Below are positions 1-64,000 of a stretch of DNA of 64,000 nt, in pieces. Position numbers and translations under genes: made by a program. Each line of letters begins with the position of its first letter. Position 1 is the stretch's first letter. The notes under the pieces are model-generated. The model had not been told where the DNA came from, did not search any database, and saw only the letters and a list, made by a program, of their open reading frames with translations. The DNA is from Actinomycetota bacterium. Lineage in GTDB: Bacteria; Actinomycetota; Actinomycetes; Actinomycetales; Microbacteriaceae. The DNA is taken from assembly GCA_020161315.1 (NCBI GenBank), contig JAIUOH010000013.1:1-64000 (forward strand). Reading direction: 5' to 3'.

Positions 1-338
1 AGACTGTGAGAAGCGGGTCGAGGATGCGGAGTTATCTCGTTAACGCTCTTCGCAAAACATAGGTGCAAACGCTAAGCGCACCGACTTCGCTCTCGCTGCC
101 TAAGCACGAGACCGAGTCCGTCAGACCGGGTTAGCCTTCGCCCCGGCTTCTGGCGTCATTTAGAGGGCTTGCTGGTGCGTCGTGTTTCAGGGCGCATCGG
201 GACTTTCACTGAGACTGGGCCCGTCGTTCTAGGTGTTCGCGACAAAGAACGGGGCCGAGCAGAACGCTTTCACGAACTACACCCGTAGAAGGCATGGAAT
301 CATCGAAGTGGACCGGGGTTCAATTCCCCGCGGCTCCA
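1..338 (+). ncRNA. ssrA: tmRNA (transfer-messenger RNA), 5' end outside the window
   Basis: The window opens inside a tmRNA, which rescues stalled ribosomes. A short frame at 65-103 encodes the degradation tag ANAKRTDFALAA and ends in TAA; the ALAA ending is the hallmark of proteolysis tags. The tRNA-like 3' end is at 311-338: a T arm with loop TTCAATT between GGGG and CCCC, then acceptor strand CGGCTCC and discriminator A. CCA is not encoded, since CA follows the discriminator. The 5' acceptor half lies upstream of base 1. The region from 104 to about 300 should hold the pseudoknots, which I did not fold. Confidence 0.95.
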
Positions 339-365
339 CAAACTCTCACACACTGTGGTCTTAAC

Positions 366-467
366 TTCTGCCGCGCGATGAACGCGAGGCAGGTGGTGTG
401 CCGGGAAGTCTGGTCGGCGAGCGCGTCGAAATCGACCGCGCGATAGCCCAGACCCCGAAAGGCACCC
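366..467 (+). promoter_or_regulatory. Structured 5' leader of nhaA, candidate cation riboswitch
   Basis: The leader can form nested stems: 368-372/388-392 (CTGCC/GGCAG), an outer stem 398-405 (GTGCCGGG) with 453-455 plus 461-465 (CCC..GGCAC), an inner stem 408-413 (GTCTGG) with 448-453 (CCAGAC), and a hairpin at 421-441. The two uses of base 453 are alternatives. The nhaA Shine-Dalgarno GAAAGG (457-462) lies inside the outer stem, so ligand-stabilised folding could control translation. The position before an NhaA gene and the GCCGGGAA-containing core resemble what I recall of the nhaA-I (Li+) class, but I could not check the consensus. Confidence 0.5.
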
Positions 468-1838
468 ATGTTGGCCAAGTTCTCGCGCCGCGGCGCAACG
501 TCACGGTTTTCACGTAACGGTGACAGAACACTGTTCCCGCGCCGCGGCTCAAAAGCAGAATCGAAGAGGATCGGCGAGCTCCTCAGAAAAGAGACCGTCG
601 GTGGCCTGCTGCTGGTTGCGGCGGCGCTTGTCGCGATCCTCTGGGCAAACTCGCCCTTCGCCGAATCATACTTCGCGCTGCGCGACTTCGAAGTCGGCTA
701 CGAGCCCTGGCACCTGCGACTGAGCCTTGGAGCATGGGCGGCAGACGGACTGCTTGCGATCTTCTTCTTTCTTGTCGGCCTCGAGCTGAAGCGCGAGTTT
801 GTTGCTGGCGACCTACGCAGCCCGCGCACAGCGATCGTGCCGGTCGCTGCTGCAGCGGGCGGTGTGTTCGTGCCTGCGATCATCTACACGGTGATCGTAA
901 AAGGCAACGATGGTCTCGCGCACGGTTGGGCGATTCCCACCGCAACCGACATCGCGTTCGCTGTGGCCGTGCTCGCGCTCATCGGCTCGCGCCTGCCCAG
1001 TGCGTTGCGTATTTTTTTGCTAACGCTCGCGGTGGTCGACGATCTCATTGCGATCGGCATCATTGCAATCTTTTACACCGATCACATCTCGTTCGTGCCG
1101 CTCGGCCTCGCACTCGTCACAATTGCCGTCTACGGCATCATCGCGCAGCGGCACCGCGCCCTCTTCGGCCGCAACCGCCTCGCCGCCTGGCTGATCCTTT
1201 TGCCGCTTGGAGTGGTCGCGTGGGCGCTGATGCACGCCTCGGGCATCCACGCAACCATCGCCGGGGTGCTGCTCGGCTTCACGATCCCGGTGCTGCACCG
1301 AAAGCGCGACAGGTCTGACAAAGACGCGGCACCGGGCCTCGCCGAAGAGTTTGAGCATCGCTTTCGCCCGCTTTCGGCGGGGTTCGCCGTGCCGATCTTC
1401 GCGTTCTTCGCCGCGGGTGTCTCGCTTGGCGGGATCGAGGGAATGCGTGCCGCAGCAGCAAACCCGTTGACCTTCGCGATCCTCGCCGCTCTCGTGCTCG
1501 GCAAGCCCATCGGTATCGTCGCGACCACCTGGCTTACGACCCGGCTGATGCGTCAAAAGCTTGACCCCTCATATCGTTGGATCGACCTTGCCGGCGTCGG
1601 TCTGCTTGCTGGCATTGGCTTCACCGTTTCGCTGCTTGTCGCCGAGCTCAGTTTCGAAGCGGGCTCGCCCGAGCACGACTATGCGAAGGTTGCGATTCTT
1701 GTGGCGTCTGTGGTTGCCGCGTTGTTGGCCGCGGCAGTGCTCGGTGTGCGCAACATGCAATATGCGCGCATCAACCGGCGGGAGCGCGAGATGCTTGAGC
1801 AGCTCAGCCCAGCTGAAACCCCTGCCCCTCAAGAATGA
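468..1838 (+). CDS. nhaA: Na+/H+ antiporter NhaA
   Basis: This 456-residue inner-membrane protein exchanges Na+ or Li+ for H+ to control sodium and pH. Residue 161 in TATDIAFA and the pair D191-D192 in VVDDLIAI match the transport aspartates of E. coli NhaA (D133, D163, D164), and K346 in LGKPIGI matches K300. About twelve hydrophobic segments span residues 45-430. The first 35 residues are basic and poorly conserved. The ATG at 468 follows GAAAGG at good spacing, and that site is embedded in the structured leader. The 3' end overlaps the converging AAA ATPase gene by 35 bp. Confidence 0.95.
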
Positions 1839-3285
1839 GGGCGAGCACCCGGCGATCTTCGCGATGCATTACGCTCTCGACAAAGCGCGTGAGCGCGCGA
1901 TCGAGCGTGACTGATCCGGCGCCACCGGCAACCTTCTGCAGCACGGCAACGAGTGTGCGAGGCGCGAGCACCGCCTCGTCGAGTCCTGGTCTACCGTCGA
2001 TCTCGCGCTCGGTGCTGACGTAGTCGGTGAAGCCCGCGCCGTGGCTGCCCGCGAACACCTGCTGGCTGATGAACGCCGCACGAGCCACGCGAACGACCTC
2101 ATCGATGGTGAGTCCGTCGGGCAGGGCAGCTCGCTCATCGACCACCGAGGCAAACGCCAGCAGCGCGTTCTCTGCCGGGAACTGCTCGTACGCATTTTCT
2201 GAGTCGGGGTGGCGCACCCGATATCCGTTTGCACCGAAGCGGTTCACGAGTTCGGCACTCAGCCTGTCGAGGCCGCGGTAGCGGTGCGGGGTCTGCTCAT
2301 TTGCCGTCGCGAGAATCGCGAAGCCCCGTGCAATCGTGATCTCGCGGCCCGCATCCTCTTGCACGCCGAGTGTGTCACCAGGCCGCAATTGCAGAATGCG
2401 GTTGAGTCGCTTCAAGAACTCGGCGGGCATTGCATTTATTTCGTCGAGGATCACGGGCCGACCCTCGATCATCGCGCGCAGCAGGGGCCCGGGCACAAAT
2501 GCGCTCACGGTTGCGCCGTGCTCAGCGCGCAGCTCGTGACTGCCGATGAGCTGTGCGCTCGTGATGTCGCCGTAGCCTGAGACCAGTTCTGGCTCGCGAC
2601 CGAGACCGTGCAGTGCGAGGTGCTCGGCGAGCGCGGTCTTCGCGCCGCCGGTCTCGCCGACGAGCAGCACGGGCTCGCCGCGGGTCAACGCGGGCAGGGC
2701 CTCTGCGATGATGCCGCGCATCTGGTCGGTGAGCAGCAGTCCGTCTCGCAGTTGCCTGCGTGCATCTCGAATGCGTAGCGACCCGAGCGCCTCGAGCACG
2801 GCATCGCGCCGCTCGGGCGAGCTCAGGCGGAGAAGCCAGTTGCTTGTAGCCGCACCGGTAGCCGCGCCCGTGCTCGCCCCGCTGCCGTTCGCTGTACTCA
2901 CCCCGGCGGCCGCATGTGTGGCCGGCAACCGCAGCGCGCGCACGCGGGCGCGCTCGTCGGCGGTGAGTTTTCGTGAGGCTGCCGAGGCCGCGGTAATGAT
3001 GGCAGACGCCTGCGCCGAACGTGCCCGACCAGCCAGCTCTTCGTGTCGCGCCCAGGCAGCAAGCCGCAGCGTGCGGGCGCGCTCGTCGAGCGCCTCGTCA
3101 ATCAGTGCGCGATGCTGGGGCTCGTTGAGAATGTCTTGCAGTTGCGCGTGTAACCGATCGAGGCTCGCCTGGTGCGCCGCCCGATGATCCTCTGTCGAAC
3201 TGCGCAGTGCGAGCCGCACGAGCCGCATTTCTTCGCGCAGCTCGAGCGCTTCGGAGATCACGGGGTCGGCGTCGATTGGGAGCAT
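1804..3285 (-). CDS. MoxR-type AAA ATPase (AAA_5) with N-terminal helical region
   Basis: The protein has 493 residues from the ATG at 3285. A 14-codon longer reading frame exists, but the chosen ATG has a TAGCGT hexamer seven bases upstream. Residues 1-125 are charged and probably coiled-coil. A low-complexity Ala/Gly/Thr linker precedes the AAA domain, which has Walker A GETGGAKT (about 210-217), Walker B VILDEINA (about 278-285) and a sensor stretch ILATANEQ. MoxR ATPases work with VWA proteins as chaperones that mature or insert cofactors into client complexes; the VWA gene at 6012 is the likely partner. The client is unknown. Confidence 0.85.
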
Positions 3286-3362
3286 GCTCGTCACGCTACC
3301 ACGCAGGCACATGGGAGGGGTGGGCAAGCGTGTTGCTGGCCCACCCCTCCCGTGTGAGTCGA

Positions 3363-3932
3363 CTAGTGAACCGTCGAGACGACGAGCCCAAACACCACCG
3401 CAGATACGGCCACCCAGAGCACGATGCCCGCTGCCTGCCAGAGCAAGATGCGCTGCTTTGGGATGCCGAGGGCAGCGAGCATGGTTGCGGTGAAGATCGG
3501 GGGCAGCAGCAGCGGGCCGAGCAGGCTCACGCCTGGCACCCCATAGCGGGCAAACGAGCGATGAAACTTTGCGCGGCGCGCTGCCTGCCGGGCGCTGAGC
3601 TTTGGCTGTGGATCGGCAGCCAGATCGGCCGTGTTTGGCAGCGCCTGGCCCGTGCCGCCGCCAGAAAGTGCGAGCTCACGGCGGCGGCTACGCTGCGAGA
3701 TAATTGCCGTGCGTGCTCGGCTGCTCAGCTGCACTGCGATGAAGACACAGGTGAAGCTGCCGAGCGTTGCAGCGGTGGCGGCGAGCAGAGGGTGCATGCC
3801 GCCGAGAATGCCGATGGTAACGGCGCCTTCGCCCTCGATAAATGGCACCGCTCCCGCGAGCGCCACGATGAGCGGCTGAAGAAAAGCTGGCACCTGCTCG
3901 ACCAGGTCTTGAAACATTTCGAGGGGGTTCAT
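3363..3932 (-). CDS. Small membrane protein, putative small multidrug export family
   Basis: This 189-residue protein has four or five hydrophobic segments and a basic, glutamine- and arginine-rich cytoplasmic loop at about 75-120. The stretch AGAVPFIEGEGAVTIGILGG resembles the conserved P-x-(I/L)-E-G/S start of the small multi-drug export family (PF06695, COG2426), and similar actinobacterial proteins carry that name. Transport function in this family is poorly proven, so the substrate is unknown. It shares a strand with the AAA gene, 77 bp upstream of it, and may be cotranscribed with it. Family assignment is from memory of motifs. Confidence 0.65.
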   Translation of the reverse strand: MNPLEMFQDLVEQVPAFLQPLIVALAGAVPFIEGEGAVTIGILGGMHPLLAATAATLGSFTCVFIAVQLSSRARTAIISQRSRRRELALSGGGTGQALPNTADLAADPQPKLSARQAARRAKFHRSFARYGVPGVSLLGPLLLPPIFTATMLAALGIPKQRILLWQAAGIVLWVAVSAVVFGLVVSTVH

Positions 3933-4118
3933 GAGCGTCTACTTTCGTCTCTGGGTGTCGATCTCACCTAGCTTCGCCGCCGTCCAAGAGGCTGCGACTT
4001 GCTGTGTAATACAAGCCAATCTGATTGCGGCGGTGCGAAGAAGTGTCGCTACGTCACCCGATTGCGTGCGTCTCGCCCGGTCGCCCGTGACAAAAGTCAT
4101 GGGCATAGGCTTGAACGC

Positions 4119-5399
4119 ATGGCAAATGTTGCGCCTTCTGCGGCGGTCGATGAACTCACAGCATCGAGCGAATCGCCGCTACGGCAAACGGTGATTGAGA
4201 CAGACCTTGCCCCGGGTGCGAGGCAGCTTGAGCGTGGCATCGTGGCAACCTGGTGGTACACAGCTGGCGGCACCATCACGTTCATGGCGATGATCGTAAT
4301 GATGTGGGTGTTGATGACCCGGCAAGCTGACGCTGTCACAGCCGCCCCCGCAGTGATCGGCGTTGGCGGCTGCGTGTGGATTGCGGCGACGCTACCTCTG
4401 CTCTTCTCGTATCGGCACCGTGGCGATGACGCCCCGTCACATCGGTGGTGGCGGGTGGGCGTTGCTCTGACGGTTTCGATTGCCTACGGAGTGAGCGCTG
4501 GGCTGACGGCGCAAAGCGTGCTGCTTGCAGCCGCCCCTGCGGCTGCCGCGGCGACGCTGTTGCACTGGTCACAGGGTGTGCGCTCGAAGGTGGTGGCGCT
4601 CATCACCCTCGGTCTCATTCTCACGACCTGGGTCGACACCACGCAGCGGTACGGTGACGTGGGATCGAGCTGGTGGGTGCCCGCGGTGCTCACCATCTCA
4701 CTGCCGCTCATGATCACGAGTTCACTGTGGTGGTGGGACGTGCTCGTGACGCTTGACCGCGCACGGCTTGCAGAGGGGCGGCTCGCAGCAACCCAAGAGC
4801 GGCTGAGGGTGGCAACCGACGTGCACGATCTGCAGGGGCATTATTTGCAGGTGATCGCCCTGCACCTTGAGCTTGTCGACCGGTTGCTGCCGGGTGATCC
4901 GGTCGCAGCAAAAGAGCAGGTGCGGGTCGCCAGAGCTAGTGTGAACGACGCAACCCAGGGCACGCGGGAACTGGCAGCCGCAATACGCGCGCTGCCCGTG
5001 GCCGACGAGATCGAGAATGCGCGCGATCTGCTGCTTGCGGCGGGTCTCGAGGTGGCGGTGAACATCGAGCCCGAGGCAAGGGCGGAAGCACCCGTGTGCC
5101 TTGGCCCAGTGGTTCGCGAAACAACGACGAACGTGTTGCGCCATGGTGGCGGCAAGTCTGTGAACCTACTGCTCGCACGTCGGGCCGATGGGTGGCGGTA
5201 CGAGATGCGTAACGACATGCTGCCCCAAACCGCGAATGCTCGTGTGCCGGAGCGGGTCGGCACCGGACTCAGCGGCATGCAGCGTCGAGTGGCTGAAGCC
5301 GGGGGCACTGTTGAAGTGGTGCAGGGCGACGGCGAGTTTGCCGTGGTGGTCTCTGTGCCCGCAGAACCGGGTGGCTCAGAGCGGGGCAGCGCAGCATGA
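4119..5399 (+). CDS. Sensor histidine kinase, HisKA_3 / NarX-DesK type
   Basis: The protein has 426 residues. About six membrane helices fill residues 35-205 with no evident extracellular sensor domain, which suggests sensing within the membrane. The dimerisation box has the phospho-acceptor His (about 235) in DVHDLQGHYLQVI, followed by an ATPase domain with an N box (RETTTNVLRHG) and a G box (GTGLSGMQRRV). I chose the ATG at 4119; 40 more codons are open upstream but look non-conserved. Its TGA overlaps the response-regulator ATG (ATGA), so the two are translationally coupled. DesK-like sensors often report membrane state. Confidence 0.92.
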   Translation: MANVAPSAAVDELTASSESPLRQTVIETDLAPGARQLERGIVATWWYTAGGTITFMAMIVMMWVLMTRQADAVTAAPAVIGVGGCVWIAATLPLLFSYRHRGDDAPSHRWWRVGVALTVSIAYGVSAGLTAQSVLLAAAPAAAAATLLHWSQGVRSKVVALITLGLILTTWVDTTQRYGDVGSSWWVPAVLTISLPLMITSSLWWWDVLVTLDRARLAEGRLAATQERLRVATDVHDLQGHYLQVIALHLELVDRLLPGDPVAAKEQVRVARASVNDATQGTRELAAAIRALPVADEIENARDLLLAAGLEVAVNIEPEARAEAPVCLGPVVRETTTNVLRHGGGKSVNLLLARRADGWRYEMRNDMLPQTANARVPERVGTGLSGMQRRVAEAGGTVEVVQGDGEFAVVVSVPAEPGGSERGSAA

Positions 5400-5998
5400 T
5401 TCGGGTGTTGCTCGCTGACGACGAAGCTATGATTCGCTCGGCTCTCGCCGCGCTATTGCGCATGGAAGACGACATTGAAGTGGTTGCAGAGTGCGTTGAT
5501 GGGCCCTCTGCAATTGCCGCGCTCGTTGAAACCAAGGCAGACGTGTGCGTGCTTGATCTCGAAATGCCGGGTCTCGATGGTGTCGAGACTGCGCAGCGCT
5601 TGCAACGCACGGCGCCGACTCGGTGCATCGTGGTTACGAGGCATGCGAGGCCAGGGGTGCTGCGTCGCGCGCTCGCCGCGGGAGTCGTCGGCTTCGTGCC
5701 GAAGTCGCGGGGTGCCGACGAGTTGGCCGAGATTATTCGACGAATTGCCGCCGGCGGCAGATACATAGATCCAGAGATCGCGGCAGACGCGCTCACTGCG
5801 GAGCGCTCGCCGCTCACCGAACGCGAGCTCGACGTCTTGCGCGCAGGCAGGCAGGGCGAGACCACGGGCCAGATCGCCAAGTCTCTTGCTCTCGCCCCAG
5901 GCACAGTGCGTAACCACATCTCGGCGGTGCTCAGCAAGCTCGGCGTCTCTACCAGGCAGCAGGCCGTGCTTGCCGCCGAAGAACGCGGCTGGATCTAA
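5396..5998 (+). CDS. Response regulator, NarL/LuxR family
   Basis: This 200-residue cytoplasmic DNA-binding protein has a receiver domain with acidic pocket D8-D9, phospho-acceptor D54 in VLDLEMPG and the conserved lysine in VPKS. It ends in a LuxR-type HTH (about 138-195: SPLTERELDVLRAG...IAKSLALAPGTVRNHIS). It is the cognate partner of the overlapping kinase gene. The VWA gene starts 13 bp downstream, so kinase, regulator and VWA gene form one probable operon, which hints that the AAA/VWA machine or its surroundings are what this system monitors or controls. Confidence 0.93.
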   Translation: MIRVLLADDEAMIRSALAALLRMEDDIEVVAECVDGPSAIAALVETKADVCVLDLEMPGLDGVETAQRLQRTAPTRCIVVTRHARPGVLRRALAAGVVGFVPKSRGADELAEIIRRIAAGGRYIDPEIAADALTAERSPLTERELDVLRAGRQGETTGQIAKSLALAPGTVRNHISAVLSKLGVSTRQQAVLAAEERGWI

Positions 5999-6011
5999 GG
6001 TGAGCTTCACC

Positions 6012-7862
6012 ATGGCAGGTCAGTCGTTCGAAGCCGAGGCCGCCGCGCAGCTTCAGGCGGTTGGTGCGATGCTGGGCGTGGTGGTGACCGCCAGCGACGG
6101 CGACGAGTGGCAGCTAGACGAGCACGGGCTGCGGGTGGGGCTCAGCTGGTACCTGCAGCGGGGGCACGGTGGGCGAGAAGCCGCCGCACTCGCCGCGCTG
6201 CAACTCTGGGAGGGGCCGCTCGAACCGCGTCGGGCACCCGACCGCGCCCGGCGTGCGCAGGCACTCGCCCAAGCGAGACCGCACCTGGAATCGCTGCTAG
6301 GCGCTGTGCGCCGCGCGCAGGCGATGGGCGAGTTGCTTGCGGCGATGCCTGGCCTTCGTGCACCGCTGCAGGCCGCCGTGTTTCGCGGGCTGCCCCGCGA
6401 CCTGAGCACGTTGCCCCGCCACCTGCAGTGGGCGAGCCTCGTGCTCGCATCGACGGTGCCACAGAGCGATGATATTGCGATCGAAGATAGCGCGGTTGCG
6501 GCAGAATGGCAGGCCGTATTGGTGGCTTCGAGGGCATCAGCGGCATCGTTTCACACGCTGGATCGGGTGCTCGCCCCGCGCGCTGATGTCGCGCCACTGC
6601 GTCGTTTCGAGCGCGCCCTGACCCTGGTGCTGCCCGCCTACGAGCGGCTGCTGGCGCTCGACACCCTCGACTTTGGGTCGCAGGCGACCGTGCTTGGCGG
6701 CAGCGACCGCGCTGACCTGAGCCTGCACGCCGATGAGTCGCTTGGCTCTGAAGATTATGCGCCCGGTGGCGATGAACAGCAGGCCGACCCCCAGGCAGAT
6801 GACGGCCGGCCTGGCGACAACGACTCAAAAGGTACCCCTGACCCCGACCAGCTCTTCGAAGCTGAGCGAGAGCAGTTTGCGCACACTGTGCTCGCCACTC
6901 CGATCCCTGAAGCGAGTTCACTCTTCGCGGGTGATGCCGAGGCTACCCCGTTTAACACTCAGAAAGTAGAGAGTGAGAAAGAGCTTGTGGGTGGTGCCGG
7001 TGCTGGTGCGCCAGCGAGCGGAATCTCGCTAGCCGACTACCGCTCGCGCGCGCAGCAACTGGCTGCAGAGATCGACAGCACCCGTGCCATCTGGCAGACT
7101 GTGATCGCCGAGCGTATCGCGCCGCGCAGGGTGCAGAGCCGCAGGCCGCGTGTGGAGGGCGACGAACTTGTGACTGAGGCGCTCGCCGCAGTGGTTGCGC
7201 AGACGCTCGCGAGTGTGCCCGAACCCGCTGCATTCATGCGCCACGAGGTGAAGCCAAGGCTTACGAGAAGCGCGGGCAGCACCGACTATGTGCTCATGAT
7301 TGACCGTTCGGCCTCGATGGCCGGAGCAGTTGCCGATGCTGCTGCAGACGCCGCACTGGTGATGGTTGAGGCGCTCGCGGCGGCCGAACGCGACATTGTG
7401 CACGCCGAACGCAGCGCAGGCATCGATCTCGAACTCGACATTCGCAGCTGCCTGATCGTGTTCTCAGCAGATGCCACCGTCGTGAAGCCGCTCTCGCGAG
7501 GGCTTGACGACGCGACGCGACGAAACCTCCATGCCGAGGTGCGCTCACCCGCGGGCTCGACAAACGATGCAGCTGCGCTGCGAGCGGCGGGTGAGCAGCT
7601 CGGTATCGGTGCGCAGGCGTCGCACCCCGCAGACGGGCTGGCGAGGCGGCGCATTGCGATCCTCGTAGGTGATGGCGGCACGAATGACGCACCCGCAGCT
7701 GCCCGCGAACTGCAGCGATTGCGGGCCGCCGGGGTGAGCGTGCACGGCGTGGGAATCGGCACGGCAGACCTCGCGACGCGGTACGCGCCGCAGGGCGCTA
7801 GCATCGCCAGCGCGCGTGAGCTGCCCGAGGCACTGGCACGCATCATTGCGCATGAGCTGTAG
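6012..7862 (+). CDS. VWA (von Willebrand factor A) domain protein, MoxR partner
   Basis: The protein has 616 residues. The N-terminal half is helical. An acidic, disordered stretch follows at about 235-290. The C-terminal VWA domain has a complete MIDAS: DRSAS (about 431), the Thr of GSTND (about 516) and the Asp of GDGGTND (about 552), so it should bind Mg2+ and a partner. This resembles CobT/NorD-like proteins that pair with MoxR ATPases. ATG 6012 is preceded by AAGGTGA; a GTG at 6000 in the same frame is too close to that site. No export signal is seen. Confidence 0.85.
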   Translation: MAGQSFEAEAAAQLQAVGAMLGVVVTASDGDEWQLDEHGLRVGLSWYLQRGHGGREAAALAALQLWEGPLEPRRAPDRARRAQALAQARPHLESLLGAVRRAQAMGELLAAMPGLRAPLQAAVFRGLPRDLSTLPRHLQWASLVLASTVPQSDDIAIEDSAVAAEWQAVLVASRASAASFHTLDRVLAPRADVAPLRRFERALTLVLPAYERLLALDTLDFGSQATVLGGSDRADLSLHADESLGSEDYAPGGDEQQADPQADDGRPGDNDSKGTPDPDQLFEAEREQFAHTVLATPIPEASSLFAGDAEATPFNTQKVESEKELVGGAGAGAPASGISLADYRSRAQQLAAEIDSTRAIWQTVIAERIAPRRVQSRRPRVEGDELVTEALAAVVAQTLASVPEPAAFMRHEVKPRLTRSAGSTDYVLMIDRSASMAGAVADAAADAALVMVEALAAAERDIVHAERSAGIDLELDIRSCLIVFSADATVVKPLSRGLDDATRRNLHAEVRSPAGSTNDAAALRAAGEQLGIGAQASHPADGLARRRIAILVGDGGTNDAPAAARELQRLRAAGVSVHGVGIGTADLATRYAPQGASIASARELPEALARIIAHEL

Positions 7863-7886
7863 CCTTTCACTAGAGAGGGAGGCCGC

Positions 7887-8696
7887 ATGACTGAGAATCG
7901 CGTTGCGCTCATGCGCGCGCTCTTTGCCGATTTGGCCGAGCGGGTCGACGCCGCCTACGAGCCGTTTGCCGGGCATCAGCCTGAGGCCGAATTCGACAGT
8001 TGGCTTGATCAGCGCGCGGTAGAGGTACTCCCGAGTGCCGCACGGCTGAGCATTGATGACGCCGCGGTGGCCGAGCATTTTGATCTGGCGTTCTCGTCGG
8101 CGCGCGAGGTGGCACAGGCCCTTGGGGTGCAGTTGCCCGAGATTGAGGCGTTTGCAGAGGCCGGGGTCGACCTCGAACGCTTCGCGACGGCCCTTACAGC
8201 GGATCCGTCGCTTGCTCCGGTGCCGACTCCGCACGGGCTTGGCTCGACAGCATGGAAGCAGGCCTTTGAGGCGCTCGGCGGGCCACTACTGCTGATCGCA
8301 GAGGAAGCCGAACGTGAGTTCGCAGTGGTAGACGCGGCAGCACTTACCGGTGCCCCCGTTGCTGTCGGTGTAGAGAAGGGTACCGGGGGTGACGCATTCG
8401 TGAGCTGGACACTGCGTCTGGTGCCAGCGCAACCCGGACCACCGCTGTTGGGGCTCAGCTTTGCGCAGGGTCCGCACGTGACCCTGCCCGAGATGTTGAT
8501 GCTGCAGCTCTCGCGCGTCGTGGCGGGGGAGCCGCTGGTCGATGCGACGAGCTTCACGTGGCTCGCAGGATTGCTCGCCGGTGGCAAACTCGCTGCCCGG
8601 CACGTCTACGACGAGGCCGAAGACACCGTGCGCATCACCTGCCGCGAGGTCGTCAGCCAGGGGCCACACCTCGGCGCGCGCCCACCGCTCGACTAG
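7887..8696 (+). CDS. Conserved hypothetical protein of the AAA/VWA locus
   Basis: I do not recognise this 269-residue protein. It is acidic, with no signal peptide, membrane helix or cysteine cluster. It looks like a mixed alpha-beta cytoplasmic protein: a helical N-terminus to about residue 90, then a more beta-like C-terminal half. A strong Shine-Dalgarno GAGAGGGAGG precedes the ATG, 24 bp after the VWA stop, so it is almost surely cotranscribed with that gene. By position it could be an adaptor or client of the AAA/VWA pair. An inverted-repeat element begins 6 bp after its stop codon. Confidence 0.75.
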   Translation: MTENRVALMRALFADLAERVDAAYEPFAGHQPEAEFDSWLDQRAVEVLPSAARLSIDDAAVAEHFDLAFSSAREVAQALGVQLPEIEAFAEAGVDLERFATALTADPSLAPVPTPHGLGSTAWKQAFEALGGPLLLIAEEAEREFAVVDAAALTGAPVAVGVEKGTGGDAFVSWTLRLVPAQPGPPLLGLSFAQGPHVTLPEMLMLQLSRVVAGEPLVDATSFTWLAGLLAGGKLAARHVYDEAEDTVRITCREVVSQGPHLGARPPLD

Positions 8697-8702
8697 GGCA
8701 CG

Positions 8703-8850
8703 TTGATTTAGTCTGCACGCGCTCCGGTGCGCCCGAGCCGCACGCTTGCTTCGTTGTCAAAGTTCAACAATGCTTCCGGCATCGCCTCGCTTCTCCGCCT
8801 TACAATCACGCGTCTCGGGCGCATTCTCGCCAGCGCACAGACTAAATCAA
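8703..8850. repeat. Inverted-repeat element, copy 1 of a MITE-like family
   Basis: A 148-bp element is bounded by perfect 13-bp inverted ends, TTGATTTAGTCTG at 8703-8715 and its complement at 8838-8850. Matching blocks lie inside at 8728-8737 and 8814-8823 (TGCGCCCGAG/CTCGGGCGCA). It fills the gap between two converging genes. Its reverse complement shares an interior core with the element at 45194-45360 (GCTGGCGA-AATGCGCCCGA, GACAACGAAGC, GCGCACCG). The long self-complementarity could also serve as a two-way terminator. Confidence 0.75.
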
Positions 8851-8863
8851 TGCACTCTAGCGG

Positions 8864-9967
8864 CTACCACCAACCGATCAGCGTCGTGATGAGCGCAAAG
8901 ATTGCGTGAAATAGGGCCGCAGTGAGCACTCCGACTACGGCTGCGTTCACGCCACGAATGGCGCTCTGCGCACCCCTCGCCGAGCGAATGCGGCTCCAAA
9001 ATGGCCACACCCCCACAAGCAGTAGCAGACCCGGCAGAAACACCGAGATGAGCGCAACAAGCGCGGCGAACACGCCGCCGCCGGGCTGCGCCACCGCGCC
9101 GAGGTAAGCGGCAAAACTGAACAGCGGGCCGGGCATCGCCTGGGCAGCGCCATAGCCAGCCAGAAACTGCTCCGGTGTGACCGCGCTCGCTATTGCCGGT
9201 TCGGCCTGCAGCAGCGGCAAGACCACGTGACCGCCACCAAACACGAGCGCACCCGCCCTGGTGAATGCGTCTGCCAGCGCAAACAGAGAGAATGGTAGCG
9301 CCGCTGCGAGCAGGGGCAGCACCGCGAGCAGCGTGGCAAGCACGCCGAGGCAGGCGTACGCCACCCGGGGCGAAACCAGGGAGCGCAGTGGGCGATCCTC
9401 TCCCTTGGTCGCCACACTGTCTCGGCAAAACAGCAAACCGGCGCAGACGCCGAATGCAATGGCCACAATTTGCCCGAGGGTGCCGGGCCACAAGAGCACG
9501 ACTGCCGCAGCCACAATTGCAATCAGGGCGCGCCCGAAATCTGGTGTGAGTCTGCGCGCCATGCGCCACACCGCATAGCTGATGACTGCAATTGCGACAA
9601 CCTGAAGTGCAAAGAGCACGGCGGTGCCGAAGGTTCCCGTGAAGAACGCTGCACCAGAGGCAACCAGTACCATCAACACAGCTGACGGCAGGGTAAACGC
9701 GGCCCAGGCCGCGAGCGCCCCGCGGTAGCCTGCGCGGCCGAGGCCAATTGCAAAGCCCACCTGGCTCGATGCGGGCCCCGGTAAGAATTGACACAGGGCT
9801 ACAAGCTCGGCGAACTGCTGGTCGCTGAGCCAGTTGCGCCTGGTCACGAACTCCTGGCGAAAGTACCCAAGGTGTGCGACTGGCCCACCAAACGATGTGA
9901 GCCCGAGCCGTAAGAACACGAGAAACACCTCGGCTGGGCTGCCTGGCCTGGTGCGCGCTCGTTGCAT
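8864..9967 (-). CDS. chrA: Chromate transporter ChrA
   Basis: This 367-residue membrane protein of the CHR superfamily exports chromate, probably by anion/proton antiport. It has two homologous halves: the first carries FGGPVAHLGYF and CQFLPGP (about residues 25-70), the second FGGGHVVLPLL and AMPGPLFSFAAYLG (about 230-290). This is the usual two-domain form. I chose ATG 9967, which has TAGAAT seven bases upstream; an upstream in-frame ATG at 10000 is less likely because it would run past that promoter. Many CHR proteins have not been tested for chromate, so the substrate is inferred from family. Confidence 0.92.
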   Translation of the reverse strand: MQRARTRPGSPAEVFLVFLRLGLTSFGGPVAHLGYFRQEFVTRRNWLSDQQFAELVALCQFLPGPASSQVGFAIGLGRAGYRGALAAWAAFTLPSAVLMVLVASGAAFFTGTFGTAVLFALQVVAIAVISYAVWRMARRLTPDFGRALIAIVAAAVVLLWPGTLGQIVAIAFGVCAGLLFCRDSVATKGEDRPLRSLVSPRVAYACLGVLATLLAVLPLLAAALPFSLFALADAFTRAGALVFGGGHVVLPLLQAEPAIASAVTPEQFLAGYGAAQAMPGPLFSFAAYLGAVAQPGGGVFAALVALISVFLPGLLLLVGVWPFWSRIRSARGAQSAIRGVNAAVVGVLTAALFHAIFALITTLIGWW

Positions 9968-10063
9968 AGCGCGGATTCTACTTGTGTGCGGCAACGGCAA
10001 AGTGAACGGATGACGTGGCCGCTAAGCTGGGCGCATTACCCGCAAGGCTCGAAGGGCACCCCG

Positions 10064-10852
10064 ATGACGCACCCCTATCTCACGGGCACCACTGCACCCA
10101 GAGTGCTCGCACACCGAGGCCTGGTGACACCACGTGACGAGGCGCTCGGCATCGCCGAAAACTCGAGGGCGTCAGTCACTGCCGCCGCTCTGGCCGGTTC
10201 TGAGTATGTCGAGTCAGACTGCCACATCACGAGCGATGGGGTTGCGGTGCTCTTTCACGACTCGGATCTGCGCAGGGTCACCGGTGACCCGCGCGCCGTG
10301 GCGGCCGTCAGTTACGCAGAGCTTGCCGAGTTGATGGCCGAGCGCGGCGGCTTGCTCACGCTTCGCGAGGCGCTCGAAGAGTTTACCGACACGCGCTTCA
10401 ACATTGACGTGAAGGCGGCCGCCGTCGCCGAGCTTGCGGGCACGATCATCGGGGAGCACTGTGGCCGAGTGCTGCTCACGAGCTTTTCAGATGAGTATCG
10501 CGCGCGAGCGCTCGCTGCAGCAAGGCGAGCTGCCGGGGGATTGGCGGGGGCAGACCGCCCTGCGACCTCACCCGGTCGAGGCGCGCTGATTCGCCTGCTG
10601 CTTGCCGTGCACTTCGGGTCAGAATCTGCGCGTGCGCGCGCGTTCAAAGGGCTTGATGCACTGCAAATTCCAGAGCGGCAGGGGCCGGTGCGGGTGCTCA
10701 GTCCCCGTCTCATCGAGGCCGCGCACCACGCAGGCGTTGAGGTGCATGTGTGGACGGTGAATGATCCCGCGCGCATGAAAGAACTGGTGGCGCTTGGGGT
10801 CGACGGAATTATCACGGATCGAGCCGACCTGGCGCTCGAGGCGCTGCGTTAG
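10064..10852 (+). CDS. glpQ: Glycerophosphodiester phosphodiesterase
   Basis: The 262-residue enzyme hydrolyses glycerophosphodiesters to glycerol-3-phosphate and an alcohol. It shows the GDPD catalytic pattern: AHRG near residue 15, EN-S in the helix following, ESDCHITSDGVAVLFHD (catalytic E and D, then H), and the C-terminal VHVWTVND. No signal peptide is visible, so it should act in the cytoplasm on deacylated phospholipids. ATG 10064 follows GAAGG; the longer upstream frame would overlap the divergent chrA promoter. The gene symbol is by family only. Confidence 0.88.
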   Translation: MTHPYLTGTTAPRVLAHRGLVTPRDEALGIAENSRASVTAAALAGSEYVESDCHITSDGVAVLFHDSDLRRVTGDPRAVAAVSYAELAELMAERGGLLTLREALEEFTDTRFNIDVKAAAVAELAGTIIGEHCGRVLLTSFSDEYRARALAAARRAAGGLAGADRPATSPGRGALIRLLLAVHFGSESARARAFKGLDALQIPERQGPVRVLSPRLIEAAHHAGVEVHVWTVNDPARMKELVALGVDGIITDRADLALEALR

Positions 10853-10959
10853 TCGCGTACCCGGTCTCGACAAAGGTCCCGGAGCCTGCCGAAGGGCTCA
10901 CCGTCGTCCGTCGTATCGCGCATCTCGACAAGCTCGGTGAGCGGTAGCTAGTCGCGCAC
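10850..10959. repeat. Dispersed GAGCTTGTCGA-type repeat flanked by a short direct repeat
   Basis: Between converging genes lie GGAGCCTGCCGAAGGGCTC (10881-10899) and a TCGACAAGCTCGGTGAGCGG unit (about 10925-10944), members of the intergenic repeat also seen near 25942, 36690 and 50765. The stretch is flanked by TAGTCGCGTAC (10850-10860) and TAGTCGCGCAC (10949-10959), which match at 10 of 11 bases and look like a target duplication. Both copies contain the neighbouring stop codons. Confidence 0.65.
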
Positions 10960-11673
10960 GACCTCTGCGCCCTCGGGCAGCGCCGCGCCCGCGGGAATGC
11001 GCACGGTCACGTAATCGGTCTCGGCAGCTGGGGCAACCATGGCGACTGCATGCTCGTGGGTATGGGGGCCGTGATCACCGTGCTTGCTCATGCGGTCGAT
11101 CCAGGCGAGCGCGAGTGCAGACACGATGAATGCGAGGTGAATCATGACCTCCCAGAACACTCCCTCGCTCGAGTAGATGACCTTGCCCGAGGCGTCGAGC
11201 ACGATTCCCTCGTTCATGCGGCCAACCTCGATAAAGGTCTTGAGCAGATGAATCGACGAGATCGAGATGATCGAGATCGCGAGCTTGACCTTGAGTAGGT
11301 TCGCGTTGACGTGCGAGAGCCAGTCGGGCTCGTCGTGGTGGCCGTCGAGCCTGATCTTCGAAACGAATGTCTCATAGCCGCCGATGATCACCATGATGAG
11401 CAGGTTCGCGATCATCACGATGTCGATGAGGGCGAGCACGCTCAGCATGACCTCGGTCTCGCTGAAGTGACCCGCGAGCACGGACTTCTCAATGAGGTGC
11501 CACAGCTCGACAAAGAAAAGCACCACGTAGACGGCCTGGGCGATGATGAGGCCAAGGTAGAGCGGGGCCTGTAGCCAGCGGCTGGCGAAGATGAAGCCGG
11601 CAAGCGTGCGCGAGGCGGGGCCGGGGCCGCGCTTAGCGCTGCGTTCGATCGAGTGATGCAGGCGCTCGTTCAC
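10948..11673 (-). CDS. YqhA/UPF0114 family membrane protein
   Basis: This 241-residue protein of the TIGR00645/YqhA family has three or four membrane helices (about 35-60, 75-100, 130-160, 185-205) with family-typical stretches LYLGLIIAQAVYV, NLLIMVIIGGYETFVSKI and LKVKLAISIISISSIHLLKTF. Its role is not established. A His-rich segment near residue 220 (HGDHGPHTHEHA) could bind metal and is an unusual extra. The start is GTG 11673 with AAAGGA seven bases upstream; the 120-codon extension upstream is in non-coding-like sequence. Confidence 0.85.
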   Translation of the reverse strand: MNERLHHSIERSAKRGPGPASRTLAGFIFASRWLQAPLYLGLIIAQAVYVVLFFVELWHLIEKSVLAGHFSETEVMLSVLALIDIVMIANLLIMVIIGGYETFVSKIRLDGHHDEPDWLSHVNANLLKVKLAISIISISSIHLLKTFIEVGRMNEGIVLDASGKVIYSSEGVFWEVMIHLAFIVSALALAWIDRMSKHGDHGPHTHEHAVAMVAPAAETDYVTVRIPAGAALPEGAEVVRD

Positions 11674-11810
11674 GGGCGTCCTTTCAGGTCGGAGGTCTGT
11701 ATAAATCGTACTGTGTGCGATTGTGCGGCCGCATGGGTGTTTTTGCTTGTAATCTGAATCGATTGAACGAAAGCGCATGCGGGGAACTGCGCGAATTGAT
11801 CGGGGGGTCA

Positions 11811-12704
11811 ATGTCGTACTCAGGTGATTTGCCGTGTGAGCTTGCGGCGACTGGCGGACAGACCGGCCTGCTGGGGTTTGCGGTGCTGGCGGTGCTGTGC
11901 CTCGGACTCGGTGCGCTGCTAGTGCTCGCCGCGCGGCGCGCAGAGACGCGTGAGGGCATGCTGCAGGCGTTTGGTGCGATCGTGCTGATCGGTGGGGTGG
12001 TGCTCGCCTCGGGTGTTGCCGCGCCGGCTGCACAGGCGAGCGACGGCGGCAAAAACTGCGTGCAGAGTGCGACGCAGCCCGCGCCGAAGCCGGTCGACCC
12101 GAAGCCCGCGGTCTGCCCCGTGCTGCCCGAGGGGTATGTGGCTGGAGACAGCGTGGTGATGGTGCTGCAGGGCGACGTTTCTTCGTTTACAGAAGACTAC
12201 GCTTACTACTGGCTGGGCGGTTGGCCCGGCTTCGGGCCAGATTTTACGGTCGCTGGAGGCCCAGACCTGACCGCCTGGGTCTCGGCGGTGAACTCACGGG
12301 GCGGAACCGTGGAGCTGCAGTTCGACCGGGTGGAGCAGCTTCTCAATGTCGACCTGGGCAACAATGGCTACCATCAATGGAATCTCGACTTTCCCGGTCT
12401 TGGGGTGAGCGTGACACTCGCGGACACGGGCCAATTCCCCTCGGAAAACCGGCCGAGCTGGAAAGAGCTGGGGCAGGTGACGCTTGACCCGGTTCTGTCT
12501 TTTGCTGACTTCCAAGCTCTCGTTTTGGATTGGTATGCCGAAGAGCACGATGGTGAAGAACCGGCGGAGGGCGACATCATCTTCGCTCGGTCAGGGTCGA
12601 CCTTGTTGCCCGCAAACGCAACGCTGCGAGCTACGATTCCTGCTTCAGCGGGTTGTGCCGCCGCTGCAGTTGAACTCGAGGTGATGTCTCCCGGTGGTGT
12701 TTAG
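11811..12704 (+). CDS. Exported protein starting with an LPXTG-like sorting-signal module
   Basis: I do not recognise the family of this 297-residue protein. The N-terminus reads like a wall-sorting signal: LAATGGQTG at about 12-20, then a hydrophobic helix to about 42 and ARR. A second helix follows (about 55-78), ending AAPAAQAS, which could be a signal-peptidase site. The rest is a Cys- and Trp-containing extracytoplasmic domain with no repeats. GGGGGG precedes ATG 11811. Reading-frame quality and codon use match the neighbours. It stands alone between a divergent gene and the TerC riboswitch. Confidence 0.7.
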   Translation: MSYSGDLPCELAATGGQTGLLGFAVLAVLCLGLGALLVLAARRAETREGMLQAFGAIVLIGGVVLASGVAAPAAQASDGGKNCVQSATQPAPKPVDPKPAVCPVLPEGYVAGDSVVMVLQGDVSSFTEDYAYYWLGGWPGFGPDFTVAGGPDLTAWVSAVNSRGGTVELQFDRVEQLLNVDLGNNGYHQWNLDFPGLGVSVTLADTGQFPSENRPSWKELGQVTLDPVLSFADFQALVLDWYAEEHDGEEPAEGDIIFARSGSTLLPANATLRATIPASAGCAAAAVELEVMSPGGV

Positions 12705-12762
12705 GGGTCGCGTAGGCCACTTCGGTAACAGCTCAACCCGAAAGATCGCGTAGAATGATGCG

Positions 12763-12885
12763 AGCGAAAGGGAGTATTCCGTTTCGCCCGCATCGTCAAT
12801 ACGCAAGGCTATGTACGCCTCGCCGGTGCGGGCGCATCGCAGGCTGCATGAGCAAGTACAGCTGCGATGGGAAGAGACTTTCGGA
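12763..12885 (+). promoter_or_regulatory. yybP-ykoY Mn2+ riboswitch
   Basis: The leader of the TerC gene carries the class hallmarks: GCGAAAGGGAGTA at the 5' side (12764-12776), CGTCAATACGC (about 12793-12804), and GAAGAGACTTTCGG at the 3' side (12871-12884). CGAAAG (12765-12770) pairs with CTTTCG (12878-12883) as P1. This class binds Mn2+ and typically switches on TerC/Alx and Mn2+ exporters. A TAGAAT hexamer (12751-12756) lies just upstream of the aptamer. Confidence 0.88.
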
Positions 12886-12928
12886 GATCCTCGCTGCTTG
12901 AAAACAGCGACAGAACCGAAAGAAATAC

Positions 12929-13942
12929 ATGACCACCGTTCTGCCACTCTGGTTTGAAATCGGATCGATGGTGCTGCTCGTCGGCATTCTGATCGTCGAC
13001 TTGCTGCTCATCATCAAGCGCCCACACGTGCCCTCAATGCGCGAGGCCAGTCTCTGGGTCGGCTTCTACGTGCTGCTCGCGCTCGTGTTTGCGGGGGCGT
13101 TGTTCTTGCTCGGCGACGTGCAACACGGCAGCGAGTTCCTGGCTGGCTGGCTGACCGAGTACAGCCTCTCGATCGACAACCTCTTTGTGTTCGTGCTGAT
13201 TCTCGCAAGCTTCAAGGTGCCGAAGGCCTACCAGCAACGCGCGCTCATGGTTGGCATCGTGCTTGCGCTAATCTTCCGCGGCGTGTTCATCATTGCTGGT
13301 GCGGCTCTCATTGAGCGCTTCATCTGGATCTTCTTCATCTTTGGCGCATGGCTTATCTGGACTGCGTGGCAGCAGATTCGCCACGACGAAGACGCTGAGC
13401 AGGGCGATAGCTGGCTGATTCGCCAGGTCAAGAAGTTCGTGCCGATCACCGACGACTACGACGGTGGCAACATGCGCACCACGGTGAACGGCAAACGCAT
13501 GTGGACCCCGTTCATTCTGGTGTTCATTTCACTCGGCACCACCGACCTGCTCTTTGCGCTCGACTCGATTCCCGCGATCTTCGGCATCACGCAGAGCCCA
13601 TTCATTGTGTTCACCGCGAACGTGTTCGCCCTGATGGGCCTACGCCAGCTCTACTTCTTGCTCGGCGGCCTGCTCGACAAGCTCGAGTACCTGAAGTACG
13701 GCATCGCCGCGATCCTCGCATTTATTGGTGTGAAGCTCGTGCTGCACGCGCTTCACGAAAACGAGCTGCCGTTTATCAACGGCGGCGAGCATGTGCCCGT
13801 GCCCGACATCAGCACCTGGGTGTCGCTTGGCTTCATCGTGACCGCAATGGCGGTCGCCACGGTTGCGAGCCTCATCAAGATGCGCCGCGTGGCAGCAGCT
13901 TCGGGTGAGAAGCTGCACCTCGGGGCGCACGAAGACCAGTAG
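12929..13942 (+). CDS. TerC family membrane protein, probable Mn2+ exporter (Alx-like)
   Basis: The 337-residue protein has about nine membrane helices and the family signatures EYSLSIDNLFVFVLI (about 74-88) and TTDLLFALDSIPAIFG (about 208-223), whose aspartates are thought to bind metal. A cytoplasmic loop (about 148-190) separates the halves. The Mn2+ riboswitch directly upstream supports a job in Mn2+ export or in metal loading of exported proteins. ATG 12929 has a weak GAAAGAA site. A GC-rich inverted repeat follows the stop. Confidence 0.93.
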   Translation: MTTVLPLWFEIGSMVLLVGILIVDLLLIIKRPHVPSMREASLWVGFYVLLALVFAGALFLLGDVQHGSEFLAGWLTEYSLSIDNLFVFVLILASFKVPKAYQQRALMVGIVLALIFRGVFIIAGAALIERFIWIFFIFGAWLIWTAWQQIRHDEDAEQGDSWLIRQVKKFVPITDDYDGGNMRTTVNGKRMWTPFILVFISLGTTDLLFALDSIPAIFGITQSPFIVFTANVFALMGLRQLYFLLGGLLDKLEYLKYGIAAILAFIGVKLVLHALHENELPFINGGEHVPVPDISTWVSLGFIVTAMAVATVASLIKMRRVAAASGEKLHLGAHEDQ

Positions 13943-13948
13943 CGGGTG

Positions 13949-13983
13949 CCCCGGGCGTTCGCTTGCCGCGTGACCGCCCGGGG
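13949..13983 (+). terminator. Inverted repeat after the TerC gene
   Basis: CCCCGGGCG (13949-13957) is exactly complementary to CGCCCGGGG (13975-13983) with a 17-nt loop. It lacks a clear T-run but sits 7 bp after the stop and just before the leu leader promoter. Confidence 0.55.
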
Positions 13984-13996
13984 ATGCTCTGGCTGA

Positions 13997-14002
13997 TAGA
14001 AT
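13997..14002 (+). promoter_or_regulatory. -10 hexamer of the leu leader transcript
   Basis: TAGAAT lies six bases before the leader-peptide ATG at 14009, so transcription should begin at or next to that A. Confidence 0.6.
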
Positions 14003-14008
14003 CGCTCC

Positions 14009-14053
14009 ATGCGTACGCGGCTCTTGCTTCTTGCTTGCCGCGACGGGGTCTAG
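14009..14053 (+). CDS. leuL: Leucine leader peptide (attenuator)
   Basis: A 14-residue peptide, [14 protein letters not shown], contains four consecutive leucine codons (CTC TTG CTT CTT at 14021-14032) and ends in TAG. CCGCGACGG (14038-14046) is complementary to CCGTCGCGG (14066-14074), so ribosome stalling at the Leu codons during leucine shortage would change folding of this hairpin ahead of leuC. This is the classical ribosome-mediated attenuation layout. The ATG has no Shine-Dalgarno and starts six bases after TAGAAT, so the peptide is probably translated from a leaderless transcript. Confidence 0.8.
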
Positions 14054-14141
14054 TTTTCGACCGCTCCGTCGCGGAGTTCAGGTATGGCCGAAATCATTTG
14101 CGCCAAGGCGCTCCAAGAAGCTGAGACAAGAGAAGCAAGTT

Positions 14142-15602
14142 ATGAGTAACACACCCCGCACGTTGGCTGAGAAGCTGTGGGACGCACACACGGTCGTCAA
14201 AGGTGAGAACGGTGACCCGGATCTCATCTACATCGACCTGCACCTAATTCACGAGGTGACAAGCCCGCAAGCATTCGATGGCCTTCGCGTAGCCGATCGC
14301 CCACTGCGCCGCGTCGACCTGATGATCGCAACCGAAGATCACAACACCCCAACGCTCAACATCACGAAGCAGATCGAAGACCCCACGAGCCGTCTGCAGA
14401 TCGAGACCCTGCGTAAAAACGTCGAAGAATTTGGCGTGCGTGCGCACCCACTCGGCGACAAGGAGCAGGGTATCGTGCACGTGGTCGGGCCGCAGCTCGG
14501 CCTCAGCATGCCTGGCATCACCGTGGTATGCGGCGATAGCCACACCTCGACCCACGGTGCATTCGGTGCGCTTGCGTTCGGTATCGGTACCAGCGAAGTT
14601 GAGCACGTCATGGCTACCCAGACGCTGCCGCTGAAGCCTTTCAAGACCATGGCGATCAACGTCGAGGGCGAGTTGCGCCCTGGCGTAACCGCGAAAGACA
14701 TCATTCTTGCGGTGATCGCGAAGATCGGCACCGGCGGCGGACAGGGCTACGTGCTCGAGTACCGCGGCAGCGCGATTCGCGCGCTCTCGATGGATGGCCG
14801 CATGACGATCTGCAATATGTCGATCGAGGCTGGCGCCCGCGCCGGCATGGTCGCACCAGACGAGACCACCTTTGAGTACGTCAAGGGCCGCGATCACGCG
14901 CCAAAGGGCGCCGACTGGGACGCGGCTGTCGACTACTGGAGGACGCTGCCCACCGACGAGGGTGCCGTCTTCGATGCCGAGGTCAACATCGATGCGAACG
15001 AGCTTGAGCCTTTCGTGACCTGGGGCACTAACCCCGGCCAGGGCGTGCTGCTCAGCGACACCGTGCCGAACCCCGTCGAGATCGAAGACCCGAACCAGCG
15101 CGCCGCGGCAGAGCGTGCGCTTGAGTACATGGATCTCGAAGCCGGCACCCCCATGAAAGAGATTGCCGTCGATGCTGTCTTCATGGGCTCATGCACCAAC
15201 GCGCGTCTCGACGATCTGCGCGACTTCGCGAGCATCATCAAGGGCAAGAAGAAGGCCGACGGCGTGCGCCTCATGGTGGTGCCCGGCTCTGCCCGGGTGC
15301 GTCTCGAAGCCGAGGCCGAGGGCATCGACAAGATCGTTGAGGCATTTGGTGGCGAGTGGCGCTTTGCCGGTTGCTCAATGTGCCTCGGCATGAACCCCGA
15401 CCAGCTTGCCCCCGGTGAGCGTTGCGCGTCGACCTCGAACCGCAACTTCGAGGGTCGCCAGGGCAAGGGCGGGCGCACCCACCTGGTGTCACCGCTCGTT
15501 GCTGCGGCCACCGCGATTCGCGGCACCCTGTCGAGCCCGTGGGATCTGCAGCACGATGCTGAGAACGGCGTGAATCACGATGCAGAGAAGGTTGAGGCCT
15601 AA
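14142..15602 (+). CDS. leuC: 3-isopropylmalate dehydratase large subunit
   Basis: The 486-residue subunit isomerises 2- to 3-isopropylmalate with LeuD in leucine synthesis, in the cytoplasm. It has the aconitase-fold Fe-S ligands: Cys in [13 protein letters not shown] and the pair in [11 protein letters not shown], plus [25 protein letters not shown]. Length is normal. ATG 14142 has AGAGAAG upstream; the long in-frame extension to 14031 runs through the attenuator and is not used. leuD follows after 3 bp. leuA and leuB are not in the window. Confidence 0.97.
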
Positions 15603-15605
15603 ATC

Positions 15606-16202
15606 ATGGAGAAGTTCACCACTCTCACGGGCGTCGCGGTTCCGCTGAAGCGCTCGAACGTAGACACCGACCAGATCATCCCCGCGAACTTTCTGAAGCG
15701 AGTCACCAAGACTGGCTTCGACGATGCGCTGTTTTACCACTGGCGTCAAGATGCAGACTTCGTGCTGAACCAGCCGCAGTATGAGGGCGCCGAGATTCTT
15801 GTGGCCGGCCCCGACTTCGGCACCGGCTCGTCGCGAGAGCACGCTGTCTGGGCGCTGCGCGACTACGGTTTCAAAGCAGTCATCTCGGCACGCTTTGCCG
15901 ACATCTTCCGTGGTAACTCGGGCAAGCAGGGTCTGCTTGCGGCTCAGGTTGAAGAGACCGACGTTGAGCGCATCTGGGCGGTGCTTGAGGCAGACCCGAG
16001 CGCAAAGCTTACGATCAGCCTCGACGATCGCAAGATCTCGGTTGGCGAGCTGCAGGTCGATTTTCAGATCGATGACTACACGCGCTGGCGTCTGATCGAG
16101 GGGCTCGATGACATTTCGCTGACCCTGCAGAACGAGCAAGCCATCACTGGCTTCGAGGCGACCCGCCCAGCGTGGATGCCAACGACCCTGCCGGTTCAGT
16201 AG
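15606..16202 (+). CDS. leuD: 3-isopropylmalate dehydratase small subunit
   Basis: The 198-residue small (swivel-domain) subunit joins LeuC to form the active isomerase. Family signatures are [15 protein letters not shown] (about 18-32) and [17 protein letters not shown] (about 69-85). Length is typical for a stand-alone bacterial LeuD. It begins 3 bp after leuC and shares its transcript and the leucine attenuator. About 110 bp separate it from murA, with TATTCT (16234-16239) as a possible -10 for the next gene. Confidence 0.97.
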
Positions 16203-16313
16203 CCTACTCAGGTTAGTCATCAGGCCGGCACAGTATTCTGCTGGTTTCACCCCCGTCGAACCTTCGCTTGCCGAACACATCATGATCACGGCGAGCGATT
16301 CAAGAGGAGAAGC

Positions 16314-17732
16314 ATGAACGACTCCGCAGCTGCCGCAACACAGTCAGACGCCACCAGCGCTGACGAGGGGCTCAAGAAAGACGCTCAGAAGGCGGGCGCT
16401 CGCGTTGGACTCACCAGCGACGAGATCATCATTAACGGTGGTCGCCCACTGCAGGGGCGCATTGAGGTGCGCGGCGCGAAGAACCTCGCACCAAAGGCGA
16501 TGGTCGCGGCGCTGCTCGGTCAGACCCCCAGCGTGCTGCGCAACGTGCCGAATGTGTCAGACATTCGGGTGGTTGCAGGCTTGCTTGCGCTGCACGGCGT
16601 GCTGATCACCCGCGGCGATGAGCCGGGCGAGTGGCGGCTCGACCCCTCGAACGTCGATATGGCGCATCACGCCGATATCGACGCGCACGCGGGGTCGTCG
16701 CGTATTCCGATTCTGTTCTGCGGCCCGCTGCTGCACCGCCTCGGCGAGGCCTTCATTCCAGACCTCGGCGGTTGCCGCATCGGCGATCGACCGATCGACT
16801 TTCACCTCGAAGCGCTGCGCAAGTTTGGCGCGGTCGTTGAGAAGCTGCCAAGTGGGATCAGCCTGACCGCTCCCAACGGGCTGCGCGGCGCGAGCATCGA
16901 GCTGCCATACCCGTCGGTCGGTGCCACCGAGCAGGTGCTGCTGACCGCAGTGCTCGCCGAGGGCGAGACCGAACTACGCAATGCGGCGATTGAGCCTGAG
17001 ATCATCGACCTTATCTGCATTCTGCAGAAGATGGGCGCGATCATCACCGTCGAGCCCAACCGCGTCATCTTCATTGAGGGCGTGAAAGAGCTGCGCGGCT
17101 ACGATCACCGGGCGATCTTTGACCGCAACGAGGCTGCGAGTTGGGCTTCTGCTGCTCTAGCGACCCGCGGCGACGTGTTTGTCGGCGGCGCACAGCAAGA
17201 AGAGATGATGACCTTTTTGAACGTCTTCCGCAAGGTCGGCGGCGACTTTGAGGTGCATGACGACGGCATTCGTTTCTTCCATCCCGGTGGCGAACTGAAG
17301 CCGGTCACGATCGAAACCGATGTGCACCCCGGCTTCATGACCGACTGGCAGCAGCCTCTCGTCGTGGCCCTGACTCAGGCGAACGGCGTCTCGACGATTC
17401 ACGAGACCGTCTACGAGAACCGCTTCGGTTTCACCAGTGCGCTCGGGCAGATGGGTGCTGACATTGTGGTGTACGAAGACGGCCTCGCCGATGATCGTCG
17501 CCGCGTGATGCGTCGCGAGTTTGAGCAGGCGGCCGTGATCTCGGGGCCAACCCCGCTCCACGGCGCCGATATTGAGGTGCCTGACCTGCGTGGTGGCTTC
17601 AGCTACCTCATTGCTGGTCTGACCGCGAGCGGGCAGACCAAGGTCACCAACCTTGGCATCATCTCGCGCGGCTACGAGAACTTCATCGAGAAACTGCGTC
17701 AGCTTGGTGCTGACTTTGTGTTCGAGGGGTAA
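16314..17732 (+). CDS. murA: UDP-N-acetylglucosamine 1-carboxyvinyltransferase
   Basis: The 472-residue enzyme catalyses the first committed step of peptidoglycan synthesis: it transfers enolpyruvate from PEP to UDP-GlcNAc in the cytoplasm. The EPSP-synthase-like fold is clear from RGAKNLAPKAMVAALL, IPDLGGCRIGDRPIDFHL and DLRGGFSYLIAGL. The Cys of GGCRIG matches the PEP/fosfomycin-binding Cys115 of E. coli, so a fosfomycin-sensitive form is expected. About 40 extra, low-complexity residues precede the core. ATG 16314 has AGAGGAG upstream. plsC follows after 9 bp. Confidence 0.95.
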   Translation: MNDSAAAATQSDATSADEGLKKDAQKAGARVGLTSDEIIINGGRPLQGRIEVRGAKNLAPKAMVAALLGQTPSVLRNVPNVSDIRVVAGLLALHGVLITRGDEPGEWRLDPSNVDMAHHADIDAHAGSSRIPILFCGPLLHRLGEAFIPDLGGCRIGDRPIDFHLEALRKFGAVVEKLPSGISLTAPNGLRGASIELPYPSVGATEQVLLTAVLAEGETELRNAAIEPEIIDLICILQKMGAIITVEPNRVIFIEGVKELRGYDHRAIFDRNEAASWASAALATRGDVFVGGAQQEEMMTFLNVFRKVGGDFEVHDDGIRFFHPGGELKPVTIETDVHPGFMTDWQQPLVVALTQANGVSTIHETVYENRFGFTSALGQMGADIVVYEDGLADDRRRVMRREFEQAAVISGPTPLHGADIEVPDLRGGFSYLIAGLTASGQTKVTNLGIISRGYENFIEKLRQLGADFVFEG

Positions 17733-17741
17733 CGTAGGGCC

Positions 17742-18512
17742 ATGACTGAGACGGTGAAGATTCGCAGCCGGTCGTCGGCAGAGAAACGGCGTCCGAGCAT
17801 GTTTTGGGTGCTCGCTTCGCTGATTTTGCCGCTCTGGTCGTGCATGGTGCGCTACCGTTTCACACCCGCCTCGAGGCTGCCGAGCACCGGGCCGTTCATC
17901 ATGTCGCCGAATCACTACAGCGAGATCGACCCCATCGCCATGGGCGCAGCGATCTGGCATCTTGGGCGCCTGCCGCGTTTCATGGCAAAAGAGAGCCTGT
18001 TTCGTGTGCCCGTGCTCGGATGGTTCTTGCGGTCTTCGGGGCAGATTCCGGTGAGCCGCACGGGTGCCGCCCGCGGCGGTGACGGAAACCCGATGGGAGC
18101 TGCTGGCGAGCTGATTCGCCGTGAGGCTGGCGTGATCGTGTACCCCGAGGGCACGCTGACCCGCGACCCAGACCTGTGGCCGATGCGCGGCAAGAGCGGG
18201 GCAGTGAGGCTCGCTCTCGAGACCGGCATTCCGTTGATTCCTGCGGCACACTGGGGCACGCAGAAGCTCATGCCGCGCTACGGCAAGGGTATTCACCCGA
18301 TTCCACGCAAGACCATCGAGGTCGCGGTGGGCGAGCCCCTCGACCTGTCGAAGTTTGATGGCCGCGATATCGATCAGAAGACGGTGAACGAGGCCACTGT
18401 GATGCTCATGACCGAGATCACCAAACTGCTCGCAGGTTTGCGAGGCGAAGAGCCCCCGGCTGAGCTGTGGGATCCGTCAAAGCATCAGCAGACTGAAACG
18501 GGCCGCTTTTGA
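17742..18512 (+). CDS. plsC: 1-acyl-sn-glycerol-3-phosphate acyltransferase (PlsC family)
   Basis: The 256-residue membrane-associated enzyme acylates lysophosphatidic acid to phosphatidic acid. It has the HX4D catalytic motif in SPNHYSEID (about 48-56), a glycine-rich substrate site VYPEGTLTR (about 129-137) and IPAAHWGTQ further on. One hydrophobic segment near residues 20-36 likely anchors it. It forms a tight run with murA, gpsA and ddl (9 bp gap upstream, 4 bp overlap downstream), a common actinobacterial grouping of envelope and lipid precursor genes. Confidence 0.92.
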   Translation: MTETVKIRSRSSAEKRRPSMFWVLASLILPLWSCMVRYRFTPASRLPSTGPFIMSPNHYSEIDPIAMGAAIWHLGRLPRFMAKESLFRVPVLGWFLRSSGQIPVSRTGAARGGDGNPMGAAGELIRREAGVIVYPEGTLTRDPDLWPMRGKSGAVRLALETGIPLIPAAHWGTQKLMPRYGKGIHPIPRKTIEVAVGEPLDLSKFDGRDIDQKTVNEATVMLMTEITKLLAGLRGEEPPAELWDPSKHQQTETGRF

Positions 18513-19651
18513 GCGCGGCCGGCGGTTCTAGCACGCGCACGGGCAGCATCGCGATTCCGGCTCCTGGGCAGAAACGCAATAGGGGCCGCAAGGTTGCCAT
18601 GATCGGTGCCGGCAGCTGGGGCACCACCTTCGCAAAGGTCCTGTGCGATGCTGGCTGCGACGTGACCATCCTTGCCCGCCGCCCCGAGCAGGCGAACGAG
18701 ATTCAGGTTGCCAAGCGCAACAGCCAGTACCTGCCAGGCATCAATCTGCCGAAGTCGCTGCAAGCGACGAGCGATCCCGCTGTCGCTCTGCGCGGCGCTG
18801 AGCTGGTGTTTCTTGCGGTGCCCAGCCAGACGCTTCGCGAAAATCTTACGGCGCTTGAGCCCTATCTTTCGAGCCGCACCGTGCTCGTGAGCCTGGTCAA
18901 GGGTGTCGAGAAGACAACCACCATGCGCATGAGCGAGGTTATCGCCGACACGCTCGACATCGATCCCAGCCGCATCGGCGTGGTTTCAGGGCCAAACATT
19001 GCCCTCGAAATTGCGAAAGAACAGCCGACAGGTGCGGTTGCGTCGTGCGTTGACCTTGAGGTTGCTACAAGGATCGCAACAGCCTGTTCTGCGCCGTACT
19101 TTCGAAGCTACGTCAACACCGACGTGGTGGGCACCGAGCTCGGCGGGGTGCTCAAGAATCTCATTGCGCTCGCGATCGGCATTGTCGATGGCGTGGGATA
19201 TGGCGAGAACACTAAGGCAGCGATCATTACGCGAGGTCTCGCAGAGATGACTGAGTTTGCTGTCGCCTCTGGCGCCGACCCGAGTACGCTCTCGGGGCTT
19301 GCGGGGCTCGGCGATCTCATCGCCACCTGCCAGTCGCCGCTTTCGCGCAACAACACTGCGGGGCGATTGATTGGCCAGGGCTTCTCTCTTGAAGAGACGA
19401 AGCAGCAGATGCAGCAGACCGCAGAGGGCATCACCTCGGTGCCACCGGTCCTTGAGCTTGCGCGCGAGCGCGGCATCGTAATGCCGATTGTGGAGCAGGT
19501 GCAGATGGTGCTCGACGGCACCATGAAGCCGGCAAATCTCGGCCCGCACCTCGCGACCGAAGACGACGTGCCGAAGCCAGAACTGAGTCTGAATGCGAGT
19601 CAGGCAAGTGGCATTCGAAAACTGTGGCAGCGATTGAAGGGAAGCAAGTGA
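18509..19651 (+). CDS. gpsA: Glycerol-3-phosphate dehydrogenase [NAD(P)+]
   Basis: The enzyme reduces dihydroxyacetone phosphate to sn-glycerol-3-phosphate for phospholipids. It shows the Rossmann start VAMIGAGSWGTTFA (about 29-42), the active-site stretch LKNLIALAIGIVDGVGYGENTKAAIITRG with its catalytic Lys, and GLAGLGDLIATC. The likely start is TTG 18509, overlapping the plsC stop (TTGA). This adds a basic 28-residue tail before the Rossmann strand. ATG 18599 would begin inside that strand and is less likely. The 3' end overlaps ddl by 4 bp. Confidence 0.93.
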   Translation: MSAAGGSSTRTGSIAIPAPGQKRNRGRKVAMIGAGSWGTTFAKVLCDAGCDVTILARRPEQANEIQVAKRNSQYLPGINLPKSLQATSDPAVALRGAELVFLAVPSQTLRENLTALEPYLSSRTVLVSLVKGVEKTTTMRMSEVIADTLDIDPSRIGVVSGPNIALEIAKEQPTGAVASCVDLEVATRIATACSAPYFRSYVNTDVVGTELGGVLKNLIALAIGIVDGVGYGENTKAAIITRGLAEMTEFAVASGADPSTLSGLAGLGDLIATCQSPLSRNNTAGRLIGQGFSLEETKQQMQQTAEGITSVPPVLELARERGIVMPIVEQVQMVLDGTMKPANLGPHLATEDDVPKPELSLNASQASGIRKLWQRLKGSK

Positions 19652-20757
19652 GCGCTGGAGAAGTGGCTGAGAAGCGAACCGTTGTGCTTCTTTTTGGTGG
19701 CCGGTCGAGCGAGCACGGCATCAGCTGCGTGACGGCGGCGGGAGTGCTGCGATCGATTGATCGGAGCCGCTTCGATGTGATTCCGGTCGGCATTACGAAG
19801 CGCGGCGCTACTGTGCTGCTGCAAGAGAGTGACCTTGACGGCTACCGGCTCGAAGCCGGTGCGCTGCCCGAGGTTATAGAGAACGGCACGCGCGTGCTGT
19901 GGCCTGCTTCGATCGATACGAAGGCGCTGACGCTCATCACCGCGGATGGCAAGGTCACCTCGCTGGGTCACGTCGATGTGGTGTTGCCTACCATGCACGG
20001 GCCTTTCGGAGAAGACGGCACGGTGCAGGGTCTGCTCGATCTCGTAGATCTGCCTTATGTGGGCTCTGGTGTGCTCGGCTCGGCGCTCGCGATGGATAAG
20101 CATGTCGCGAAGACGGTGCTGGCCGACGCCGGCATCGCAGTGGCTCCTTGGCGCACCGTGACCGCACACGAGATCTCGCGCAACCCCGGAATCGCGTCGA
20201 GCCTCGACGAGGGACTGAGCTACCCGCTGTTCGTGAAGCCCGCACGCGCAGGTTCGAGCGTGGGCGTCAGCCGTGTAACTGAGGCGGCAGAACTGCCAGC
20301 GGCGCTCGACGTGGCGTTTGCCGAAGACTCCGTCGTGCTGGTCGAGTCTGGGGTGACCGGGCGCGAGGTCGAGATTGCCGTGCTGCAGGGGCGCAACGGT
20401 GCTGCGCCGCGCACGAGCACCGTGATCGGCGAGATCGTGTTCACCGGGCGCGCATTTTACGACTTCGAGGCGAAGTATCTCGGTGCTTCGGGCGTCGATC
20501 TCGAACTGCCCGCCAAGGTCACCGATACCGAGTTCGAGGCGATCCGCGACGCTGCCGTGAGGTCGTTTGAGGCGGCCCAGCTGGCAGGCCTTGCCCGGAT
20601 CGACTTCTTCTTGACCGAAGACGGTCCGGTGTTGAACGAGATCAACACACTGCCCGGCTTCACGCCGGTATCGATGTACCCCCGCCTGTGGGAAGAGTCG
20701 GGGCTGAGCTACACCGACCTCATTACCGAACTCATCGAGCTCGCGCTCGAGCGCTAG
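19648..20757 (+). CDS. ddl: D-alanine--D-alanine ligase
   Basis: The 369-residue ATP-grasp enzyme makes D-Ala-D-Ala for the peptidoglycan stem. Motifs in order are VVLLFGGRSSEHGISC, MHGPFGEDGTVQGLL, VGSGVLGSALAMDKHVAK, LFVKPARAGSSVGVSRV, EVEIAVL and LNEINTLPGFTPVSMYP. GTG 19648 overlaps the gpsA stop (GTGA) and has GAAGGG six bases upstream; an earlier in-frame GTG at 19624 lies within gpsA without a site. It completes the murA-plsC-gpsA-ddl run. Confidence 0.95.
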   Translation: MSAGEVAEKRTVVLLFGGRSSEHGISCVTAAGVLRSIDRSRFDVIPVGITKRGATVLLQESDLDGYRLEAGALPEVIENGTRVLWPASIDTKALTLITADGKVTSLGHVDVVLPTMHGPFGEDGTVQGLLDLVDLPYVGSGVLGSALAMDKHVAKTVLADAGIAVAPWRTVTAHEISRNPGIASSLDEGLSYPLFVKPARAGSSVGVSRVTEAAELPAALDVAFAEDSVVLVESGVTGREVEIAVLQGRNGAAPRTSTVIGEIVFTGRAFYDFEAKYLGASGVDLELPAKVTDTEFEAIRDAAVRSFEAAQLAGLARIDFFLTEDGPVLNEINTLPGFTPVSMYPRLWEESGLSYTDLITELIELALER

Positions 20758-20785
20758 CCCTGCTGCTGGGGCTTAAGATCCGGGA

Positions 20786-21466
20786 CTAAAACCCGGGCGG
20801 CGGGTCACACCAAAAGCCCTCGCACGGCAGCTTCGGCTCACGAGGCTGCACACCTGCGGGCGGCGTGAGCAACTGCCGTGCCCGCTCTGCGGGCATCATC
20901 TGCAGCCCGTTCGTCGTCATGACGTGCTGGGTGATATCGCAGTTTGGGTCGTAGGGAGGCTGCTTGTAGTCAAACGCTCTGAGCGTCTCGGGCAGCATCG
21001 AGCGCTGCAGTTCTTGCAGAGCTTCGCTTGCTGACTCGTCAACCTTGGTGAGATCCAGTTCGTAGCCGTATCGCTGCGTTTTCGAGACCGTTGCCGACAC
21101 GATGCTGGGGCGGCTGAAGAACGCAAGGTGCGGGCCGCGCACGACGAGGTCATAGGTCGTGCCTGGCACCAGCGAAAGCTGCTTGGCGGGGTCGGTGGTG
21201 CACGCCACCTCCTTCGAAGACCGAAAGGTGCCGCAGTCGCTCGGGCGCGTTGGGGGAATGCTGCGGCTACGATAGCTCGATTTCTTCTCAATCGTGCAGC
21301 CCTCGATGACCTTCTGCGGAAACAGTCCGTTTATCAGCGGCATGCCAAACGTGAATATCAGCGACACCATCGGCAGCGCAAGGGCGACCCACCACCAGCG
21401 GTGCTTGCGCGTGGGCACGGCAGCCTCGGCGTAGCTTTCAGGGGTCTCGTCGTGCGAACGTGCCAT
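20786..21466 (-). CDS. Hypothetical single-pass membrane protein
   Basis: I do not recognise this 226-residue protein. It has a cytoplasmic N-terminal tail of about 25 residues, one membrane helix (about 25-48, WWWVALALPMVSLIFTFGMPLI), and an extracytoplasmic part with five or more cysteines (GCTIE, DCGTF, ACTT, NCDI, PCEGFWC), which may form disulfides. Codon use fits the neighbours. It points in the same direction as the DUF3515 gene and is separated from it by 83 bp. Confidence 0.65.
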   Translation of the reverse strand: MARSHDETPESYAEAAVPTRKHRWWWVALALPMVSLIFTFGMPLINGLFPQKVIEGCTIEKKSSYRSRSIPPTRPSDCGTFRSSKEVACTTDPAKQLSLVPGTTYDLVVRGPHLAFFSRPSIVSATVSKTQRYGYELDLTKVDESASEALQELQRSMLPETLRAFDYKQPPYDPNCDITQHVMTTNGLQMMPAERARQLLTPPAGVQPREPKLPCEGFWCDPPPGF

Positions 21467-21549
21467 GCCTCTAGCCTCTCATTCGCTGAGCCGCCGCGCA
21501 CAGCACCGCCGACGCAAATGGCGCAGCTGGTCTCAGATGCGTGTGTTGG

Positions 21550-22038
21550 TTACTGGTCGACGCTGCGCGCGGTGTCGTACCCGGTGCACTTTCGCACCTG
21601 CGGCAGCATCTTGGCGACGTTCGCGAGGTCGGTTGCCGCGAGCGTGCCGCTTGCGAGCTCGCTGTTCACGAACACCTCGAGGCCCGGTTCGCGGCCGTAG
21701 GCTTCAAATCGATAGAGCGGAGCCTGAGATTCGTCGATGATCCAGTCGACATCATTGACGGTCACGCACAGATCGGTGGTCGGACCGCTTGTCGGCACAC
21801 CGCAGCGAAGTTCAACACCAGCGGGATCGCCCCAGGCGCCGGTGGCCTGAGCATTCGTGGTGCGGCGCTCAAGATTCGACACAGTCTTGGGTAGGTTCAC
21901 TGTCACCTTGGCGCACGCGGGGTCGTTTGCCCCCTCGGCGGGCTCCATCGGCACGGTTGGGGAGCATGCCGTGAGCCCGGATGTCAGGGCGACTAGGGCG
22001 GCGAATGCCGCGATCCCGCGTAGTGTCTTGGCGCTCAT
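21550..22038 (-). CDS. DUF3515 family lipoprotein
   Basis: The 162-residue protein has a type II signal peptide with lipobox LTAC (Cys about residue 25), so it should be lipid-anchored outside the membrane. The mature part shows DUF3515 features: DPACAKVTVNLP, a GDPAGVELRCGV core and a C-terminal KCTGYDTA, with paired cysteines. DUF3515 proteins commonly sit beside thiL and ddl in actinobacteria, as here; their function is unknown. ATG 22038 is preceded by GGTGAG; TTG 22047 and GTG 22044 are in frame as well. Confidence 0.85.
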   Translation of the reverse strand: MSAKTLRGIAAFAALVALTSGLTACSPTVPMEPAEGANDPACAKVTVNLPKTVSNLERRTTNAQATGAWGDPAGVELRCGVPTSGPTTDLCVTVNDVDWIIDESQAPLYRFEAYGREPGLEVFVNSELASGTLAATDLANVAKMLPQVRKCTGYDTARSVDQ

Positions 22039-22111
22039 ACTCACCAAATCAGCCTATCGCTGCGGGGCTGCGCGAAGCCGGGCGAATGCCGAGTGCCTGC
22101 ACGGCTTGGGA

Positions 22112-22117
22112 TACCGT
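22112..22117 (+). promoter_or_regulatory. -10 hexamer of thiL
   Basis: TACCGT lies exactly six bases before GTG 22124, fitting a leaderless transcript. Confidence 0.5.
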
Positions 22118-22123
22118 AGGGGA

Positions 22124-23149
22124 GTGACTACGGTGGGCGAAGCAAAAGAGCGCGGGGTGTTGCGGCGGGTGCTCGCGCAGCTGCGGCCGGCCACTGCTGC
22201 GAAAGTAGGCCCGGGCGACGACTCCGCGGTGCTCGCGCTCGGCGGCGACCTGGTGGTCACGAGCGACACCATGATCGAGGGCCCCGACTTTCGGCTTGCC
22301 TGGCACGGGGCTGACGAAGCTGGCTGCGGGTTCGATCTTGGCTGGAAGCTTGCGGCCACGAATCTCTCTGACATAGCAGCGATGGGTGCGGTCCCGGTGG
22401 GCCTCACTGTGTCGCTCGCGTGCCCGAAAGACACCCCTGTGGAGTTGCTTGAAGGGATCGCCAGGGGGCTTGATGCCGCATGTCGAGCGCTCGCGCCCGG
22501 CTGCGGAGTGGTCGGCGGTGACCTCGGCACCTCGCCTGTGCTCTTCGCTGCAGTGACTGCCCTTGGCGATATGCGGGGTCTCTCACCTGTGTTGCGCTCG
22601 GGGGCGAAAGCCGGCGACACTGTTGCCTACGCGGGTGATTTGGGGCTCGCCGGAATCGGGCTCGCGCGCCTCTTCAGCGAGGCGGCAGAGAGCGATGGCA
22701 CCGCCCACTCGCGCACCCTGGGGTTGCTTCGTGAGCGATACCCGGCGTCGATAGCGGCCCAGTTGGCGCCAATCCCGCCGATCGCGCTGGGCGTGGCCTC
22801 GGCGGCGGCCGGGGCGACGGCGATGATGGATGTTTCAGACGGCCTCTCGCTCGACGCCGCCCGGCTGGGTGAGGCGAGCGGTGTCGCTCTCGCTCTCGAT
22901 AGCGCGCTGCTCGAAGCTGCGTTTGGCATGCAGCGGGGCGAGAGCGTTACGGTTGCCGCGATGCTCACGGGGGGCGAGGATCACGGCCTGCTTGCGACGT
23001 TTGCGAGCGGCACCACCCTACCGTCGGGGTTCAGTCAGATCGGTACGGTGCAGAGCGCCGACCCGGGTAGGGCACGGATATTGCTCGACGGGCAGCCGTT
23101 CGAGCCGCGCGGGTGGGACCCCTACGGCGTGCTGCCGCCCGGGGCCTGA
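22124..23149 (+). CDS. thiL: Thiamine-monophosphate kinase
   Basis: The 341-residue enzyme phosphorylates thiamine monophosphate to the active pyrophosphate. Family motifs are VGPGDDSAVL (Mg-ATP site, about 27-36), TSDTMIEGPDF, AATNLSDIAAMGA, VGGDLGTSP, MMDVSDGLSLD and LTGGEDHGLLATF. The start could be GTG 22124 (leaderless) or GTG 22133, which has AGGGGAG upstream. The frame is open far upstream but that part is antisense to the DUF3515 gene. The 3' end overlaps the converging pucR gene by 28 bp. Confidence 0.93.
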   Translation: MTTVGEAKERGVLRRVLAQLRPATAAKVGPGDDSAVLALGGDLVVTSDTMIEGPDFRLAWHGADEAGCGFDLGWKLAATNLSDIAAMGAVPVGLTVSLACPKDTPVELLEGIARGLDAACRALAPGCGVVGGDLGTSPVLFAAVTALGDMRGLSPVLRSGAKAGDTVAYAGDLGLAGIGLARLFSEAAESDGTAHSRTLGLLRERYPASIAAQLAPIPPIALGVASAAAGATAMMDVSDGLSLDAARLGEASGVALALDSALLEAAFGMQRGESVTVAAMLTGGEDHGLLATFASGTTLPSGFSQIGTVQSADPGRARILLDGQPFEPRGWDPYGVLPPGA

Positions 23150-24420
23150 GCCCCGCTAGCCGTCCCGCTACCGGCGCCGCTTGTCGCTGGCGCTCCCGTG
23201 CTGCCCGACGAGACATGTCGCACAATGCGCAGCGCCGCCCACAGCTCGGCGCGAGTGTCGGGGTCGTCAAGATCGCGTTGCAGCAGGCTTTCTGCCGTCG
23301 AGACGCGCGTGCGCAGGGTGTGCCGGTGCACGCCAAGCGCGGTGGCGGCGGCGCTCGTCTGGCCGTGGTGCGCGAGCCAGGTCGAAAGGCTGTGCTGCAG
23401 GTCATCGCGGTGACGCTGGTCGTGGTGTGTCAGTGGCGAGAGCAACCCCTGCGCTCGCCTGACTGCCTCGGGGCTCTGCGTGAGCAGTTGCAGCACGCCC
23501 GCGTGCATCTCGGGTCGGTAGGCAACCGGCCCGGTCTCTGGGCGACGCAGCGAAAGCGAGGCGGCGCGTTCGGCTTGCTCGAGCAGCTCTGCAAGCTCCG
23601 CCGTTGATCCTCGCTCTGAAATGCCGCAGTTCGCGAGGTGCGAGGTGAGAATGCGCTGCAGCGTAGCCAGGTCGCCGTGCTCGGCGATAACGACGAGTTG
23701 CTGTGAGTCGAGCGCCGCAAATACCCCGGGCTGCTCGAACGCCGCTGCGGTGAGCTCGGTCAATAGCTGCGGTGAGAGTGGAGCCGGGGCGCTGATCACC
23801 GCGATCTCGCCGCGAGGCAGCCTCGGCAGGAGCGCGCTAGACACTTCTTCGGCAAGATCGCGTTTGCCCACGAGCAGTAGCTTGAGCACCGCTGACCGCA
23901 GCGCCCGCTCGGTCTCTGCGAGATTTCTTCTGCGCGCAAGCGTGCTCGGTGAGCCGAAGCCGTCGCGCCCCAGCGGTGAGTCGAGGTGCGCCTGCGCCTC
24001 GATGAGCCTTGCTGCGGTGCGCACCACTGCAATGAACGGGGTGTCGTAGGGCACGCGAAACAGTGGCATCTGCAGGTGTTCGCACGCCTCGATGAGCGAT
24101 GGGGGAATGCGATCCCACTGCAAGCCAACGCCCACGCCGAGCGCTGTGGTGCCCGCGGCCTGCAGGCGACGCACGTAGCTCTCGGCTTCTTCTCGCCCAA
24201 GGGGGCTGCTGAACTGGCTTCCCGTCGTCAAGATGACGGTGCGCGGCGTAAGGAAAGGGGTGGGGTCGCTTATGTCGCTGACGTGCACCCACTGTACGGG
24301 GTGTTCATCGGGGCTGCTACCGCCACCGGCGATCAGCACGAGGCCGAGCAGGTAGTCGCGCAGCAGCGCGTCGAGGTCAATCGCACTCGGTTTTGCCAGG
24401 TTGGCGAAATTGTATTGCAT
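23122..24420 (-). CDS. PucR family transcriptional regulator, probable gabTD regulator
   Basis: The 432-residue protein has an N-terminal PucR-type sensory domain (about 10-130, with HVSDISDPTPFLTPRTVILTTG and HLQMPLFRVPYDTPF) and a C-terminal HTH_30 (about 345-400, DLQHSLSTWLAHHGQTSAAA...GVHRHTLRTRV). A Ser/Gly/Ala-rich tail of about 25 residues ends it. It is divergent from gabT, and PucR-type regulators control GABA catabolism in related genera, so it likely activates gabTD in response to GABA or a derivative. A palindrome covers its own start codon. Confidence 0.87.
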   Translation of the reverse strand: MQYNFANLAKPSAIDLDALLRDYLLGLVLIAGGGSSPDEHPVQWVHVSDISDPTPFLTPRTVILTTGSQFSSPLGREEAESYVRRLQAAGTTALGVGVGLQWDRIPPSLIEACEHLQMPLFRVPYDTPFIAVVRTAARLIEAQAHLDSPLGRDGFGSPSTLARRRNLAETERALRSAVLKLLLVGKRDLAEEVSSALLPRLPRGEIAVISAPAPLSPQLLTELTAAAFEQPGVFAALDSQQLVVIAEHGDLATLQRILTSHLANCGISERGSTAELAELLEQAERAASLSLRRPETGPVAYRPEMHAGVLQLLTQSPEAVRRAQGLLSPLTHHDQRHRDDLQHSLSTWLAHHGQTSAAATALGVHRHTLRTRVSTAESLLQRDLDDPDTRAELWAALRIVRHVSSGSTGAPATSGAGSGTASGAQAPGGSTP

Positions 24421-24429
24421 TGTTCGCCA
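24402..24429. promoter_or_regulatory. Palindromic candidate operator at the pucR start
   Basis: TGGCGAA (24402-24408) and TTCGCCA (24423-24429) form a 7-bp inverted repeat with a 14-bp spacer over the regulator's ATG (24418-24420). It lies about 120 bp from the gabT start and would suit autoregulation and divergent control. Confidence 0.45.
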
Positions 24430-24546
24430 TTATGTCACTCTGCTTTGCGGTGCGCGAGTCCTAGGCTGGTGCATGACTCACATGGCCAGCGCCATGTATC
24501 ACCACCCGGCACCTCGCCGGCTTAGTCGCAAAGTAAGGGAGCAACT

Positions 24547-25887
24547 ATGTCTGAGAACATTCAGGGCGGCAGCGCACTCGCGCAGGCACGCAACCTCGTC
24601 ACCGCAATTCCCGGCCCGAAGTCGCAGGCCATCATTGCACGTAAGAGCGCAGCGGTTGCAGCCGGCGTCGGCCACGCACTCGGCGTTTCTGTTGTCGCAG
24701 GTGGCGACGGCGTGCTGCTCGATGCTGACGGAAACACCCTGATCGACCTCGGCTCGGGCATCGCCGTGACCGGCGTCGGCAACTCGTCGCCCCGCGTCGT
24801 TGAGGCTGTGCAGCAGCAGGTTGCACAGTTCACTCACACCTGCTTCACTGTGACCCCCTACGAGGGCTACATCGCCGTTGCAGAGAAGCTCAACGAGCTG
24901 ACCCCCGGTGACTTCGAGAAGCGCTCAGCGCTGTTCAACTCGGGTGCTGAGGCTGTCGAGAACGCAATCAAGATTGCGCGTCACCACACCAAGCGCAACG
25001 CAGTCGTCGTGTTCGATCACGCTTACCACGGCCGCACCAACCTCACTATGGGCATGACCGCGAAGAACATTCCTTACAAGGATGGCTTTGGTCCCTTCGC
25101 GCCCGAGGTCTACCGCGTACCCACTTCATACCCCTACCGCGACGGCCTGACCGGCGCAGAGGCTGCGGCTCTCTCGCTGACCCAGATCGAGAAGCAGGTT
25201 GGTTCGACCAACGTTGCTGCGATCATCATCGAGCCCATCCAGGGCGAGGGTGGCTTCATCGCTCCGGCAGCGGGCTTCCTGCCTGCTATCCAGGAGTGGG
25301 CAACCGCAAACGGTGTCGTCTTCATTCTCGATGAGGTGCAGACCGGCTTCGCCCGCACCGGCCAGATGTTTGCCGCTGAGTTCGAAGGCGTTGTGCCCGA
25401 TCTCGTGACCGTTGCCAAGGGCATCGCTGGTGGTCTGCCGCTCTCGGGCGTGACCGGCCGCGCCGAGATCATGGATTCGGCTCACGCCGGCGGCCTGGGC
25501 GGCACCTATGCTGGTAGCCCCGTTGCTTGTGCAGCAGCTCTCGCAACCATTGAGACCTACGAGGCAGAGAACCTGCTCGAGCGCGCTCAGCAGATTCAGG
25601 CAACCATCGAAGAGGTCTTCGGTGCACTGCAGAAGACTGACGACCGCATCGGCGACATCCGTGGCCGCGGCGCAATGATGGCTGTTGAACTGGTCGAGTC
25701 GGGCTCGAAGACCCCGAACGCTGCGCTCACCAACGCTGTTGCGAAGCTCGCTGGCGAGCAGGGCGTCGTCGTGCTCACCTGTGGCACCTATGGCAATGTG
25801 ATCCGCTTCCTGCCCGCACTCACCATCAGCGATGAGCTGCTGCGCGAGGGCCTGCAGGTCGTCGTAGACATCATCGCCGCTAACTGA
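24547..25887 (+). CDS. gabT: 4-aminobutyrate transaminase
   Basis: The 446-residue class-III PLP aminotransferase converts GABA and 2-oxoglutarate to succinate semialdehyde and glutamate. Seen are NSGAEAVENAIKIARHHT, YHGRTNLTMGMT, FILDEVQTGFARTGQ and the Schiff-base lysine in TVAKGIAGGLPLSG. Codon use is strongly optimised, suggesting high expression. TAAGGGAG precedes the ATG. It heads the catabolic pair with gabD and is divergent from the PucR gene. Without argD in the arg cluster, some acetylornithine activity cannot be ruled out, but context favours GABA. Confidence 0.92.
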   Translation: MSENIQGGSALAQARNLVTAIPGPKSQAIIARKSAAVAAGVGHALGVSVVAGGDGVLLDADGNTLIDLGSGIAVTGVGNSSPRVVEAVQQQVAQFTHTCFTVTPYEGYIAVAEKLNELTPGDFEKRSALFNSGAEAVENAIKIARHHTKRNAVVVFDHAYHGRTNLTMGMTAKNIPYKDGFGPFAPEVYRVPTSYPYRDGLTGAEAAALSLTQIEKQVGSTNVAAIIIEPIQGEGGFIAPAAGFLPAIQEWATANGVVFILDEVQTGFARTGQMFAAEFEGVVPDLVTVAKGIAGGLPLSGVTGRAEIMDSAHAGGLGGTYAGSPVACAAALATIETYEAENLLERAQQIQATIEEVFGALQKTDDRIGDIRGRGAMMAVELVESGSKTPNAALTNAVAKLAGEQGVVVLTCGTYGNVIRFLPALTISDELLREGLQVVVDIIAAN

Positions 25888-25897
25888 CGCTAACCGC

Positions 25898-25985
25898 GTC
25901 ATCCTGCGCGCAGTCGCGGGATCCAAGCAATTTATGGATTTGGTGGGCCCGATTCTCTCGACAAGCTCGAGGGGCGGGCCCACCG
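25898..25985. repeat. Dispersed repeats and hairpin between gabT and gabD
   Basis: Two repeat units lie in the 118-bp gap. The first is GTCATCCTGCGCGCAGTCGC with GGGATCC after it. The second is a hairpin with arms GGTGGGCCCG (25942-25951) and CGGGCCCACC (25975-25984) and a TCTCGACAAGCTCGAG core in its loop. The core matches the repeats at 10925 and 50772. The hairpin may set the gabT:gabD ratio. Confidence 0.6.
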
Positions 25986-26005
25986 GTCACCGAAAGGACA
26001 CCATC

Positions 26006-27472
26006 ATGGCTTTGAAGCCCAATGAGCAAGAGCTGCTCGACCGCGTCCAGAGCGGTCTCGGCATCGGCGGCACCTGGCAGCCCTCGACCACCGGCGCGAC
26101 GATCGACGTGCACGATCCCGCCACGGGCGAGGTCATCAAGCAGATCGCTGACGCGACCGTTGAAGACGCGGTGCGTGCGCTTGACGCGGCTGTTGCTGCG
26201 CAGGATTCGTGGGCAGCGACCCCGACCCGTGAGCGCTCGAACATTCTGCGCCGCGCGTTCGACCTGCTCATGGAGCGCAAGGAAGAGTTCGCGCTGCTCA
26301 TGGCTATGGAGATGGGCAAGCCCATCGCTGAGGCTCGTGGCGAGGTGAACTACGGTGGCGAGTTCTTGCGCTGGTTCTCGGAAGAGGCTGTGCGCGTGCG
26401 CGGCGACTACCGTCCGAACCCTGAGGGTACCGGCAACATGGTGGTCTCGCACATCCCGGTCGGCCCGTGCTACTTCATCACGCCGTGGAACTTCCCGCTC
26501 GCGATGGCCACCCGCAAGATCGCTCCGGCGCTCGCTGCCGGCTGCACCGTGGTGATCAAGCCCGCAGCCCTCACGCCGCTGACCACGATCTTCTTCGTGC
26601 AGCTGCTCGAAGAGGCTGGCCTGCCGGCTGGCGTCGTGAACGTTGTGGCGACCTCGAAGTCGAGCGCTCAGTCGAGCGCGCTGCTGTCTGACACCCGCCT
26701 GCGTAAGCTCTCGTTCACCGGTTCGACTCCGGTGGGTGTAACGCTGCTGCAGGCCGCGGCTCAGAACGTGCTGCGCACCTCGATGGAGCTTGGCGGCAAC
26801 GCGCCGTTCGTGGTGTTCGAAGATGCAGACCTTGATAAGGCTGTTGAGGGTGTGCTGCTCGCGAAGTTCCGCAACATTGGTCAGGCTTGCACCGCGGCAA
26901 ACCGCATCATCGTGCACGAGTCTGTGGCTGACGAATTCGCTCGTCGCGTGGGTGAGCGTGTTTCGGCGATGACTATTGGTCGTGGTGCTGACGAGGGCAA
27001 CGACATTGGTGCGCTCGTCGAAGAGAAGGCTGTGGCGAACACGGCTCGGCTCGTCGCTGACGCGGTTGAGACCGGCGCGACCATCATTACCGGTGGTGAG
27101 GCGATCGACGGTCCGGGCTACTTCTTCCAGCCCACCGTGATCGACAAGCTCAGCCCGCAGTCGGCGATTATGCGTGAAGAGATCTTCGGGCCTGTGCTCG
27201 GCATCATCCGCTTCTCGACCGAGGACGAAGCTGTCGAGATCGCGAACAACACCGAGTACGGTCTCGTGAGCTACGTGTTCACCGAGAACCTGGGCCGCGG
27301 TCAGCGCATGATCGAGAAGCTCGAGACCGGCATGATGGGCCTGAACACGGGTCTGGTGTCGAATGCTGCGGCACCGTTTGGTGGTCTGAAGCAGTCGGGC
27401 ATCGGCCGTGAGGGTGGTTTCGAGGGCATTCACGAGTTCCTCTCGACGAAGTACACCCTCATCCCGCGTTAA
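26006..27472 (+). CDS. gabD: Succinate-semialdehyde dehydrogenase
   Basis: The 488-residue aldehyde dehydrogenase oxidises succinate semialdehyde to succinate with NAD(P)+, the second step of GABA use. It has the cofactor and active-site stretches FITPWNFPLAMATRK, SFTGSTPVG, MELGGNAPFVVFEDADLD (general-base Glu) and NIGQACTAANR (catalytic Cys). ATG 26006 follows GAAAGGA; an upstream in-frame ATG at 25934 lies within the repeat and is not used. It is downstream of gabT and closes with a strong terminator. Confidence 0.93.
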   Translation: MALKPNEQELLDRVQSGLGIGGTWQPSTTGATIDVHDPATGEVIKQIADATVEDAVRALDAAVAAQDSWAATPTRERSNILRRAFDLLMERKEEFALLMAMEMGKPIAEARGEVNYGGEFLRWFSEEAVRVRGDYRPNPEGTGNMVVSHIPVGPCYFITPWNFPLAMATRKIAPALAAGCTVVIKPAALTPLTTIFFVQLLEEAGLPAGVVNVVATSKSSAQSSALLSDTRLRKLSFTGSTPVGVTLLQAAAQNVLRTSMELGGNAPFVVFEDADLDKAVEGVLLAKFRNIGQACTAANRIIVHESVADEFARRVGERVSAMTIGRGADEGNDIGALVEEKAVANTARLVADAVETGATIITGGEAIDGPGYFFQPTVIDKLSPQSAIMREEIFGPVLGIIRFSTEDEAVEIANNTEYGLVSYVFTENLGRGQRMIEKLETGMMGLNTGLVSNAAAPFGGLKQSGIGREGGFEGIHEFLSTKYTLIPR

Positions 27473-27489
27473 TTTTCGCGACGAGGATC

Positions 27490-27522
27490 AAAGAAGCCCG
27501 GGGGAGACCCCGGGCTTCTTTC
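27490..27522 (+). terminator. Intrinsic terminator after gabD
   Basis: AAAGAAGCCCGGG pairs with CCCGGGCTTCTTT around a short GGAGA-type loop, with T-rich 3' side. It is symmetrical and could act both ways. Confidence 0.9.
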
Positions 27523-27552
27523 GCATCATGACGGGTGCCAGAAATTTTGTAT

Positions 27553-27558
27553 TAGTGT
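27553..27558 (+). promoter_or_regulatory. -10 hexamer of the propeller membrane protein gene
   Basis: TAGTGT is six bases before ATG 27565; no Shine-Dalgarno is present, so a leaderless start is likely. Confidence 0.5.
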
Positions 27559-27564
27559 TGCCGC

Positions 27565-30126
27565 ATGACAGATGATCGGTTTCAGTCGGTGCCGGGTGCA
27601 GGATTGCCGGTAGACACCACGGCGGAACAACTTGCCGCGCTCGCCGCGACGCGCCCCGATCTCTGGGATCAGATCTGGCATCACCCAAATAGTTACGATG
27701 GTCTGCGCGACTGGATGGCGCAGAGCTATGCGGCGCAACAGCAGCACGGCCAGGTAGCGCAGTCAGGTGCAGCAGCCCCGCAGCCAGTCTCACCCTCGTT
27801 CGAGGCGACGCTGCGCGGTACCGATCCCGACGCGAATGCCCCATCGTTTGTGACCTCACCGAACGAAACCCAGGCGAAGCCGAGAAAACGCCGGCGCGGG
27901 CTCGCGATCGTCGCCTCAATTGCAGTGGTCGCACTCGCGCTCGGCGGCGCAGGCACGGCGCTCGCGCTGACAGGCAAGCTAGATCAGTGGCTGGGCGGAT
28001 CCTCTTCCAAAAAGAATGCGGTGCCGGCCGCCGAAGTGCCTGAGAAGCCGAGCTTTGCTGACGGTGCCGAACTGCGTTGGACCAAGCGAGGCGCAGATCT
28101 TGACTCCGTCACAGGTGCCAGAGTTTTTGGATATTTGCCGCGCATGATGCCGTCAATTACGGTAGCTTCTCGCCCATCTCAGCCGGTGCAACTCGACTCC
28201 GGAGTGTTGCTCTCCGTAGGAGCACCTGGAATTCATGAAGCACCTCAGACCTGGGCCATGCTCGATGCGCAGAGCGGTGAAGTTATCTGGACCAAACCGG
28301 ATGTGGGTGAATTCGAGACGTGTGTGCCCTCTTTGCAGCGCGAAGAAGCTTTGTGCCTCGCTGAAGCTGCTGTCGATCGCGGCGGCCCGTATGACTCGAA
28401 AATCGTACGTGTTACGGCAGACGGTGTCTCTGACCTTACCGAAACCGCGTTGACGGGGGCACGAGTCATTCAGTCAGACGGAGATGGCTACGCAGTTATC
28501 GGAACCGACGGGTTGAGCGTGGTCACCAAAGATGGCGATATCGAGCCACAGAGCATCGAAGGGATTGCCGGTACTGGAAGCTCAGATGAATGGGAACCGC
28601 AGTGCGTCTGGATCTACGGTGCTGGCCACGTCTCTTATCTCGGCCCCAGCTGTGATGGTGTGCCGGCAGGCTCGCACGTCAGCGATGCAGACAACTTCGA
28701 GTGGGCGCTGGTAGACGGTGATAGACCCAAGCTGATCGTCGACGAGTACACACAGCTGCGCATTGTCGACGCCGAAACTAGCGAGGTCGTGTGCGAATCG
28801 CAAGGCACCTTGCCGGGCTGGTACCAGGAACCGCAGGTAGCCCAGTCGGGTAAAGAAGCGGCGGTGCTTGTGCAGAAGCCTGAGGGCTACGCCATGCTCG
28901 GTTTAGAAAGCTGCGAAGAGGTTAGCATCGAATCTAGTGCTTACGACAGATTCATCACAATCGTAGGTGACGAAGTGGTGGCGTTCTATGGCGATAGTGA
29001 CCGAACTGTGTCGAGATACGAGGCATTTCAAGTCTCGAGCGGTGAGCTCGTGGGCTCTGGTGAGTTCTCGCCGGTAACCCAGGTTGCAGAGGTAAGCGGC
29101 GGCGTGCAGGGAGCATTGCTCGCACACTATTACTGCGATGACTGTTCAACAGCTGAGGGCTCGCATTCTCTCGACGGGTACACTCTCGTTGCTCCTGCTG
29201 AGGGTGCAAGGAAAGTTACCGATGCCGACATTCAGCTTGTCTCCGAAGAAGTGCCTGAATTTGTTCCTGCCTGCCCGGGGGACACCATTTTGCTGGCCTG
29301 GATGGAGCTCACCGACGGCTGGATCGTGGTCTGCGGTGTCGACGCGAACACCCCCACATACGTGGCATATCAACCGGGTGACGAGGGCAAACCGCGGTAT
29401 TCAAACGGTGCGACTGACCCCACAGGCAAGAAAGCTCACGCGGCGGTGGCGTGGGACAAAGCGAAGCAGCGATACCTGGCAACCATGGCCGATGGGTCGA
29501 AGCTCATTCTCGACTACCCGCTCGGCACTGCAACGCTTCGCGATGCAACGACGACGTCGACGGTGAACGAACAGGAGCGCTTCGTGCGCTACGTATTTGT
29601 GCCAATGGGCACCAAGGAGCGAGTGATCGATGAGGTCGCGAACCAGAACGGCGCCTTCGATGTGAAAGCCCCGAAGTCGACGGCCGAAGACCAAATTCGC
29701 TACATGATTGAGGTGCTCGAGAAAGCCTACGCGGGCCGTGCAATGCTCAAAGATGCGCTGCCGAAGCTCGCGGGCTGCACGGCGGGAGTGGGAGGCTACG
29801 GCGATACCATCGCGGCAATGCAGGCGGTGCGCGACAATCGCGCCCAGTTGCTCACCGCGCTTGACGCGATGCCCGTCGACAAGATTCCCGAGGGTAAGCA
29901 GTTGCTAGCCGATCTCACGTCGGCGATCGAGCTTTCGCACCAGGCGAACGTTGAATATGTGGCGTGGGCTGAGGCGGCGAACGCGAACGGCTGCGCCTCG
30001 CTCTCTGCGACAGGCAAGGCCGCGGCAGACGCTTCTGACGCGCCAAAGGCGGCGTTTGCGACCCGATGGAACAGTGTCGTGGCCGCGAAGTATGGGGTGC
30101 GCACCTTCGACGGCTGGTACATCTAG
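27565..30126 (+). CDS. Membrane protein with variant leucine-rich repeat start and propeller-like exterior
   Basis: The 853-residue protein begins with a short LRV-type segment (about 18-55: TAEQLAALAATRPDLWDQIWHHPNSYDGLRDWM, shown by its TRPDLW and YDGLRDWM pieces), common at the N-terminus of actinobacterial membrane proteins. A Pro/Gln linker, a basic stop (KPRKRRR, about 108-114) and one helix (about 115-138) follow. The exterior has PQQ/WD-like blades (ex. TWAMLDAQSGEVIWTKP), then a helical C-terminal 130 residues. Function is unknown; a surface sensing or binding role is possible. No sorting motif is present. Confidence 0.7.
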   Translation: MTDDRFQSVPGAGLPVDTTAEQLAALAATRPDLWDQIWHHPNSYDGLRDWMAQSYAAQQQHGQVAQSGAAAPQPVSPSFEATLRGTDPDANAPSFVTSPNETQAKPRKRRRGLAIVASIAVVALALGGAGTALALTGKLDQWLGGSSSKKNAVPAAEVPEKPSFADGAELRWTKRGADLDSVTGARVFGYLPRMMPSITVASRPSQPVQLDSGVLLSVGAPGIHEAPQTWAMLDAQSGEVIWTKPDVGEFETCVPSLQREEALCLAEAAVDRGGPYDSKIVRVTADGVSDLTETALTGARVIQSDGDGYAVIGTDGLSVVTKDGDIEPQSIEGIAGTGSSDEWEPQCVWIYGAGHVSYLGPSCDGVPAGSHVSDADNFEWALVDGDRPKLIVDEYTQLRIVDAETSEVVCESQGTLPGWYQEPQVAQSGKEAAVLVQKPEGYAMLGLESCEEVSIESSAYDRFITIVGDEVVAFYGDSDRTVSRYEAFQVSSGELVGSGEFSPVTQVAEVSGGVQGALLAHYYCDDCSTAEGSHSLDGYTLVAPAEGARKVTDADIQLVSEEVPEFVPACPGDTILLAWMELTDGWIVVCGVDANTPTYVAYQPGDEGKPRYSNGATDPTGKKAHAAVAWDKAKQRYLATMADGSKLILDYPLGTATLRDATTTSTVNEQERFVRYVFVPMGTKERVIDEVANQNGAFDVKAPKSTAEDQIRYMIEVLEKAYAGRAMLKDALPKLAGCTAGVGGYGDTIAAMQAVRDNRAQLLTALDAMPVDKIPEGKQLLADLTSAIELSHQANVEYVAWAEAANANGCASLSATGKAAADASDAPKAAFATRWNSVVAAKYGVRTFDGWYI

Positions 30127-30130
30127 CGAG

Positions 30131-30766
30131 CTACTGTGCGCTGGTGGGCAGGCTGTCTTCGACAGCATGTTCTGCCCACCACAGCACGGTTTCGCCGTAG
30201 CGCTTTTCGCGAAACTGGGTGAGGCCTTCGGGCCAGCTAGGTTCAGGAGATCGGCTCGATCGCTCGACCATGACGACACCATCGGGGGCGAGCAGGCTTG
30301 AGGCGGACACAAGGTTTGCTGCGAGCTCTTCCTCGCCGAGGTCGTAGGGTGGGTCGAGCATGATCACGTCATACTGCTCGCGGCTTTCGGCTGCGATGTT
30401 GCCGCCACGCACGCCGGGCGCGCGCAGTTCGAGATAGCTTTGCACCGAGGATCGTGCCGTCTCAATCCGTGGTGCCCCTGCGCCGCGAAACGCCCCCAGC
30501 ACGGTCTTCGCGTTCTTTGCCGCGACCTGTGCCGCCTGCGGGTGCTTCTCGACCAGCACGACAGCCGCTGCGCCGCGACTCGCTGCTTCGAGCCCGAGCG
30601 CGCCTGATCCCGCGTAGAGATCGAGCACTCTCGCCCCCTCGACGAGGTTCCACGACTCGAGGGCCGAGAAAATTGCCTCGCGCACGCGGTCGCTCGTTGG
30701 TCTCGTGCCGGCTTTTGGCACCTCGAGCCGCAGCGAACCGGCGGCGCCCGCAATAATCCTGGTCAC
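30131..30766 (-). CDS. rsmD: 16S rRNA (guanine966-N2)-methyltransferase
   Basis: The 211-residue SAM-dependent enzyme methylates G966 of 16S rRNA during 30S assembly. It has RIIAGAAGSLRLEVPKAGTRPTSDRVREAIF (start and conserved RPTSDRVREA), the SAM loop VLDLYAGSGALGLEAASRG, and the catalytic motif VIMLDPPYD. GTG 30766 is chosen: TACACT (30773-30778) sits exactly six bases upstream. The longer frame continues into the divergent recG gene. It is usually near coaD and recG in actinobacteria, as here. Confidence 0.93.
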   Translation of the reverse strand: MTRIIAGAAGSLRLEVPKAGTRPTSDRVREAIFSALESWNLVEGARVLDLYAGSGALGLEAASRGAAAVVLVEKHPQAAQVAAKNAKTVLGAFRGAGAPRIETARSSVQSYLELRAPGVRGGNIAAESREQYDVIMLDPPYDLGEEELAANLVSASSLLAPDGVVMVERSSRSPEPSWPEGLTQFREKRYGETVLWWAEHAVEDSLPTSAQ

Positions 30767-30772
30767 GGGTCG

Positions 30773-30802
30773 AGTGTATCTGTCGGTGGTGCCCGCTAGC
30801 CT
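30773..30802. promoter_or_regulatory. Divergent leaderless promoters of rsmD and recG
   Basis: In the 42-bp gap, TACACT (minus strand, 30773-30778) is six bases from the rsmD GTG and TAGCCT (plus strand, 30797-30802) is six bases from the recG ATG. The two transcripts would diverge from almost the same place. Confidence 0.55.
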
Positions 30803-30808
30803 TAGAGC

Positions 30809-33037
30809 ATGGCTGATACCACCCTTGACACGCGCCTTGACGGCGTCGTGGGTGGTCGCACGGCAAAAGCGCTTGAGCGCGGGTTTGGGCTGCGCACTGT
30901 TGGCGATCTGGTGTGGCATCTGCCACGTCGTTACTCGGAGCGTGGTGAGCTGACCCCGCTGCTCGGTCTGCCGGTTGGCGAACACGTGACGGTGCTCGCG
31001 CAGGTGCTCGATGTTCGCAGCCGTCAGATGCAGCGCGGTGGCAAGCTGCTCGAGGCGCGCATCACTGACGGGGTGGGCAGCCTACAGCTGACGTTCTTTA
31101 ACCAGGCGTGGCGCGCAAATGAGTTGGTGGCTGGCGCCAGGGGCATCTTTGCGGGCAAGGTCAGTGAGTATCGCGGTCAGCTGCAGTTGCAGCACCCAGA
31201 TTATGAGCTCTTTGAAAAACATCGCGATCCCAGCGAAACCGAAGGGTTGACCCCCGAGGCGTCAGAGATGCTTGACCAGGCGGCGGCCCTCGCGTATTCG
31301 GAGCGGCCAGTGCCGATCTATCCGGCGACCTCGCAACTGCCGAGCTGGACAATCGGCCATGCCGTCGCGCTCGCGCTTGATACGCTCAAAGCAGCTGGCG
31401 GCATCTGGGACACGCTGCCGTTCGAGTTGCGCGAGAGCGAGGGGGTGCTCGACCTCGAACAGGCGCTCGAACTGGTGCACCGGCCGGCGAAGCGAGGCGA
31501 TTGGCAGCGTGCGCGTGACAGCCTGCGCTTTCGTGAGGCGTTCGAATTGCAACTCGCACTGCTCGATCGCAGGCAGCGCGCGCACCGGCTGCCGGGCACT
31601 GCGCGTGCGCGGGTCGCAGAGGGTCTGCTCGCCGAGTTTGATCGCGGGCTGCCGTTCGAGCTCACGGGCGAGCAGGCAGAAGCTGGTGAAGCCATCGCGA
31701 GTGAGATCGCTGATATTCGCCCCATGCACCGCTTACTGCAGGGTGAGGTTGGCTCGGGCAAGACCGTGGTCGCGCTGCGGGCGATGCTGCAGGTTGCCGA
31801 AGATAGTGGACAGAGCGCGTTGCTCGCCCCGACCGAGGTGCTCGCGGCGCAGCACTTTCGAAGCGTGGTCGAGACGCTTGGCCCAGCACTCACCGAGCAA
31901 CTCCACCCCGTGCTGCTCACCAGCAAGATGCCTGTTGCTGAGCGGCGCCGCTCATTGCTCGCGCTCGCGAGCGGCCAGGCGCGCATCGCAATTGGCACGC
32001 ATGCCCTGCTGAGCGAAGGCGTAACCTTCTTTGATCTCGGGCTGATCGTGGTCGATGAGCAGCACCGCTTCGGCGTTGAGCAGCGCGAGGCGCTGCGTCT
32101 GAAGGGCACCAACCCGCACGTGCTCGCGATGACGGCGACGCCGATTCCGCGCACCGTCGCACTCACTGTGTTCGGTGACCTCGAGACAACCTTCATTCGC
32201 AGGGTGCCGCCTGGTCGACAGGGCATCACCACGTTTGCAGTGCCGGTGCACGAGAGACCCAAGTGGGCAGAGCGAGCCTGGCTGCGTGCGCTCGAAGAGG
32301 TTGCAGCAGGCAGGCAGGTCTACGTTGTGTGCCCTGCGATCTCGGCCAGCAAACGCGAAGACGGTGACGCTGAGTTTGACCCGGCGCTCGCTGACTCAGA
32401 GGGGTCGGGTGCTGCCGCACCGCCGCTCGCGAGCGTTGAACAGACCATGGCTGAGCTTGGTGAACGAGCAGACTACGCGGGCATTCGTGTGGCAGCGTTG
32501 ACCGGCGCTATGAAGAGTGACGAGAAAGATCGCGTGATGCGCGCGTTCTCTGCCGGAGAGATCGACGTGCTCGTCGCTACCACCGTGATCGAGGTGGGCG
32601 TCAACGTGCCAAATGCCTCAACCATGATCGTGCGCGACGCCGAGCGCTTCGGGGTGTCTCAGCTGCATCAGCTGCGCGGGCGCGTGGGGCGAGGCGAACT
32701 GCCCGGGCTTTGCCTGCTGCTTACGAATGCGGAGCAGGGGTCAGTGGCGCGCGAGCGTGTTGAAGCGGTGGCAGAAACCAGCGACGGTTTCGACCTTGCC
32801 GAGCGCGATCTTGAGCTGCGTCGCGAGGGCGATATTCTCGGCACCGCGCAATCGGGTGGGCGCTCCACGCTGCGGCTCCTACGGGTGACCGAGCACGGCG
32901 AACTCATCGAGCACGCCAGAGAGTTGGCGGCGTATCTGCTGAGGCGTGATCCTCTGCTCGAGAGCGCACCACTGCTTGCGCAGCAACTTGCCGAAGAAGA
33001 AAAACAGCGAAACCTCGACAACCTCGCGAAGTCGTAA
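30809..33037 (+). CDS. recG: ATP-dependent DNA helicase RecG
   Basis: The 742-residue helicase remodels stalled replication forks and branched DNA. It has an N-terminal wedge/OB domain (about 50-150), Walker A GEVGSGKT (about 313-320), the DEQH box VVDEQHRFG, ATPIPRT, and helicase motifs VIEVGVNVPNAS and QLRGRVGRGE. A Ser/Ala/Glu-rich insert of about 25 residues lies between the two motor lobes (around 520-545), which is unusual. No Shine-Dalgarno precedes ATG 30809; a leaderless start is likely. Confidence 0.95.
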   Translation: MADTTLDTRLDGVVGGRTAKALERGFGLRTVGDLVWHLPRRYSERGELTPLLGLPVGEHVTVLAQVLDVRSRQMQRGGKLLEARITDGVGSLQLTFFNQAWRANELVAGARGIFAGKVSEYRGQLQLQHPDYELFEKHRDPSETEGLTPEASEMLDQAAALAYSERPVPIYPATSQLPSWTIGHAVALALDTLKAAGGIWDTLPFELRESEGVLDLEQALELVHRPAKRGDWQRARDSLRFREAFELQLALLDRRQRAHRLPGTARARVAEGLLAEFDRGLPFELTGEQAEAGEAIASEIADIRPMHRLLQGEVGSGKTVVALRAMLQVAEDSGQSALLAPTEVLAAQHFRSVVETLGPALTEQLHPVLLTSKMPVAERRRSLLALASGQARIAIGTHALLSEGVTFFDLGLIVVDEQHRFGVEQREALRLKGTNPHVLAMTATPIPRTVALTVFGDLETTFIRRVPPGRQGITTFAVPVHERPKWAERAWLRALEEVAAGRQVYVVCPAISASKREDGDAEFDPALADSEGSGAAAPPLASVEQTMAELGERADYAGIRVAALTGAMKSDEKDRVMRAFSAGEIDVLVATTVIEVGVNVPNASTMIVRDAERFGVSQLHQLRGRVGRGELPGLCLLLTNAEQGSVARERVEAVAETSDGFDLAERDLELRREGDILGTAQSGGRSTLRLLRVTEHGELIEHARELAAYLLRRDPLLESAPLLAQQLAEEEKQRNLDNLAKS

Positions 33038-33105
33038 CGTTCTCATTCACTGAGAACTCGCTGCTGAAACGGGCGTCGATGCCTAGCCGCGTCTGGGGTT
33101 TCCCC

Positions 33106-33111
33106 TAGGCT
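33106..33111 (+). promoter_or_regulatory. -10 hexamer of coaD
   Basis: TAGGCT is six bases before ATG 33118. Confidence 0.55.
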
Positions 33112-33117
33112 GTTGGT

Positions 33118-33612
33118 ATGAGCACCATTGCTGTCGTTCCCGGATCGTTCGACCCTGTCACGCTGGGGCATCTTGACGTGATTCGCCGCGCGGCGGCGAT
33201 CTTCGACGAGGTGCACGTGTTGGTGGTTCACAACCCCAACAAGCACGCGATGCTGCCGATCAGTGAGCGCATGCACCTGCTGCAGAAGGCCATCGATGAA
33301 GATGAGGGTATTCCCGCAAACATCACCGTGGCATCTTGGTCGATGGGGCTGCTCGTCGACTACTGCACCGAGGTCGGAGCCAAGGTGCTCGTGAAGGGGC
33401 TGCGCTCGCAGATCGACGTTGCCTACGAGACTCCCATGGTGCTGATGAACCGCAGCCTCGCGGGTGTTGAAACCGTGTTTCTGCTGCCCGAGCCAGCGCA
33501 CTCACACGTGTCGAGTTCGCTTGTGCGCCAGGTTGCCGCGCTCGGCGGTGACGTGAGCGATTACGTGCCGCGCGTGGTTGCAAAGTACCTCGACAGCACT
33601 CGCCCGGCCTAA
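33118..33612 (+). CDS. coaD: Phosphopantetheine adenylyltransferase
   Basis: The 164-residue nucleotidyltransferase makes dephospho-CoA from 4'-phosphopantetheine and ATP. It has the TxGH signature in [18 protein letters not shown] (about 7-24), the [12 protein letters not shown] stretch, and the second nucleotide motif [20 protein letters not shown]. Length is typical. It has its own leaderless promoter and ends convergent with the DUF4349 gene, 36 bp apart. Confidence 0.97.
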
Positions 33613-33648
33613 GCGGCCGCGCTCACTCATCGCGCGACCGCTCGGGTG

Positions 33649-34665
33649 TTACCAGGTCTGCGGGCCGTCCGTGGTAGGTGCCGCCGGGGGAGTCTCTAGC
33701 GACTGGTCTCTGTAAGGCTCTTGGCTTGCGGCGGGCGGTTGGGTCGCGGGAGCGGCCACCGCGCGACCGCGTGTTATGCGACGCTTCTTGATCGCGCGTA
33801 CGAGCAAGGTGATCGCGACGGCTCCGACCGCGATGACGATGAGCCACGGCAGCAGTATTCCGAGTAGTACTAGGGCGCCTGTGCCTGCAACAGTTAGGGA
33901 GTTCAACCCCGCGAGCAGACCCTCCCAGAAGTTTGCTGGCCCCCCGGGTAGGGGTGCGCCCTTTGTCGTGAACGAGACCCAGATGGTCGATTGATCGACC
34001 TGACCTTCCAATGCGTTGAGCTGGGCCTTTAATCCGTCGAGTTCTGCTTGCCGTTCGGCAAGGGCAGATTCCAAATCGATGAGTTCTGACGTGGTCGTGG
34101 ACTTCGAGAGAAAGTCGTTGAGGCGCGCAACTGAGGTTTCGAGCGACTTTACCCTTGCCTGTAGATCAACATGCTGCGTGGTGACATCTTCAGTGGTGAT
34201 CTGCTCATCAAGTACTGTGCCAAGCTCACCGAGCTGATCCAGCGCCTTGTTCAAGCTATCTTGAGGTACGCGAAGGGTGAGGCTGGCGCCGCTGAAACCC
34301 CCTCGAGCCTTCGAGTCGTCTGCATCATCAATGCTGACGCCGGTGACCGATTGCGCCTCGACGCGGCCACCTAGGCTTTCTGCAATGGTGGTGGCGCTCT
34401 CGGCTGCGGCGCGGGGGTCTTTTGTTTCGACCGCAATGCTGCCCGTGGTGATCGTAGAGCGGCCTGCCGGGGTGTCTGCCCCGTCTGCTGCCAAGCTTTT
34501 CTGAGCCGAGTCGGCGCTCTGAGATTCGGCACCACCCTGCTGTGTTGGGGCCGCCGCAGGAAGATCGGCGCTGCCCTGCATCGAACATGCAGTGAGTGGC
34601 GCAAGCAAAAGAAGTGTGGCTGCGCTAAGCGCTACGCGCGTTCGCCGGGCGGTGCTTGATTGCAT
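33649..34665 (-). CDS. DUF4349 domain lipoprotein
   Basis: The 338-residue protein has a lipoprotein signal peptide with lipobox LTAC (Cys about residue 27), a Gln/Ser/Ala-rich linker, the DUF4349 domain (about 70-265) with a long coiled-coil in its middle (about 165-225: VDLQARVKSLETSVARLNDF and ALAERQAELDGLKAQLNALEG), then a C-terminal membrane helix (about 255-290) and a basic, Pro-rich cytoplasmic tail. Function is unknown. Its two membrane attachments, lipid and helix, would hold the coiled coil close to the membrane. Confidence 0.87.
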   Translation of the reverse strand: MQSSTARRTRVALSAATLLLLAPLTACSMQGSADLPAAAPTQQGGAESQSADSAQKSLAADGADTPAGRSTITTGSIAVETKDPRAAAESATTIAESLGGRVEAQSVTGVSIDDADDSKARGGFSGASLTLRVPQDSLNKALDQLGELGTVLDEQITTEDVTTQHVDLQARVKSLETSVARLNDFLSKSTTTSELIDLESALAERQAELDGLKAQLNALEGQVDQSTIWVSFTTKGAPLPGGPANFWEGLLAGLNSLTVAGTGALVLLGILLPWLIVIAVGAVAITLLVRAIKKRRITRGRAVAAPATQPPAASQEPYRDQSLETPPAAPTTDGPQTW

Positions 34666-34836
34666 GGATGCTCCTAGATGCTCTGAAGTGGGTGAGGGGC
34701 GCTACGGACGCACTCATTTGCGAGAATCCTAGATGTCGTGATCGTGACGGGGGCGGATGCTGCCTGTGAATCGTGTGCTGGTTATGCAATCGATACGTGG
34801 CAGCTGCCACGTTGGCACGTTTTCAGGTGCATCGGC

Positions 34837-34842
34837 TACGCT
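34837..34842 (+). promoter_or_regulatory. -10 hexamer of the DUF177-rpmF-rnc-mutM run
   Basis: TACGCT is six bases before GTG 34849, which fixes that start rather than the ATG nine bases later. Confidence 0.55.
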
Positions 34843-34848
34843 GTTTCG

Positions 34849-35400
34849 GTGACCAGCATGCGCGTATACGAAGAGAACATTCGGGATATCCATAACCGGC
34901 CCGGTGAAATGCGTGAGCGCGAGCGCAGTTTCGGCGCTCCCGAAGCGTTTGGTGAGGCCCTTGCCTCGGTGCCTGCCGGAGAAAACATCGATCTCGACGT
35001 GCGACTTGAGTCGGTGCACGAGGGTATTTTGGCCTCGGTTACAGTGCACACCACCATGCACGCAGAGTGCGGTAGGTGTCTGAATAAGTTCACCGCGCCG
35101 TTCCGAGTCGAATTTCAAGAGCTTTTCGCGTATACTCCTACGGAGGCCGAAGAGTATGGGGTTCACGGTGATCACGTGAATCTTGAACCCCCGCTCCGAG
35201 ACGCGGTAGTGCTTGCACTGCCGTTTCAGCCTGTGTGCCGCCCAGATTGCCCTGGTCTCGACCCCGAGACTGGCGAGATGCGCGATGCCGAGGCTGCAGC
35301 TGAGTCTGCCGTGGTTGATCCGCGGTGGGCTGCGCTGGCCGGGTTGCTGGCCGAAGAAAAAGACGTGAGCGCCGAACCCGGCCGCTCAGAAAGCAAGTAG
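34849..35400 (+). CDS. DUF177 (YceD) family protein
   Basis: The 183-residue protein shows the YceD cysteine pattern: ECGRCLNKF (about 67-75) and [15 protein letters not shown] (about 130-144). YceD proteins are encoded with rpmF almost everywhere and are implicated in 23S rRNA processing or 50S assembly. Its C-terminus is acidic and Ser/Glu rich. GTG 34849 is chosen because of the hexamer upstream. rpmF follows after 13 bp, then rnc and mutM, a typical order. Confidence 0.93.
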
Positions 35401-35413
35401 GAAAGAGAGCATC

Positions 35414-35617
35414 ATGGCTGTTCCCAAGCGGAAGATGTCGCGTTCGAACACCCGTCACCGCCGTTCGGCGTGGAAGGCCGTCGCGCCGAAGCTGGTAAAG
35501 ACCGAGGAAAACGGTCGCACCGTTTACAGCCTCGCGCACCGCGCACGCGTGGTCGAGGATTCGCAGGGCAACGCTCTGTTCCTCGAGTACAAGGGCCGCA
35601 AGGTAGCAGACGCGTAA
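35414..35617 (+). CDS. rpmF: 50S ribosomal protein L32
   Basis: The 67-residue ribosomal protein has the N-terminus [17 protein letters not shown]. No cysteines are present, so this is the zinc-independent form. That matters if a second, zinc-binding paralogue exists elsewhere; the window cannot show it. GGAAAGAGAG precedes the ATG, 13 bp after the DUF177 stop. Confidence 0.98.
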
Positions 35618-35692
35618 CCTTTTCGAATGGTGGCGTGAGCCGCCGTCGAATTGGTGAGTGTCTTGCTAGCTCGTTCGGGCGACAAAGAACTT

Positions 35693-36421
35693 ATGAGGGA
35701 GCCGTCGGTATCACCTGAGAGTGAGACCGGCGGCTTTCTTGCACCCTTCGGGGTGTTTGTTGAGCCCGAGCTGTTGCAGCTCGCGCTCACTCATCGTTCA
35801 TGGGCATACGAAAACGGCGGGTCACCGCATAACGAGCGTCTTGAGTTTCTCGGCGACTCGATTCTGGGTCAGGCCGTCACGGTGAAGCTCTTTGTAGAGC
35901 ACCCCGATCTCTCTGAGGGTGAGCTATCGCGCAGGCGTGCTGCGCTCGTATCGAGCGTTGCCCTCGCTGAGGTTGCGCGAGGTATCGGGGTCGGGAATCA
36001 GCTGCTGCTTGGCGTTGGCGAAGAGCGGAGCGGCGGGCGCGAGAAAGAATCGCTGCTCGCGGACGCGGTAGAGGCGATTATTGGCGCGGTCTACCTGTCG
36101 AATGACCCGCAGGTTGCCGCCACATTCGTGCTGCAGCTTATCGAGCCGCTGCTTGCAGACCCCGAGCGGTTTACGCTCTCACTCGACCCAAAGACCACCG
36201 TGCAAGAAGAGGCTGACGCTCGCGGCATCGCCCGCCCGGCGTACGACATTGTGGGGTCTGGCCCAGATCACGACCGTCGTTTTCATGCGGCTGTCGAGCT
36301 CGATGGCATACGCGGTAAGGGCACGGGCATCAGCAAGAAGGCCGCTGAGATTGCTGCGGCTCGTGAGCTGGTCGCCCAGCTGCGCAACCAGGGCAAACTG
36401 AAGCACCGCAAGAGTAGGTAA
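35693..36421 (+). CDS. rnc: Ribonuclease III
   Basis: The 242-residue endonuclease cleaves double-stranded RNA in rRNA maturation and mRNA decay. The catalytic signature is NERLEFLGDSILG (about 46-58) with ESLLADAVEAIIGAVYL giving the second Asp/Glu pair; a dsRNA-binding domain fills about 165-235. I chose ATG 35693, as the 14 upstream codons from TTG 35651 show no conservation. Only 1 bp separates its stop from mutM. Confidence 0.94.
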   Translation: MREPSVSPESETGGFLAPFGVFVEPELLQLALTHRSWAYENGGSPHNERLEFLGDSILGQAVTVKLFVEHPDLSEGELSRRRAALVSSVALAEVARGIGVGNQLLLGVGEERSGGREKESLLADAVEAIIGAVYLSNDPQVAATFVLQLIEPLLADPERFTLSLDPKTTVQEEADARGIARPAYDIVGSGPDHDRRFHAAVELDGIRGKGTGISKKAAEIAAARELVAQLRNQGKLKHRKSR

Positions 36422-36422
36422 C

Positions 36423-37448
36423 ATGCCCGAACTGCCCGAAGTTGAGGTGGTGCGTCGCGGTCTTGCGCCGGCATTGACCGGTGCTCGCGTGGTCAGTATT
36501 TCGGTCGAGGATCCGCGCGCGCTGAAACGGCACATCCCACATGGCGGCGATGATGGTCTCGGTGGGCACGGTGTGACGATGAGCGCTGAAGCCGGGGCGT
36601 TGCGCGCTGCCGACTTCGAACGACGCCTTACCGGAGCTGTGCTCGGTGCACCCGCGCGGCGCGGCAAGTTCTTGTGGGTGCCCATCGTCCCGTTCCCTGA
36701 GCCTGCTCCTCCGTTCCCTGAGCCTGTCGAGGGGAGCGGCACCTGGTCCCGGCAAGCTCGACCGGCGTTCGCCCTGCTCGCCCACCTCGGCATGAGCGGC
36801 CAGATGCTGTTGCGGGCACACGAGGCGCCAGACGATAGGCATGTGCGAGTGCGGCTCTGGCTCGAACACCCCGAGCACGGGGAACTTCGCCTCGACTTCG
36901 CAGATCAGCGACTTTTCGGATCCCTCGCGATCGACAACCTTGTGCCAACGGCAGACGGTGCTGCAGCCGGGCTCGGAACCGAACTCGCACTGATGCCGGG
37001 ACAGGCAACGCATATTGCGCGTGATCCTCTTGACCCTGCGTTTGATGACGCGGCGTTTGTGGCGGGTCTTCGTCGACGTAAGACTGCAGTGAAGAGTGCG
37101 CTGCTCGATCAGGCCCTTTTGAGTGGTGTCGGCAATATCTACGCCGACGAGGCGCTGTGGCGGGTGAGACTGCACCCCGAGACGGCGGGCGCTTCGGTGA
37201 GTGCGCGTAAGGCTGTGGAGTTGCTGGCACGAGTGCGCGAGGTGTTTGCGCAGGCACTCGTCGAAGGCGGCACGAGCTTTGACGAGCAGTACGTGAATGT
37301 GAACGGTGAGGCGGGGTACTTTGCGCACTCGTTGCACGCCTACGGGCGCACGGGGGAGCAATGCCACCGCTGCGGCACTGCGGTCAAGCGCATCCCGTTT
37401 GCTGGGCGCTCATCGCACTTCTGCCCGAGGTGTCAGCGCAAGCGCTGA
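36423..37448 (+). CDS. mutM: Formamidopyrimidine-DNA glycosylase, with in-frame repeat insertion
   Basis: The 341-residue base-excision repair enzyme removes 8-oxoguanine and cleaves the strand. It has catalytic P2-E3 (MPELPEVEVVRRG), the active-site Lys in ARRGKFLWVP, and the zinc finger CHRCGT...FCPRC at the C-terminus. Just after FLWVP, about residues 90-110 read VPFPEPAPPFPEPVEGS, which is not part of the family and derives from the dispersed repeat at 36690-36736. The protein is longer than usual for this reason and by an N-terminal loop near 35-55. The catalytic parts are intact. Confidence 0.95.
   Translation: MPELPEVEVVRRGLAPALTGARVVSISVEDPRALKRHIPHGGDDGLGGHGVTMSAEAGALRAADFERRLTGAVLGAPARRGKFLWVPIVPFPEPAPPFPEPVEGSGTWSRQARPAFALLAHLGMSGQMLLRAHEAPDDRHVRVRLWLEHPEHGELRLDFADQRLFGSLAIDNLVPTADGAAAGLGTELALMPGQATHIARDPLDPAFDDAAFVAGLRRRKTAVKSALLDQALLSGVGNIYADEALWRVRLHPETAGASVSARKAVELLARVREVFAQALVEGGTSFDEQYVNVNGEAGYFAHSLHAYGRTGEQCHRCGTAVKRIPFAGRSSHFCPRCQRKR
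36690..36736 (+). repeat. Tandem dispersed repeat inside mutM
   Basis: CCGTTCCCTGAGCCTG occurs at 36690-36705 and again at 36711-36726, followed by TCGAGGGGAGC. The GAGCCTGTCGAGGG core is the reverse of the intergenic repeat family at 10881, 25955 and 50765. The 21-bp period keeps the reading frame. Confidence 0.8.
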
Positions 37449-37455
37449 GGGCAGC

Positions 37456-37758
37456 TTAGCCTCTGAGCGGTGAGCCAATTACGCTGAATCGATAACCACC
37501 CATCTCTCCCGAGAGTAAAGGCCTCGCCTCAGCGATTGCGGCACGCACGCTATCGAGTTGAAGGGATGCTCGGTGCGCCTCCTCCGACTCCCACAACTCT
37601 GCGATGAAGACCGTATCTGGCTCGTCATCATTGATACCCACTTCGTAGAAGAGGCAGCCTGAACGGCGCATCTCCTCGTTCGGCCTGGTGAGAATCGCGA
37701 TGAGATCATTTCGTTTACCCGGAAGCGCGCCGAGCGTGCCTACATTTGAGAAATTCAT
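37456..37758 (-). CDS. Antibiotic biosynthesis monooxygenase-like (ABM) protein
   Basis: The 100-residue protein fits the small ferredoxin-like ABM/YgiN fold: GTLGALPGKRNDLIAIL at the start, GCLFYEVGIND, and VFIAELWESEEAHRAS. Such dimeric enzymes act as quinol monooxygenases or in quinone turnover, but substrates vary widely. ATG 37758 has TAGGCT six bases upstream (minus strand, 37765-37770), so it is probably leaderless. It converges on mutM with 7 bp between stops. Confidence 0.85.
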   Translation of the reverse strand: MNFSNVGTLGALPGKRNDLIAILTRPNEEMRRSGCLFYEVGINDDEPDTVFIAELWESEEAHRASLQLDSVRAAIAEARPLLSGEMGGYRFSVIGSPLRG

Positions 37759-37764
37759 GTCTGA

Positions 37765-37770
37765 AGCCTA
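37765..37770 (-). promoter_or_regulatory. -10 hexamer of the ABM gene
   Basis: TAGGCT on the minus strand lies six bases before ATG 37758. Confidence 0.5.
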
Positions 37771-38301
37771 GTCATGATCACATGATGTCTGTGTGGCAGA
37801 TGGCCCTGCCGCACATCTTGGGCGGATGCACGGGGAGGACTCAGCAACGTCATCGCCGAGTCTGCCGACCTCGTCAGCGTTATTCGTCTTCGAGAGCGAA
37901 GCCTCCCGTTTGACCGGTGCAGAGCACCGTCCGGCCTCGACGGGCCGAGTTCAGAAAATCTTGCACGAACGGGAAGTCGCTGACGAAGTGATCGACTGAC
38001 TAGACCTCGTGATTGGTGCATCATCCATGTACTCGTCTGATTCACGGTAAGCATAAGCGCATCCCATTCGCCGGCCCCGCCTTTCCTTCGGAAGGCATTG
38101 TCCTGATCCCTCGTGCCCAGAACTCGACCTCGAATGAGAGGCGTGACCATCCTTTACGCCCGAGGCGCTTCGAGCACGGGCTTTTGCCAGCACCGCCCGG
38201 CCCACACATCATCACAAAGCGCACCTTGTAACTTAACTAGCGGTGTCGGCGGCTGAGGACACCTCAAGCCCGTAGACTCGTGAGCGGGCGGAGGGAGTCT
38301 A
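37771..38301. other. Gene-poor stretch with decayed coding remnants
   Basis: About 530 bp carry no intact gene that I can support. On the minus strand, 38042-38224 looks like the start of a P-loop kinase, and 37880-37999 is an open stretch (reading VDHFVSDFPFVQDF, then RGRTVLCTGQ and FALEDE before a TAA) that looks like a protein C-terminus but has no start. The longer frames here (for example 37755-38150 minus) have arginine- and serine-rich shadow composition. Confidence 0.5.
38042..38224 (-). pseudogene. Truncated P-loop kinase remnant
   Basis: The first about 46 residues (MRFVMMCGPGGAGKS then RLGRKGWSRLSFEVEFWARG) resemble the N-terminus of small AAA/zeta-like kinases, which keep a Walker A followed by a GW-RLS-D stretch. 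The Walker A reads GPGGAGKSP, with Pro where Thr/Ser is usual. After GIRTMP the sequence loses resemblance and ends at residue 60, whereas intact relatives have 150 or more residues. It is likely a degraded gene. Confidence 0.5.
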
Positions 38302-39438
38302 ATGGACTTGCGGTGGCTTTCGGCGCCTGCCGACGAGGTTGCTGAGGCGATGCTGCGCTACCGGCTCAGTTCACGCCCTTCTTGGGTGCCCACGAAGCGA
38401 CGAGTGCTGGTGCACGTCAACCACTGCCTGATGATCTGGTACCTCTTTGTCGTGTTGATGGTGCTCGGGGTGCGCATTGATACTCTGCAAAGCAACCGAA
38501 TCAACGCAATTGACGTCAGAGATATGGTGATTTGCGGCGCGATCTTTGCCTTGTGGGTCGTTGGCGCGGTCTGGTTGTATCGCTGGTCAAAGCAACCGCC
38601 CTCGTCGCAGGCGAAGGTTCGTGAGGCTCGACAGGTGCTCACCGCGCTTGCAAACGGTTTCGAGTCGTCGCCTTGTCGTGGCGCATCCTTCGCTGCATTG
38701 ATCACGGGCGAAGAGCATCTACGCAGCTACCCTCGATTCGTCGCCGATGGCATCGAATTTGGCAACCTGGGCTACCGCACGAATGCGCGGTCGGGCACCT
38801 GGCATTATCTCGCTGTGCAGTTGCCCGCACCGGTACCGCACATGCTGCTTGACTCTGCTGCGAGCAGAGGGTTCGCAAAGCTTATGCCGGTGCAACTGCG
38901 AGCGCATCAAGACCTCTCGCTTGAGGGTGACTTCGATCGCTGGTTTCGCGCGTACGCACCCGGGGGCTATGGTCGTGACGCGCGCTACCTGCTCACACCG
39001 GACGTCATGGATGCGCTGGTCGATTGTGCCCACGCGTTTAGCGTTGAGATGCGCGACAGCCGAGTGGTGTTCTGTGCGCCCGAGGCGGCCGACTTCTCGC
39101 ATGAGGAGCCATGGATCAAGATTGAGCAGCTCGTTGATGAAGTCGTGGAAACGCTCGCACGCAATGCTTCCCGCTATCGCGACCACCGCATTGAAGAGCA
39201 GAATGTTTCGCCCACGATGGAGAGCATCCGAGTCGCGATCGAGTCTCCGGGTGAGCGATGGATCGAACCGACCCCGCGCATAGCGCGCGACGGAACGAGG
39301 TTGCGTCTCATAGATCGACGCACGGGGCTCTGGCTGGCCTTCGGAGCGGTCGGTTGGGTGGCGACGCTCGCGTTTCTCTACGCGGTGCCGACAATCTTCG
39401 CGTTCGCTGGATTCATGTCGATCGCCGATGGCAGATGA
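38302..39438 (+). CDS. Hypothetical membrane protein with three helices
   Basis: I do not recognise this 378-residue protein with certainty. Two membrane helices at about 42-62 and 74-95 and one at about 345-370 flank a 240-residue cytoplasmic domain. That domain has a beta-rich part (FVADGIEFGNLGYR, TWHYLAVQLPAP) and a LTPDVMDALVDCAHAFSVEMRDSRVVFCAP segment, a layout resembling DUF3137-type proteins. ATG 38302 has GGAGGGAG upstream. It may form a unit with the small membrane protein that follows. Confidence 0.72.
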   Translation: MDLRWLSAPADEVAEAMLRYRLSSRPSWVPTKRRVLVHVNHCLMIWYLFVVLMVLGVRIDTLQSNRINAIDVRDMVICGAIFALWVVGAVWLYRWSKQPPSSQAKVREARQVLTALANGFESSPCRGASFAALITGEEHLRSYPRFVADGIEFGNLGYRTNARSGTWHYLAVQLPAPVPHMLLDSAASRGFAKLMPVQLRAHQDLSLEGDFDRWFRAYAPGGYGRDARYLLTPDVMDALVDCAHAFSVEMRDSRVVFCAPEAADFSHEEPWIKIEQLVDEVVETLARNASRYRDHRIEEQNVSPTMESIRVAIESPGERWIEPTPRIARDGTRLRLIDRRTGLWLAFGAVGWVATLAFLYAVPTIFAFAGFMSIADGR

Positions 39439-39455
39439 AGGGCAAGCCCTGAAGA

Positions 39456-39461
39456 TAGGCT
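39456..39461 (+). promoter_or_regulatory. -10 hexamer of the four-helix membrane protein gene
   Basis: TAGGCT is six bases before ATG 39468. Confidence 0.5.
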
Positions 39462-39467
39462 GAGCGC

Positions 39468-39842
39468 ATGGCTGCGGTTCTCTTCACGATTCTGATCGCG
39501 CTGCTCGCTGCGTTTCAATTGGCGCTGGCCGCTGGCGCGCCGCTCGGCAGCTTCGCCTGGGGTGGAGCATACCCGGGCAAGTTGCCCCTGGCGCGTCGCG
39601 TTGGTTCGGTCGTCTCAGTGGTGCTCTATGCGTTCTTCGCGGTGGTTGTGCTCGATAGAAGTGGCGTCACTCAGCTGCTTCCTGAAGGGTTCTCGCGCGT
39701 TGGCATTTGGGTCGTGTTCGGTATTCTCGTGCTCAGCACAGTCGGGAACCTCTTCTCGAGGTCTTTGCAAGAGAGGATCGCCATGACCCCGACCGCCGCG
39801 CTGCTTTCGGTGCTCGCGCTCGTCGTGGCGCTGCAGCCGTGA
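39468..39842 (+). CDS. Small four-helix membrane protein
   Basis: The 124-residue protein is nearly all membrane: helices at about 3-24, 43-63, 75-95 and 103-122, with a loop containing FAWGGAYPGKLP between the first two. The family is common in actinobacteria and Firmicutes but has no known function. It has its own leaderless-type promoter hexamer. The next gene begins 13 bp downstream. Confidence 0.75.
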   Translation: MAAVLFTILIALLAAFQLALAAGAPLGSFAWGGAYPGKLPLARRVGSVVSVVLYAFFAVVVLDRSGVTQLLPEGFSRVGIWVVFGILVLSTVGNLFSRSLQERIAMTPTAALLSVLALVVALQP

Positions 39843-39855
39843 TGTAATTGCTGGG

Positions 39856-40431
39856 TTGCTGGATGCATTTGGAAATAGCGGGGGCCCTGAATTGAGAGTC
39901 GTGGTCTCAGGCACGCACGGCAGCGGAAAGAGCACACTGATCGGCGACTTCGTGGGACAACACCCCACCTGGCAGGTGCTGCCAGACCCCTACGAATACA
40001 TCGATGGGGCAGACGAGATGCCCGACGCGACCGTGTTCTTTCAGCAGCTGCGCATCACCGCTCACCGACAGCTTGAGCCGTCGAAGGGCTCCTCAATTGC
40101 AGAGCGTGGGCCGGTCGATTTTCTCGCCTACCTGCAGGCGCTCGAGACCCTGGGGCGCCCGGGGCGCGCCGATGACCTGCTCGAGCGCGGGTGGGTGATC
40201 GCGAGTCACGCAATGGTGGGGGTTGATCTGCTTGTGCTGTTGCCACTCACCGAGAATGACAAGATCGAGCTGAGCGAAGACGAAGACCTCGAACTGCGCG
40301 AGGCGATGAACCTCGCTCTGCTCGAACTGGCAGACGATCCCGGCCTCGTAGGTGAGGCGCGAGTGCTCGAACTTGCAGGCAATCGAAAGCATCGACTGGC
40401 GCAGTTAGAGAGAGCGATCGATGGTTGCTGA
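39856..40431 (+). CDS. AAA_28-type P-loop ATPase/kinase
   Basis: The 191-residue protein has Walker A SGTHGSGKSTLI (about 18-29) and an overall plan like NadR-kinase or AAA_28 small-molecule kinases: DPYEYID after the P-loop, FFQQLRITAHRQ, ERGPVDFLAYLQAL, and LLVLLPLTENDKIELSEDEDLELREAMN with the lid-like region. A phosphorylation substrate cannot be named. The start is uncertain: TTG 39856 or TTG 39892, the latter behind a GGGGG site. Its end overlaps the MepB gene by 11 bp. Confidence 0.75.
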   Translation: MLDAFGNSGGPELRVVVSGTHGSGKSTLIGDFVGQHPTWQVLPDPYEYIDGADEMPDATVFFQQLRITAHRQLEPSKGSSIAERGPVDFLAYLQALETLGRPGRADDLLERGWVIASHAMVGVDLLVLLPLTENDKIELSEDEDLELREAMNLALLELADDPGLVGEARVLELAGNRKHRLAQLERAIDGC

Positions 40432-40906
40432 CGCCAGAAAGCGCGAGTTTGCTGCGTTCGAGCGCTTTACCGAAATAGTTGGCGATCGCTTCGGAGCGCT
40501 TGGGCAACCAGCACCGGAAGAGCAGAACGGTGATTACGAAGCCGGCTTGACAACGATTGGCTCCGAAAGCTGGCGACTTCGCACGGCGCGCGTGACGCCC
40601 AAGAAGCCCGGTGCCTTCGTCGCGATGTGGCGTCGCGATGAGCGGGGTGAAACCCGCCCTTTCGACGACGATGAGGCGGTCGCCGGCCTGCTGCTCTTTG
40701 TGCAAGACGGCGAGAAGTTCGGAGTCTTTCGCTTCACCGCAGATCACCTCGAGAGCCTGGGTATCACCAGTTCATCGAGGCGCTCTGGCAAGCGAGGCTT
40801 TCGTGCCTACCCAAGCTGGAGCACCGGCCTCAACCCCCAGGCAACGCGAACGCAGCGACAGCAAGCTGAGGCGTTCACTGACCTGTCCGCTGAGTTGCAG
40901 GTGTAG
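40421..40906 (+). CDS. MepB family protein
   Basis: The 161-residue protein matches the MepB family: RLRTARVTPKKPGAFVAMWRRD (about 51-72), DDEAVAGLLLFVQDGEKFGVFRF and the C-terminal GKRGFRAYPSW. In Staphylococcus, mepB is encoded with the MepA efflux pump, but its biochemical function is unknown and the family fold suggests nucleic-acid or nuclease-like contacts. ATG 40421 overlaps the preceding kinase gene, so translation is coupled. The 3' end overlaps the converging gene by 32 bp. Confidence 0.85.
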   Translation: MVADARKREFAAFERFTEIVGDRFGALGQPAPEEQNGDYEAGLTTIGSESWRLRTARVTPKKPGAFVAMWRRDERGETRPFDDDEAVAGLLLFVQDGEKFGVFRFTADHLESLGITSSSRRSGKRGFRAYPSWSTGLNPQATRTQRQQAEAFTDLSAELQV

Positions 40907-41399
40907 CCCCGGGCTCCGGTCGCTGGCGAGAGCTTGCAGAGAACCTCAACAGTGCAAGCACAAACGCCACGAGGGTGAGCACTGCAGCAGCACCGCTCAC
41001 CAAGTACAACGGCAGCGCGAGCGCAAACGCGGCCCCAGCGTTCCAGTCGAAGAACGTGTCGCCCACCGAGTTGAGGTTGCCAAAGCTTGCAAAGAAGTAC
41101 GCCGGCGCACCGAATGCGATGATCGCAGCCCAGAACGCCAGCCCGGCCCATGTAGACAGAGCGAAGTGGCGGCTGCGCATCAGGTACGCCCAGGCGATGG
41201 CAAGCAGGGCTCCAAACACGGCAAACAGCACACCCGCTATGGCGGAGTAGGGCTGATCGGCCCGCTCCATCGCTGCAACTGTCTCGTCTAAGGGCAGGCC
41301 GCTCGCGGCGGCCACTGCCCAATCGTTGATGAGAAGTGCACCCCACACCACGAAGAGCACGATCGCGGCCGCGCCCACCAACACTGCTGTGGCTCGCAT
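40875..41399 (-). CDS. Hypothetical four-helix membrane protein
   Basis: The 174-residue protein has four membrane helices (about 5-27, 51-74, 85-107, 125-150) and a short cytoplasmic tail rich in Arg, Pro and Thr. No family was recognised. ATG 41399 has TAGCCT exactly six bases upstream, a likely leaderless promoter, divergent from that of the SAP-domain gene. The region has normal codon composition. Confidence 0.72.
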   Translation of the reverse strand: MRATAVLVGAAAIVLFVVWGALLINDWAVAAASGLPLDETVAAMERADQPYSAIAGVLFAVFGALLAIAWAYLMRSRHFALSTWAGLAFWAAIIAFGAPAYFFASFGNLNSVGDTFFDWNAGAAFALALPLYLVSGAAAVLTLVAFVLALLRFSASSRQRPEPGATPATQRTGQ

Positions 41400-41405
41400 G
41401 GCCTC

Positions 41406-41466
41406 AGGCTACCAGCAGAGGTTTGCGTCTCGGCGAGAGGTGATCCTCGTCGCAAATTGCTAGGGT
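41406..41466. promoter_or_regulatory. Divergent leaderless promoters
   Basis: TAGCCT (minus strand, 41406-41411) is six bases before ATG 41399, and TAGGGT (plus strand, 41461-41466) is six bases before GTG 41473. Confidence 0.5.
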
Positions 41467-41472
41467 TGCCTC

Positions 41473-42036
41473 GTGAATGCCGACAGCGCCGCCCGCCCAG
41501 ATCTCACCGCAGACCTCGCCGAGGCCGAGTTTGTGCGCTGGTACTGGTTGAAAGACGAACTCGCATCGTTCGCTCGGCAACTTGGCATTCGCGCGACGGG
41601 TGGCAAAGAAATTTTGGCTGCGAGGATCGCGGCCGCCCTCGCGGGGCGCGAGTTTGTTGAGCCCGCCGCGCCGTCTCGGGTGGGTGGGGCGCAGCTCTCT
41701 GGCGAGCTCTCGGCTGCGACCGTGATTCCGATCGGGCAGCGATCGAGCCAAGTGGTGCGTGCGTGGATGGCACAGCAGATCGGTGCCGGGTTTCACTTTG
41801 ACGCCGCAATGCGAGGGTTCTTTGCCTCGTCTGACGGTACAAAGACGATGCAAGACGCCGTCGAGCACTGGCACGCGACGCGCAGCGGCGACCCGAAGAG
41901 CATCGACGGGCAGTTCGAGTACAACCGATTCACTAGAGCCTGGTACGCGGCGTACCCCGAGGGCTCACGCGAAGAGTTGCTCGCGGCCTGGCGCGACTAC
42001 CGCAGCCGACCCATCGAGGAACGCGGGCGAGCCTGA
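41473..42036 (+). CDS. SAP / DUF6434 domain protein
   Basis: The 187-residue protein starts with a SAP-like helix-extended-loop-helix (about 18-57: WYWLKDELASFARQLGI then GGKEILAARIAAAL), a putative nucleic-acid-binding element, and continues into a DUF6434-like domain with GFHFDAAMRGFFASS, TMQDAVEHWHATR and the conserved FEYNRFTRAWYAAYP. Such proteins are widespread but uncharacterised. GTG 41473 is preceded by TAGGGT at six bases and has no Shine-Dalgarno. Confidence 0.85.
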   Translation: MNADSAARPDLTADLAEAEFVRWYWLKDELASFARQLGIRATGGKEILAARIAAALAGREFVEPAAPSRVGGAQLSGELSAATVIPIGQRSSQVVRAWMAQQIGAGFHFDAAMRGFFASSDGTKTMQDAVEHWHATRSGDPKSIDGQFEYNRFTRAWYAAYPEGSREELLAAWRDYRSRPIEERGRA

Positions 42037-42056
42037 TCGATCTGGGTTTACCCAGA

Positions 42057-42308
42057 CTAGACCCGCGCCCCAGGATGTGACGGGTCGCCGGGGGTCGGAG
42101 CCTCGTCGGGCAGTTGCTGCTGCATCTCGCGAATCTCCATCGCGCGTGCCGCCTCAGGATGAAACACCTCGTCGAAGGTGCCGATGACGCCAGACATGGC
42201 CCGGTGTTCGCCCCGTTTCTTGCGTCGACGGTCGATGATGCAGACTCCCACCAGCAGCAGGGCAAAGGCGGCAAGCAATGCCACCGTGATCACCTCGTTC
42301 TGCGTCAT
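42057..42308 (-). CDS. Small single-helix membrane protein
   Basis: The 83-residue protein has one helix (about 5-26, VITVALLAAFALLLVGVCII) followed by RRRKKR, giving an Nout-Cin orientation, then an acidic, Glu/Pro-rich cytoplasmic tail. No family was recognised. GATAAT lies six bases before the ATG on the minus strand. It abuts the GNAT gene (4 bp), which reads the same way. Confidence 0.65.
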   Translation of the reverse strand: MTQNEVITVALLAAFALLLVGVCIIDRRRKKRGEHRAMSGVIGTFDEVFHPEAARAMEIREMQQQLPDEAPTPGDPSHPGARV

Positions 42309-42311
42309 GAC

Positions 42312-42827
42312 TCAATTATCACGGTCGACGGCAAATGCGAGGTGCGGCATCTCGACCCCGCGGTAGTGCTTTACGAAGCGCCCGCGCACGGTCATGCCGA
42401 GGCGAATCGCGACGTTCATTGAGGTAATGTTCGTGTCACGAATCTGCGCCCACACACGGTCTTCACCCAGCGCTGAGAACGCGTAGTCGCGGCAAGCAGT
42501 TGCGGCCTCGACGGCGTAGCCGTGATGCCAGTGGGCACGGTTGAAAAGGTATCCCACCTCAAGCACGTCTTCGCCCAAAATGTGTTGCACGGTCAGGCCG
42601 CACTGCCCGACCATCTCGCTGGTCTCGCGAAGCAGGACTGCCATGAATCCGTGACCCGGCGTTTCGTAGCGCTCAAGCATCCGGTCGAGCCAGGTGTCAA
42701 CCATCTCGTCATCGAACGCGCCTTCGTAGGCGACCATAGTTTCTTCGTCTTGCAGAATGGCGCGAAGCGAAGGCAGATCGTCTCTCGTCATCTCGCGAAG
42801 ATCGAGTCGATCGGTGGTGAGGCGCAT
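42312..42827 (-). CDS. GNAT acetyltransferase, RimJ/RimL type
   Basis: The 171-residue acetyltransferase has the RimJ/RimL layout: RLDLREMTRDDLPSL at the start, EVGYLFNRAHWHHGYAVEAATAC with an acetyl-CoA loop, and NITSMNVAIRLGMTVRGRF near the end. Substrate is unknown; these enzymes modify ribosomal-protein termini, antibiotics or small amines. ATG 42827 has CATAAT six bases upstream (minus strand). Confidence 0.88.
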   Translation of the reverse strand: MRLTTDRLDLREMTRDDLPSLRAILQDEETMVAYEGAFDDEMVDTWLDRMLERYETPGHGFMAVLLRETSEMVGQCGLTVQHILGEDVLEVGYLFNRAHWHHGYAVEAATACRDYAFSALGEDRVWAQIRDTNITSMNVAIRLGMTVRGRFVKHYRGVEMPHLAFAVDRDN

Positions 42828-42923
42828 GTGTCAATTATGCCGTCACCATGACAGCGGCTGCGAGGTGCAGCTTGCGACACCAAACGCTCGCAGAATGTCA
42901 GACCTGCGCGCAATACTAGAGCC

Positions 42924-43496
42924 ATGGCAATCGAGGTAAGACCGGCGACGGTATTCGAAGACGTGGCTGCGGTCATTGGGCCGAAGAAGCCGACCTCGAA
43001 CGTGTGCTTTTGCCTGAGCTATCGCATTGGCAGCAAAGAGAACGTTCAGTTGCGCGAACCCGATCGCTCGGCCCGGGTGCGTGAGCTGTGCCAGCAAGAC
43101 CCGCCTCCGGGTGTGCTCGCCTATCTAGACGGCACCCCGGTCGGCTGGGCCGCGGTGCATCCGCGCCGTGAGACGAGCTTCGCTCGCAATCGACTGATCC
43201 CACACGTTGACGATATTGATGTGTGGTCGCTCTGGTGCTTTCGCGTCAGGCCCGGCTACCGAAAGCAGGGAGTCTTGCACGCCCTTGTCGAGGGTGCGGT
43301 TGCACACGCGAGAGCGAGCGGCGCGGTGGCAATCGAGGGGTATCCGGTCGACAACAACGGCGAGAAAGTGAATCTCACGATGGCCTACGTGGGCACTCGG
43401 CAGCTTTTCGAGCGCGCGGATTTCGAAAAGGCCGCAGACACCGGATCAGTGCTCGACGGATTTCCGCGTGTGCTGATGCGGCTAGCGCTTAGCTAG
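42924..43496 (+). CDS. GNAT family acetyltransferase
   Basis: The 190-residue protein fits the GNAT fold with FCLSYRIGSKE, VLAYLDGTPVGWAAVHPR, WCFRVRPGYRKQGVLHALVEGAV (acetyl-CoA pyrophosphate loop R-x-x-G-x-x) and AVAIEGYPVD. The N-terminal CFCLSY pattern is typical of a distinct actinobacterial subgroup with unknown substrates. ATG 42924 has AATACT six bases upstream. Its end overlaps the converging VOC gene by 8 bp. Confidence 0.87.
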   Translation: MAIEVRPATVFEDVAAVIGPKKPTSNVCFCLSYRIGSKENVQLREPDRSARVRELCQQDPPPGVLAYLDGTPVGWAAVHPRRETSFARNRLIPHVDDIDVWSLWCFRVRPGYRKQGVLHALVEGAVAHARASGAVAIEGYPVDNNGEKVNLTMAYVGTRQLFERADFEKAADTGSVLDGFPRVLMRLALS

Positions 43497-43911
43497 GCGT
43501 CGACAGGGGCCCCTCACCAGCATCGTGCAGTTCTTGCTCTGAACGCAGCACGCAGAACTGATTGCCCTCGGGGTCGGCGAACACAACCCAGCCGCTGCCG
43601 GGCCCGTAGATGCCGAGGTGGTCGGAAACAAGCGTTGCCCCGAGGGCGAGCACGCGGTCGATTTCAGTGGCCTGCGTGCCGGTGCGCGGCCGCAGGTCGA
43701 AATGTATGCGCTTGGCAGGCAAGCGTTCGTCTGGCACCTCGATGAACAGCAGCCGGTGACCCGTGCCCGGGTCTTGAATCATGCATTCCTCGTGGCCGGG
43801 GGCGTTCGGGTCGCCCCCGATGTCGACGTATCCGAGCAGTCGCTTCCACCATTCCGACAGGGCGAATGCGTCGTGGCAGTCGATCGTGGTGTGCGCAATG
43901 AAGCTGGTCAT
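43489..43911 (-). CDS. VOC family protein (glyoxalase/dioxygenase fold)
   Basis: The 140-residue protein has two beta-alpha-beta-beta-beta modules typical of the VOC superfamily: HTTIDCHDAFALSEWWKRLLGY at the start, HRLLFIEVPD, RIHFDLRP and the C-terminal WVVFADPEGNQFCVLR. Metal-ligand positions His6 (HTTID), Glu and the second-module His/Glu are plausible but were not aligned. Related stand-alone VOC proteins confer drug binding or remain uncharacterised. ATG 43911 is preferred over the longer frame. Confidence 0.87.
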   Translation of the reverse strand: MTSFIAHTTIDCHDAFALSEWWKRLLGYVDIGGDPNAPGHEECMIQDPGTGHRLLFIEVPDERLPAKRIHFDLRPRTGTQATEIDRVLALGATLVSDHLGIYGPGSGWVVFADPEGNQFCVLRSEQELHDAGEGPLSTPS

Positions 43912-43976
43912 GGCCTTATCTTGCCACTGCTGGCCCTCGTTCAGACAGGGTACCGATTGCGCATACACTGTGAGGT

Positions 43977-44408
43977 GTGTCGAGCGCGGGCGGTGAAGCA
44001 GAGAAAGCGGTAGATCCTGCGAAAACAGCACCGAGCTGGAACATGTTCTCGCTCGCCGCCGCCGCCCGCATGTATCTCTATCTGCTGCCGCTTTCGGCGA
44101 TGGCGACCTTCTACTGCCTCGCGGCTGACCGGTTTACTGCGCACTCCGCTGCCGAACTTGCTCGCGCAAGCTACGGCTGGCCCTTCAACTGGGTGACGCA
44201 AGACCTTTCGAGATACGCGGCCACCGAGTTTCCGGTTACCATCGCCTTCAGCTGGCAGCGCAACTGGAGCGACCCCGTGGTGACGAGCTACGACTGGCTT
44301 ATGTTCGCCGTCAACACCCTGCTTGTCGGGGTACCGGTGACCGTGCTCTTTTATGCGATCGTATTCTTTTCGAAAGGGATCGCCGCTCACCGAAAGTGCT
44401 CTGCGTGA
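43977..44408 (+). CDS. Hypothetical two-helix membrane protein
   Basis: The 143-residue protein has helices at about 28-48 and 107-131 around an extracytoplasmic segment rich in Trp and aromatic residues (GWPFNWVTQDLSRYAATEFPVT). No family was recognised. GTG 43977 has TACACT seven bases upstream (43964-43969), so it may be leaderless. It is followed at 36 bp by the ankyrin lipoprotein gene in the same direction. Confidence 0.68.
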   Translation: MSSAGGEAEKAVDPAKTAPSWNMFSLAAAARMYLYLLPLSAMATFYCLAADRFTAHSAAELARASYGWPFNWVTQDLSRYAATEFPVTIAFSWQRNWSDPVVTSYDWLMFAVNTLLVGVPVTVLFYAIVFFSKGIAAHRKCSA

Positions 44409-44444
44409 GAACCGCCGCCCAGGCCACCGTGCGAAGCTGGTGCC

Positions 44445-45185
44445 ATGAAACATAGCGGGCAGATCTTCTTCGGCATCGCGGCTCTGCTGGGTGCGGTGCT
44501 CGTGCTCATCGCGTGCGCGCCGGCGCCCGAGCCCGCAACACAAACAATCACCTCAGCCCCTGTCGAAGAGGAAGATGTGCCGACCATGACCGTCGAAGAA
44601 GCCACCGCGCAGCTGTTCGCTGCGGCAATTGCAAACGATGTCGACGCAGCGACCGAGGCCCTGAAGAATGATGCGCAGCTTGAGGCGCGCGACGGCGATG
44701 GGCGCACGCCGCTGGTTGCCGCTACAAAAACGAACTCGGCGGCGGTCGCCAAAGCGCTACTCGAGGCGGGTGCAGACCCGAATGCGAAAGACAATCTGCA
44801 AGATTCGGCCTATCTTTACGCTGGGGCAGAGGGGTTAGATGAGATCCTCGTCGAAACCCTGAAACACGGTGCCGACGTGACCAGCACCAATCGCTACGGT
44901 GGCACCGCTCTGATACCGGCGAGCGAGCACGGGCATGTGAGTACCGTGAAAATTCTGATCGATGCCGGTGTGCCCGTGAATCACATCAATAATCTGCACT
45001 GGACCGCGCTGCACGAGGCGATTGTGCTCGGCACCGGTTCGCCAGCGCATATTGAAACGGTGCGACTGCTCATCGAAGGTGGCGCCGACGTGACGATCGC
45101 TGACGGCAACGGGGTGTCGCCGAGAGACCTCGCGGCGAGTCGCGGCTACCGCGAGATCGTCGCATTGATTGATGCGGCGAGCTAA
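44445..45185 (+). CDS. Ankyrin-repeat lipoprotein
   Basis: The 246-residue protein has a lipoprotein signal peptide (lipobox LIAC, Cys about 24), a Pro/Thr/Glu linker, and five ankyrin repeats (about 55-245) with markers such as DGRTPLVAATKTNSAAVAKALLEAGADPN, GGTALIPASEHGHVSTVKILIDAGVPVN and LHWTALHEAIV. It is probably a membrane-anchored surface protein for protein-protein contacts, as in the periplasmic ankyrin proteins known with catalases in other phyla; no such partner is next to it here. It stops 8 bp before the inverted-repeat element. Confidence 0.85.
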   Translation: MKHSGQIFFGIAALLGAVLVLIACAPAPEPATQTITSAPVEEEDVPTMTVEEATAQLFAAAIANDVDAATEALKNDAQLEARDGDGRTPLVAATKTNSAAVAKALLEAGADPNAKDNLQDSAYLYAGAEGLDEILVETLKHGADVTSTNRYGGTALIPASEHGHVSTVKILIDAGVPVNHINNLHWTALHEAIVLGTGSPAHIETVRLLIEGGADVTIADGNGVSPRDLAASRGYREIVALIDAAS

Positions 45186-45193
45186 CTCGCGCT

Positions 45194-45360
45194 CTAGGGT
45201 GTGTCTGACAAATGGTGGTGCTGGCGAGGATGCGCCCGAAATTAGTGATCGCGAGGCGGAGGAGGAAGGCTTTGCTGGTGGCAAAGCGGGCGACGACAAC
45301 GAAGCGAGCGCTGATTTCGGGTGCACCGCAGCGCGACACCATTTGTCAGACACACCCTAG
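45194..45360. repeat. Inverted-repeat element, copy 2 of a MITE-like family
   Basis: A 167-bp element has perfect 24-bp inverted ends (45194-45217 and 45337-45360) that begin CTAGGGTGTGTCTGACAAAT. Its interior shares GCTGGCGA, ATGCGCCCGA, GACAACGAAGC and a G-GCACCG-AGCGCG block with the reverse complement of the element at 8703-8850, but the ends differ. Its right end contains the arsC stop codon. Short open frames in it are repeat-derived. Confidence 0.85.
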
Positions 45361-45785
45361 CTGGTCAGCTCAGCGAGCAGCGCCTCGACGCGCTGCCTGA
45401 TCTCGTCGCGAATCGCGCGCACCGACTCGATGCCCTGGCCCGCCGGGTCTTCGAGTTGCCAATCTTCGTAGCGCTTGCCGGGAAAGAAGGGGCACGCGTC
45501 GCCGCAGCCCATTGTGATTACCGCGTCAGAGAACTCGACAGCATCGGTGGTGAGCACCTTCGGCTGTTCGCTCGCGATATCAATGCCGACCTCACGCATT
45601 GCTTCGATTGCGACCGGGTTGATCTGGTCTGCGGGCGCCGAGCCCGCCGAGCGCACCTCGACGCGGCCCTCGCCAAGGTGACGCAGAAAGCCCGCGGCCA
45701 TCTGCGAGCGCCCGGCGTTGTGCACGCAGACAAAGAGCACTGAGGGTTTCATGAGCGCCGAGGGGTTTGCTGAGTTCGAAGTCAC
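45357..45785 (-). CDS. arsC: Arsenate reductase ArsC, low-molecular-weight phosphatase fold
   Basis: The 142-residue protein has the P-loop VCVHNAGRSQ (Cys about 20) and a MGCGDACPFFPGKRYEDWQLEDP segment whose cysteines match the relay pair of thioredoxin-linked ArsC. It should reduce arsenate to arsenite, probably with thioredoxin or mycothiol. No ars pump or ArsR is adjacent. The start is GTG 45785 (GAGAAT six bases upstream) or ATG 45752, which would begin right before the P-loop strand. The stop lies in the repeat element. Confidence 0.88.
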   Translation of the reverse strand: MTSNSANPSALMKPSVLFVCVHNAGRSQMAAGFLRHLGEGRVEVRSAGSAPADQINPVAIEAMREVGIDIASEQPKVLTTDAVEFSDAVITMGCGDACPFFPGKRYEDWQLEDPAGQGIESVRAIRDEIRQRVEALLAELTS

Positions 45786-45899
45786 CCGGTGATTCTCTCA
45801 GAGCAAGGTGAACGTGACATTACGTGACGTGAGGTGACGCAGCGTTGCGGGGCGTGTCTGCGTATGTCGCGGGGGAGTGCGCGCCACGAAAAACGTCTA

Positions 45900-45905
45900 T
45901 ACCTT
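45900..45905 (+). promoter_or_regulatory. -10 hexamer of the OsmC-like gene
   Basis: TACCTT is six bases before ATG 45912, with no Shine-Dalgarno. Confidence 0.45.
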
Positions 45906-45911
45906 TGCCGC

Positions 45912-46466
45912 ATGACAACACTTCTTGAAACCACAGTTATTCCAGAAATCACCGGCGAAGAGCGCGCCGACCGCCTGAACGCCGCGGGTGCGGCCTGGAG
46001 CGACCGCATCGACAACAACCGTTCGTCTGCCAAGCTGACCTACCGGGTCGAGGGTGTGGGCGAGGGTGCGGTTGCCACTCGTCTGCGTGCGGGCAAGCAC
46101 GAGTTCGTGATCGACGAGCCAGCCGCGCTCGCGGGCGACGACGTGGCCGCGAGCCCGGTCGAGTACGCGCTCGGCGCACTGATTGGCTGCCAGGTTGTGG
46201 TTTACCGCCTCTACGCGCAGGTTCTCGGCATCAAGGTCGACAACGTTCGGGTCACAGCAGAGGGTGATCTCGATGCCGCCCGCCTGCTCGGCAAAGACCC
46301 GAGCGTGCGCCCAGGCTTTAGCGACGTGCGCCTGCACATCGAGCTTGACGGCCCAGAAACACAGGAGCGCTATGAACAGCTGCGCGACGCGGTTGACGTC
46401 AACTGCCCAGTGCTCGATCTCTTCGCAAACGTGACCCCCGTTTCGGTGACGGTCGCGAAGGCCTAG
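45912..46466 (+). CDS. OsmC/Ohr-like peroxiredoxin-fold protein
   Basis: The 184-residue protein shows the OsmC layout: a helical leader, then HEFVIDEPAALAGDDVAASPVEYALGALIGCQVVVYRL with one reactive Cys, and the second site LRDAVDVNCPVLDLFANVTPV. Classic Ohr/OsmC use two cysteines in exactly these positions (NCPVLDLF, GCQVV) to reduce organic hydroperoxides; both are present here. ATG 45912 is chosen as it follows a TACCTT hexamer. A two-way terminator separates it from the convergent MBL gene. Confidence 0.88.
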   Translation: MTTLLETTVIPEITGEERADRLNAAGAAWSDRIDNNRSSAKLTYRVEGVGEGAVATRLRAGKHEFVIDEPAALAGDDVAASPVEYALGALIGCQVVVYRLYAQVLGIKVDNVRVTAEGDLDAARLLGKDPSVRPGFSDVRLHIELDGPETQERYEQLRDAVDVNCPVLDLFANVTPVSVTVAKA

Positions 46467-46485
46467 CTTCAACCCAGCAACTATC

Positions 46486-46525
46486 ACCGAGCCTCGGGGC
46501 GCCACACGGCTACCCGAGGCTCGGT
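46486..46525. terminator. Two-way terminator hairpin
   Basis: ACCGAGCCTCGGG (46486-46498) and CCCGAGGCTCGGT (46513-46525) form a perfect 13-bp stem with a 14-nt loop between two converging genes. Confidence 0.85.
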
Positions 46526-46547
46526 CGTGCGCAGAGCCGTTTTCGCC

Positions 46548-47231
46548 CTAAATGTCGAGCTCGAGGCGCGCCGCCGGATCCTCGTCGATTCTTGGAATCG
46601 TGACCAGCTCGCCACCGAATTGTGCCAGGCACGAACGCACTCGCTCGGTGAAGAGTTCGAGGCCGCGACTGCTCAGCATGCCGTCGTGCGTCAAAAATAC
46701 GCGGCGGGGTGCGGCTCCCAGCGTGAAATCCATGACCTGCGCGATGTTTGACCACGGCGAGCCGATGGGTACGCCCAGCATGTCGGCAGCGAACGGCGGG
46801 CGGGTGAGCGAGTCGCCGCCCCAGGCCAGAGTGCCGTTGACGCGCACGCCGAGGTTGTCGATCACTGGGATGCTCGAGTGCAGCACCTCGTGGCGGCGGC
46901 CGTAGAACTCGAGGGTGAACGGGCCGGCTTCGTGTGTGTCGCCCTCTCGTGCCACGATTGCGCCGGTGATGCCCGCGGTTTCGAGGGCAGCGGCGGTGGC
47001 TGCGGTAGTGAAGATGGGCGCGTTTGGTGAGATCGCGAGGATCGCCCGCACGTGCTCGGGGGTGAAGTGATCGGCGTGCTCGTGCGTGATGACGATGCCC
47101 GCTGGCTCGGGTGCTGACTCGAGCGCGGTTGATAGTTCGCGTTCGGTCGAGAAGTTGCCCGGGTCGATGAAGAGCGAGGCGTTTTCGCGCTCAAGAACGA
47201 GGCCAGCGTGTGAAAGTCGGAAGCAGCGCAT
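46548..47231 (-). CDS. MBL-fold metallo-hydrolase
   Basis: The 227-residue cytoplasmic protein has the metal-binding THEHADHF motif (about 49-56), an Asp in FIDPG preceding it, and later AWGGDSL and VFLTHDGM, which supply the remaining ligands of a beta-lactamase-fold hydrolase of the UlaG-like group. The substrate is unknown. Its minus-strand start (47231) is 130 bp upstream of the tRNA on the other strand. Confidence 0.87.
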   Translation of the reverse strand: MRCFRLSHAGLVLERENASLFIDPGNFSTERELSTALESAPEPAGIVITHEHADHFTPEHVRAILAISPNAPIFTTAATAAALETAGITGAIVAREGDTHEAGPFTLEFYGRRHEVLHSSIPVIDNLGVRVNGTLAWGGDSLTRPPFAADMLGVPIGSPWSNIAQVMDFTLGAAPRRVFLTHDGMLSSRGLELFTERVRSCLAQFGGELVTIPRIDEDPAARLELDI

Positions 47232-47360
47232 GCCGCCAGTTTAGGGAGGCGGCGGGCGTGACACGCCGTTTGTGCTGGCCGATTTTGCGGTTGGCAAAAA
47301 GCTGTGGCAAGATAAACGGGTTGCCAAGTTATCCGGTGAAAATCGGAAGCCAAAGCACAA

Positions 47361-47433
47361 GGCCCCATCGTATAGCGGCCTAGTACGCCGCCCTCTCACG
47401 GCGGTAACGCGGGTTCGAATCCCGCTGGGGTCA
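47361..47433 (+). tRNA. tRNA-Glu (anticodon CTC)
   Basis: A 73-nt cloverleaf fits: acceptor GGCCCCA pairs with TGGGGTC, anticodon stem CCGCC/GGCGG with loop CTCTCAC placing CTC at 47395-47397, and T arm GCGGG-TTCGAAT-CCCGC. CCA is not encoded. The G2-U71 pair in the acceptor is the only wobble. It is followed by its own terminator and then argC. Confidence 0.96.
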
Positions 47434-47440
47434 CAGTGAG

Positions 47441-47472
47441 AAACACCCTCTCCTTCGGGAGAGGGTGTTTTC
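47441..47472 (+). terminator. Intrinsic terminator after tRNA-Glu
   Basis: AAACACCCTCTCC and GGAGAGGGTGTTT form a 13-bp stem closed by a TTCG tetraloop and followed by T residues. Confidence 0.93.
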
Positions 47473-47538
47473 GTATCTGCAGTGTGTGCGGCAGTGATGC
47501 AGCCTCCGGTAGTTTTGTAGTCGAAGGGTGGTTGACTC

Positions 47539-48597
47539 ATGACTTACAGCGTTGCGGTGGCCGGGGCGAGCGGATACGCGGGCGGCGAGATGCTGCGTCT
47601 GCTCGCAGAGCACCCCGACTTCGAAGTGCGCACCGTGACAGGCCACTCGAGTGCGGGCGACCCGCTCATCGCGCACCAGCCGCACCTGCGCTCGCTTGCG
47701 CACCTCACGCTGCAGCCGACCACCCCCGAGGTGCTCGATGGCCACGACGTTGTCTTCTTTGCCCTGCCGCACGGCGCCTCGGGTGAGCTGACGGCGCAGC
47801 TGAAGAACGTAGGCCTCGCGGTCGACGCGGGTGCCGACCACCGGCTGCGCGATGCCGCCGACTGGGCGAAGTTTTACGGCGGCGAGCACCACGAGCCGTG
47901 GCAGTACGGGGTGCCCGAGCTGCTGCTTCGTGGCGAAGACGGCAAGCTTACGAAGCAGCGCGAGACGCTTCGAGGCGTGACGAGGATCGCGGCGCCCGGC
48001 TGCAACGCAAGCACCGTGGCGCTCTCGCTCGCTCCAGGGGTTGCCGCTGGCGTGATCGAGGCCGACGACATTGTGACGGTGCTCGCGGTGGGTCCAAGCG
48101 GCGCGGGCAAAGCCGCGAAGACGCACCTGCTCGGTGCTGAGTTGATGGGCACTGCGAACCCGTACGCGGTCGGCGGCACGCACCGTCACATTCCCGAGAT
48201 TCAGCAGTCGCTGCGCGGTGCCGGCGCGGCCGACCCGACGCTTAGTTTTACCCCCGTGCTCGTGCCGATGAGCCGCGGCATTCTCGCGACCTCGACTGCC
48301 AAGCTCGCACCGGGCGTCACCAAAGAGCAAGTGCTCGAGGCGTGGCTCAGCGCGTACGAGGGCGAGACCTTCGTGCACGTGCTGCCCGAGGGGCAGTTTC
48401 CGCGCACCGCCGACACGCTCGGGGCAAACACCTGCCTCATGGGCATCGCAGTCGACGAGGCCGCTGGTCGCATCGTCGTGGTTGCCGCCCTCGACAACCT
48501 CGCCAAGGGAACCGCGGGCGCCGCGATTCAGTCGGCGAACATCGCGCTCGGTCTGCCAGAGCAGACCGGCCTCTCAGTGAATGGAGTTGCACCGTGA
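47539..48597 (+). CDS. argC: N-acetyl-gamma-glutamyl-phosphate reductase
   Basis: The 352-residue enzyme reduces N-acetylglutamyl phosphate to the semialdehyde in arginine synthesis. It has the NADP-binding start [18 protein letters not shown], the active-site Cys in [10 protein letters not shown] (about 150) and PSGAGKAAK. It begins the arg run; its stop overlaps the argJ GTG (GTGA). No ARG-box-like operator was recognised upstream, and no clear -10 either. argG, argF and argH are outside the window. Confidence 0.96.
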
Positions 48598-49787
48598 CCG
48601 TCACCACCCCGAAGGGCTTTCGCTCAGCAGGCATAGCGGTAGGGCTGAAAAGCACCGGCAAACCCGACCTGGCTCTCGTCGTGAACGACGGGCCAGAGCG
48701 TGCCAGCGCCGTGGTCTTCACCGGCAACCGCGCGCAGGCAAACCCGATTCTGTGGAGCCGCAAGGTGGTGCAGAACGGTCCCGCGCAAGCGATCATTCTG
48801 AACTCTGGCGGTGCGAACTGCTTCACCGGCGACTTCGGCTACGAGACCACGAGACTCACCGCCGAGGCGGTCGCGAGCGTACTCAGCGATGGTCAGGGGG
48901 AGAGTGACGGCGATGCAGGTGGAGCAATCGCTGAACGCGTGCTCGTGTGCTCGACCGGCATCATTGGCGTCGGCGACCAGTCGTTTCGCGACAAGATCGT
49001 GAACGGCGTGCCCGCGCTGGCAGCTGCGCTCAGCGCAGACGACACTACGGCGCCGGCCGCGATCCTCACTACCGACTCGGTGCAGAAAACCGCGAGCTAT
49101 GTAAGCGATGCGGGCTGGACGATCGGCGCAATGGCAAAGGGCGCGGGTATGCTTGCGCCCGGCCTCGCTACCATGCTCGTGGTGATCACCACCGACGCGA
49201 AGATCGACAGCGAGGGCCTCGACGCGGCCTTGCGCGGTGCCACCTCGGCGAGCTTCGATCGCCTCGACAGTGACGGCTGCATGTCGACGAACGACCAGGT
49301 GACCCTGATGGCGAGCGGTGCGAGTGGCGTAGAGGCCGACGCTGCCGAGTTCGCTGCCGCGCTCGCCGCCGTGTGCGACAGCCTCGCGGCACAACTGCAG
49401 GCCGACGCCGAGGGTGCGAGCCACGACATCGACATCGAGGTGACGGGAGCAGCATCGGTCGAAGACGCCGTCGAGGTGGGCCGCTCGGTCGCTCGCAACA
49501 ACCTCTTCAAAGCGGCGATCTTTGGCAACGACCCGAACTGGGGCCGTGTGCTCGCCGCGATCGGCACCACCGAAGCCGCATTTGATCCGTACTCGGTAGA
49601 TGTGAGCTTCAACGGAGTGCGTCTCTGCCACGCGGGTGGCCCAGATCGCCCCGTCGACGAGTGCGATCTGACCCCGCGCAAGACACACGTGCTCATCGAA
49701 CTCTTCGCTGGTGAGAGCACCGCAACCGTGCGCACCAACGATCTCACGCACGACTACGTGCACGAAAATTCGGCCTACTCGAGCTAA
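48594..49787 (+). CDS. argJ: Bifunctional ornithine acetyltransferase / N-acetylglutamate synthase
   Basis: The 397-residue enzyme recycles the acetyl group from acetylornithine to glutamate. It is made as a precursor that self-cleaves at the Thr of the [10 protein letters not shown] stretch following KGAG (about residue 190). [10 protein letters not shown], MEGxxxxD-like stretches and the C-terminal [11 protein letters not shown] are typical. GTG 48594 overlaps the argC stop, so the much longer upstream frame is only a shadow of argC. argB follows after 66 bp. Confidence 0.95.
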
Positions 49788-49853
49788 CACTCGAGCACGA
49801 CCCCGGCCCGGCACCGCCCTTACGCACCGCCACGCACGCCAAGAGAGCGAAAC

Positions 49854-50759
49854 ATGACGAACACGACGACTACCGTCACCCATGAAGAGGCAGCCCTCAA
49901 GACTGAGGTGCTGATCGAGTCGCTGCCGTGGCTCAAGAAGTTTCGCGACGCCATCATGGTCATCAAGTTCGGTGGCAACGCGATGGTCAACGACGAGCTG
50001 CTGCGTGCGTTTGCCGAAGACGTGGTCTACCTGCGTCTCGCCGGCATTCGTCCGGTCGTGGTGCACGGCGGCGGCCCGCAGATCAGCGACATGCTGAAGC
50101 GTCTCGGCATTCAGAGCGAATTCAAGGGCGGCTACCGGGTCACCACGCCCGAGGCGATGGACGTCGTGCGCATGGTGCTCACCGGCAAAGTAAACCCAGA
50201 ACTCGTCGAACAGATCAACGCGCACGGTCCGTTCGCAGCTGGCACCACGGGCGAAGACGCCGGCCTGTTTATCGGCCGCCGCCGCGACCCAATCGAAGTC
50301 AATGGTGAGCCGGTTGATCTCGGTCAAGTAGGCGACGTCATCGGGGTGCGCACCGAGCCGGTGCTGGCGTTGCTCGAAGCTGGGTTAATCCCGGTGATTG
50401 CCGGTATCGCCCCCGACAAGGATCGTCCGGGCGAATCCCTCAACATCAACGCAGACGCGGCCGCAGGTGCTCTGGCGACCGCCCTCGGCGCCGAGAAGCT
50501 TGTGATTCTGACCGATGTGGCGGGGCTCTACTCGAACTGGCCCGACCGCGACTCGCTCGTGTCGAGCATCAGTGCAGGCGACCTCGAAGCGCTGCTGCCA
50601 GGCCTCGAATCGGGCATGATTCCGAAGATGCGCGCCTGCCTCGACGCGGTGCGTGGGGGAGTGCAGAAAGCGGCGATCATCGATGGCCGCGAACCGCACT
50701 CGGTGCTGCTCGAGATCTTCACTGCTCGCGGCATCGGCACCGAAGTCACGCCCTCGTAG
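49854..50759 (+). CDS. argB: Acetylglutamate kinase
   Basis: The 301-residue enzyme phosphorylates N-acetylglutamate. Motifs are [11 protein letters not shown] (about 37-47), [10 protein letters not shown], and [12 protein letters not shown] plus [12 protein letters not shown] near the end. The N-terminal helix [21 protein letters not shown] is of the kind that gives arginine feedback inhibition in hexameric ArgB. GAGAGCGAAAC precedes the ATG. argD, which usually follows, is absent; a dispersed repeat occupies the position. Confidence 0.96.
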
Positions 50760-50764
50760 CTGGC

Positions 50765-50845
50765 CGTTCGCTGAGCTTGTCGAAGTGAGCGGTGCCGCAT
50801 CGCGCCCTTCGGCAGGCTCAGGGTGCGAGGTAACAGGCTCAGGGC
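50765..50845. repeat. Dispersed GAGCTTGTCGAAG repeat after argB
   Basis: GAGCTTGTCGAAGTGAGCGG (within 50765-50792) is partly complementary to CCCTTCGGCAGGCTCAGGG (50805-50823), then a further CAGGCTCAGGGCACGG half-unit follows. It can form a stem between CTTCGACAAGCTC and its partner. Same family as at 10881, 25942 and 36690. Confidence 0.7.
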
Positions 50846-50993
50846 ACGGGTGTAGCCTAACCTCATCGCTGCACCGCAAAGACCCGGGCAGTGCCTCCGT
50901 TTCGGGTGCCGTGTAGTCGGCTTGGCCAAGACATAGATGCGCAGATACCGCGCATGCGCGTGGGCGATTCATTTCTTGCGAAAGGATCGCCCC

Positions 50994-51509
50994 ATGTGGC
51001 ATGCCCCAGAAACATCGCACGCGCTGTTCGCAACTAGAACTGATGCCTCGGTAGTGCTCGTGTTGCTGGCGTATGCGTTGCTGGCCGCAGTGAGCGCCGT
51101 GCTCGTGCGTATTGACCTTGAGAAGCTCAGACTGCCCAACGCGATCGTGCTGCCAGCGATTGCTGCATTTGGGTTGCTTCTCGTGGCAGCTGCGGCGGTC
51201 GACGGCGAGCACGAAAGTCTTGCCCGGTCCCTCAGCGCTGGTGTCGTGCTCACCGTGTTCTATGGGGTGCTCTGGCTGCTGCAGCCTGGCGGCATCGGCG
51301 CAGGCGACGTGAAGCTCGCCGCACTGCTGGGGCTCGCGCTCGGGTGGGTGAGCTGGCAGGCGGTGCTCACCGGCGCGCTCGCGGCCAGTGCAATCGGGGG
51401 TGCCCTCGGCCTTGCTCTGATGCGTTCGAAAAACGCACGTGGCCCCGTGAAGCTGCCCTTCGGTCCGCCGATGATCGCGGGCACCTGGTTCGCGATCGCG
51501 CTGGGATAG
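50994..51509 (+). CDS. Type IV prepilin peptidase-like protein (A24)
   Basis: The 171-residue membrane protease matches the short actinobacterial CpaA/PilD form without the N-terminal methylase. Catalytic aspartates lie in RIDLEKLRLPN (about 41) and GIGAGDVKLAALLG (about 106), and PFGPPMIAGTW ends the core. Four to six helices are visible. No pilus gene is nearby, so its client (tad/Flp or competence pilins) is elsewhere. ATG 50994 follows GAAAGGA. Confidence 0.87.
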   Translation: MWHAPETSHALFATRTDASVVLVLLAYALLAAVSAVLVRIDLEKLRLPNAIVLPAIAAFGLLLVAAAAVDGEHESLARSLSAGVVLTVFYGVLWLLQPGGIGAGDVKLAALLGLALGWVSWQAVLTGALAASAIGGALGLALMRSKNARGPVKLPFGPPMIAGTWFAIALG

Positions 51510-51516
51510 CTCGTGC

Positions 51517-51563
51517 GCTCTCAAACCGCCCACGTGAGCGGCTCTGGTGGCACATTTGAGAGC
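51517..51563 (+). terminator. Hairpin after the prepilin peptidase gene
   Basis: GCTCTCAAA (51517-51525) is complementary to TTTGAGAGC (51555-51563), with CCGC/GCGG inside the loop. It has no T-run, so it may be rho-dependent or a stabiliser. Confidence 0.45.
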
Positions 51564-51566
51564 ACA

Positions 51567-51636
51567 TGCGGGGGAGAAGGGAAGTGGAAGGTGGGAGCGC
51601 GAGAGAGGGAGAGTGTGGGAGAGGGAGCGCCCAGGA
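51567..51636 (+). other. Purine-only tract with G-runs upstream of fdxA
   Basis: Roughly 70 bases on the plus strand are almost all A and G, with runs GGGGG, GGG, GG, GGTGGG, GGG, GGG and GGG separated by 2-9 bases. The rest of the interval to the fdxA start carries nothing I recognise except a GCAGGCCTCGCGAGGCCCGC stem-loop near 51665. The G-runs could form a quadruplex. Confidence 0.5.
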
Positions 51637-51766
51637 AAGAAAGCACACGCGCGAACTCGTGGGGGCAGGCCTCGCGAGGCCCGCATCCGGGAATCGCTCA
51701 TTCGCGCCGGGAGTAGGATTGAAAGGTAGCCCGCCCGGCTGCTGGCAAACGAGAAAGGCCCTCATC

Positions 51767-52087
51767 GTGACGTATGTGATCGCGCTGCCCTGTGTAGACG
51801 TGAAAGATCGCGCCTGCATCGATGAGTGCCCGGTCGACTGTATCTACGAGGGCGACCGCATGCTCTACATTCACCCCGATGAGTGCGTCGATTGCGGTGC
51901 GTGTGAGCCGGTCTGCCCCGTCGAAGCGATCTATTACGAAGACGACCTGCCCGAGGTTTGGGCCGATTACTACAAGGCCAACGTCGAGTTCTTCGATGAG
52001 ATCGGCTCGCCCGGAGGGGCCGCCAAGGTCGGCGCCTACGACTTCGACCACCCGATCATCGCGGCACTGCCGGTTCTCGGCGAGTAA
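51767..52087 (+). CDS. fdxA: 7Fe-8S (3Fe-4S/4Fe-4S) ferredoxin FdxA
   Basis: The 106-residue electron carrier has an N-terminal cluster set [17 protein letters not shown] and a second [15 protein letters not shown], the pattern of the seven-iron ferredoxins of actinobacteria. The C-terminal tail ([22 protein letters not shown]) is characteristic. GTG 51767 has GAGAAAGG upstream; the ORF extends further but that part is the purine tract. dapC follows after 37 bp, the conserved fdxA-dapC arrangement. Confidence 0.95.
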
Positions 52088-52124
52088 CGCGCCACCAGCG
52101 CCAACAGAGTAGCGAGCATTACCC

Positions 52125-53231
52125 ATGCGCAGCGAACTGCCAGATTACCCATGGGATGCGATGGCTCCCTACGCCGATCGCGCCGCAGCGCACCCCCGCG
52201 GTGCGATCAACCTCTCGGTTGGCTCGCCGGTCGACCCTACACCCGTCTCGGTGCGCGAGGCGCTCGCCGCAGCGACCGAGTCACACTCGTACCCAGCGAC
52301 AGCCGGCACTGCCGAGCTGCGCGAGGCGATTGCTGAGTGGTATCAGCGCAGGCGCGGTGTCACGGTTGCGCCTGAGGCGGTGCTGCCAACGGTGGGCTCG
52401 AAAGAACTCGTCGCGCTGCTGCCGATGCTACTTGGGCTCGGCCCGGGCGAGGCCGTCGTGTTTCCGCGCGTCGCCTACCCTTCGTACGCGATGGGGGCGG
52501 CGCTTGTGGGTGCCGACGCGGTCGCTTCTGACGACCCAGCCGAGTGGCCCGAGCATACGAAGCTGGTGTGGCTCAACTCGCCGGGAAACCCCGACGGGCG
52601 TGTGCAGGGCATCGAAGCGATGCGCACCGCAGTGGCACGTGCGCGCGAGCTCGGAGCGGTGATTGTGGGCGACGAGTGCTACGCCGAGTTCGGTTGGGAT
52701 GCCCCCTGGCGTGAGGCTCCGATTCCGTCACTGCTTGATCCTCGAATCGTCGGCGACGACCACAGCGATGTGCTCGCGATTTATTCGCTGAGCAAGCAGT
52801 CGAACCTCGCTGGCTACAGGGCCGCATTTTTGGCGGGGGATCGCGCGCTCGTCGCGCGCCTGCTCACCGTGCGCAAACACGCGGGTCTCATTGTGCCCGG
52901 CCCCGTGCAGCGCGCAATGGTGGCCGCGCTCGCAGACGAGGCGCACGTCTCGGAGCAGCGGGAGCGCTATCGCGCGCGCCGCGATGTGCTGAAGCCTGCG
53001 CTTGAGGCAGCGGGTTTTCGCATTGACGGCAGCGAAGCCGGTTTGTATCTCTGGGCGACCAGGGGAGTGGACGCCTGGCAAACGATCGCTGAGCTCGCCG
53101 AAATCGGTATCGTTGCGGGCCCCGGGCACTTCTATGGCGAGTACTCGCCGAACCACGTTCGTCTCGCGCTCACGGCGAACGACGCGGACATTGCAGAGGC
53201 GGCAGCGCGGCTGAGAGCAATCTCTGGCTAG
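52125..53231 (+). CDS. dapC: Succinyldiaminopimelate transaminase DapC
   Basis: The 368-residue class-I PLP aminotransferase makes N-succinyl-LL-2,6-diaminopimelate for lysine and peptidoglycan. It shows NLSVGSPVDPTP, SYPATAGTAELREAIA, a PLP lysine in YSLSKQSNLAGYR (about 228) and GPGHFYGEYSPNHVRLALT. Actinobacterial DapC sits beside fdxA, as here, so this is preferred to AlaT-like transaminase. A role in acetylornithine transamination, missing from the arg cluster, is possible since DapC and ArgD activities overlap in some bacteria. Confidence 0.92.
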   Translation: MRSELPDYPWDAMAPYADRAAAHPRGAINLSVGSPVDPTPVSVREALAAATESHSYPATAGTAELREAIAEWYQRRRGVTVAPEAVLPTVGSKELVALLPMLLGLGPGEAVVFPRVAYPSYAMGAALVGADAVASDDPAEWPEHTKLVWLNSPGNPDGRVQGIEAMRTAVARARELGAVIVGDECYAEFGWDAPWREAPIPSLLDPRIVGDDHSDVLAIYSLSKQSNLAGYRAAFLAGDRALVARLLTVRKHAGLIVPGPVQRAMVAALADEAHVSEQRERYRARRDVLKPALEAAGFRIDGSEAGLYLWATRGVDAWQTIAELAEIGIVAGPGHFYGEYSPNHVRLALTANDADIAEAAARLRAISG

Positions 53232-53423
53232 GGACGGGGCTGAGCGTCGCGTGGGCGCCGCGGGATCCTCGTCTGAAAAATCACTGTTCTTTCGATATCA
53301 AGATAAATGTCAGAACTGCACCGGGGTGCCACGGGTCCGTGTGCGCCGGCAAACCGGATAAGCTGAAGAGAGTCGCCACCACCTTCGGCGACACCGACTG
53401 CACCGAACTCACGAGGAGGCGAC

Positions 53424-54713
53424 GTGACCGAATCGACGCAGGGACAGACTGCAAAGCTGACTGTTGCTGGGCGCGAGGCAGAGTTGCCCGTGCTGACCGC
53501 TATCGACGGAAACCCCGCAATCGACGTCAGCTCGCTGACCCGCCAGACCGGCTACACCGCGCTCGACTACGGGTACGTCAACACGGCTTCGACCAAGTCG
53601 GCCGTTACCTACATCGACGGCGACCAGGGCATTTTGCGCTACCGCGGCTACCCGATCGAAGAGCTCGCTGCGAAGTCAAGCTTTCTTGAGGTCGCCTATC
53701 TACTGATCTATGGCGAGCTGCCCACTGCTGACCAGCTCGCTGCGTTTGATGGTGAGATTCGCCGCCACACGCTGCTGCACGAAGACATGCGCTACTACTT
53801 CGAGGGCGTGCCGCACACCGCACACCCCATGGCTGTGCTCTCTGGCGGCCTGCAGACGATGTCGACCTACTACGAGGACTCGCTCGACACCTCGGTCGAA
53901 GAGTTCGTGCACGTCAACACGATTCGTCTGCTGGCGAAGCTGCCCGTGCTCGCCGCATATGCGCACAAGAAGACGATCGGGCAGGCGTTTCTCTACCCCG
54001 ACAACAACCTCAGCTTCGTCGAGAACTTCTTGCGTCTCAACTTCGGCAACCGTGCAGAAGACTACGTGCTCAACCCGGTGCTCGTCGACGCGCTCGATAA
54101 GCTGCTGATTCTGCACGCGGACCACGAACAGAACGCGTCGACCTCGACCGTGCGCCTCGTTGGGTCGACCGGTGCAAACATGTTCTCTTCGGTTTCCGCT
54201 GGGATCAACGCGCTCTCGGGTCCGCTGCACGGCGGTGCCAACGAAGCGGTGCTCGACATGCTCGGCCAGATTCAAGAGAGCGGCATGGGCGTGCAGGCCT
54301 TCGTTGAGAAGGTGAAAAACAAAGAAGCAGGCGTCAAGCTCATGGGCTTCGGGCACCGCGTCTACAAGAACTACGATCCGCGCGCCCGCATCGTGCGCGA
54401 AAGCGCAGGCAAGGTGCTTGCCGAACTCGGTGTCAACGACCCGCTGCTCGCGCTCGCGCAAGAGCTCGAGCAGATCGCCCTCGAAGACGACTACTTCAAG
54501 GAGCGCAAGCTCTACCCGAACGTCGACTTTTACACCGGTGTGATTTACAAGGCAATGGGTTTTCCGACACGCATGTTCACCGTGCTGTTCGCGATCGGTC
54601 GCCTGCCCGGCTGGATTGCCCAGTGGCGCGAAGCTCGCGAAGACCCGCAGACAAAGATCGGTCGCCCGCAGCAGCTCTACATCGGCTCGCCCGAGCGTCA
54701 CCTGAACCGCTGA
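53424..54713 (+). CDS. gltA: Citrate synthase
   Basis: The 429-residue enzyme condenses acetyl-CoA and oxaloacetate to citrate. It has LILHADHEQNASTSTVR (catalytic His), SGPLHGGANEAVLDML, GFGHRVYKNYDPRA (second His and Arg ligands) and VDFYTGVIYKAMGFP (catalytic Asp). Length is that of the large, NADH-sensitive type. GTG 53424 follows GAGGAGGCG. The 192-bp upstream gap has an AT-rich GATATC segment near 53300 that may be a promoter or operator. Confidence 0.96.
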   Translation: MTESTQGQTAKLTVAGREAELPVLTAIDGNPAIDVSSLTRQTGYTALDYGYVNTASTKSAVTYIDGDQGILRYRGYPIEELAAKSSFLEVAYLLIYGELPTADQLAAFDGEIRRHTLLHEDMRYYFEGVPHTAHPMAVLSGGLQTMSTYYEDSLDTSVEEFVHVNTIRLLAKLPVLAAYAHKKTIGQAFLYPDNNLSFVENFLRLNFGNRAEDYVLNPVLVDALDKLLILHADHEQNASTSTVRLVGSTGANMFSSVSAGINALSGPLHGGANEAVLDMLGQIQESGMGVQAFVEKVKNKEAGVKLMGFGHRVYKNYDPRARIVRESAGKVLAELGVNDPLLALAQELEQIALEDDYFKERKLYPNVDFYTGVIYKAMGFPTRMFTVLFAIGRLPGWIAQWREAREDPQTKIGRPQQLYIGSPERHLNR

Positions 54714-54739
54714 TTCACCCATACGGCTTTCTCGCAGAG

Positions 54740-54797
54740 AGGAGCCGTCGCGGGGCTACCGCTCGCGTTTGTGAGCTACTCCTTCGCGACGGCTCCT
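54740..54797. terminator. Large hairpin after gltA
   Basis: AGGAGCCGTCGCG (54740-54752) pairs perfectly with CGCGACGGCTCCT (54785-54797); GCTC/GAGC close the inner loop. It lies 27 bp after the citrate synthase stop. Confidence 0.75.
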
Positions 54798-54815
54798 TAC
54801 CTGTTCTTTCGACGG

Positions 54816-54857
54816 GGATCGCGAAACGCTGTCAAGCGACCGTGTGCTTCGCGATCC
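54816..54857. repeat. Second hairpin upstream of the sigma factor gene
   Basis: GGATCGCGAA (54816-54825) pairs with TTCGCGATCC (54848-54857), loop 22 nt. Together with the previous hairpin it isolates the sigma-factor gene from gltA. Confidence 0.65.
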
Positions 54858-54976
54858 GACCCGTTGAGCAGCGTCTTTTGCACCGAGAATGAGTTTCTGT
54901 TAACTTACGAGTATCTTCATGAGCGTGGGGGCGCCGTGAGATTGTTTTCACGCCCATCACGTGACAGGGACACGAC

Positions 54977-56608
54977 TTGGATTTCGCCAACCGCTCAGCC
55001 GACGGTCTTCCCGAGTCGGAGCTTATCGCCGCCTCGCGCGATGGCGATCGAGATGCCTACGCAGAACTCTGGACACGACATCGAGCTGCTGCGGTGCGCG
55101 CCGCCAAACCGCTTGCATTCAACAACGCTGAAGACGTGGTCTCGGACTCTTTTATCGCTATCTGGGAGCAGATGCAGAGAGGCGGAGGTCCGACAGGTCA
55201 CTTTCGTGCCTATCTGCTGTCAACGGTTCGCAACCGGGCGGTGACTCGCTATCACGCCGAGAGCCGGGTGCAGGTGGTTGCCGAGGTCGACGGTGATCCT
55301 GTGCAAGACAGCTCCCACGGGCTTGAGGCCGCAGAGCAGCGACGCGACGTGACAGTTGCTTTTCGCTCGTTGCCCGAACGCTGGCAGCAGGTGCTCTGGC
55401 TCACCGAGGTCGAACAGATACCGAGAAATGACATCGCGGCGAAACTGGATCTCAGCCCAAACTCCGTCTCGGCGCTCACTAGACGAGCAAAAGAGGGTCT
55501 CAAGATCGCGTGGCTTGAAGAGATACTGCCGTCGCCTGAGCAGCAAGTGCACCCGCAGGTGCAGGGACTGTTGCCAAGGTTTGTGCGCGGCAGTCTCGGG
55601 GCGAAGGACAGGGCAGCTGTGCGCTCGCACCTCACTTCGTGCGCGCTATGCCAGGCAACAGCGGATCAGATCAAGCAAGAGAACCATAGACTCGGAGGAA
55701 AATCGGCGGGTGTGCTTGGCTTGGTGCTCGTCGGAGGGTCGACCGCAGTGGGACAGAACGTCACAGCGGCCGGCGCAACCCCTCTTCTCGCAGTGCTGCA
55801 CAATATGGGCCTGCTGCCCAAGCTGCTTGCTCTCGGTTCGGCTGTGCTACTTGCTGGAGCGGCGATAGTGATCGCAGTGCTGGTGCAGCCTCAGGCAGAT
55901 GACGGAGTGGCAACAGGCCAAAATTCGCCGGGCAAGAGTGACTCCGAAAGAACGAGGGTTGCGGATTCAACGGCAACTGAACCCCGAGGATCGCAATCAG
56001 GCACTGCTCAGTCGTCAGACGGTAGCGCTGGCAGTCAGCTGCCTGCGGCCCCCGGCGGGGGGTCAGCCGGAGGTGGCGGATCTAGCGGTGAGGCCGAAGA
56101 CCCGGTGACACCGCGGGGGGAATTCATCGCGAGCGGCTCCGGGGCAGCTGGAATTGCTCCCGTAGTGAGTGGTGTAGCAGCACCGGGGAGTAACGTCGCG
56201 GTCTCGGTCGCGGGGCTGAGCTTTACTGTCGAGGCGGCGAGTGATGGCTCGTGGTCTACAGATCTCTCTACGCTCGGCCTGCCGGTTGGCGACTATATCG
56301 CGCAGGTGTCGACTGCTGTGAGCAACTGGGTTCCAAATACGCATTCCCTACCATTCGCGATCTCTACGCCGAGTGCTTCGCTCGCGTCTCCCGGGGTCGC
56401 GGGTACGGGGGCAGACATCTCACTGCTGGGGATTCCCGGATCACAGGTGTGCGTTCGTCTTGGATCGGGTACATACCAAATATTTCCACTCGATTCAGCC
56501 GGTGCAGGCGGGGGGAGACTTTCTGCTCCTTGGAGCCCCGGTATGACCATTCGCCTGGGGTATTGCACCGACGGACGCTTCGGCCCCTTCAACGTTTCGA
56601 CCCTGTGA
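54977..56608 (+). CDS. ECF sigma factor fused to zinc-finger, membrane helix and secreted domain
   Basis: The 543-residue polypeptide joins: sigma-70 region 2 (about 20-95), region 4 with HTH (about 120-175, IPRNDIAAKLDLSPNSVSALTRRAKEGL), a zf-HC2-like anti-sigma segment (about 190-230, RSHLTSCALCQATAD), a membrane helix (about 277-303), a Ser/Gly/Pro linker, and a beta-rich Ig-like exterior domain (about 376-543). Membrane tethering would hold the sigma part until release by proteolysis or an outside signal. TTG 54977 has CAGGGA at good spacing. Downstream genes encode surface proteins. Confidence 0.85.
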   Translation: MDFANRSADGLPESELIAASRDGDRDAYAELWTRHRAAAVRAAKPLAFNNAEDVVSDSFIAIWEQMQRGGGPTGHFRAYLLSTVRNRAVTRYHAESRVQVVAEVDGDPVQDSSHGLEAAEQRRDVTVAFRSLPERWQQVLWLTEVEQIPRNDIAAKLDLSPNSVSALTRRAKEGLKIAWLEEILPSPEQQVHPQVQGLLPRFVRGSLGAKDRAAVRSHLTSCALCQATADQIKQENHRLGGKSAGVLGLVLVGGSTAVGQNVTAAGATPLLAVLHNMGLLPKLLALGSAVLLAGAAIVIAVLVQPQADDGVATGQNSPGKSDSERTRVADSTATEPRGSQSGTAQSSDGSAGSQLPAAPGGGSAGGGGSSGEAEDPVTPRGEFIASGSGAAGIAPVVSGVAAPGSNVAVSVAGLSFTVEAASDGSWSTDLSTLGLPVGDYIAQVSTAVSNWVPNTHSLPFAISTPSASLASPGVAGTGADISLLGIPGSQVCVRLGSGTYQIFPLDSAGAGGGRLSAPWSPGMTIRLGYCTDGRFGPFNVSTL

Positions 56609-56752
56609 AGCTCGCCCCGAGGTCGGGGCTGTCAGATGCGCTGCAACGTAGGCGCAAAGTTTTTTCTGCCTTTGGCGTCACTTTTTCAGCTATCGCCTGA
56701 CTCTCTTGGCGACAACCGCGGTCTTCCGCGCGTCTTTAGAGGGGGAACGTCA

Positions 56753-59700
56753 ATGATTGACTTGTTGAAGAAGCTCACGAGTGGTGTGGCACTTGCCGCA
56801 TTGCTGGTCGGCTCCGCCGTCGTGCTCGGCACGGCTGCGCCTGCTCATGCCATAGTCGGTGACCCCTCGGTGGGTACCACACCGAACGGCGTGACGAGCG
56901 TCGCGGCGTCTGCTGGGAAATCTCGAGGATCAGGTCTCTGGGGGTATGCCGGTGACGTGAAAACTCGTGCGAGTGGGTACGCGTTCACATATGGTGTCGC
57001 GGTGAGCCCCGCTGACGAGAGTCTTTGGGTGACAGACAGCGCCAAGATCGTCTGGACGAGCAACGCGTTTCTCTGCGGACTCTATGGCGGCGTAGTGAAA
57101 GGCGGTAGCGCCTGCTACGTCGGTGAATCGGTCTTGCATCGCTACGCGCTGAACGCAGCTCCTGACTGGTCAATCGGTCAGTACCAGGGCAACGGAAGTT
57201 ATGGCGCGGCCGCTGTTGGCAGCAATGCGGGAGTGGGTGCCAACTACGCTGCACTCTCGAGCGCCCAGAACCTGAACGGCACGACTATGCCAAGTGGTCG
57301 CTTCGGCGGAGTCCGGGGGATCGCAGTCACCGAACAGGGAACCGCGTGGGCGATGGACGCTGATGCGGGTTACGCGTGGCTCAGTCACGCAGGCCACGCG
57401 CTGCGAATGGTGAACGCAGACGGGAGCGAAGCCGGCGCGCTGGGAAAGACGACCTGGCCGAGCGGTACAGGATGGACAAACCGTCATGACCCTGAATCGT
57501 TCGACTACCCTGTGGGCATCGCGCGGATGGCGAACGGCGACATGATCGTCACGAGCCAGACACCGGAGCTGCTGAAGCAGTACCATTCCGACGGCACCTT
57601 CGTGCGCAATATCTACTTGAACCAACCGGCTGGAACTGCATACACCGGTGATCCGGGGTATCGAAGCCCGTACGCGATTGCTGTCGACCCGGCAGACGGT
57701 ACTTTGCTCGTGGGGTACATCGACCCAGGAAACGGAAACCCGAGTTTTATTCAGCGCGTGGATCCGAACAACTGCGTGAGCGAGGCAGTGGGCAACCCGG
57801 CAGGTTCATCGCGAGACCGATGCGCAGTGCTCGATACCATCGGTGTCGGCGTGCTCGCGAACGGAACCGCGACCTCCAGCTCGCCCGCGGTGACGTTTAC
57901 CATTCAGGTCGAGCCGCGGACCGGAGACATCTATGTCGGGCAGCGCGACGGTGTGCTGCGATTGTTTGCCGCCGACGGTACTCCGAAAGGCAGTTTTCCA
58001 GTGTTCGGCAAAGGAACGGGAAACGGGCAAGTCGAGACAGTGCGCGGCATCGCGTTCGACGCTCGAGGTTTCATGTACGTCACCGTTTCGGAGGGCAAAG
58101 ACACGACCAGGGTGCAGATCTTCGCACGTACTCCAGACCCGATCACCGGGCTCACCGCGGTCTATAGCGACTCGGCCAAGACTGAGGCAACGATCTCCTG
58201 GGATGCGCTTGCAACCGGAGTAACTGCCGACGCCCAAGCGCCGGTTCGCGACTACGTGTTGGAGCAGTCGACCGACGGCGGCTCGACATGGTCGGTGCGG
58301 TCTACCACGATATCGACAGCACACTCGGAAGTCGTGACTGGCTTGGATCCTGCGCAGACCTATCAATTCAGGGTGTCGGCATGGAACGAGGCGGGCAATG
58401 GCGACTGGGCTGCCGTCCCTGTCGCCGAAGCACCGACCCATCCGAACCTCACAGTCGTCAAAAGCGGCAACGGGATCGAGACTGCTACCGCTGCGGATGC
58501 CGTTCAGGTTGATGCTGGCAGCACCGTGAACTTCGCCTATTCGATCACCAACACTGGGGACACTCCGGTCGAGATCACTCGAGTCAACGACAGCGTGCTC
58601 GGAGATCTCACCGCGCCATCGGGGTTCTCGGGCGCGCTCGGTCTGAACGAAAGTGTTGAGTTTCTCGCGTCTGGAGCAGTGCCTGCCGGCGCCTACCGAA
58701 ACACGGTCAGCGTCGAGTGGCGCGAAGCCGGGACGCAGCTCGCGCTGGTGCCCAAAACAGACGACTGGTTCGGCTTCGGAGTGACGAGGGATCTCAGTAT
58801 CGTGAAGACAGGCAACGGAGAGCTCGCCCTGACGGAAGATGACAGGGTCAACGTTGCTGCTGGCGTGAACGTCGCGTTCAATTACACGATCACCAACAAC
58901 GGCAACGTTCCGGTGACTGGCCTCGCCCTCGCCGATGACGTTCTCGGATCAGTGCAAGCTCCCGCCGGGTTCACTGGCACGCTTGACGCCAACGGAGGGT
59001 CGGTAACGTTCACTGCGACCGCTCCGGTGCCGGCCGGAGCGTACGTCAATACCGCGACTGCAACGGGATCTAGCGCTGGTCGGCCAGTGAGCGCGGAAAC
59101 CCGCTGGCACGGCTTCGGCGTCACCAGTGACCTCTCGGTGGTGAAGACCGGCAACGGAGTCGCGACCGCATCGGCGGATCAGCCCTATTACACGACAGCC
59201 GACGCCACGGTGCAGTTCGAGTACGCGATCACGAATAACGGCAACGCCGACGTGACCATTACATCGGTGAATGACGATGTGCTTGGCACGCTTGCTACCC
59301 CTGTCGGATTCAGTGGCGTGCTCGGCGCAGGCGCATCGGTTACCTACTTTGCATCGGGGCAGGTGCCGGCGGGTGACTACCACAACACGGTGATCGCCAC
59401 GGCTACCGCACAGGGTGGAGGCACTCTTTCCGCGAGCGACGAATGGTTCGGTTTCGGGGTGACCGACGACCTCAGTGTGGTCAAATCGGGCGACTCAGTG
59501 ACGAACGATAGCGCAGACGACGCGCACCGGGTCGTAGCTGGCAGCACCGTCGAGTTCGTCTACGTGGTGACGAACAGTGGCAATGCCCCCGTGGCGCTCA
59601 GCATCAGCGACGACCGACTCGGTCAGCTGACGCCCCCACCCGGGTTCTCGGGAACGCTCGGGGCCGGTCAGAGCGTCGAGTTCAAAGCGAACGGGGCGAT

Positions 59701-60319
59701 TCCTGCAGGTGATTATCACAATACCGCGACTGTCGATGGCAGGTCGTCTGCAGGCGTGGCGCTGCGCCCGAGCGATGACTGGTTTGGGTTTGGGGTTACC
59801 GACGGCCTGACTGTCGTGAAGACCGGAAACGGAATCGCAACAGCTTCCGAGGGCGAGGCGGTGCACGTCGCAGCAGGAAGCTTGGTGGAGTTCTCGTACA
59901 CCGTGACGAACGACGGCAACTCGCCGGTTGTGGTTTCGGAAGTCAGGGACGACCGCATCGGGCAGCTCTCACCACCCGCAGGATTCGGTGGAGTGCTCGG
60001 CGCGAACGAGAGCGTCGACTTCATCGCAAACGGATCAGTGCCCGCAGGCTCCTATCGCAATATCGCGACAGTGACCGCCGAGAACGAATTCGGTGCCCAG
60101 CTCACAGCGAGCGATGACTGGTTTGGCTTTGGTGATGTCAAGACCCCCGAGAATCCGGGAACGAACGAGGGCTCCGGCGGTGCGAACGGGGGCGGCCAGT
60201 TGCCGAACACCGGTGCAGCGGGCTTTGAGCCGCTCGCAATTGGAGCGGGGCTCCTGCTGCTGAGCGGTGCAGCGCTCGTGCTGATCCGCAGCCGCTCACG
60301 CCGCAGGCGGGCCGGATGA
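56753..60319 (+). CDS. Multidomain LPNTG-anchored surface protein
   Basis: The 1188-residue protein has a signal peptide cleaved after AHA33, an NHL/propeller-like region (about 50-460), a fibronectin-III domain (about 465-560), five tandem repeats of about 113 residues (about 564-1128), and a C-terminal LPNTG (about 1150), hydrophobic helix and RSRSRRRR tail for sortase anchoring. The repeats each open with LSVVKTGNG-like and end with WFGFGVT. ATG 56753 has AGAGGGGG upstream. It starts 144 bp after the fused sigma factor. Confidence 0.9.
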   Translation: MIDLLKKLTSGVALAALLVGSAVVLGTAAPAHAIVGDPSVGTTPNGVTSVAASAGKSRGSGLWGYAGDVKTRASGYAFTYGVAVSPADESLWVTDSAKIVWTSNAFLCGLYGGVVKGGSACYVGESVLHRYALNAAPDWSIGQYQGNGSYGAAAVGSNAGVGANYAALSSAQNLNGTTMPSGRFGGVRGIAVTEQGTAWAMDADAGYAWLSHAGHALRMVNADGSEAGALGKTTWPSGTGWTNRHDPESFDYPVGIARMANGDMIVTSQTPELLKQYHSDGTFVRNIYLNQPAGTAYTGDPGYRSPYAIAVDPADGTLLVGYIDPGNGNPSFIQRVDPNNCVSEAVGNPAGSSRDRCAVLDTIGVGVLANGTATSSSPAVTFTIQVEPRTGDIYVGQRDGVLRLFAADGTPKGSFPVFGKGTGNGQVETVRGIAFDARGFMYVTVSEGKDTTRVQIFARTPDPITGLTAVYSDSAKTEATISWDALATGVTADAQAPVRDYVLEQSTDGGSTWSVRSTTISTAHSEVVTGLDPAQTYQFRVSAWNEAGNGDWAAVPVAEAPTHPNLTVVKSGNGIETATAADAVQVDAGSTVNFAYSITNTGDTPVEITRVNDSVLGDLTAPSGFSGALGLNESVEFLASGAVPAGAYRNTVSVEWREAGTQLALVPKTDDWFGFGVTRDLSIVKTGNGELALTEDDRVNVAAGVNVAFNYTITNNGNVPVTGLALADDVLGSVQAPAGFTGTLDANGGSVTFTATAPVPAGAYVNTATATGSSAGRPVSAETRWHGFGVTSDLSVVKTGNGVATASADQPYYTTADATVQFEYAITNNGNADVTITSVNDDVLGTLATPVGFSGVLGAGASVTYFASGQVPAGDYHNTVIATATAQGGGTLSASDEWFGFGVTDDLSVVKSGDSVTNDSADDAHRVVAGSTVEFVYVVTNSGNAPVALSISDDRLGQLTPPPGFSGTLGAGQSVEFKANGAIPAGDYHNTATVDGRSSAGVALRPSDDWFGFGVTDGLTVVKTGNGIATASEGEAVHVAAGSLVEFSYTVTNDGNSPVVVSEVRDDRIGQLSPPAGFGGVLGANESVDFIANGSVPAGSYRNIATVTAENEFGAQLTASDDWFGFGDVKTPENPGTNEGSGGANGGGQLPNTGAAGFEPLAIGAGLLLLSGAALVLIRSRSRRRRAG
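58442..60136 (+). repeat. Five tandem coding repeats (DUF11-like)
   Basis: Units start at about 58442, 58787, 59126, 59465 and 59801 and are 336-345 bp long. Common pieces are VVK-GNG, FAYSITN-GN-PV, GFSG-LG-NE-VEF-A-G-VPAG-Y-NT and WFGFGVT. They resemble the DUF11/SpaA-like stalk domains of surface proteins. Confidence 0.88.
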
Positions 60320-60387
60320 GCATCGGTGGCCGGAGGCAGATCCGACTTCCGGTCACCGCCACCACACGAAGAAAGGAAACACGCAAG

Positions 60388-61503
60388 ATGAACCACACGA
60401 CCAAACGCAGAGGCGTCATGGCAGGAGCGGCTGCGCTGCTCGCGCTGAGCCCTCTGGCTCTTGCCACTTCGGCGAACGCAGCCGAGGGCGATATCTCGGT
60501 GAACTACTCAACACAGAACAATGCGTCTGCCCCGCTCGATGGCAGCTACACGGTGCACGGGCGCGTGGGCCAGCTGCGAGACGACATGCAAATGACCTAC
60601 ACCATCGAAGCGCAGGGCGTGACCTATCCAATGCCTGTCATCGAGTACACGGGCACTTTCGTCGACACCGCAGATGCGACCTATACGTTCCGCTTCAGCT
60701 GCCTCGCGGGCAGTCCTTGCGAGGCCTACCAGTACCAGGTCGATGCTATGAACGCGGTTGCGCAGAACCTCGATGGGCACTCAATCGCCGATTTCACGAC
60801 CGATGTCGCGCCGATCATCGATACCTTCGGGGGAAACGTGCCGGTCGGGGTTCAGGGAACCGTAACGGTATCGGTGCTATCCGATGTGCCGGGCACCGGG
60901 CAGCTCAGGTTCTGGCTGCAGGATCGCGACACGCAGGAGCACCTCTCGGTAACCGCGACGACGCCCCTCTCGATCACGCGGCCTGAGCTGAGCGGAGATT
61001 ACAGCCCGGCTGAACTCTGCGTGGCAGGTCTGCAGGAGTACGTCAAGGATGGCGTGAAGTACGCCCCGACCAACGCTGGGCGCGATCAGGTCGACCTGAA
61101 CGCAGTTGTGACTGACTCGGGCATCTTGCCCGACGATGCTACTCCGGTCGGCACTGCCGGTACCTTCTCGTACGCACTTGATAGCGGCACCGAAGGAAGC
61201 GAGAGCGACGTCACCGCGCAACTCCTGGCTGCTCCCGTAGGGGCACACGAGGTCGCAGTCGGCTACACGGCTCCCGACGGTGTACTGGCCGAGCGTGTGT
61301 TCGGAGAAATCACCGTGCTTGGCGCTGACTCCCCGAACTGCTGGAAGACCAGCACCGTGACGAAGCCGTCAGGCCCTGGACCGCTGGCTAACACTGGCTC
61401 TGAGAACTTGGGTGGGATCGCCCTCGGCGGCGGTGTGGCCGCGCTGCTGTGCGGAATGCTGCTGATCGGCGCCCGCTCATTGCGCCGCGCCCGCGCGCTC
61501 TAG
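60388..61503 (+). CDS. LANTG-anchored surface protein
   Basis: The 371-residue protein has a signal peptide (cleaved after ANA, about 30), a beta-rich exterior with scattered Cys pairs (FRFSCLAGSPCEAY, ELCVAGLQ), and a C-terminal PLANTGSENLGG, hydrophobic helix and RRARAL tail. LANTG replaces LPXTG (Ala for Pro), as in some actinobacterial class-E sortase substrates. It begins 68 bp after the LPNTG gene and is probably cotranscribed. ATG 60388 has GAAAGGA upstream. No family was recognised. Confidence 0.83.
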   Translation: MNHTTKRRGVMAGAAALLALSPLALATSANAAEGDISVNYSTQNNASAPLDGSYTVHGRVGQLRDDMQMTYTIEAQGVTYPMPVIEYTGTFVDTADATYTFRFSCLAGSPCEAYQYQVDAMNAVAQNLDGHSIADFTTDVAPIIDTFGGNVPVGVQGTVTVSVLSDVPGTGQLRFWLQDRDTQEHLSVTATTPLSITRPELSGDYSPAELCVAGLQEYVKDGVKYAPTNAGRDQVDLNAVVTDSGILPDDATPVGTAGTFSYALDSGTEGSESDVTAQLLAAPVGAHEVAVGYTAPDGVLAERVFGEITVLGADSPNCWKTSTVTKPSGPGPLANTGSENLGGIALGGGVAALLCGMLLIGARSLRRARAL

Positions 61504-61515
61504 GCGCTCCAATCT

Positions 61516-61569
61516 CCGGCAGCGGGGCAGGTCGCCCCCAACTCGATCTCCCCGTTGCCGGTTTCTTCT
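61516..61569 (+). terminator. Intrinsic terminator after the LANTG gene
   Basis: CCGGCAGCGGGG (61516-61527) pairs with CCCCGTTGCCGG (61550-61561) with one G-U pair, followed by TTTCTTCTT. Confidence 0.88.
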
Positions 61570-61575
61570 TCGATG

Positions 61576-61609
61576 TGTGAAGCGTTGACCGCTTCACATG
61601 TATATTTTT
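61576..61609 (+). promoter_or_regulatory. Second hairpin with T-run in the leader of the last gene
   Basis: TGTGAAGCG (61576-61584) pairs with CGCTTCACA (61590-61598), loop TTGAC, followed by TGTATATTTTT. It is either a second terminator or an operator/attenuator for the gene starting at 61631. Confidence 0.6.
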
Positions 61610-61630
61610 CTCGAAAGGTCGTTCCGTCGC

Positions 61631-64000
61631 ATGAGGTTCTCTCGAAAAGCCGCGCTTTCTATCGGTGTGATCGTAGGTCTGGTGTTTGGTTTGTTCACCG
61701 TTCCTGCAGTTGCCCTCGCGGCCCCGAACGGAGCGTTTACCTCGGTGGCGATCACCAAGGTGGCCGACGGCTATTCACTGACGAATAATCCGGTCGACTC
61801 TTCTGGTGACAACGGGATCGTCGCGGTGCGCGACTACGTGGGATTCAGGATCCAGGGCAACACCTCTGAAGCGGTCAGCGATGCGACGATGACCCTGACC
61901 AAACCGAGCTGCTGGGTTTGGGAAACAACGGTTGACCAGAATTTGAACTTCAACCTGGACAACGGGCAGACCACCGGATCCGTCGCGCACCCGGACGCCG
62001 ATACGATTGTCGTCACTTGGACGCAGGCGCCCAGCGGGACCGTGCTGACGCAGCCCTTCAGGGCGAAGGCGGGTGAGAGCTGCGCAGATGGATCGACCTG
62101 GACACCAGAGTTCAGCTACACAGATGCCTCGGGAACCCACACTCAAACCCTCGACACGCTGACGGTGCGTTCAGTTGCGAGCGCCGACATCTCGATTCAA
62201 ACGGTCGGCCAACCCAGCCTTGAACCGAATCGTTGGTTTGGCGGTGGGGCAACTGAATGGGGCGGCACCGGTGGCGCTGGTCCTGCTCTTGTACAGCGAT
62301 GGGATGTCTCGCTTCGCCCCGACGCCATTGCGAAGACCGGGTATGCGGATCCCGCCGGCGATATCACGTTCACCGTCGCATACTCCGGGCCGAGGTCTGC
62401 CTTCGAATTGCCCAGAGCCGGATCCGGCACACCGAATGTGCAGGGCGCAGGCTGTTGGGTCTACGTTTCGCCGAGCGCGACGAACAACGGACAGTTCTAC
62501 CCTTCGAGCGGTGCCCAGACGGTCACGATAACGATGAAGAAGAGCGCTGCATGCGAGGCCATGCTCGCCGACAACGGCAACAAGCTTGTCATCTACTCGT
62601 TCACCCCGCAGAAGGTGCTCGAAGACAACTACGGGTGCAGCGCCAACCTCGGCGCCACCGTGGCTCCAACAGCTGGCTGGCAGGATCAGCAGGGGCGAAC
62701 GATCGCTGATTCGAACCCCTCGAACAACACGGCCGCGGTGCCGCTCTCGTGCCAGACGGTTGTCTACGATTCAAACTGGGGTTCGGCATACTTCACGCCG
62801 AAGGACGAGGGCGCGAACCTCGCGGCCGCCTACCCAGAGAACAGTACGGGGCACCCGATCGTTGCTGCTGCGGCGCAGAACGAGTGGGCGATGCTTTCAA
62901 CGAACGCGACAAACGGTGCAGGCTTCATCGGAGTCGGCGGTACCTTTACCAGCGAGGCCGGGCTTTCGCCATCAGCCCCGAAACTGACCGATCTCACCAG
63001 CTTTCATCTCTGGGATCCTTCGGTGCAACAGATCGACCTGGCAAATCTCGACGCAGCCGTGCTCGGCGCGATGCGGCCCGCGAGTTCTGCCCCAGCAAGC
63101 CTAGTGCTGGATCCGAGCACGTATGACCGCAGCTGCACCACTGGATATGACGGAACGAACGCGGCAAGCGTGGGTTCGATGGTCTGGGCCGACTGCGCGT
63201 CGCTCGACCCGACACAGATCAGCGGTATTCGCTTCTTCAGAGCTGGAGTCTTTAACGGAGAGAATTTCAACGTCAACTTTCCCGCTTCGAAACTGATGTT
63301 CTCGCAGGTGCCGATGAGGGTCGTCGGTGATGTCGGTGACAGGCTGCCGACCCGCACCATCTGGCAGGCGGCCGAGCTGGCTCAGACTACGAATTACGAT
63401 GTCTCGGCCACGATCATCGGCAACGTGCTGCGAATCGGCAAGAGTGCTCAGGAGTCGCAGGTGATCCCTGAGGGTGAAATCCACTACACGCTGAAACCGG
63501 CGGTCGCGACTCCGGCAGGAACCTTCTCCCCAGGAGACGTCGAGAACCTCGTCGTGGTCGACAAGCTCGACATCGGTGTGCAGAGCGTTGATCTGAGCAA
63601 CGTCGATCCGTTCTGGGATGTGACGCAGCAGCCAGCTGATTTCGGATCCGATGGGGTGCCCTACACTTCTGATGATGTGCGCGGGATCGTGCTGACTTTT
63701 ACTCCTTCAGGGCAAGTGCAGAGTAGCGACACCCTGCCGCAGATCGACTATACGGCGAAGATGGGAATCCTGCTTCCACCGCAGGCTGCACCCTATAGCG
63801 CGACTGTCAAGAACACCGCAACGGTAGCCGCCGACGGAATGGATCCAGAGGTCGCTGCGGGGATAACGCCGAAGCGCCACAGTGCAAGCGCCTCAGTGCT
63901 GGCAGGCACACCTGAAGCCGCCTTCTTCTCGAAGCAGCTCATCTCGGAGCCGGTGATCGAAGTCGACGATCTGCCGGTGGCATGGCGCGTGCAGTGGGTG
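61631..64000 (+). CDS. Large secreted protein, 3' end outside the window
   Basis: The frame from ATG 61631 stays open for 790 codons to the last base, so the protein is incomplete. It starts with a signal peptide (MRFSRKAALSIGVIVGLVFG..., cleavage after ALA at about 30). Acidic, Asn/Thr-rich, beta-like sequence follows with scattered Cys (KPSCWVW, GCCWVYVSP-like, YGCSANLG). No repeats like those of the LPNTG gene are visible, but the final segment (DYTAKMGI, NTATVAADG) hints at DUF11-like domains to come. CGAAAGGT precedes the ATG. Likely a wall-anchored adhesin or stalk, with its anchor beyond the window. Confidence 0.85.
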   Translation, partial: MRFSRKAALSIGVIVGLVFGLFTVPAVALAAPNGAFTSVAITKVADGYSLTNNPVDSSGDNGIVAVRDYVGFRIQGNTSEAVSDATMTLTKPSCWVWETTVDQNLNFNLDNGQTTGSVAHPDADTIVVTWTQAPSGTVLTQPFRAKAGESCADGSTWTPEFSYTDASGTHTQTLDTLTVRSVASADISIQTVGQPSLEPNRWFGGGATEWGGTGGAGPALVQRWDVSLRPDAIAKTGYADPAGDITFTVAYSGPRSAFELPRAGSGTPNVQGAGCWVYVSPSATNNGQFYPSSGAQTVTITMKKSAACEAMLADNGNKLVIYSFTPQKVLEDNYGCSANLGATVAPTAGWQDQQGRTIADSNPSNNTAAVPLSCQTVVYDSNWGSAYFTPKDEGANLAAAYPENSTGHPIVAAAAQNEWAMLSTNATNGAGFIGVGGTFTSEAGLSPSAPKLTDLTSFHLWDPSVQQIDLANLDAAVLGAMRPASSAPASLVLDPSTYDRSCTTGYDGTNAASVGSMVWADCASLDPTQISGIRFFRAGVFNGENFNVNFPASKLMFSQVPMRVVGDVGDRLPTRTIWQAAELAQTTNYDVSATIIGNVLRIGKSAQESQVIPEGEIHYTLKPAVATPAGTFSPGDVENLVVVDKLDIGVQSVDLSNVDPFWDVTQQPADFGSDGVPYTSDDVRGIVLTFTPSGQVQSSDTLPQIDYTAKMGILLPPQAAPYSATVKNTATVAADGMDPEVAAGITPKRHSASASVLAGTPEAAFFSKQLISEPVIEVDDLPVAWRVQWV

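What the first reader, a model, noticed from the sequence alone, without database searches (positions are those of the whole stretch)
54977..64000. Fused sigma/anti-sigma factor with a secreted domain heading a surface-protein locus
One gene encodes ECF sigma regions 2 and 4, a zf-HC2 segment, a membrane helix and an Ig-like exterior domain. All four genes that follow to the window end (or three complete and one partial) encode exported proteins, two with sortase motifs. ECF groups with C-terminal membrane and exterior extensions are known in actinobacteria (named ECF52/53 in the ECF classification, from memory), but the tie to a private LPNTG/LANTG locus suggests the exterior domain senses wall or ligand state and the sigma part drives the surface genes. 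Seen: domain order and gene order. Inferred: the signalling.
Basis: partly seen in the sequence, partly recalled or inferred. Interest (0 to 1): 0.85.

Follow-up and report, generated by a model that had tools for sequence, protein, structure and literature searches.

The report
Membrane sigma factor beside surface genes
A bacterial gene switch that spans the membrane, with a control part inside and adhesin-like domains probably outside, sits beside cell-surface genes whose first gene carries a promoter found mostly near such switches, so it probably turns on its own neighbours.

Summary
The gene at 54977-56608 is real: sigma-70 regions 2 and 4, a zf-HC2 segment with four zinc ligands (H192, H218, C222, C225), one clear membrane helix, then two Ig-like regions. 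Three genes, not four, follow; the third runs past the window to contig position 66994. The first two carry LPNTG and LANTG, the third LSLTG beyond the window.

New here: a promoter-like dyad, CGTCACTTT-N15-ACTCT, at 56676-56704, just before the first surface gene. Two dyad patterns searched in 54 genomes of the genus gave 20 matches: 15 within 2.5 kb of a fused-sigma gene, 3 more in such loci, 1 before LtrA, 1 unplaced. The patterns came from such loci; of 8 matches not used to form them, 6 lie in such loci. Of 60 fused-sigma genes in the genus, 33 have a sortase-type gene within three genes (5 of 122 controls; 1 of 20 in other genera).

Best reading: a one-component ECF sigma/anti-sigma that activates its own surface operon. 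Binding, release and signal are untested, and 39 of 60 loci show neither dyad. The architecture is known (ECF48/52/53); the expansion beside surface genes and the promoter look like a new variant.

The parts
54977..56608 (+). fused ECF sigma / zf-HC2 anti-sigma / membrane / Ig-like exterior gene (543 aa, TTG start)
55073..55267 (+). sigma region 2 (aa 33-97)
   Evidence: Pfam PF04542, E 5e-6, above gathering score; AlphaFold2 mean pLDDT above 90 for aa 31-90
55349..55495 (+). sigma region 4 (aa 125-173)
   Evidence: Pfam PF08281, E 6.4e-6, above gathering score
55550..55651 (+). zinc anti-sigma segment, ligands H192, H218, C222, C225
   Evidence: Pfam PF13490; H218/C222/C225 invariant in 20 of 20 sequences (window and 19 of the 26 loci); column 192 is Cys in 57 and His in 18 of 88 (whose rows were chosen by the Hx3Cx2C pattern)
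55829..55885 (+). membrane helix (aa 285-303)
   Evidence: hydropathy; topology not proven
56102..56605 (+). two Ig-like exterior regions (about aa 376-460 and 461-543); the second has two cysteines (C492, C530), also in the G033 and G026 orthologs
   Evidence: Ca_tandemer, under its cut-off; all-beta, low confidence; alignment, cysteines
56637..56666 (+). terminator-like hairpin with T run between the sigma gene and the surface promoter
   Evidence: 4 such sites in 2.2 kb, 1.6 expected; weak on its own
56676..56704 (+). promoter-like dyad CGTCACTTT-N15-ACTCT before the first surface gene
56753..60319 (+). surface gene 1: 1188 aa, signal-peptide-like N-terminus, Fn3, five DUF7507 stretches, LPNTG anchor
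60388..61503 (+). surface gene 2: 371 aa, signal-peptide-like N-terminus, LANTG anchor, no Pfam match at E 0.1; 68 nt after gene 1, likely same operon
61631..64000 (+). surface gene 3 (partial in window; ends at contig position 66994, SdrD_B domain, LSLTG anchor)

Best explanation
The gene encodes a one-component transmembrane regulator. An ECF sigma factor is held at the membrane by its own zinc anti-sigma segment; a stalk carries Ig-like domains outside. When the exterior receives a signal, the sigma part is freed, probably by regulated proteolysis, and RNA polymerase then starts at CGTCAC-N17-19-CTCT promoters: before surface gene 1 (operon with gene 2), after gene 3, before the partner of the C13 paralog and before LtrA. 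Shown by sequence: domains, zinc ligands, a conserved gene block, and a dyad found mostly at fused-sigma loci. Inferred: that this sigma reads the dyad, the exterior topology, the release step and the signal.
For: Domains and zinc ligands. Same gene block in G033 and, split over two contigs, in G026. The dyad stands before surface gene 1 in the window and G033, right after the sigma gene in G026, before the sigma gene in G033, and after surface gene 3 in all three. In 54 genomes CGTCACTTTN{14,17}ACTCT gives 9 matches (backwards control 3) and CGTCACGATTN{8,14}CGTGTTA gives 11 (control 0). 15 of these 20 lie within 2.5 kb of a fused-sigma match, 3 more in such loci (own C1:67076, G032:C73:35485, G026:C35), 1 before LtrA, 1 unplaced. 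GCGTCAC is in 26 of 106 partner upstreams on the sense strand and 4 antisense; control upstreams have 3 and 9 of 198. A weight matrix (seeds from such loci) finds 39 sites in 1,008,060 bases around fused sigma genes, some weak and inside genes, and 0 in 280,020 control bases. Four sortases and one M50 protease are encoded.
Against: The patterns were formed on fused-sigma loci. Not used to form them were 8 of the 20 matches: 6 in such loci (one of them, G032:C73:44495, had been seen), 1 before LtrA, 1 unplaced. 39 of 60 loci show neither dyad within 2.5 kb. Three of the five complete fused genes of this genome (C31, C63, C27) have no dyad before their surface gene. The window's sigma gene has none itself. 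In G026 the dyad after sigma runs within a few bases into a transposase-like sequence at the contig end, and surface gene 1 starts on another contig behind what looks like the other end of one (read by eye): there the promoter may be cut off from gene 1. Total dyad length varies (27-30 nt). C1 and C13 types share the dyad, so which sigma acts is open. Topology is unproven: a weaker hydrophobic stretch lies near aa 243-262 and many relatives score two helices. No expression data.
Confidence: 0.67

Rival explanations
1. The CGTCAC element is a binding site of another regulator or is read by a different sigma; the fused sigma sits there because surface islands collect regulators.
For: The motif also precedes LtrA and, once, isocitrate dehydrogenase, genes not linked to a fused sigma; the C13 paralog's partner has a similar dyad; I found no published ECF -35 that matches CGTCAC.
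Against: Two-part element with narrow spacing (27-30 nt in all) and a variable spacer; 18 of 20 whole-genome matches lie in fused-sigma loci, though partly by construction; in some loci it also precedes the sigma gene (L070, L076, L081, L082); the -10 half follows sigma clades.
Confidence: 0.17
2. The protein is a general envelope-stress regulator (as its mostly single-copy relatives in other genera may be) and its place beside surface genes in this genus does not reflect a dedicated circuit.
For: In other genera of the family the gene is mostly in one or two copies and seldom beside sortase genes (1 of 20); SCO4117 of Streptomyces is pleiotropic (PMC5826349, abstract).
Against: 33 of 60 fused genes examined in this genus are near sortase-type genes, matches reach 20 per genome, and dyads point at those genes.
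Confidence: 0.11
3. The gene is a decayed or unrestrained copy: the sigma part is not held and the exterior is vestigial.
For: TTG start; no dyad before the gene; zf-HC2 match is weak (25.8 bits, cut-off 22.2).
Against: All zinc ligands are present and both Ig-like regions are conserved in two orthologs at 34-42% identity.
Confidence: 0.05

Closest known systems
ECF52 sigma factors (SCO4117 of Streptomyces coelicolor; PMC5826349, outline, abstract and passages seen)
   Same: sigma domain, zinc finger, transmembrane region and an exterior extension in one actinobacterial protein; proteolytic release proposed
   Different: [quoted passage not shown] coelicolor; here a Ser/Gly-rich linker, Ig-like regions, several copies, neighbouring sortase-type genes, and another promoter motif (CGTCAC..ACTCT, not CSGYN-17-SRHA)
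ECF48/ECF53 fused sigma factors (PMC8999054, passages seen)
   Same: C-terminal anti-sigma fusion with zinc finger and one to two helices, expected to be activated by proteolysis
   Different: no link to a surface-protein locus is mentioned in the passages seen
IutY (ECF243) of Pseudomonas putida (PMC8999054, passages seen)
   Same: sigma and membrane anti-sigma in one chain, activated by cleavage
   Different: [quoted passage not shown] no zf-HC2 and no Ig exterior (recalled)
SigI/RsgI pairs of Clostridium thermocellum (PMC4711584, PMC12203970; search listing only)
   Same: several paralogous sigma/membrane anti-sigma units with outside sensors that control cell-surface machinery
   Different: two separate genes, unrelated sigma and anti-sigma families (recalled), cellulosome targets

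Membership tests
ECF52 | sigma regions 2 and 4 with C-terminal zinc finger and transmembrane segment | tested here: met
ECF52 | proline-rich linker | tested here: not met
   aa 306-375 hold 4 Pro against 15 Gly and 13 Ser in 70 residues
ECF52 | carbohydrate-binding domain outside | tested here: not met
   no Pfam carbohydrate-binding match at E 0.1; an Ig-type match under its cut-off instead
ECF52 | placement by the ECF classification's own models | not testable with these tools
   models not on hand; classification paper not held
ECF53 | C-terminal anti-sigma fusion with zinc finger and one to two helices | tested here: met
   description from PMC8999054 passages
ECF53 | placement by the ECF classification's own models | not testable with these tools
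   as for ECF52
zinc anti-sigma (ZAS) domain | Hx3Cx2C plus an upstream His or Cys ligand (motif recalled) | tested here: met
   H192, H218, C222, C225
SigI/RsgI | anti-sigma on a separate gene with an RsgI-type N-terminal domain (recalled) | tested here: not met
   one fused gene with zf-HC2; no RsgI-type family in the Pfam list at E 0.1
sortase-anchored surface proteins | exported N-terminus, LPXTG-like motif, hydrophobic stretch, charged tail | tested here: met
   LPNTG, LANTG, LSLTG by script; NCBIfam LPXTG_anchor above its cut-off for gene 1 only, Pfam Gram_pos_anchor just under it; four sortases in the genome

The most novel reading that the evidence does not exclude
The sigma-type promoter also drives a small non-coding RNA. 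After surface gene 3 in all three genomes with this locus, and near the C13-type locus in two genomes, a dyad is followed by about 110-150 nt without a conserved reading frame, with a short 5' hairpin, C-rich stretches and a very stable hairpin (z -3.2 to -5.0 against crude shuffles). The circuit would then be a one-chain membrane sigma with a protein arm (adhesins) and an RNA arm, like sigma-E with its small RNAs (recalled).
Probability: 0.3. Interest if true: 0.75.

Novelty: new variant of a known kind. Interest (0 to 1): 0.62.

Why it matters
Among fused ECF sigma/anti-sigma proteins of actinobacteria the best understood is SCO4117 (PMC8999054, passages), whose promoter motif its authors call theoretical (PMC5826349, passages). 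Here one genus carries up to 20 matches per genome, and 51 of the 60 examined have an exported or sortase-type gene close by, some with a readable promoter that points at those genes. That makes the sigma-promoter code, the signal and the release step directly testable, and suggests a way for Gram-positive bacteria to switch whole adhesin sets with a single protein each.

Tried and rejected
Own-gene autoregulation in the window: no dyad before 54977; a sigma-70-type consensus was not found there either. A dyad before all four genes: not found.

Target search for the putative small RNA: duplex energies with the leaders of the sigma gene and surface genes 1 to 3 (-43.2 to -57.0) were not better than the 5% tail (-65.3) of 201 control leaders, so no target is claimed. 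Rfam at gathering thresholds on 7 loci gave only a tRNA.

RNAalifold on the class B leader found 3 pairs only; a helix that I named by eye was then counted: 76.5% of cells paired, 6 of 12 pairs with changes on both sides, but a slide of -1 reaches 71.2%. Moderate support only.

Exterior fold: two-sequence alignment, mean pLDDT 54.7; its top hits, Bap and SiiE, agree with the sequence match but prove little. Pfam names an Ig-type exterior in few of the 60 genus proteins (Big_13 in 3, Big_6 in 2) and zf-HC2 in 43 of 60 at E 0.001. Cytoplasmic model: sigma and zinc segments confident, pTM 0.48, and query TM-scores of the nine Foldseek hits at E 0.001 or better are 0.20-0.24, so the mutual placing of domains is not used as evidence.

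Weight matrix in other genera: 3 sites in 275,018 bases, one between genes near a fused sigma (L226), two inside a gene. The site before isocitrate dehydrogenase (C74:63299): conservation not tested. C46:4766 lies in or near coding sequence; treated as chance.

Rows dropped: of 66 neighbourhoods examined (6 own, 60 fetched), 6 gave no fused gene by my script (L012, L091, L099, L114, L115, L117); 60 fused genes remain. The 60 fetched regions are part of the places printed, whose own list was cut; I took them mostly in E-value order and skipped several at contig edges. In one search, 16 of 60 sigma upstreams could not be defined, so the first dyad search used 44. Control: 20 regions at round coordinates. 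Of 26 named loci, 25 gave a fused gene; 8 of the 26 entered the tree. L076 was labelled class B there by a loose pattern but has a class A-like site.

Literature: no paper joining fused ECF sigma factors to sortase surface loci showed in the listings (open-access library only; some searches listed 10 of 254, 10 of 119 and 8 of 28). Two key ECF papers are not held.

Mended on re-check: the invariance of H218/C222/C225 in 88 of 88 rows is by selection (rows were chosen by that pattern), so one search is cited instead; the comparison of surface gene 1 in G026 had been read in the wrong frame and was redone; the total dyad length is 27-30 nt, not fixed; the G026 promoter may be interrupted. For these reasons confidence went from 0.70 to 0.67.
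Full report
What is there. The gene at 54977-56608 encodes 543 aa with sigma-70 region 2, region 4 and zf-HC2, each above Pfam's gathering score. The zinc ligands are complete: H192, H218, C222, C225. The last three are invariant in the window and 19 relatives; the column of H192 holds Cys in 57 and His in 18 of 88 rows (those rows were chosen by Hx3Cx2C). One clear membrane helix begins at aa 285. A Ser/Gly-rich linker and two all-beta regions follow. The first has a match to an Ig-type adhesin repeat that stays under that model's cut-off; a low-confidence model of both resembles Bap and SiiE repeats. The cytoplasmic model's best Foldseek hits are ECF sigma factors such as sigma-E, AlgU and SigW.

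The neighbours. Upstream is citrate synthase, with no evident link. Downstream are three genes, not four: surface gene 1 (LPNTG, Fn3, five DUF7507 stretches), gene 2 (LANTG) and gene 3, which runs beyond the window to contig position 66994 with SdrD_B and LSLTG. The genome encodes four sortases and one M50 protease; M50 is in 14 of 14 control genomes and so proves little.

The family. This genome has five further fused genes: C13, C31, C63, C27 and C47, the last cut by a contig end. In the genus 47 of 54 genomes have at least one match at E 1e-10; two have 20 and 15. Of 199 genomes drawn from the family 75 have a match at E 1e-15, mostly one or two. Of 60 fused genes examined in the genus, 33 have a sortase-type gene within three genes on either side and 51 a sortase-type or exported gene of at least 400 aa. 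Control genes give 5 and 29 of 122, fused genes of other genera 1 and 3 of 20, named relatives (Nocardioides, Jiangella and others) 0 and 0 of 25. Gene calling was a simple script and control windows overlap, so the Fisher values are indicative only.

The locus as a unit. The order sigma, gene 1, gene 2, gene 3 recurs in G033 (L070, L187). In G026 sigma ends one contig (L071) and genes 1-3 lie on another (L188). To the window, G033 is 61, 58 and 62% identical in genes 1, 2 and 3; G026 is 65% over the first 581 aa of gene 1, 58% in gene 2 and 58% in gene 3; sigma is 40 and 38%. In G004, G019 and G020, and in one genome of another genus (L225), a fused sigma stands beside a different set of large exported proteins; in G004 these hold DUF11/DUF7927, RCC1 and FKBP domains.

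The promoter. A dyad count on 44 sigma upstreams found TAACACGG..ATCGTGACG in one orthologous group; read towards the divergent giant surface gene it is CGTCACGATT..CGTGTTA (class B). Comparing the window with its orthologs gave CGTCACTTT..ACTCT (class A) before surface gene 1 in the window and G033, after the sigma gene in G026, and before the sigma gene in G033. In 106 upstream regions of exported neighbours CGTCAC is on the sense strand in 33 and on the antisense strand in 11, GCGTCAC in 26 and 4; 198 control upstreams have 18 and 28, and 3 and 9. Searches of 54 genomes gave 9 matches (control 3) and 11 matches (control 0). Of these 20, 15 lie within 2.5 kb of a fused sigma, 3 elsewhere in such loci, 1 before LtrA, 1 unplaced.

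How circular this is. Class A was first seen in four sites; the five other class A matches are own C1:67076, G026:C35, G026:C69 (LtrA) and two in G032, one of which one search had already shown. Class B was formed on eight of its eleven loci; the three others are G039 and G042 (both about 0.2 kb from a fused sigma) and G024 (unplaced). So of 8 matches not used to form the patterns 6 lie in fused-sigma loci. The binomial value printed ignores this and rests on a guessed number of loci, so I do not use it. A weight matrix from nine seeds finds 7 sites in 127,772 own bases, 39 in 1,008,060 bases around fused genes of the genus (several weak and inside genes), 3 in 275,018 bases of other genera, and 0 in 280,020 control bases.

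Two classes, one -35. Class A loci fall in one part of the sigma tree and class B loci in another, apart from L076, which a loose pattern mislabelled; 39 of 60 loci carry neither label. L009 is among the 39 because its dyad lies just beyond 2.5 kb. In another genus (L241) similar sites precede the fused sigma and its divergent 2007-aa neighbour. In the window a terminator-like hairpin with a T run (56637-56666) lies between the sigma stop and the dyad, so gene 1 may have its own start. In G026 the dyad is followed within a few bases by transposase-like sequence at the contig end, and gene 1 begins on the other contig behind similar sequence (by eye), so an insertion may separate them.

Targets outside the locus. 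The dyad precedes the LtrA gene in this genome, in G032 (96% identical protein) and in G026 (85%), but not in G024 (84%) or G042 (79%), nor in the other LtrA genes that could be read; 6 of 27 gave no anchor.

The short transcript. After gene 3 in three genomes and at a matching place near the C13-type locus in two, a dyad is followed by a stretch without a conserved frame that folds strongly. The last hairpin could simply be the terminator of the converging gene. No target was found.

Mechanism. Shown by sequence: domains, ligands, gene order, promoter-like sites. Inferred from known ECF biology: the zinc segment holds the sigma part, a signal outside leads to cleavage, and the freed sigma starts transcription; this route is expected for ECF48/52/53 and shown for IutY (PMC8999054, passages; PMC5826349, abstract and passages). 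What the Ig-like exterior senses is unknown; feedback from the surface partner, wall state and glycan binding are all open.

Comparison. The architecture is known. Two features described for ECF52, the proline-rich extension and the carbohydrate-binding domain, are not met, and the ECF classification's models could not be run, so no group is assigned. Of nine relatives scanned from other genera, some carry Big_9 with cadherin-like, Big_6/Big_13, I-set or ricin-lectin exteriors. What looks new is the expansion in one genus beside surface genes and the two-class promoter; no paper on this showed in the listings.

Noticed in passing
G000:C11:10320-10348 (L014), G032 (L199), G026:C69:39243 (L189): The sigma-type dyad precedes the LtrA (PF06772) gene in three genomes, with no fused sigma beside it in the stretches read.
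   Followed up: partly
G000:C1:67076-67104 (L008 14077), L188 1141 minus, L187 7586, L009 2706 minus, L190 5514 minus: Dyad followed by 110-150 nt that fold strongly and hold no conserved reading frame: a possible sigma-dependent small RNA.
   Followed up: partly
L097, L098, L099, L101, L109, L110, L114, L116, L117, L122, L127, leader of the giant divergent surface gene: A 12-pair hairpin with a C-rich loop right after the class B promoter, with some double changes; moderate support.
   Followed up: partly
G000:C74:63299 (L197 5300): A class A-like dyad 78 nt before monomeric isocitrate dehydrogenase.
   Followed up: no
L072, L073, L074, L192, L193, L194 and L225: A fused sigma beside a set of large exported proteins (one of 3226 aa with DUF11/DUF7927 repeats in G004, with RCC1 and FKBP proteins), also in another genus.
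   Followed up: partly
L071 end (G026:C41) and L250 (start side of gene 1 on G026:C35): Transposase-like sequence directly after the dyad and before surface gene 1: an insertion may separate promoter and gene in this species.
   Followed up: partly
G051 and G012: 20 and 15 fused-sigma matches in single genomes.
   Followed up: partly
G000:C27 (L013 75-1325): The C27 paralog is followed by an exported RCC1-repeat protein.
   Followed up: no
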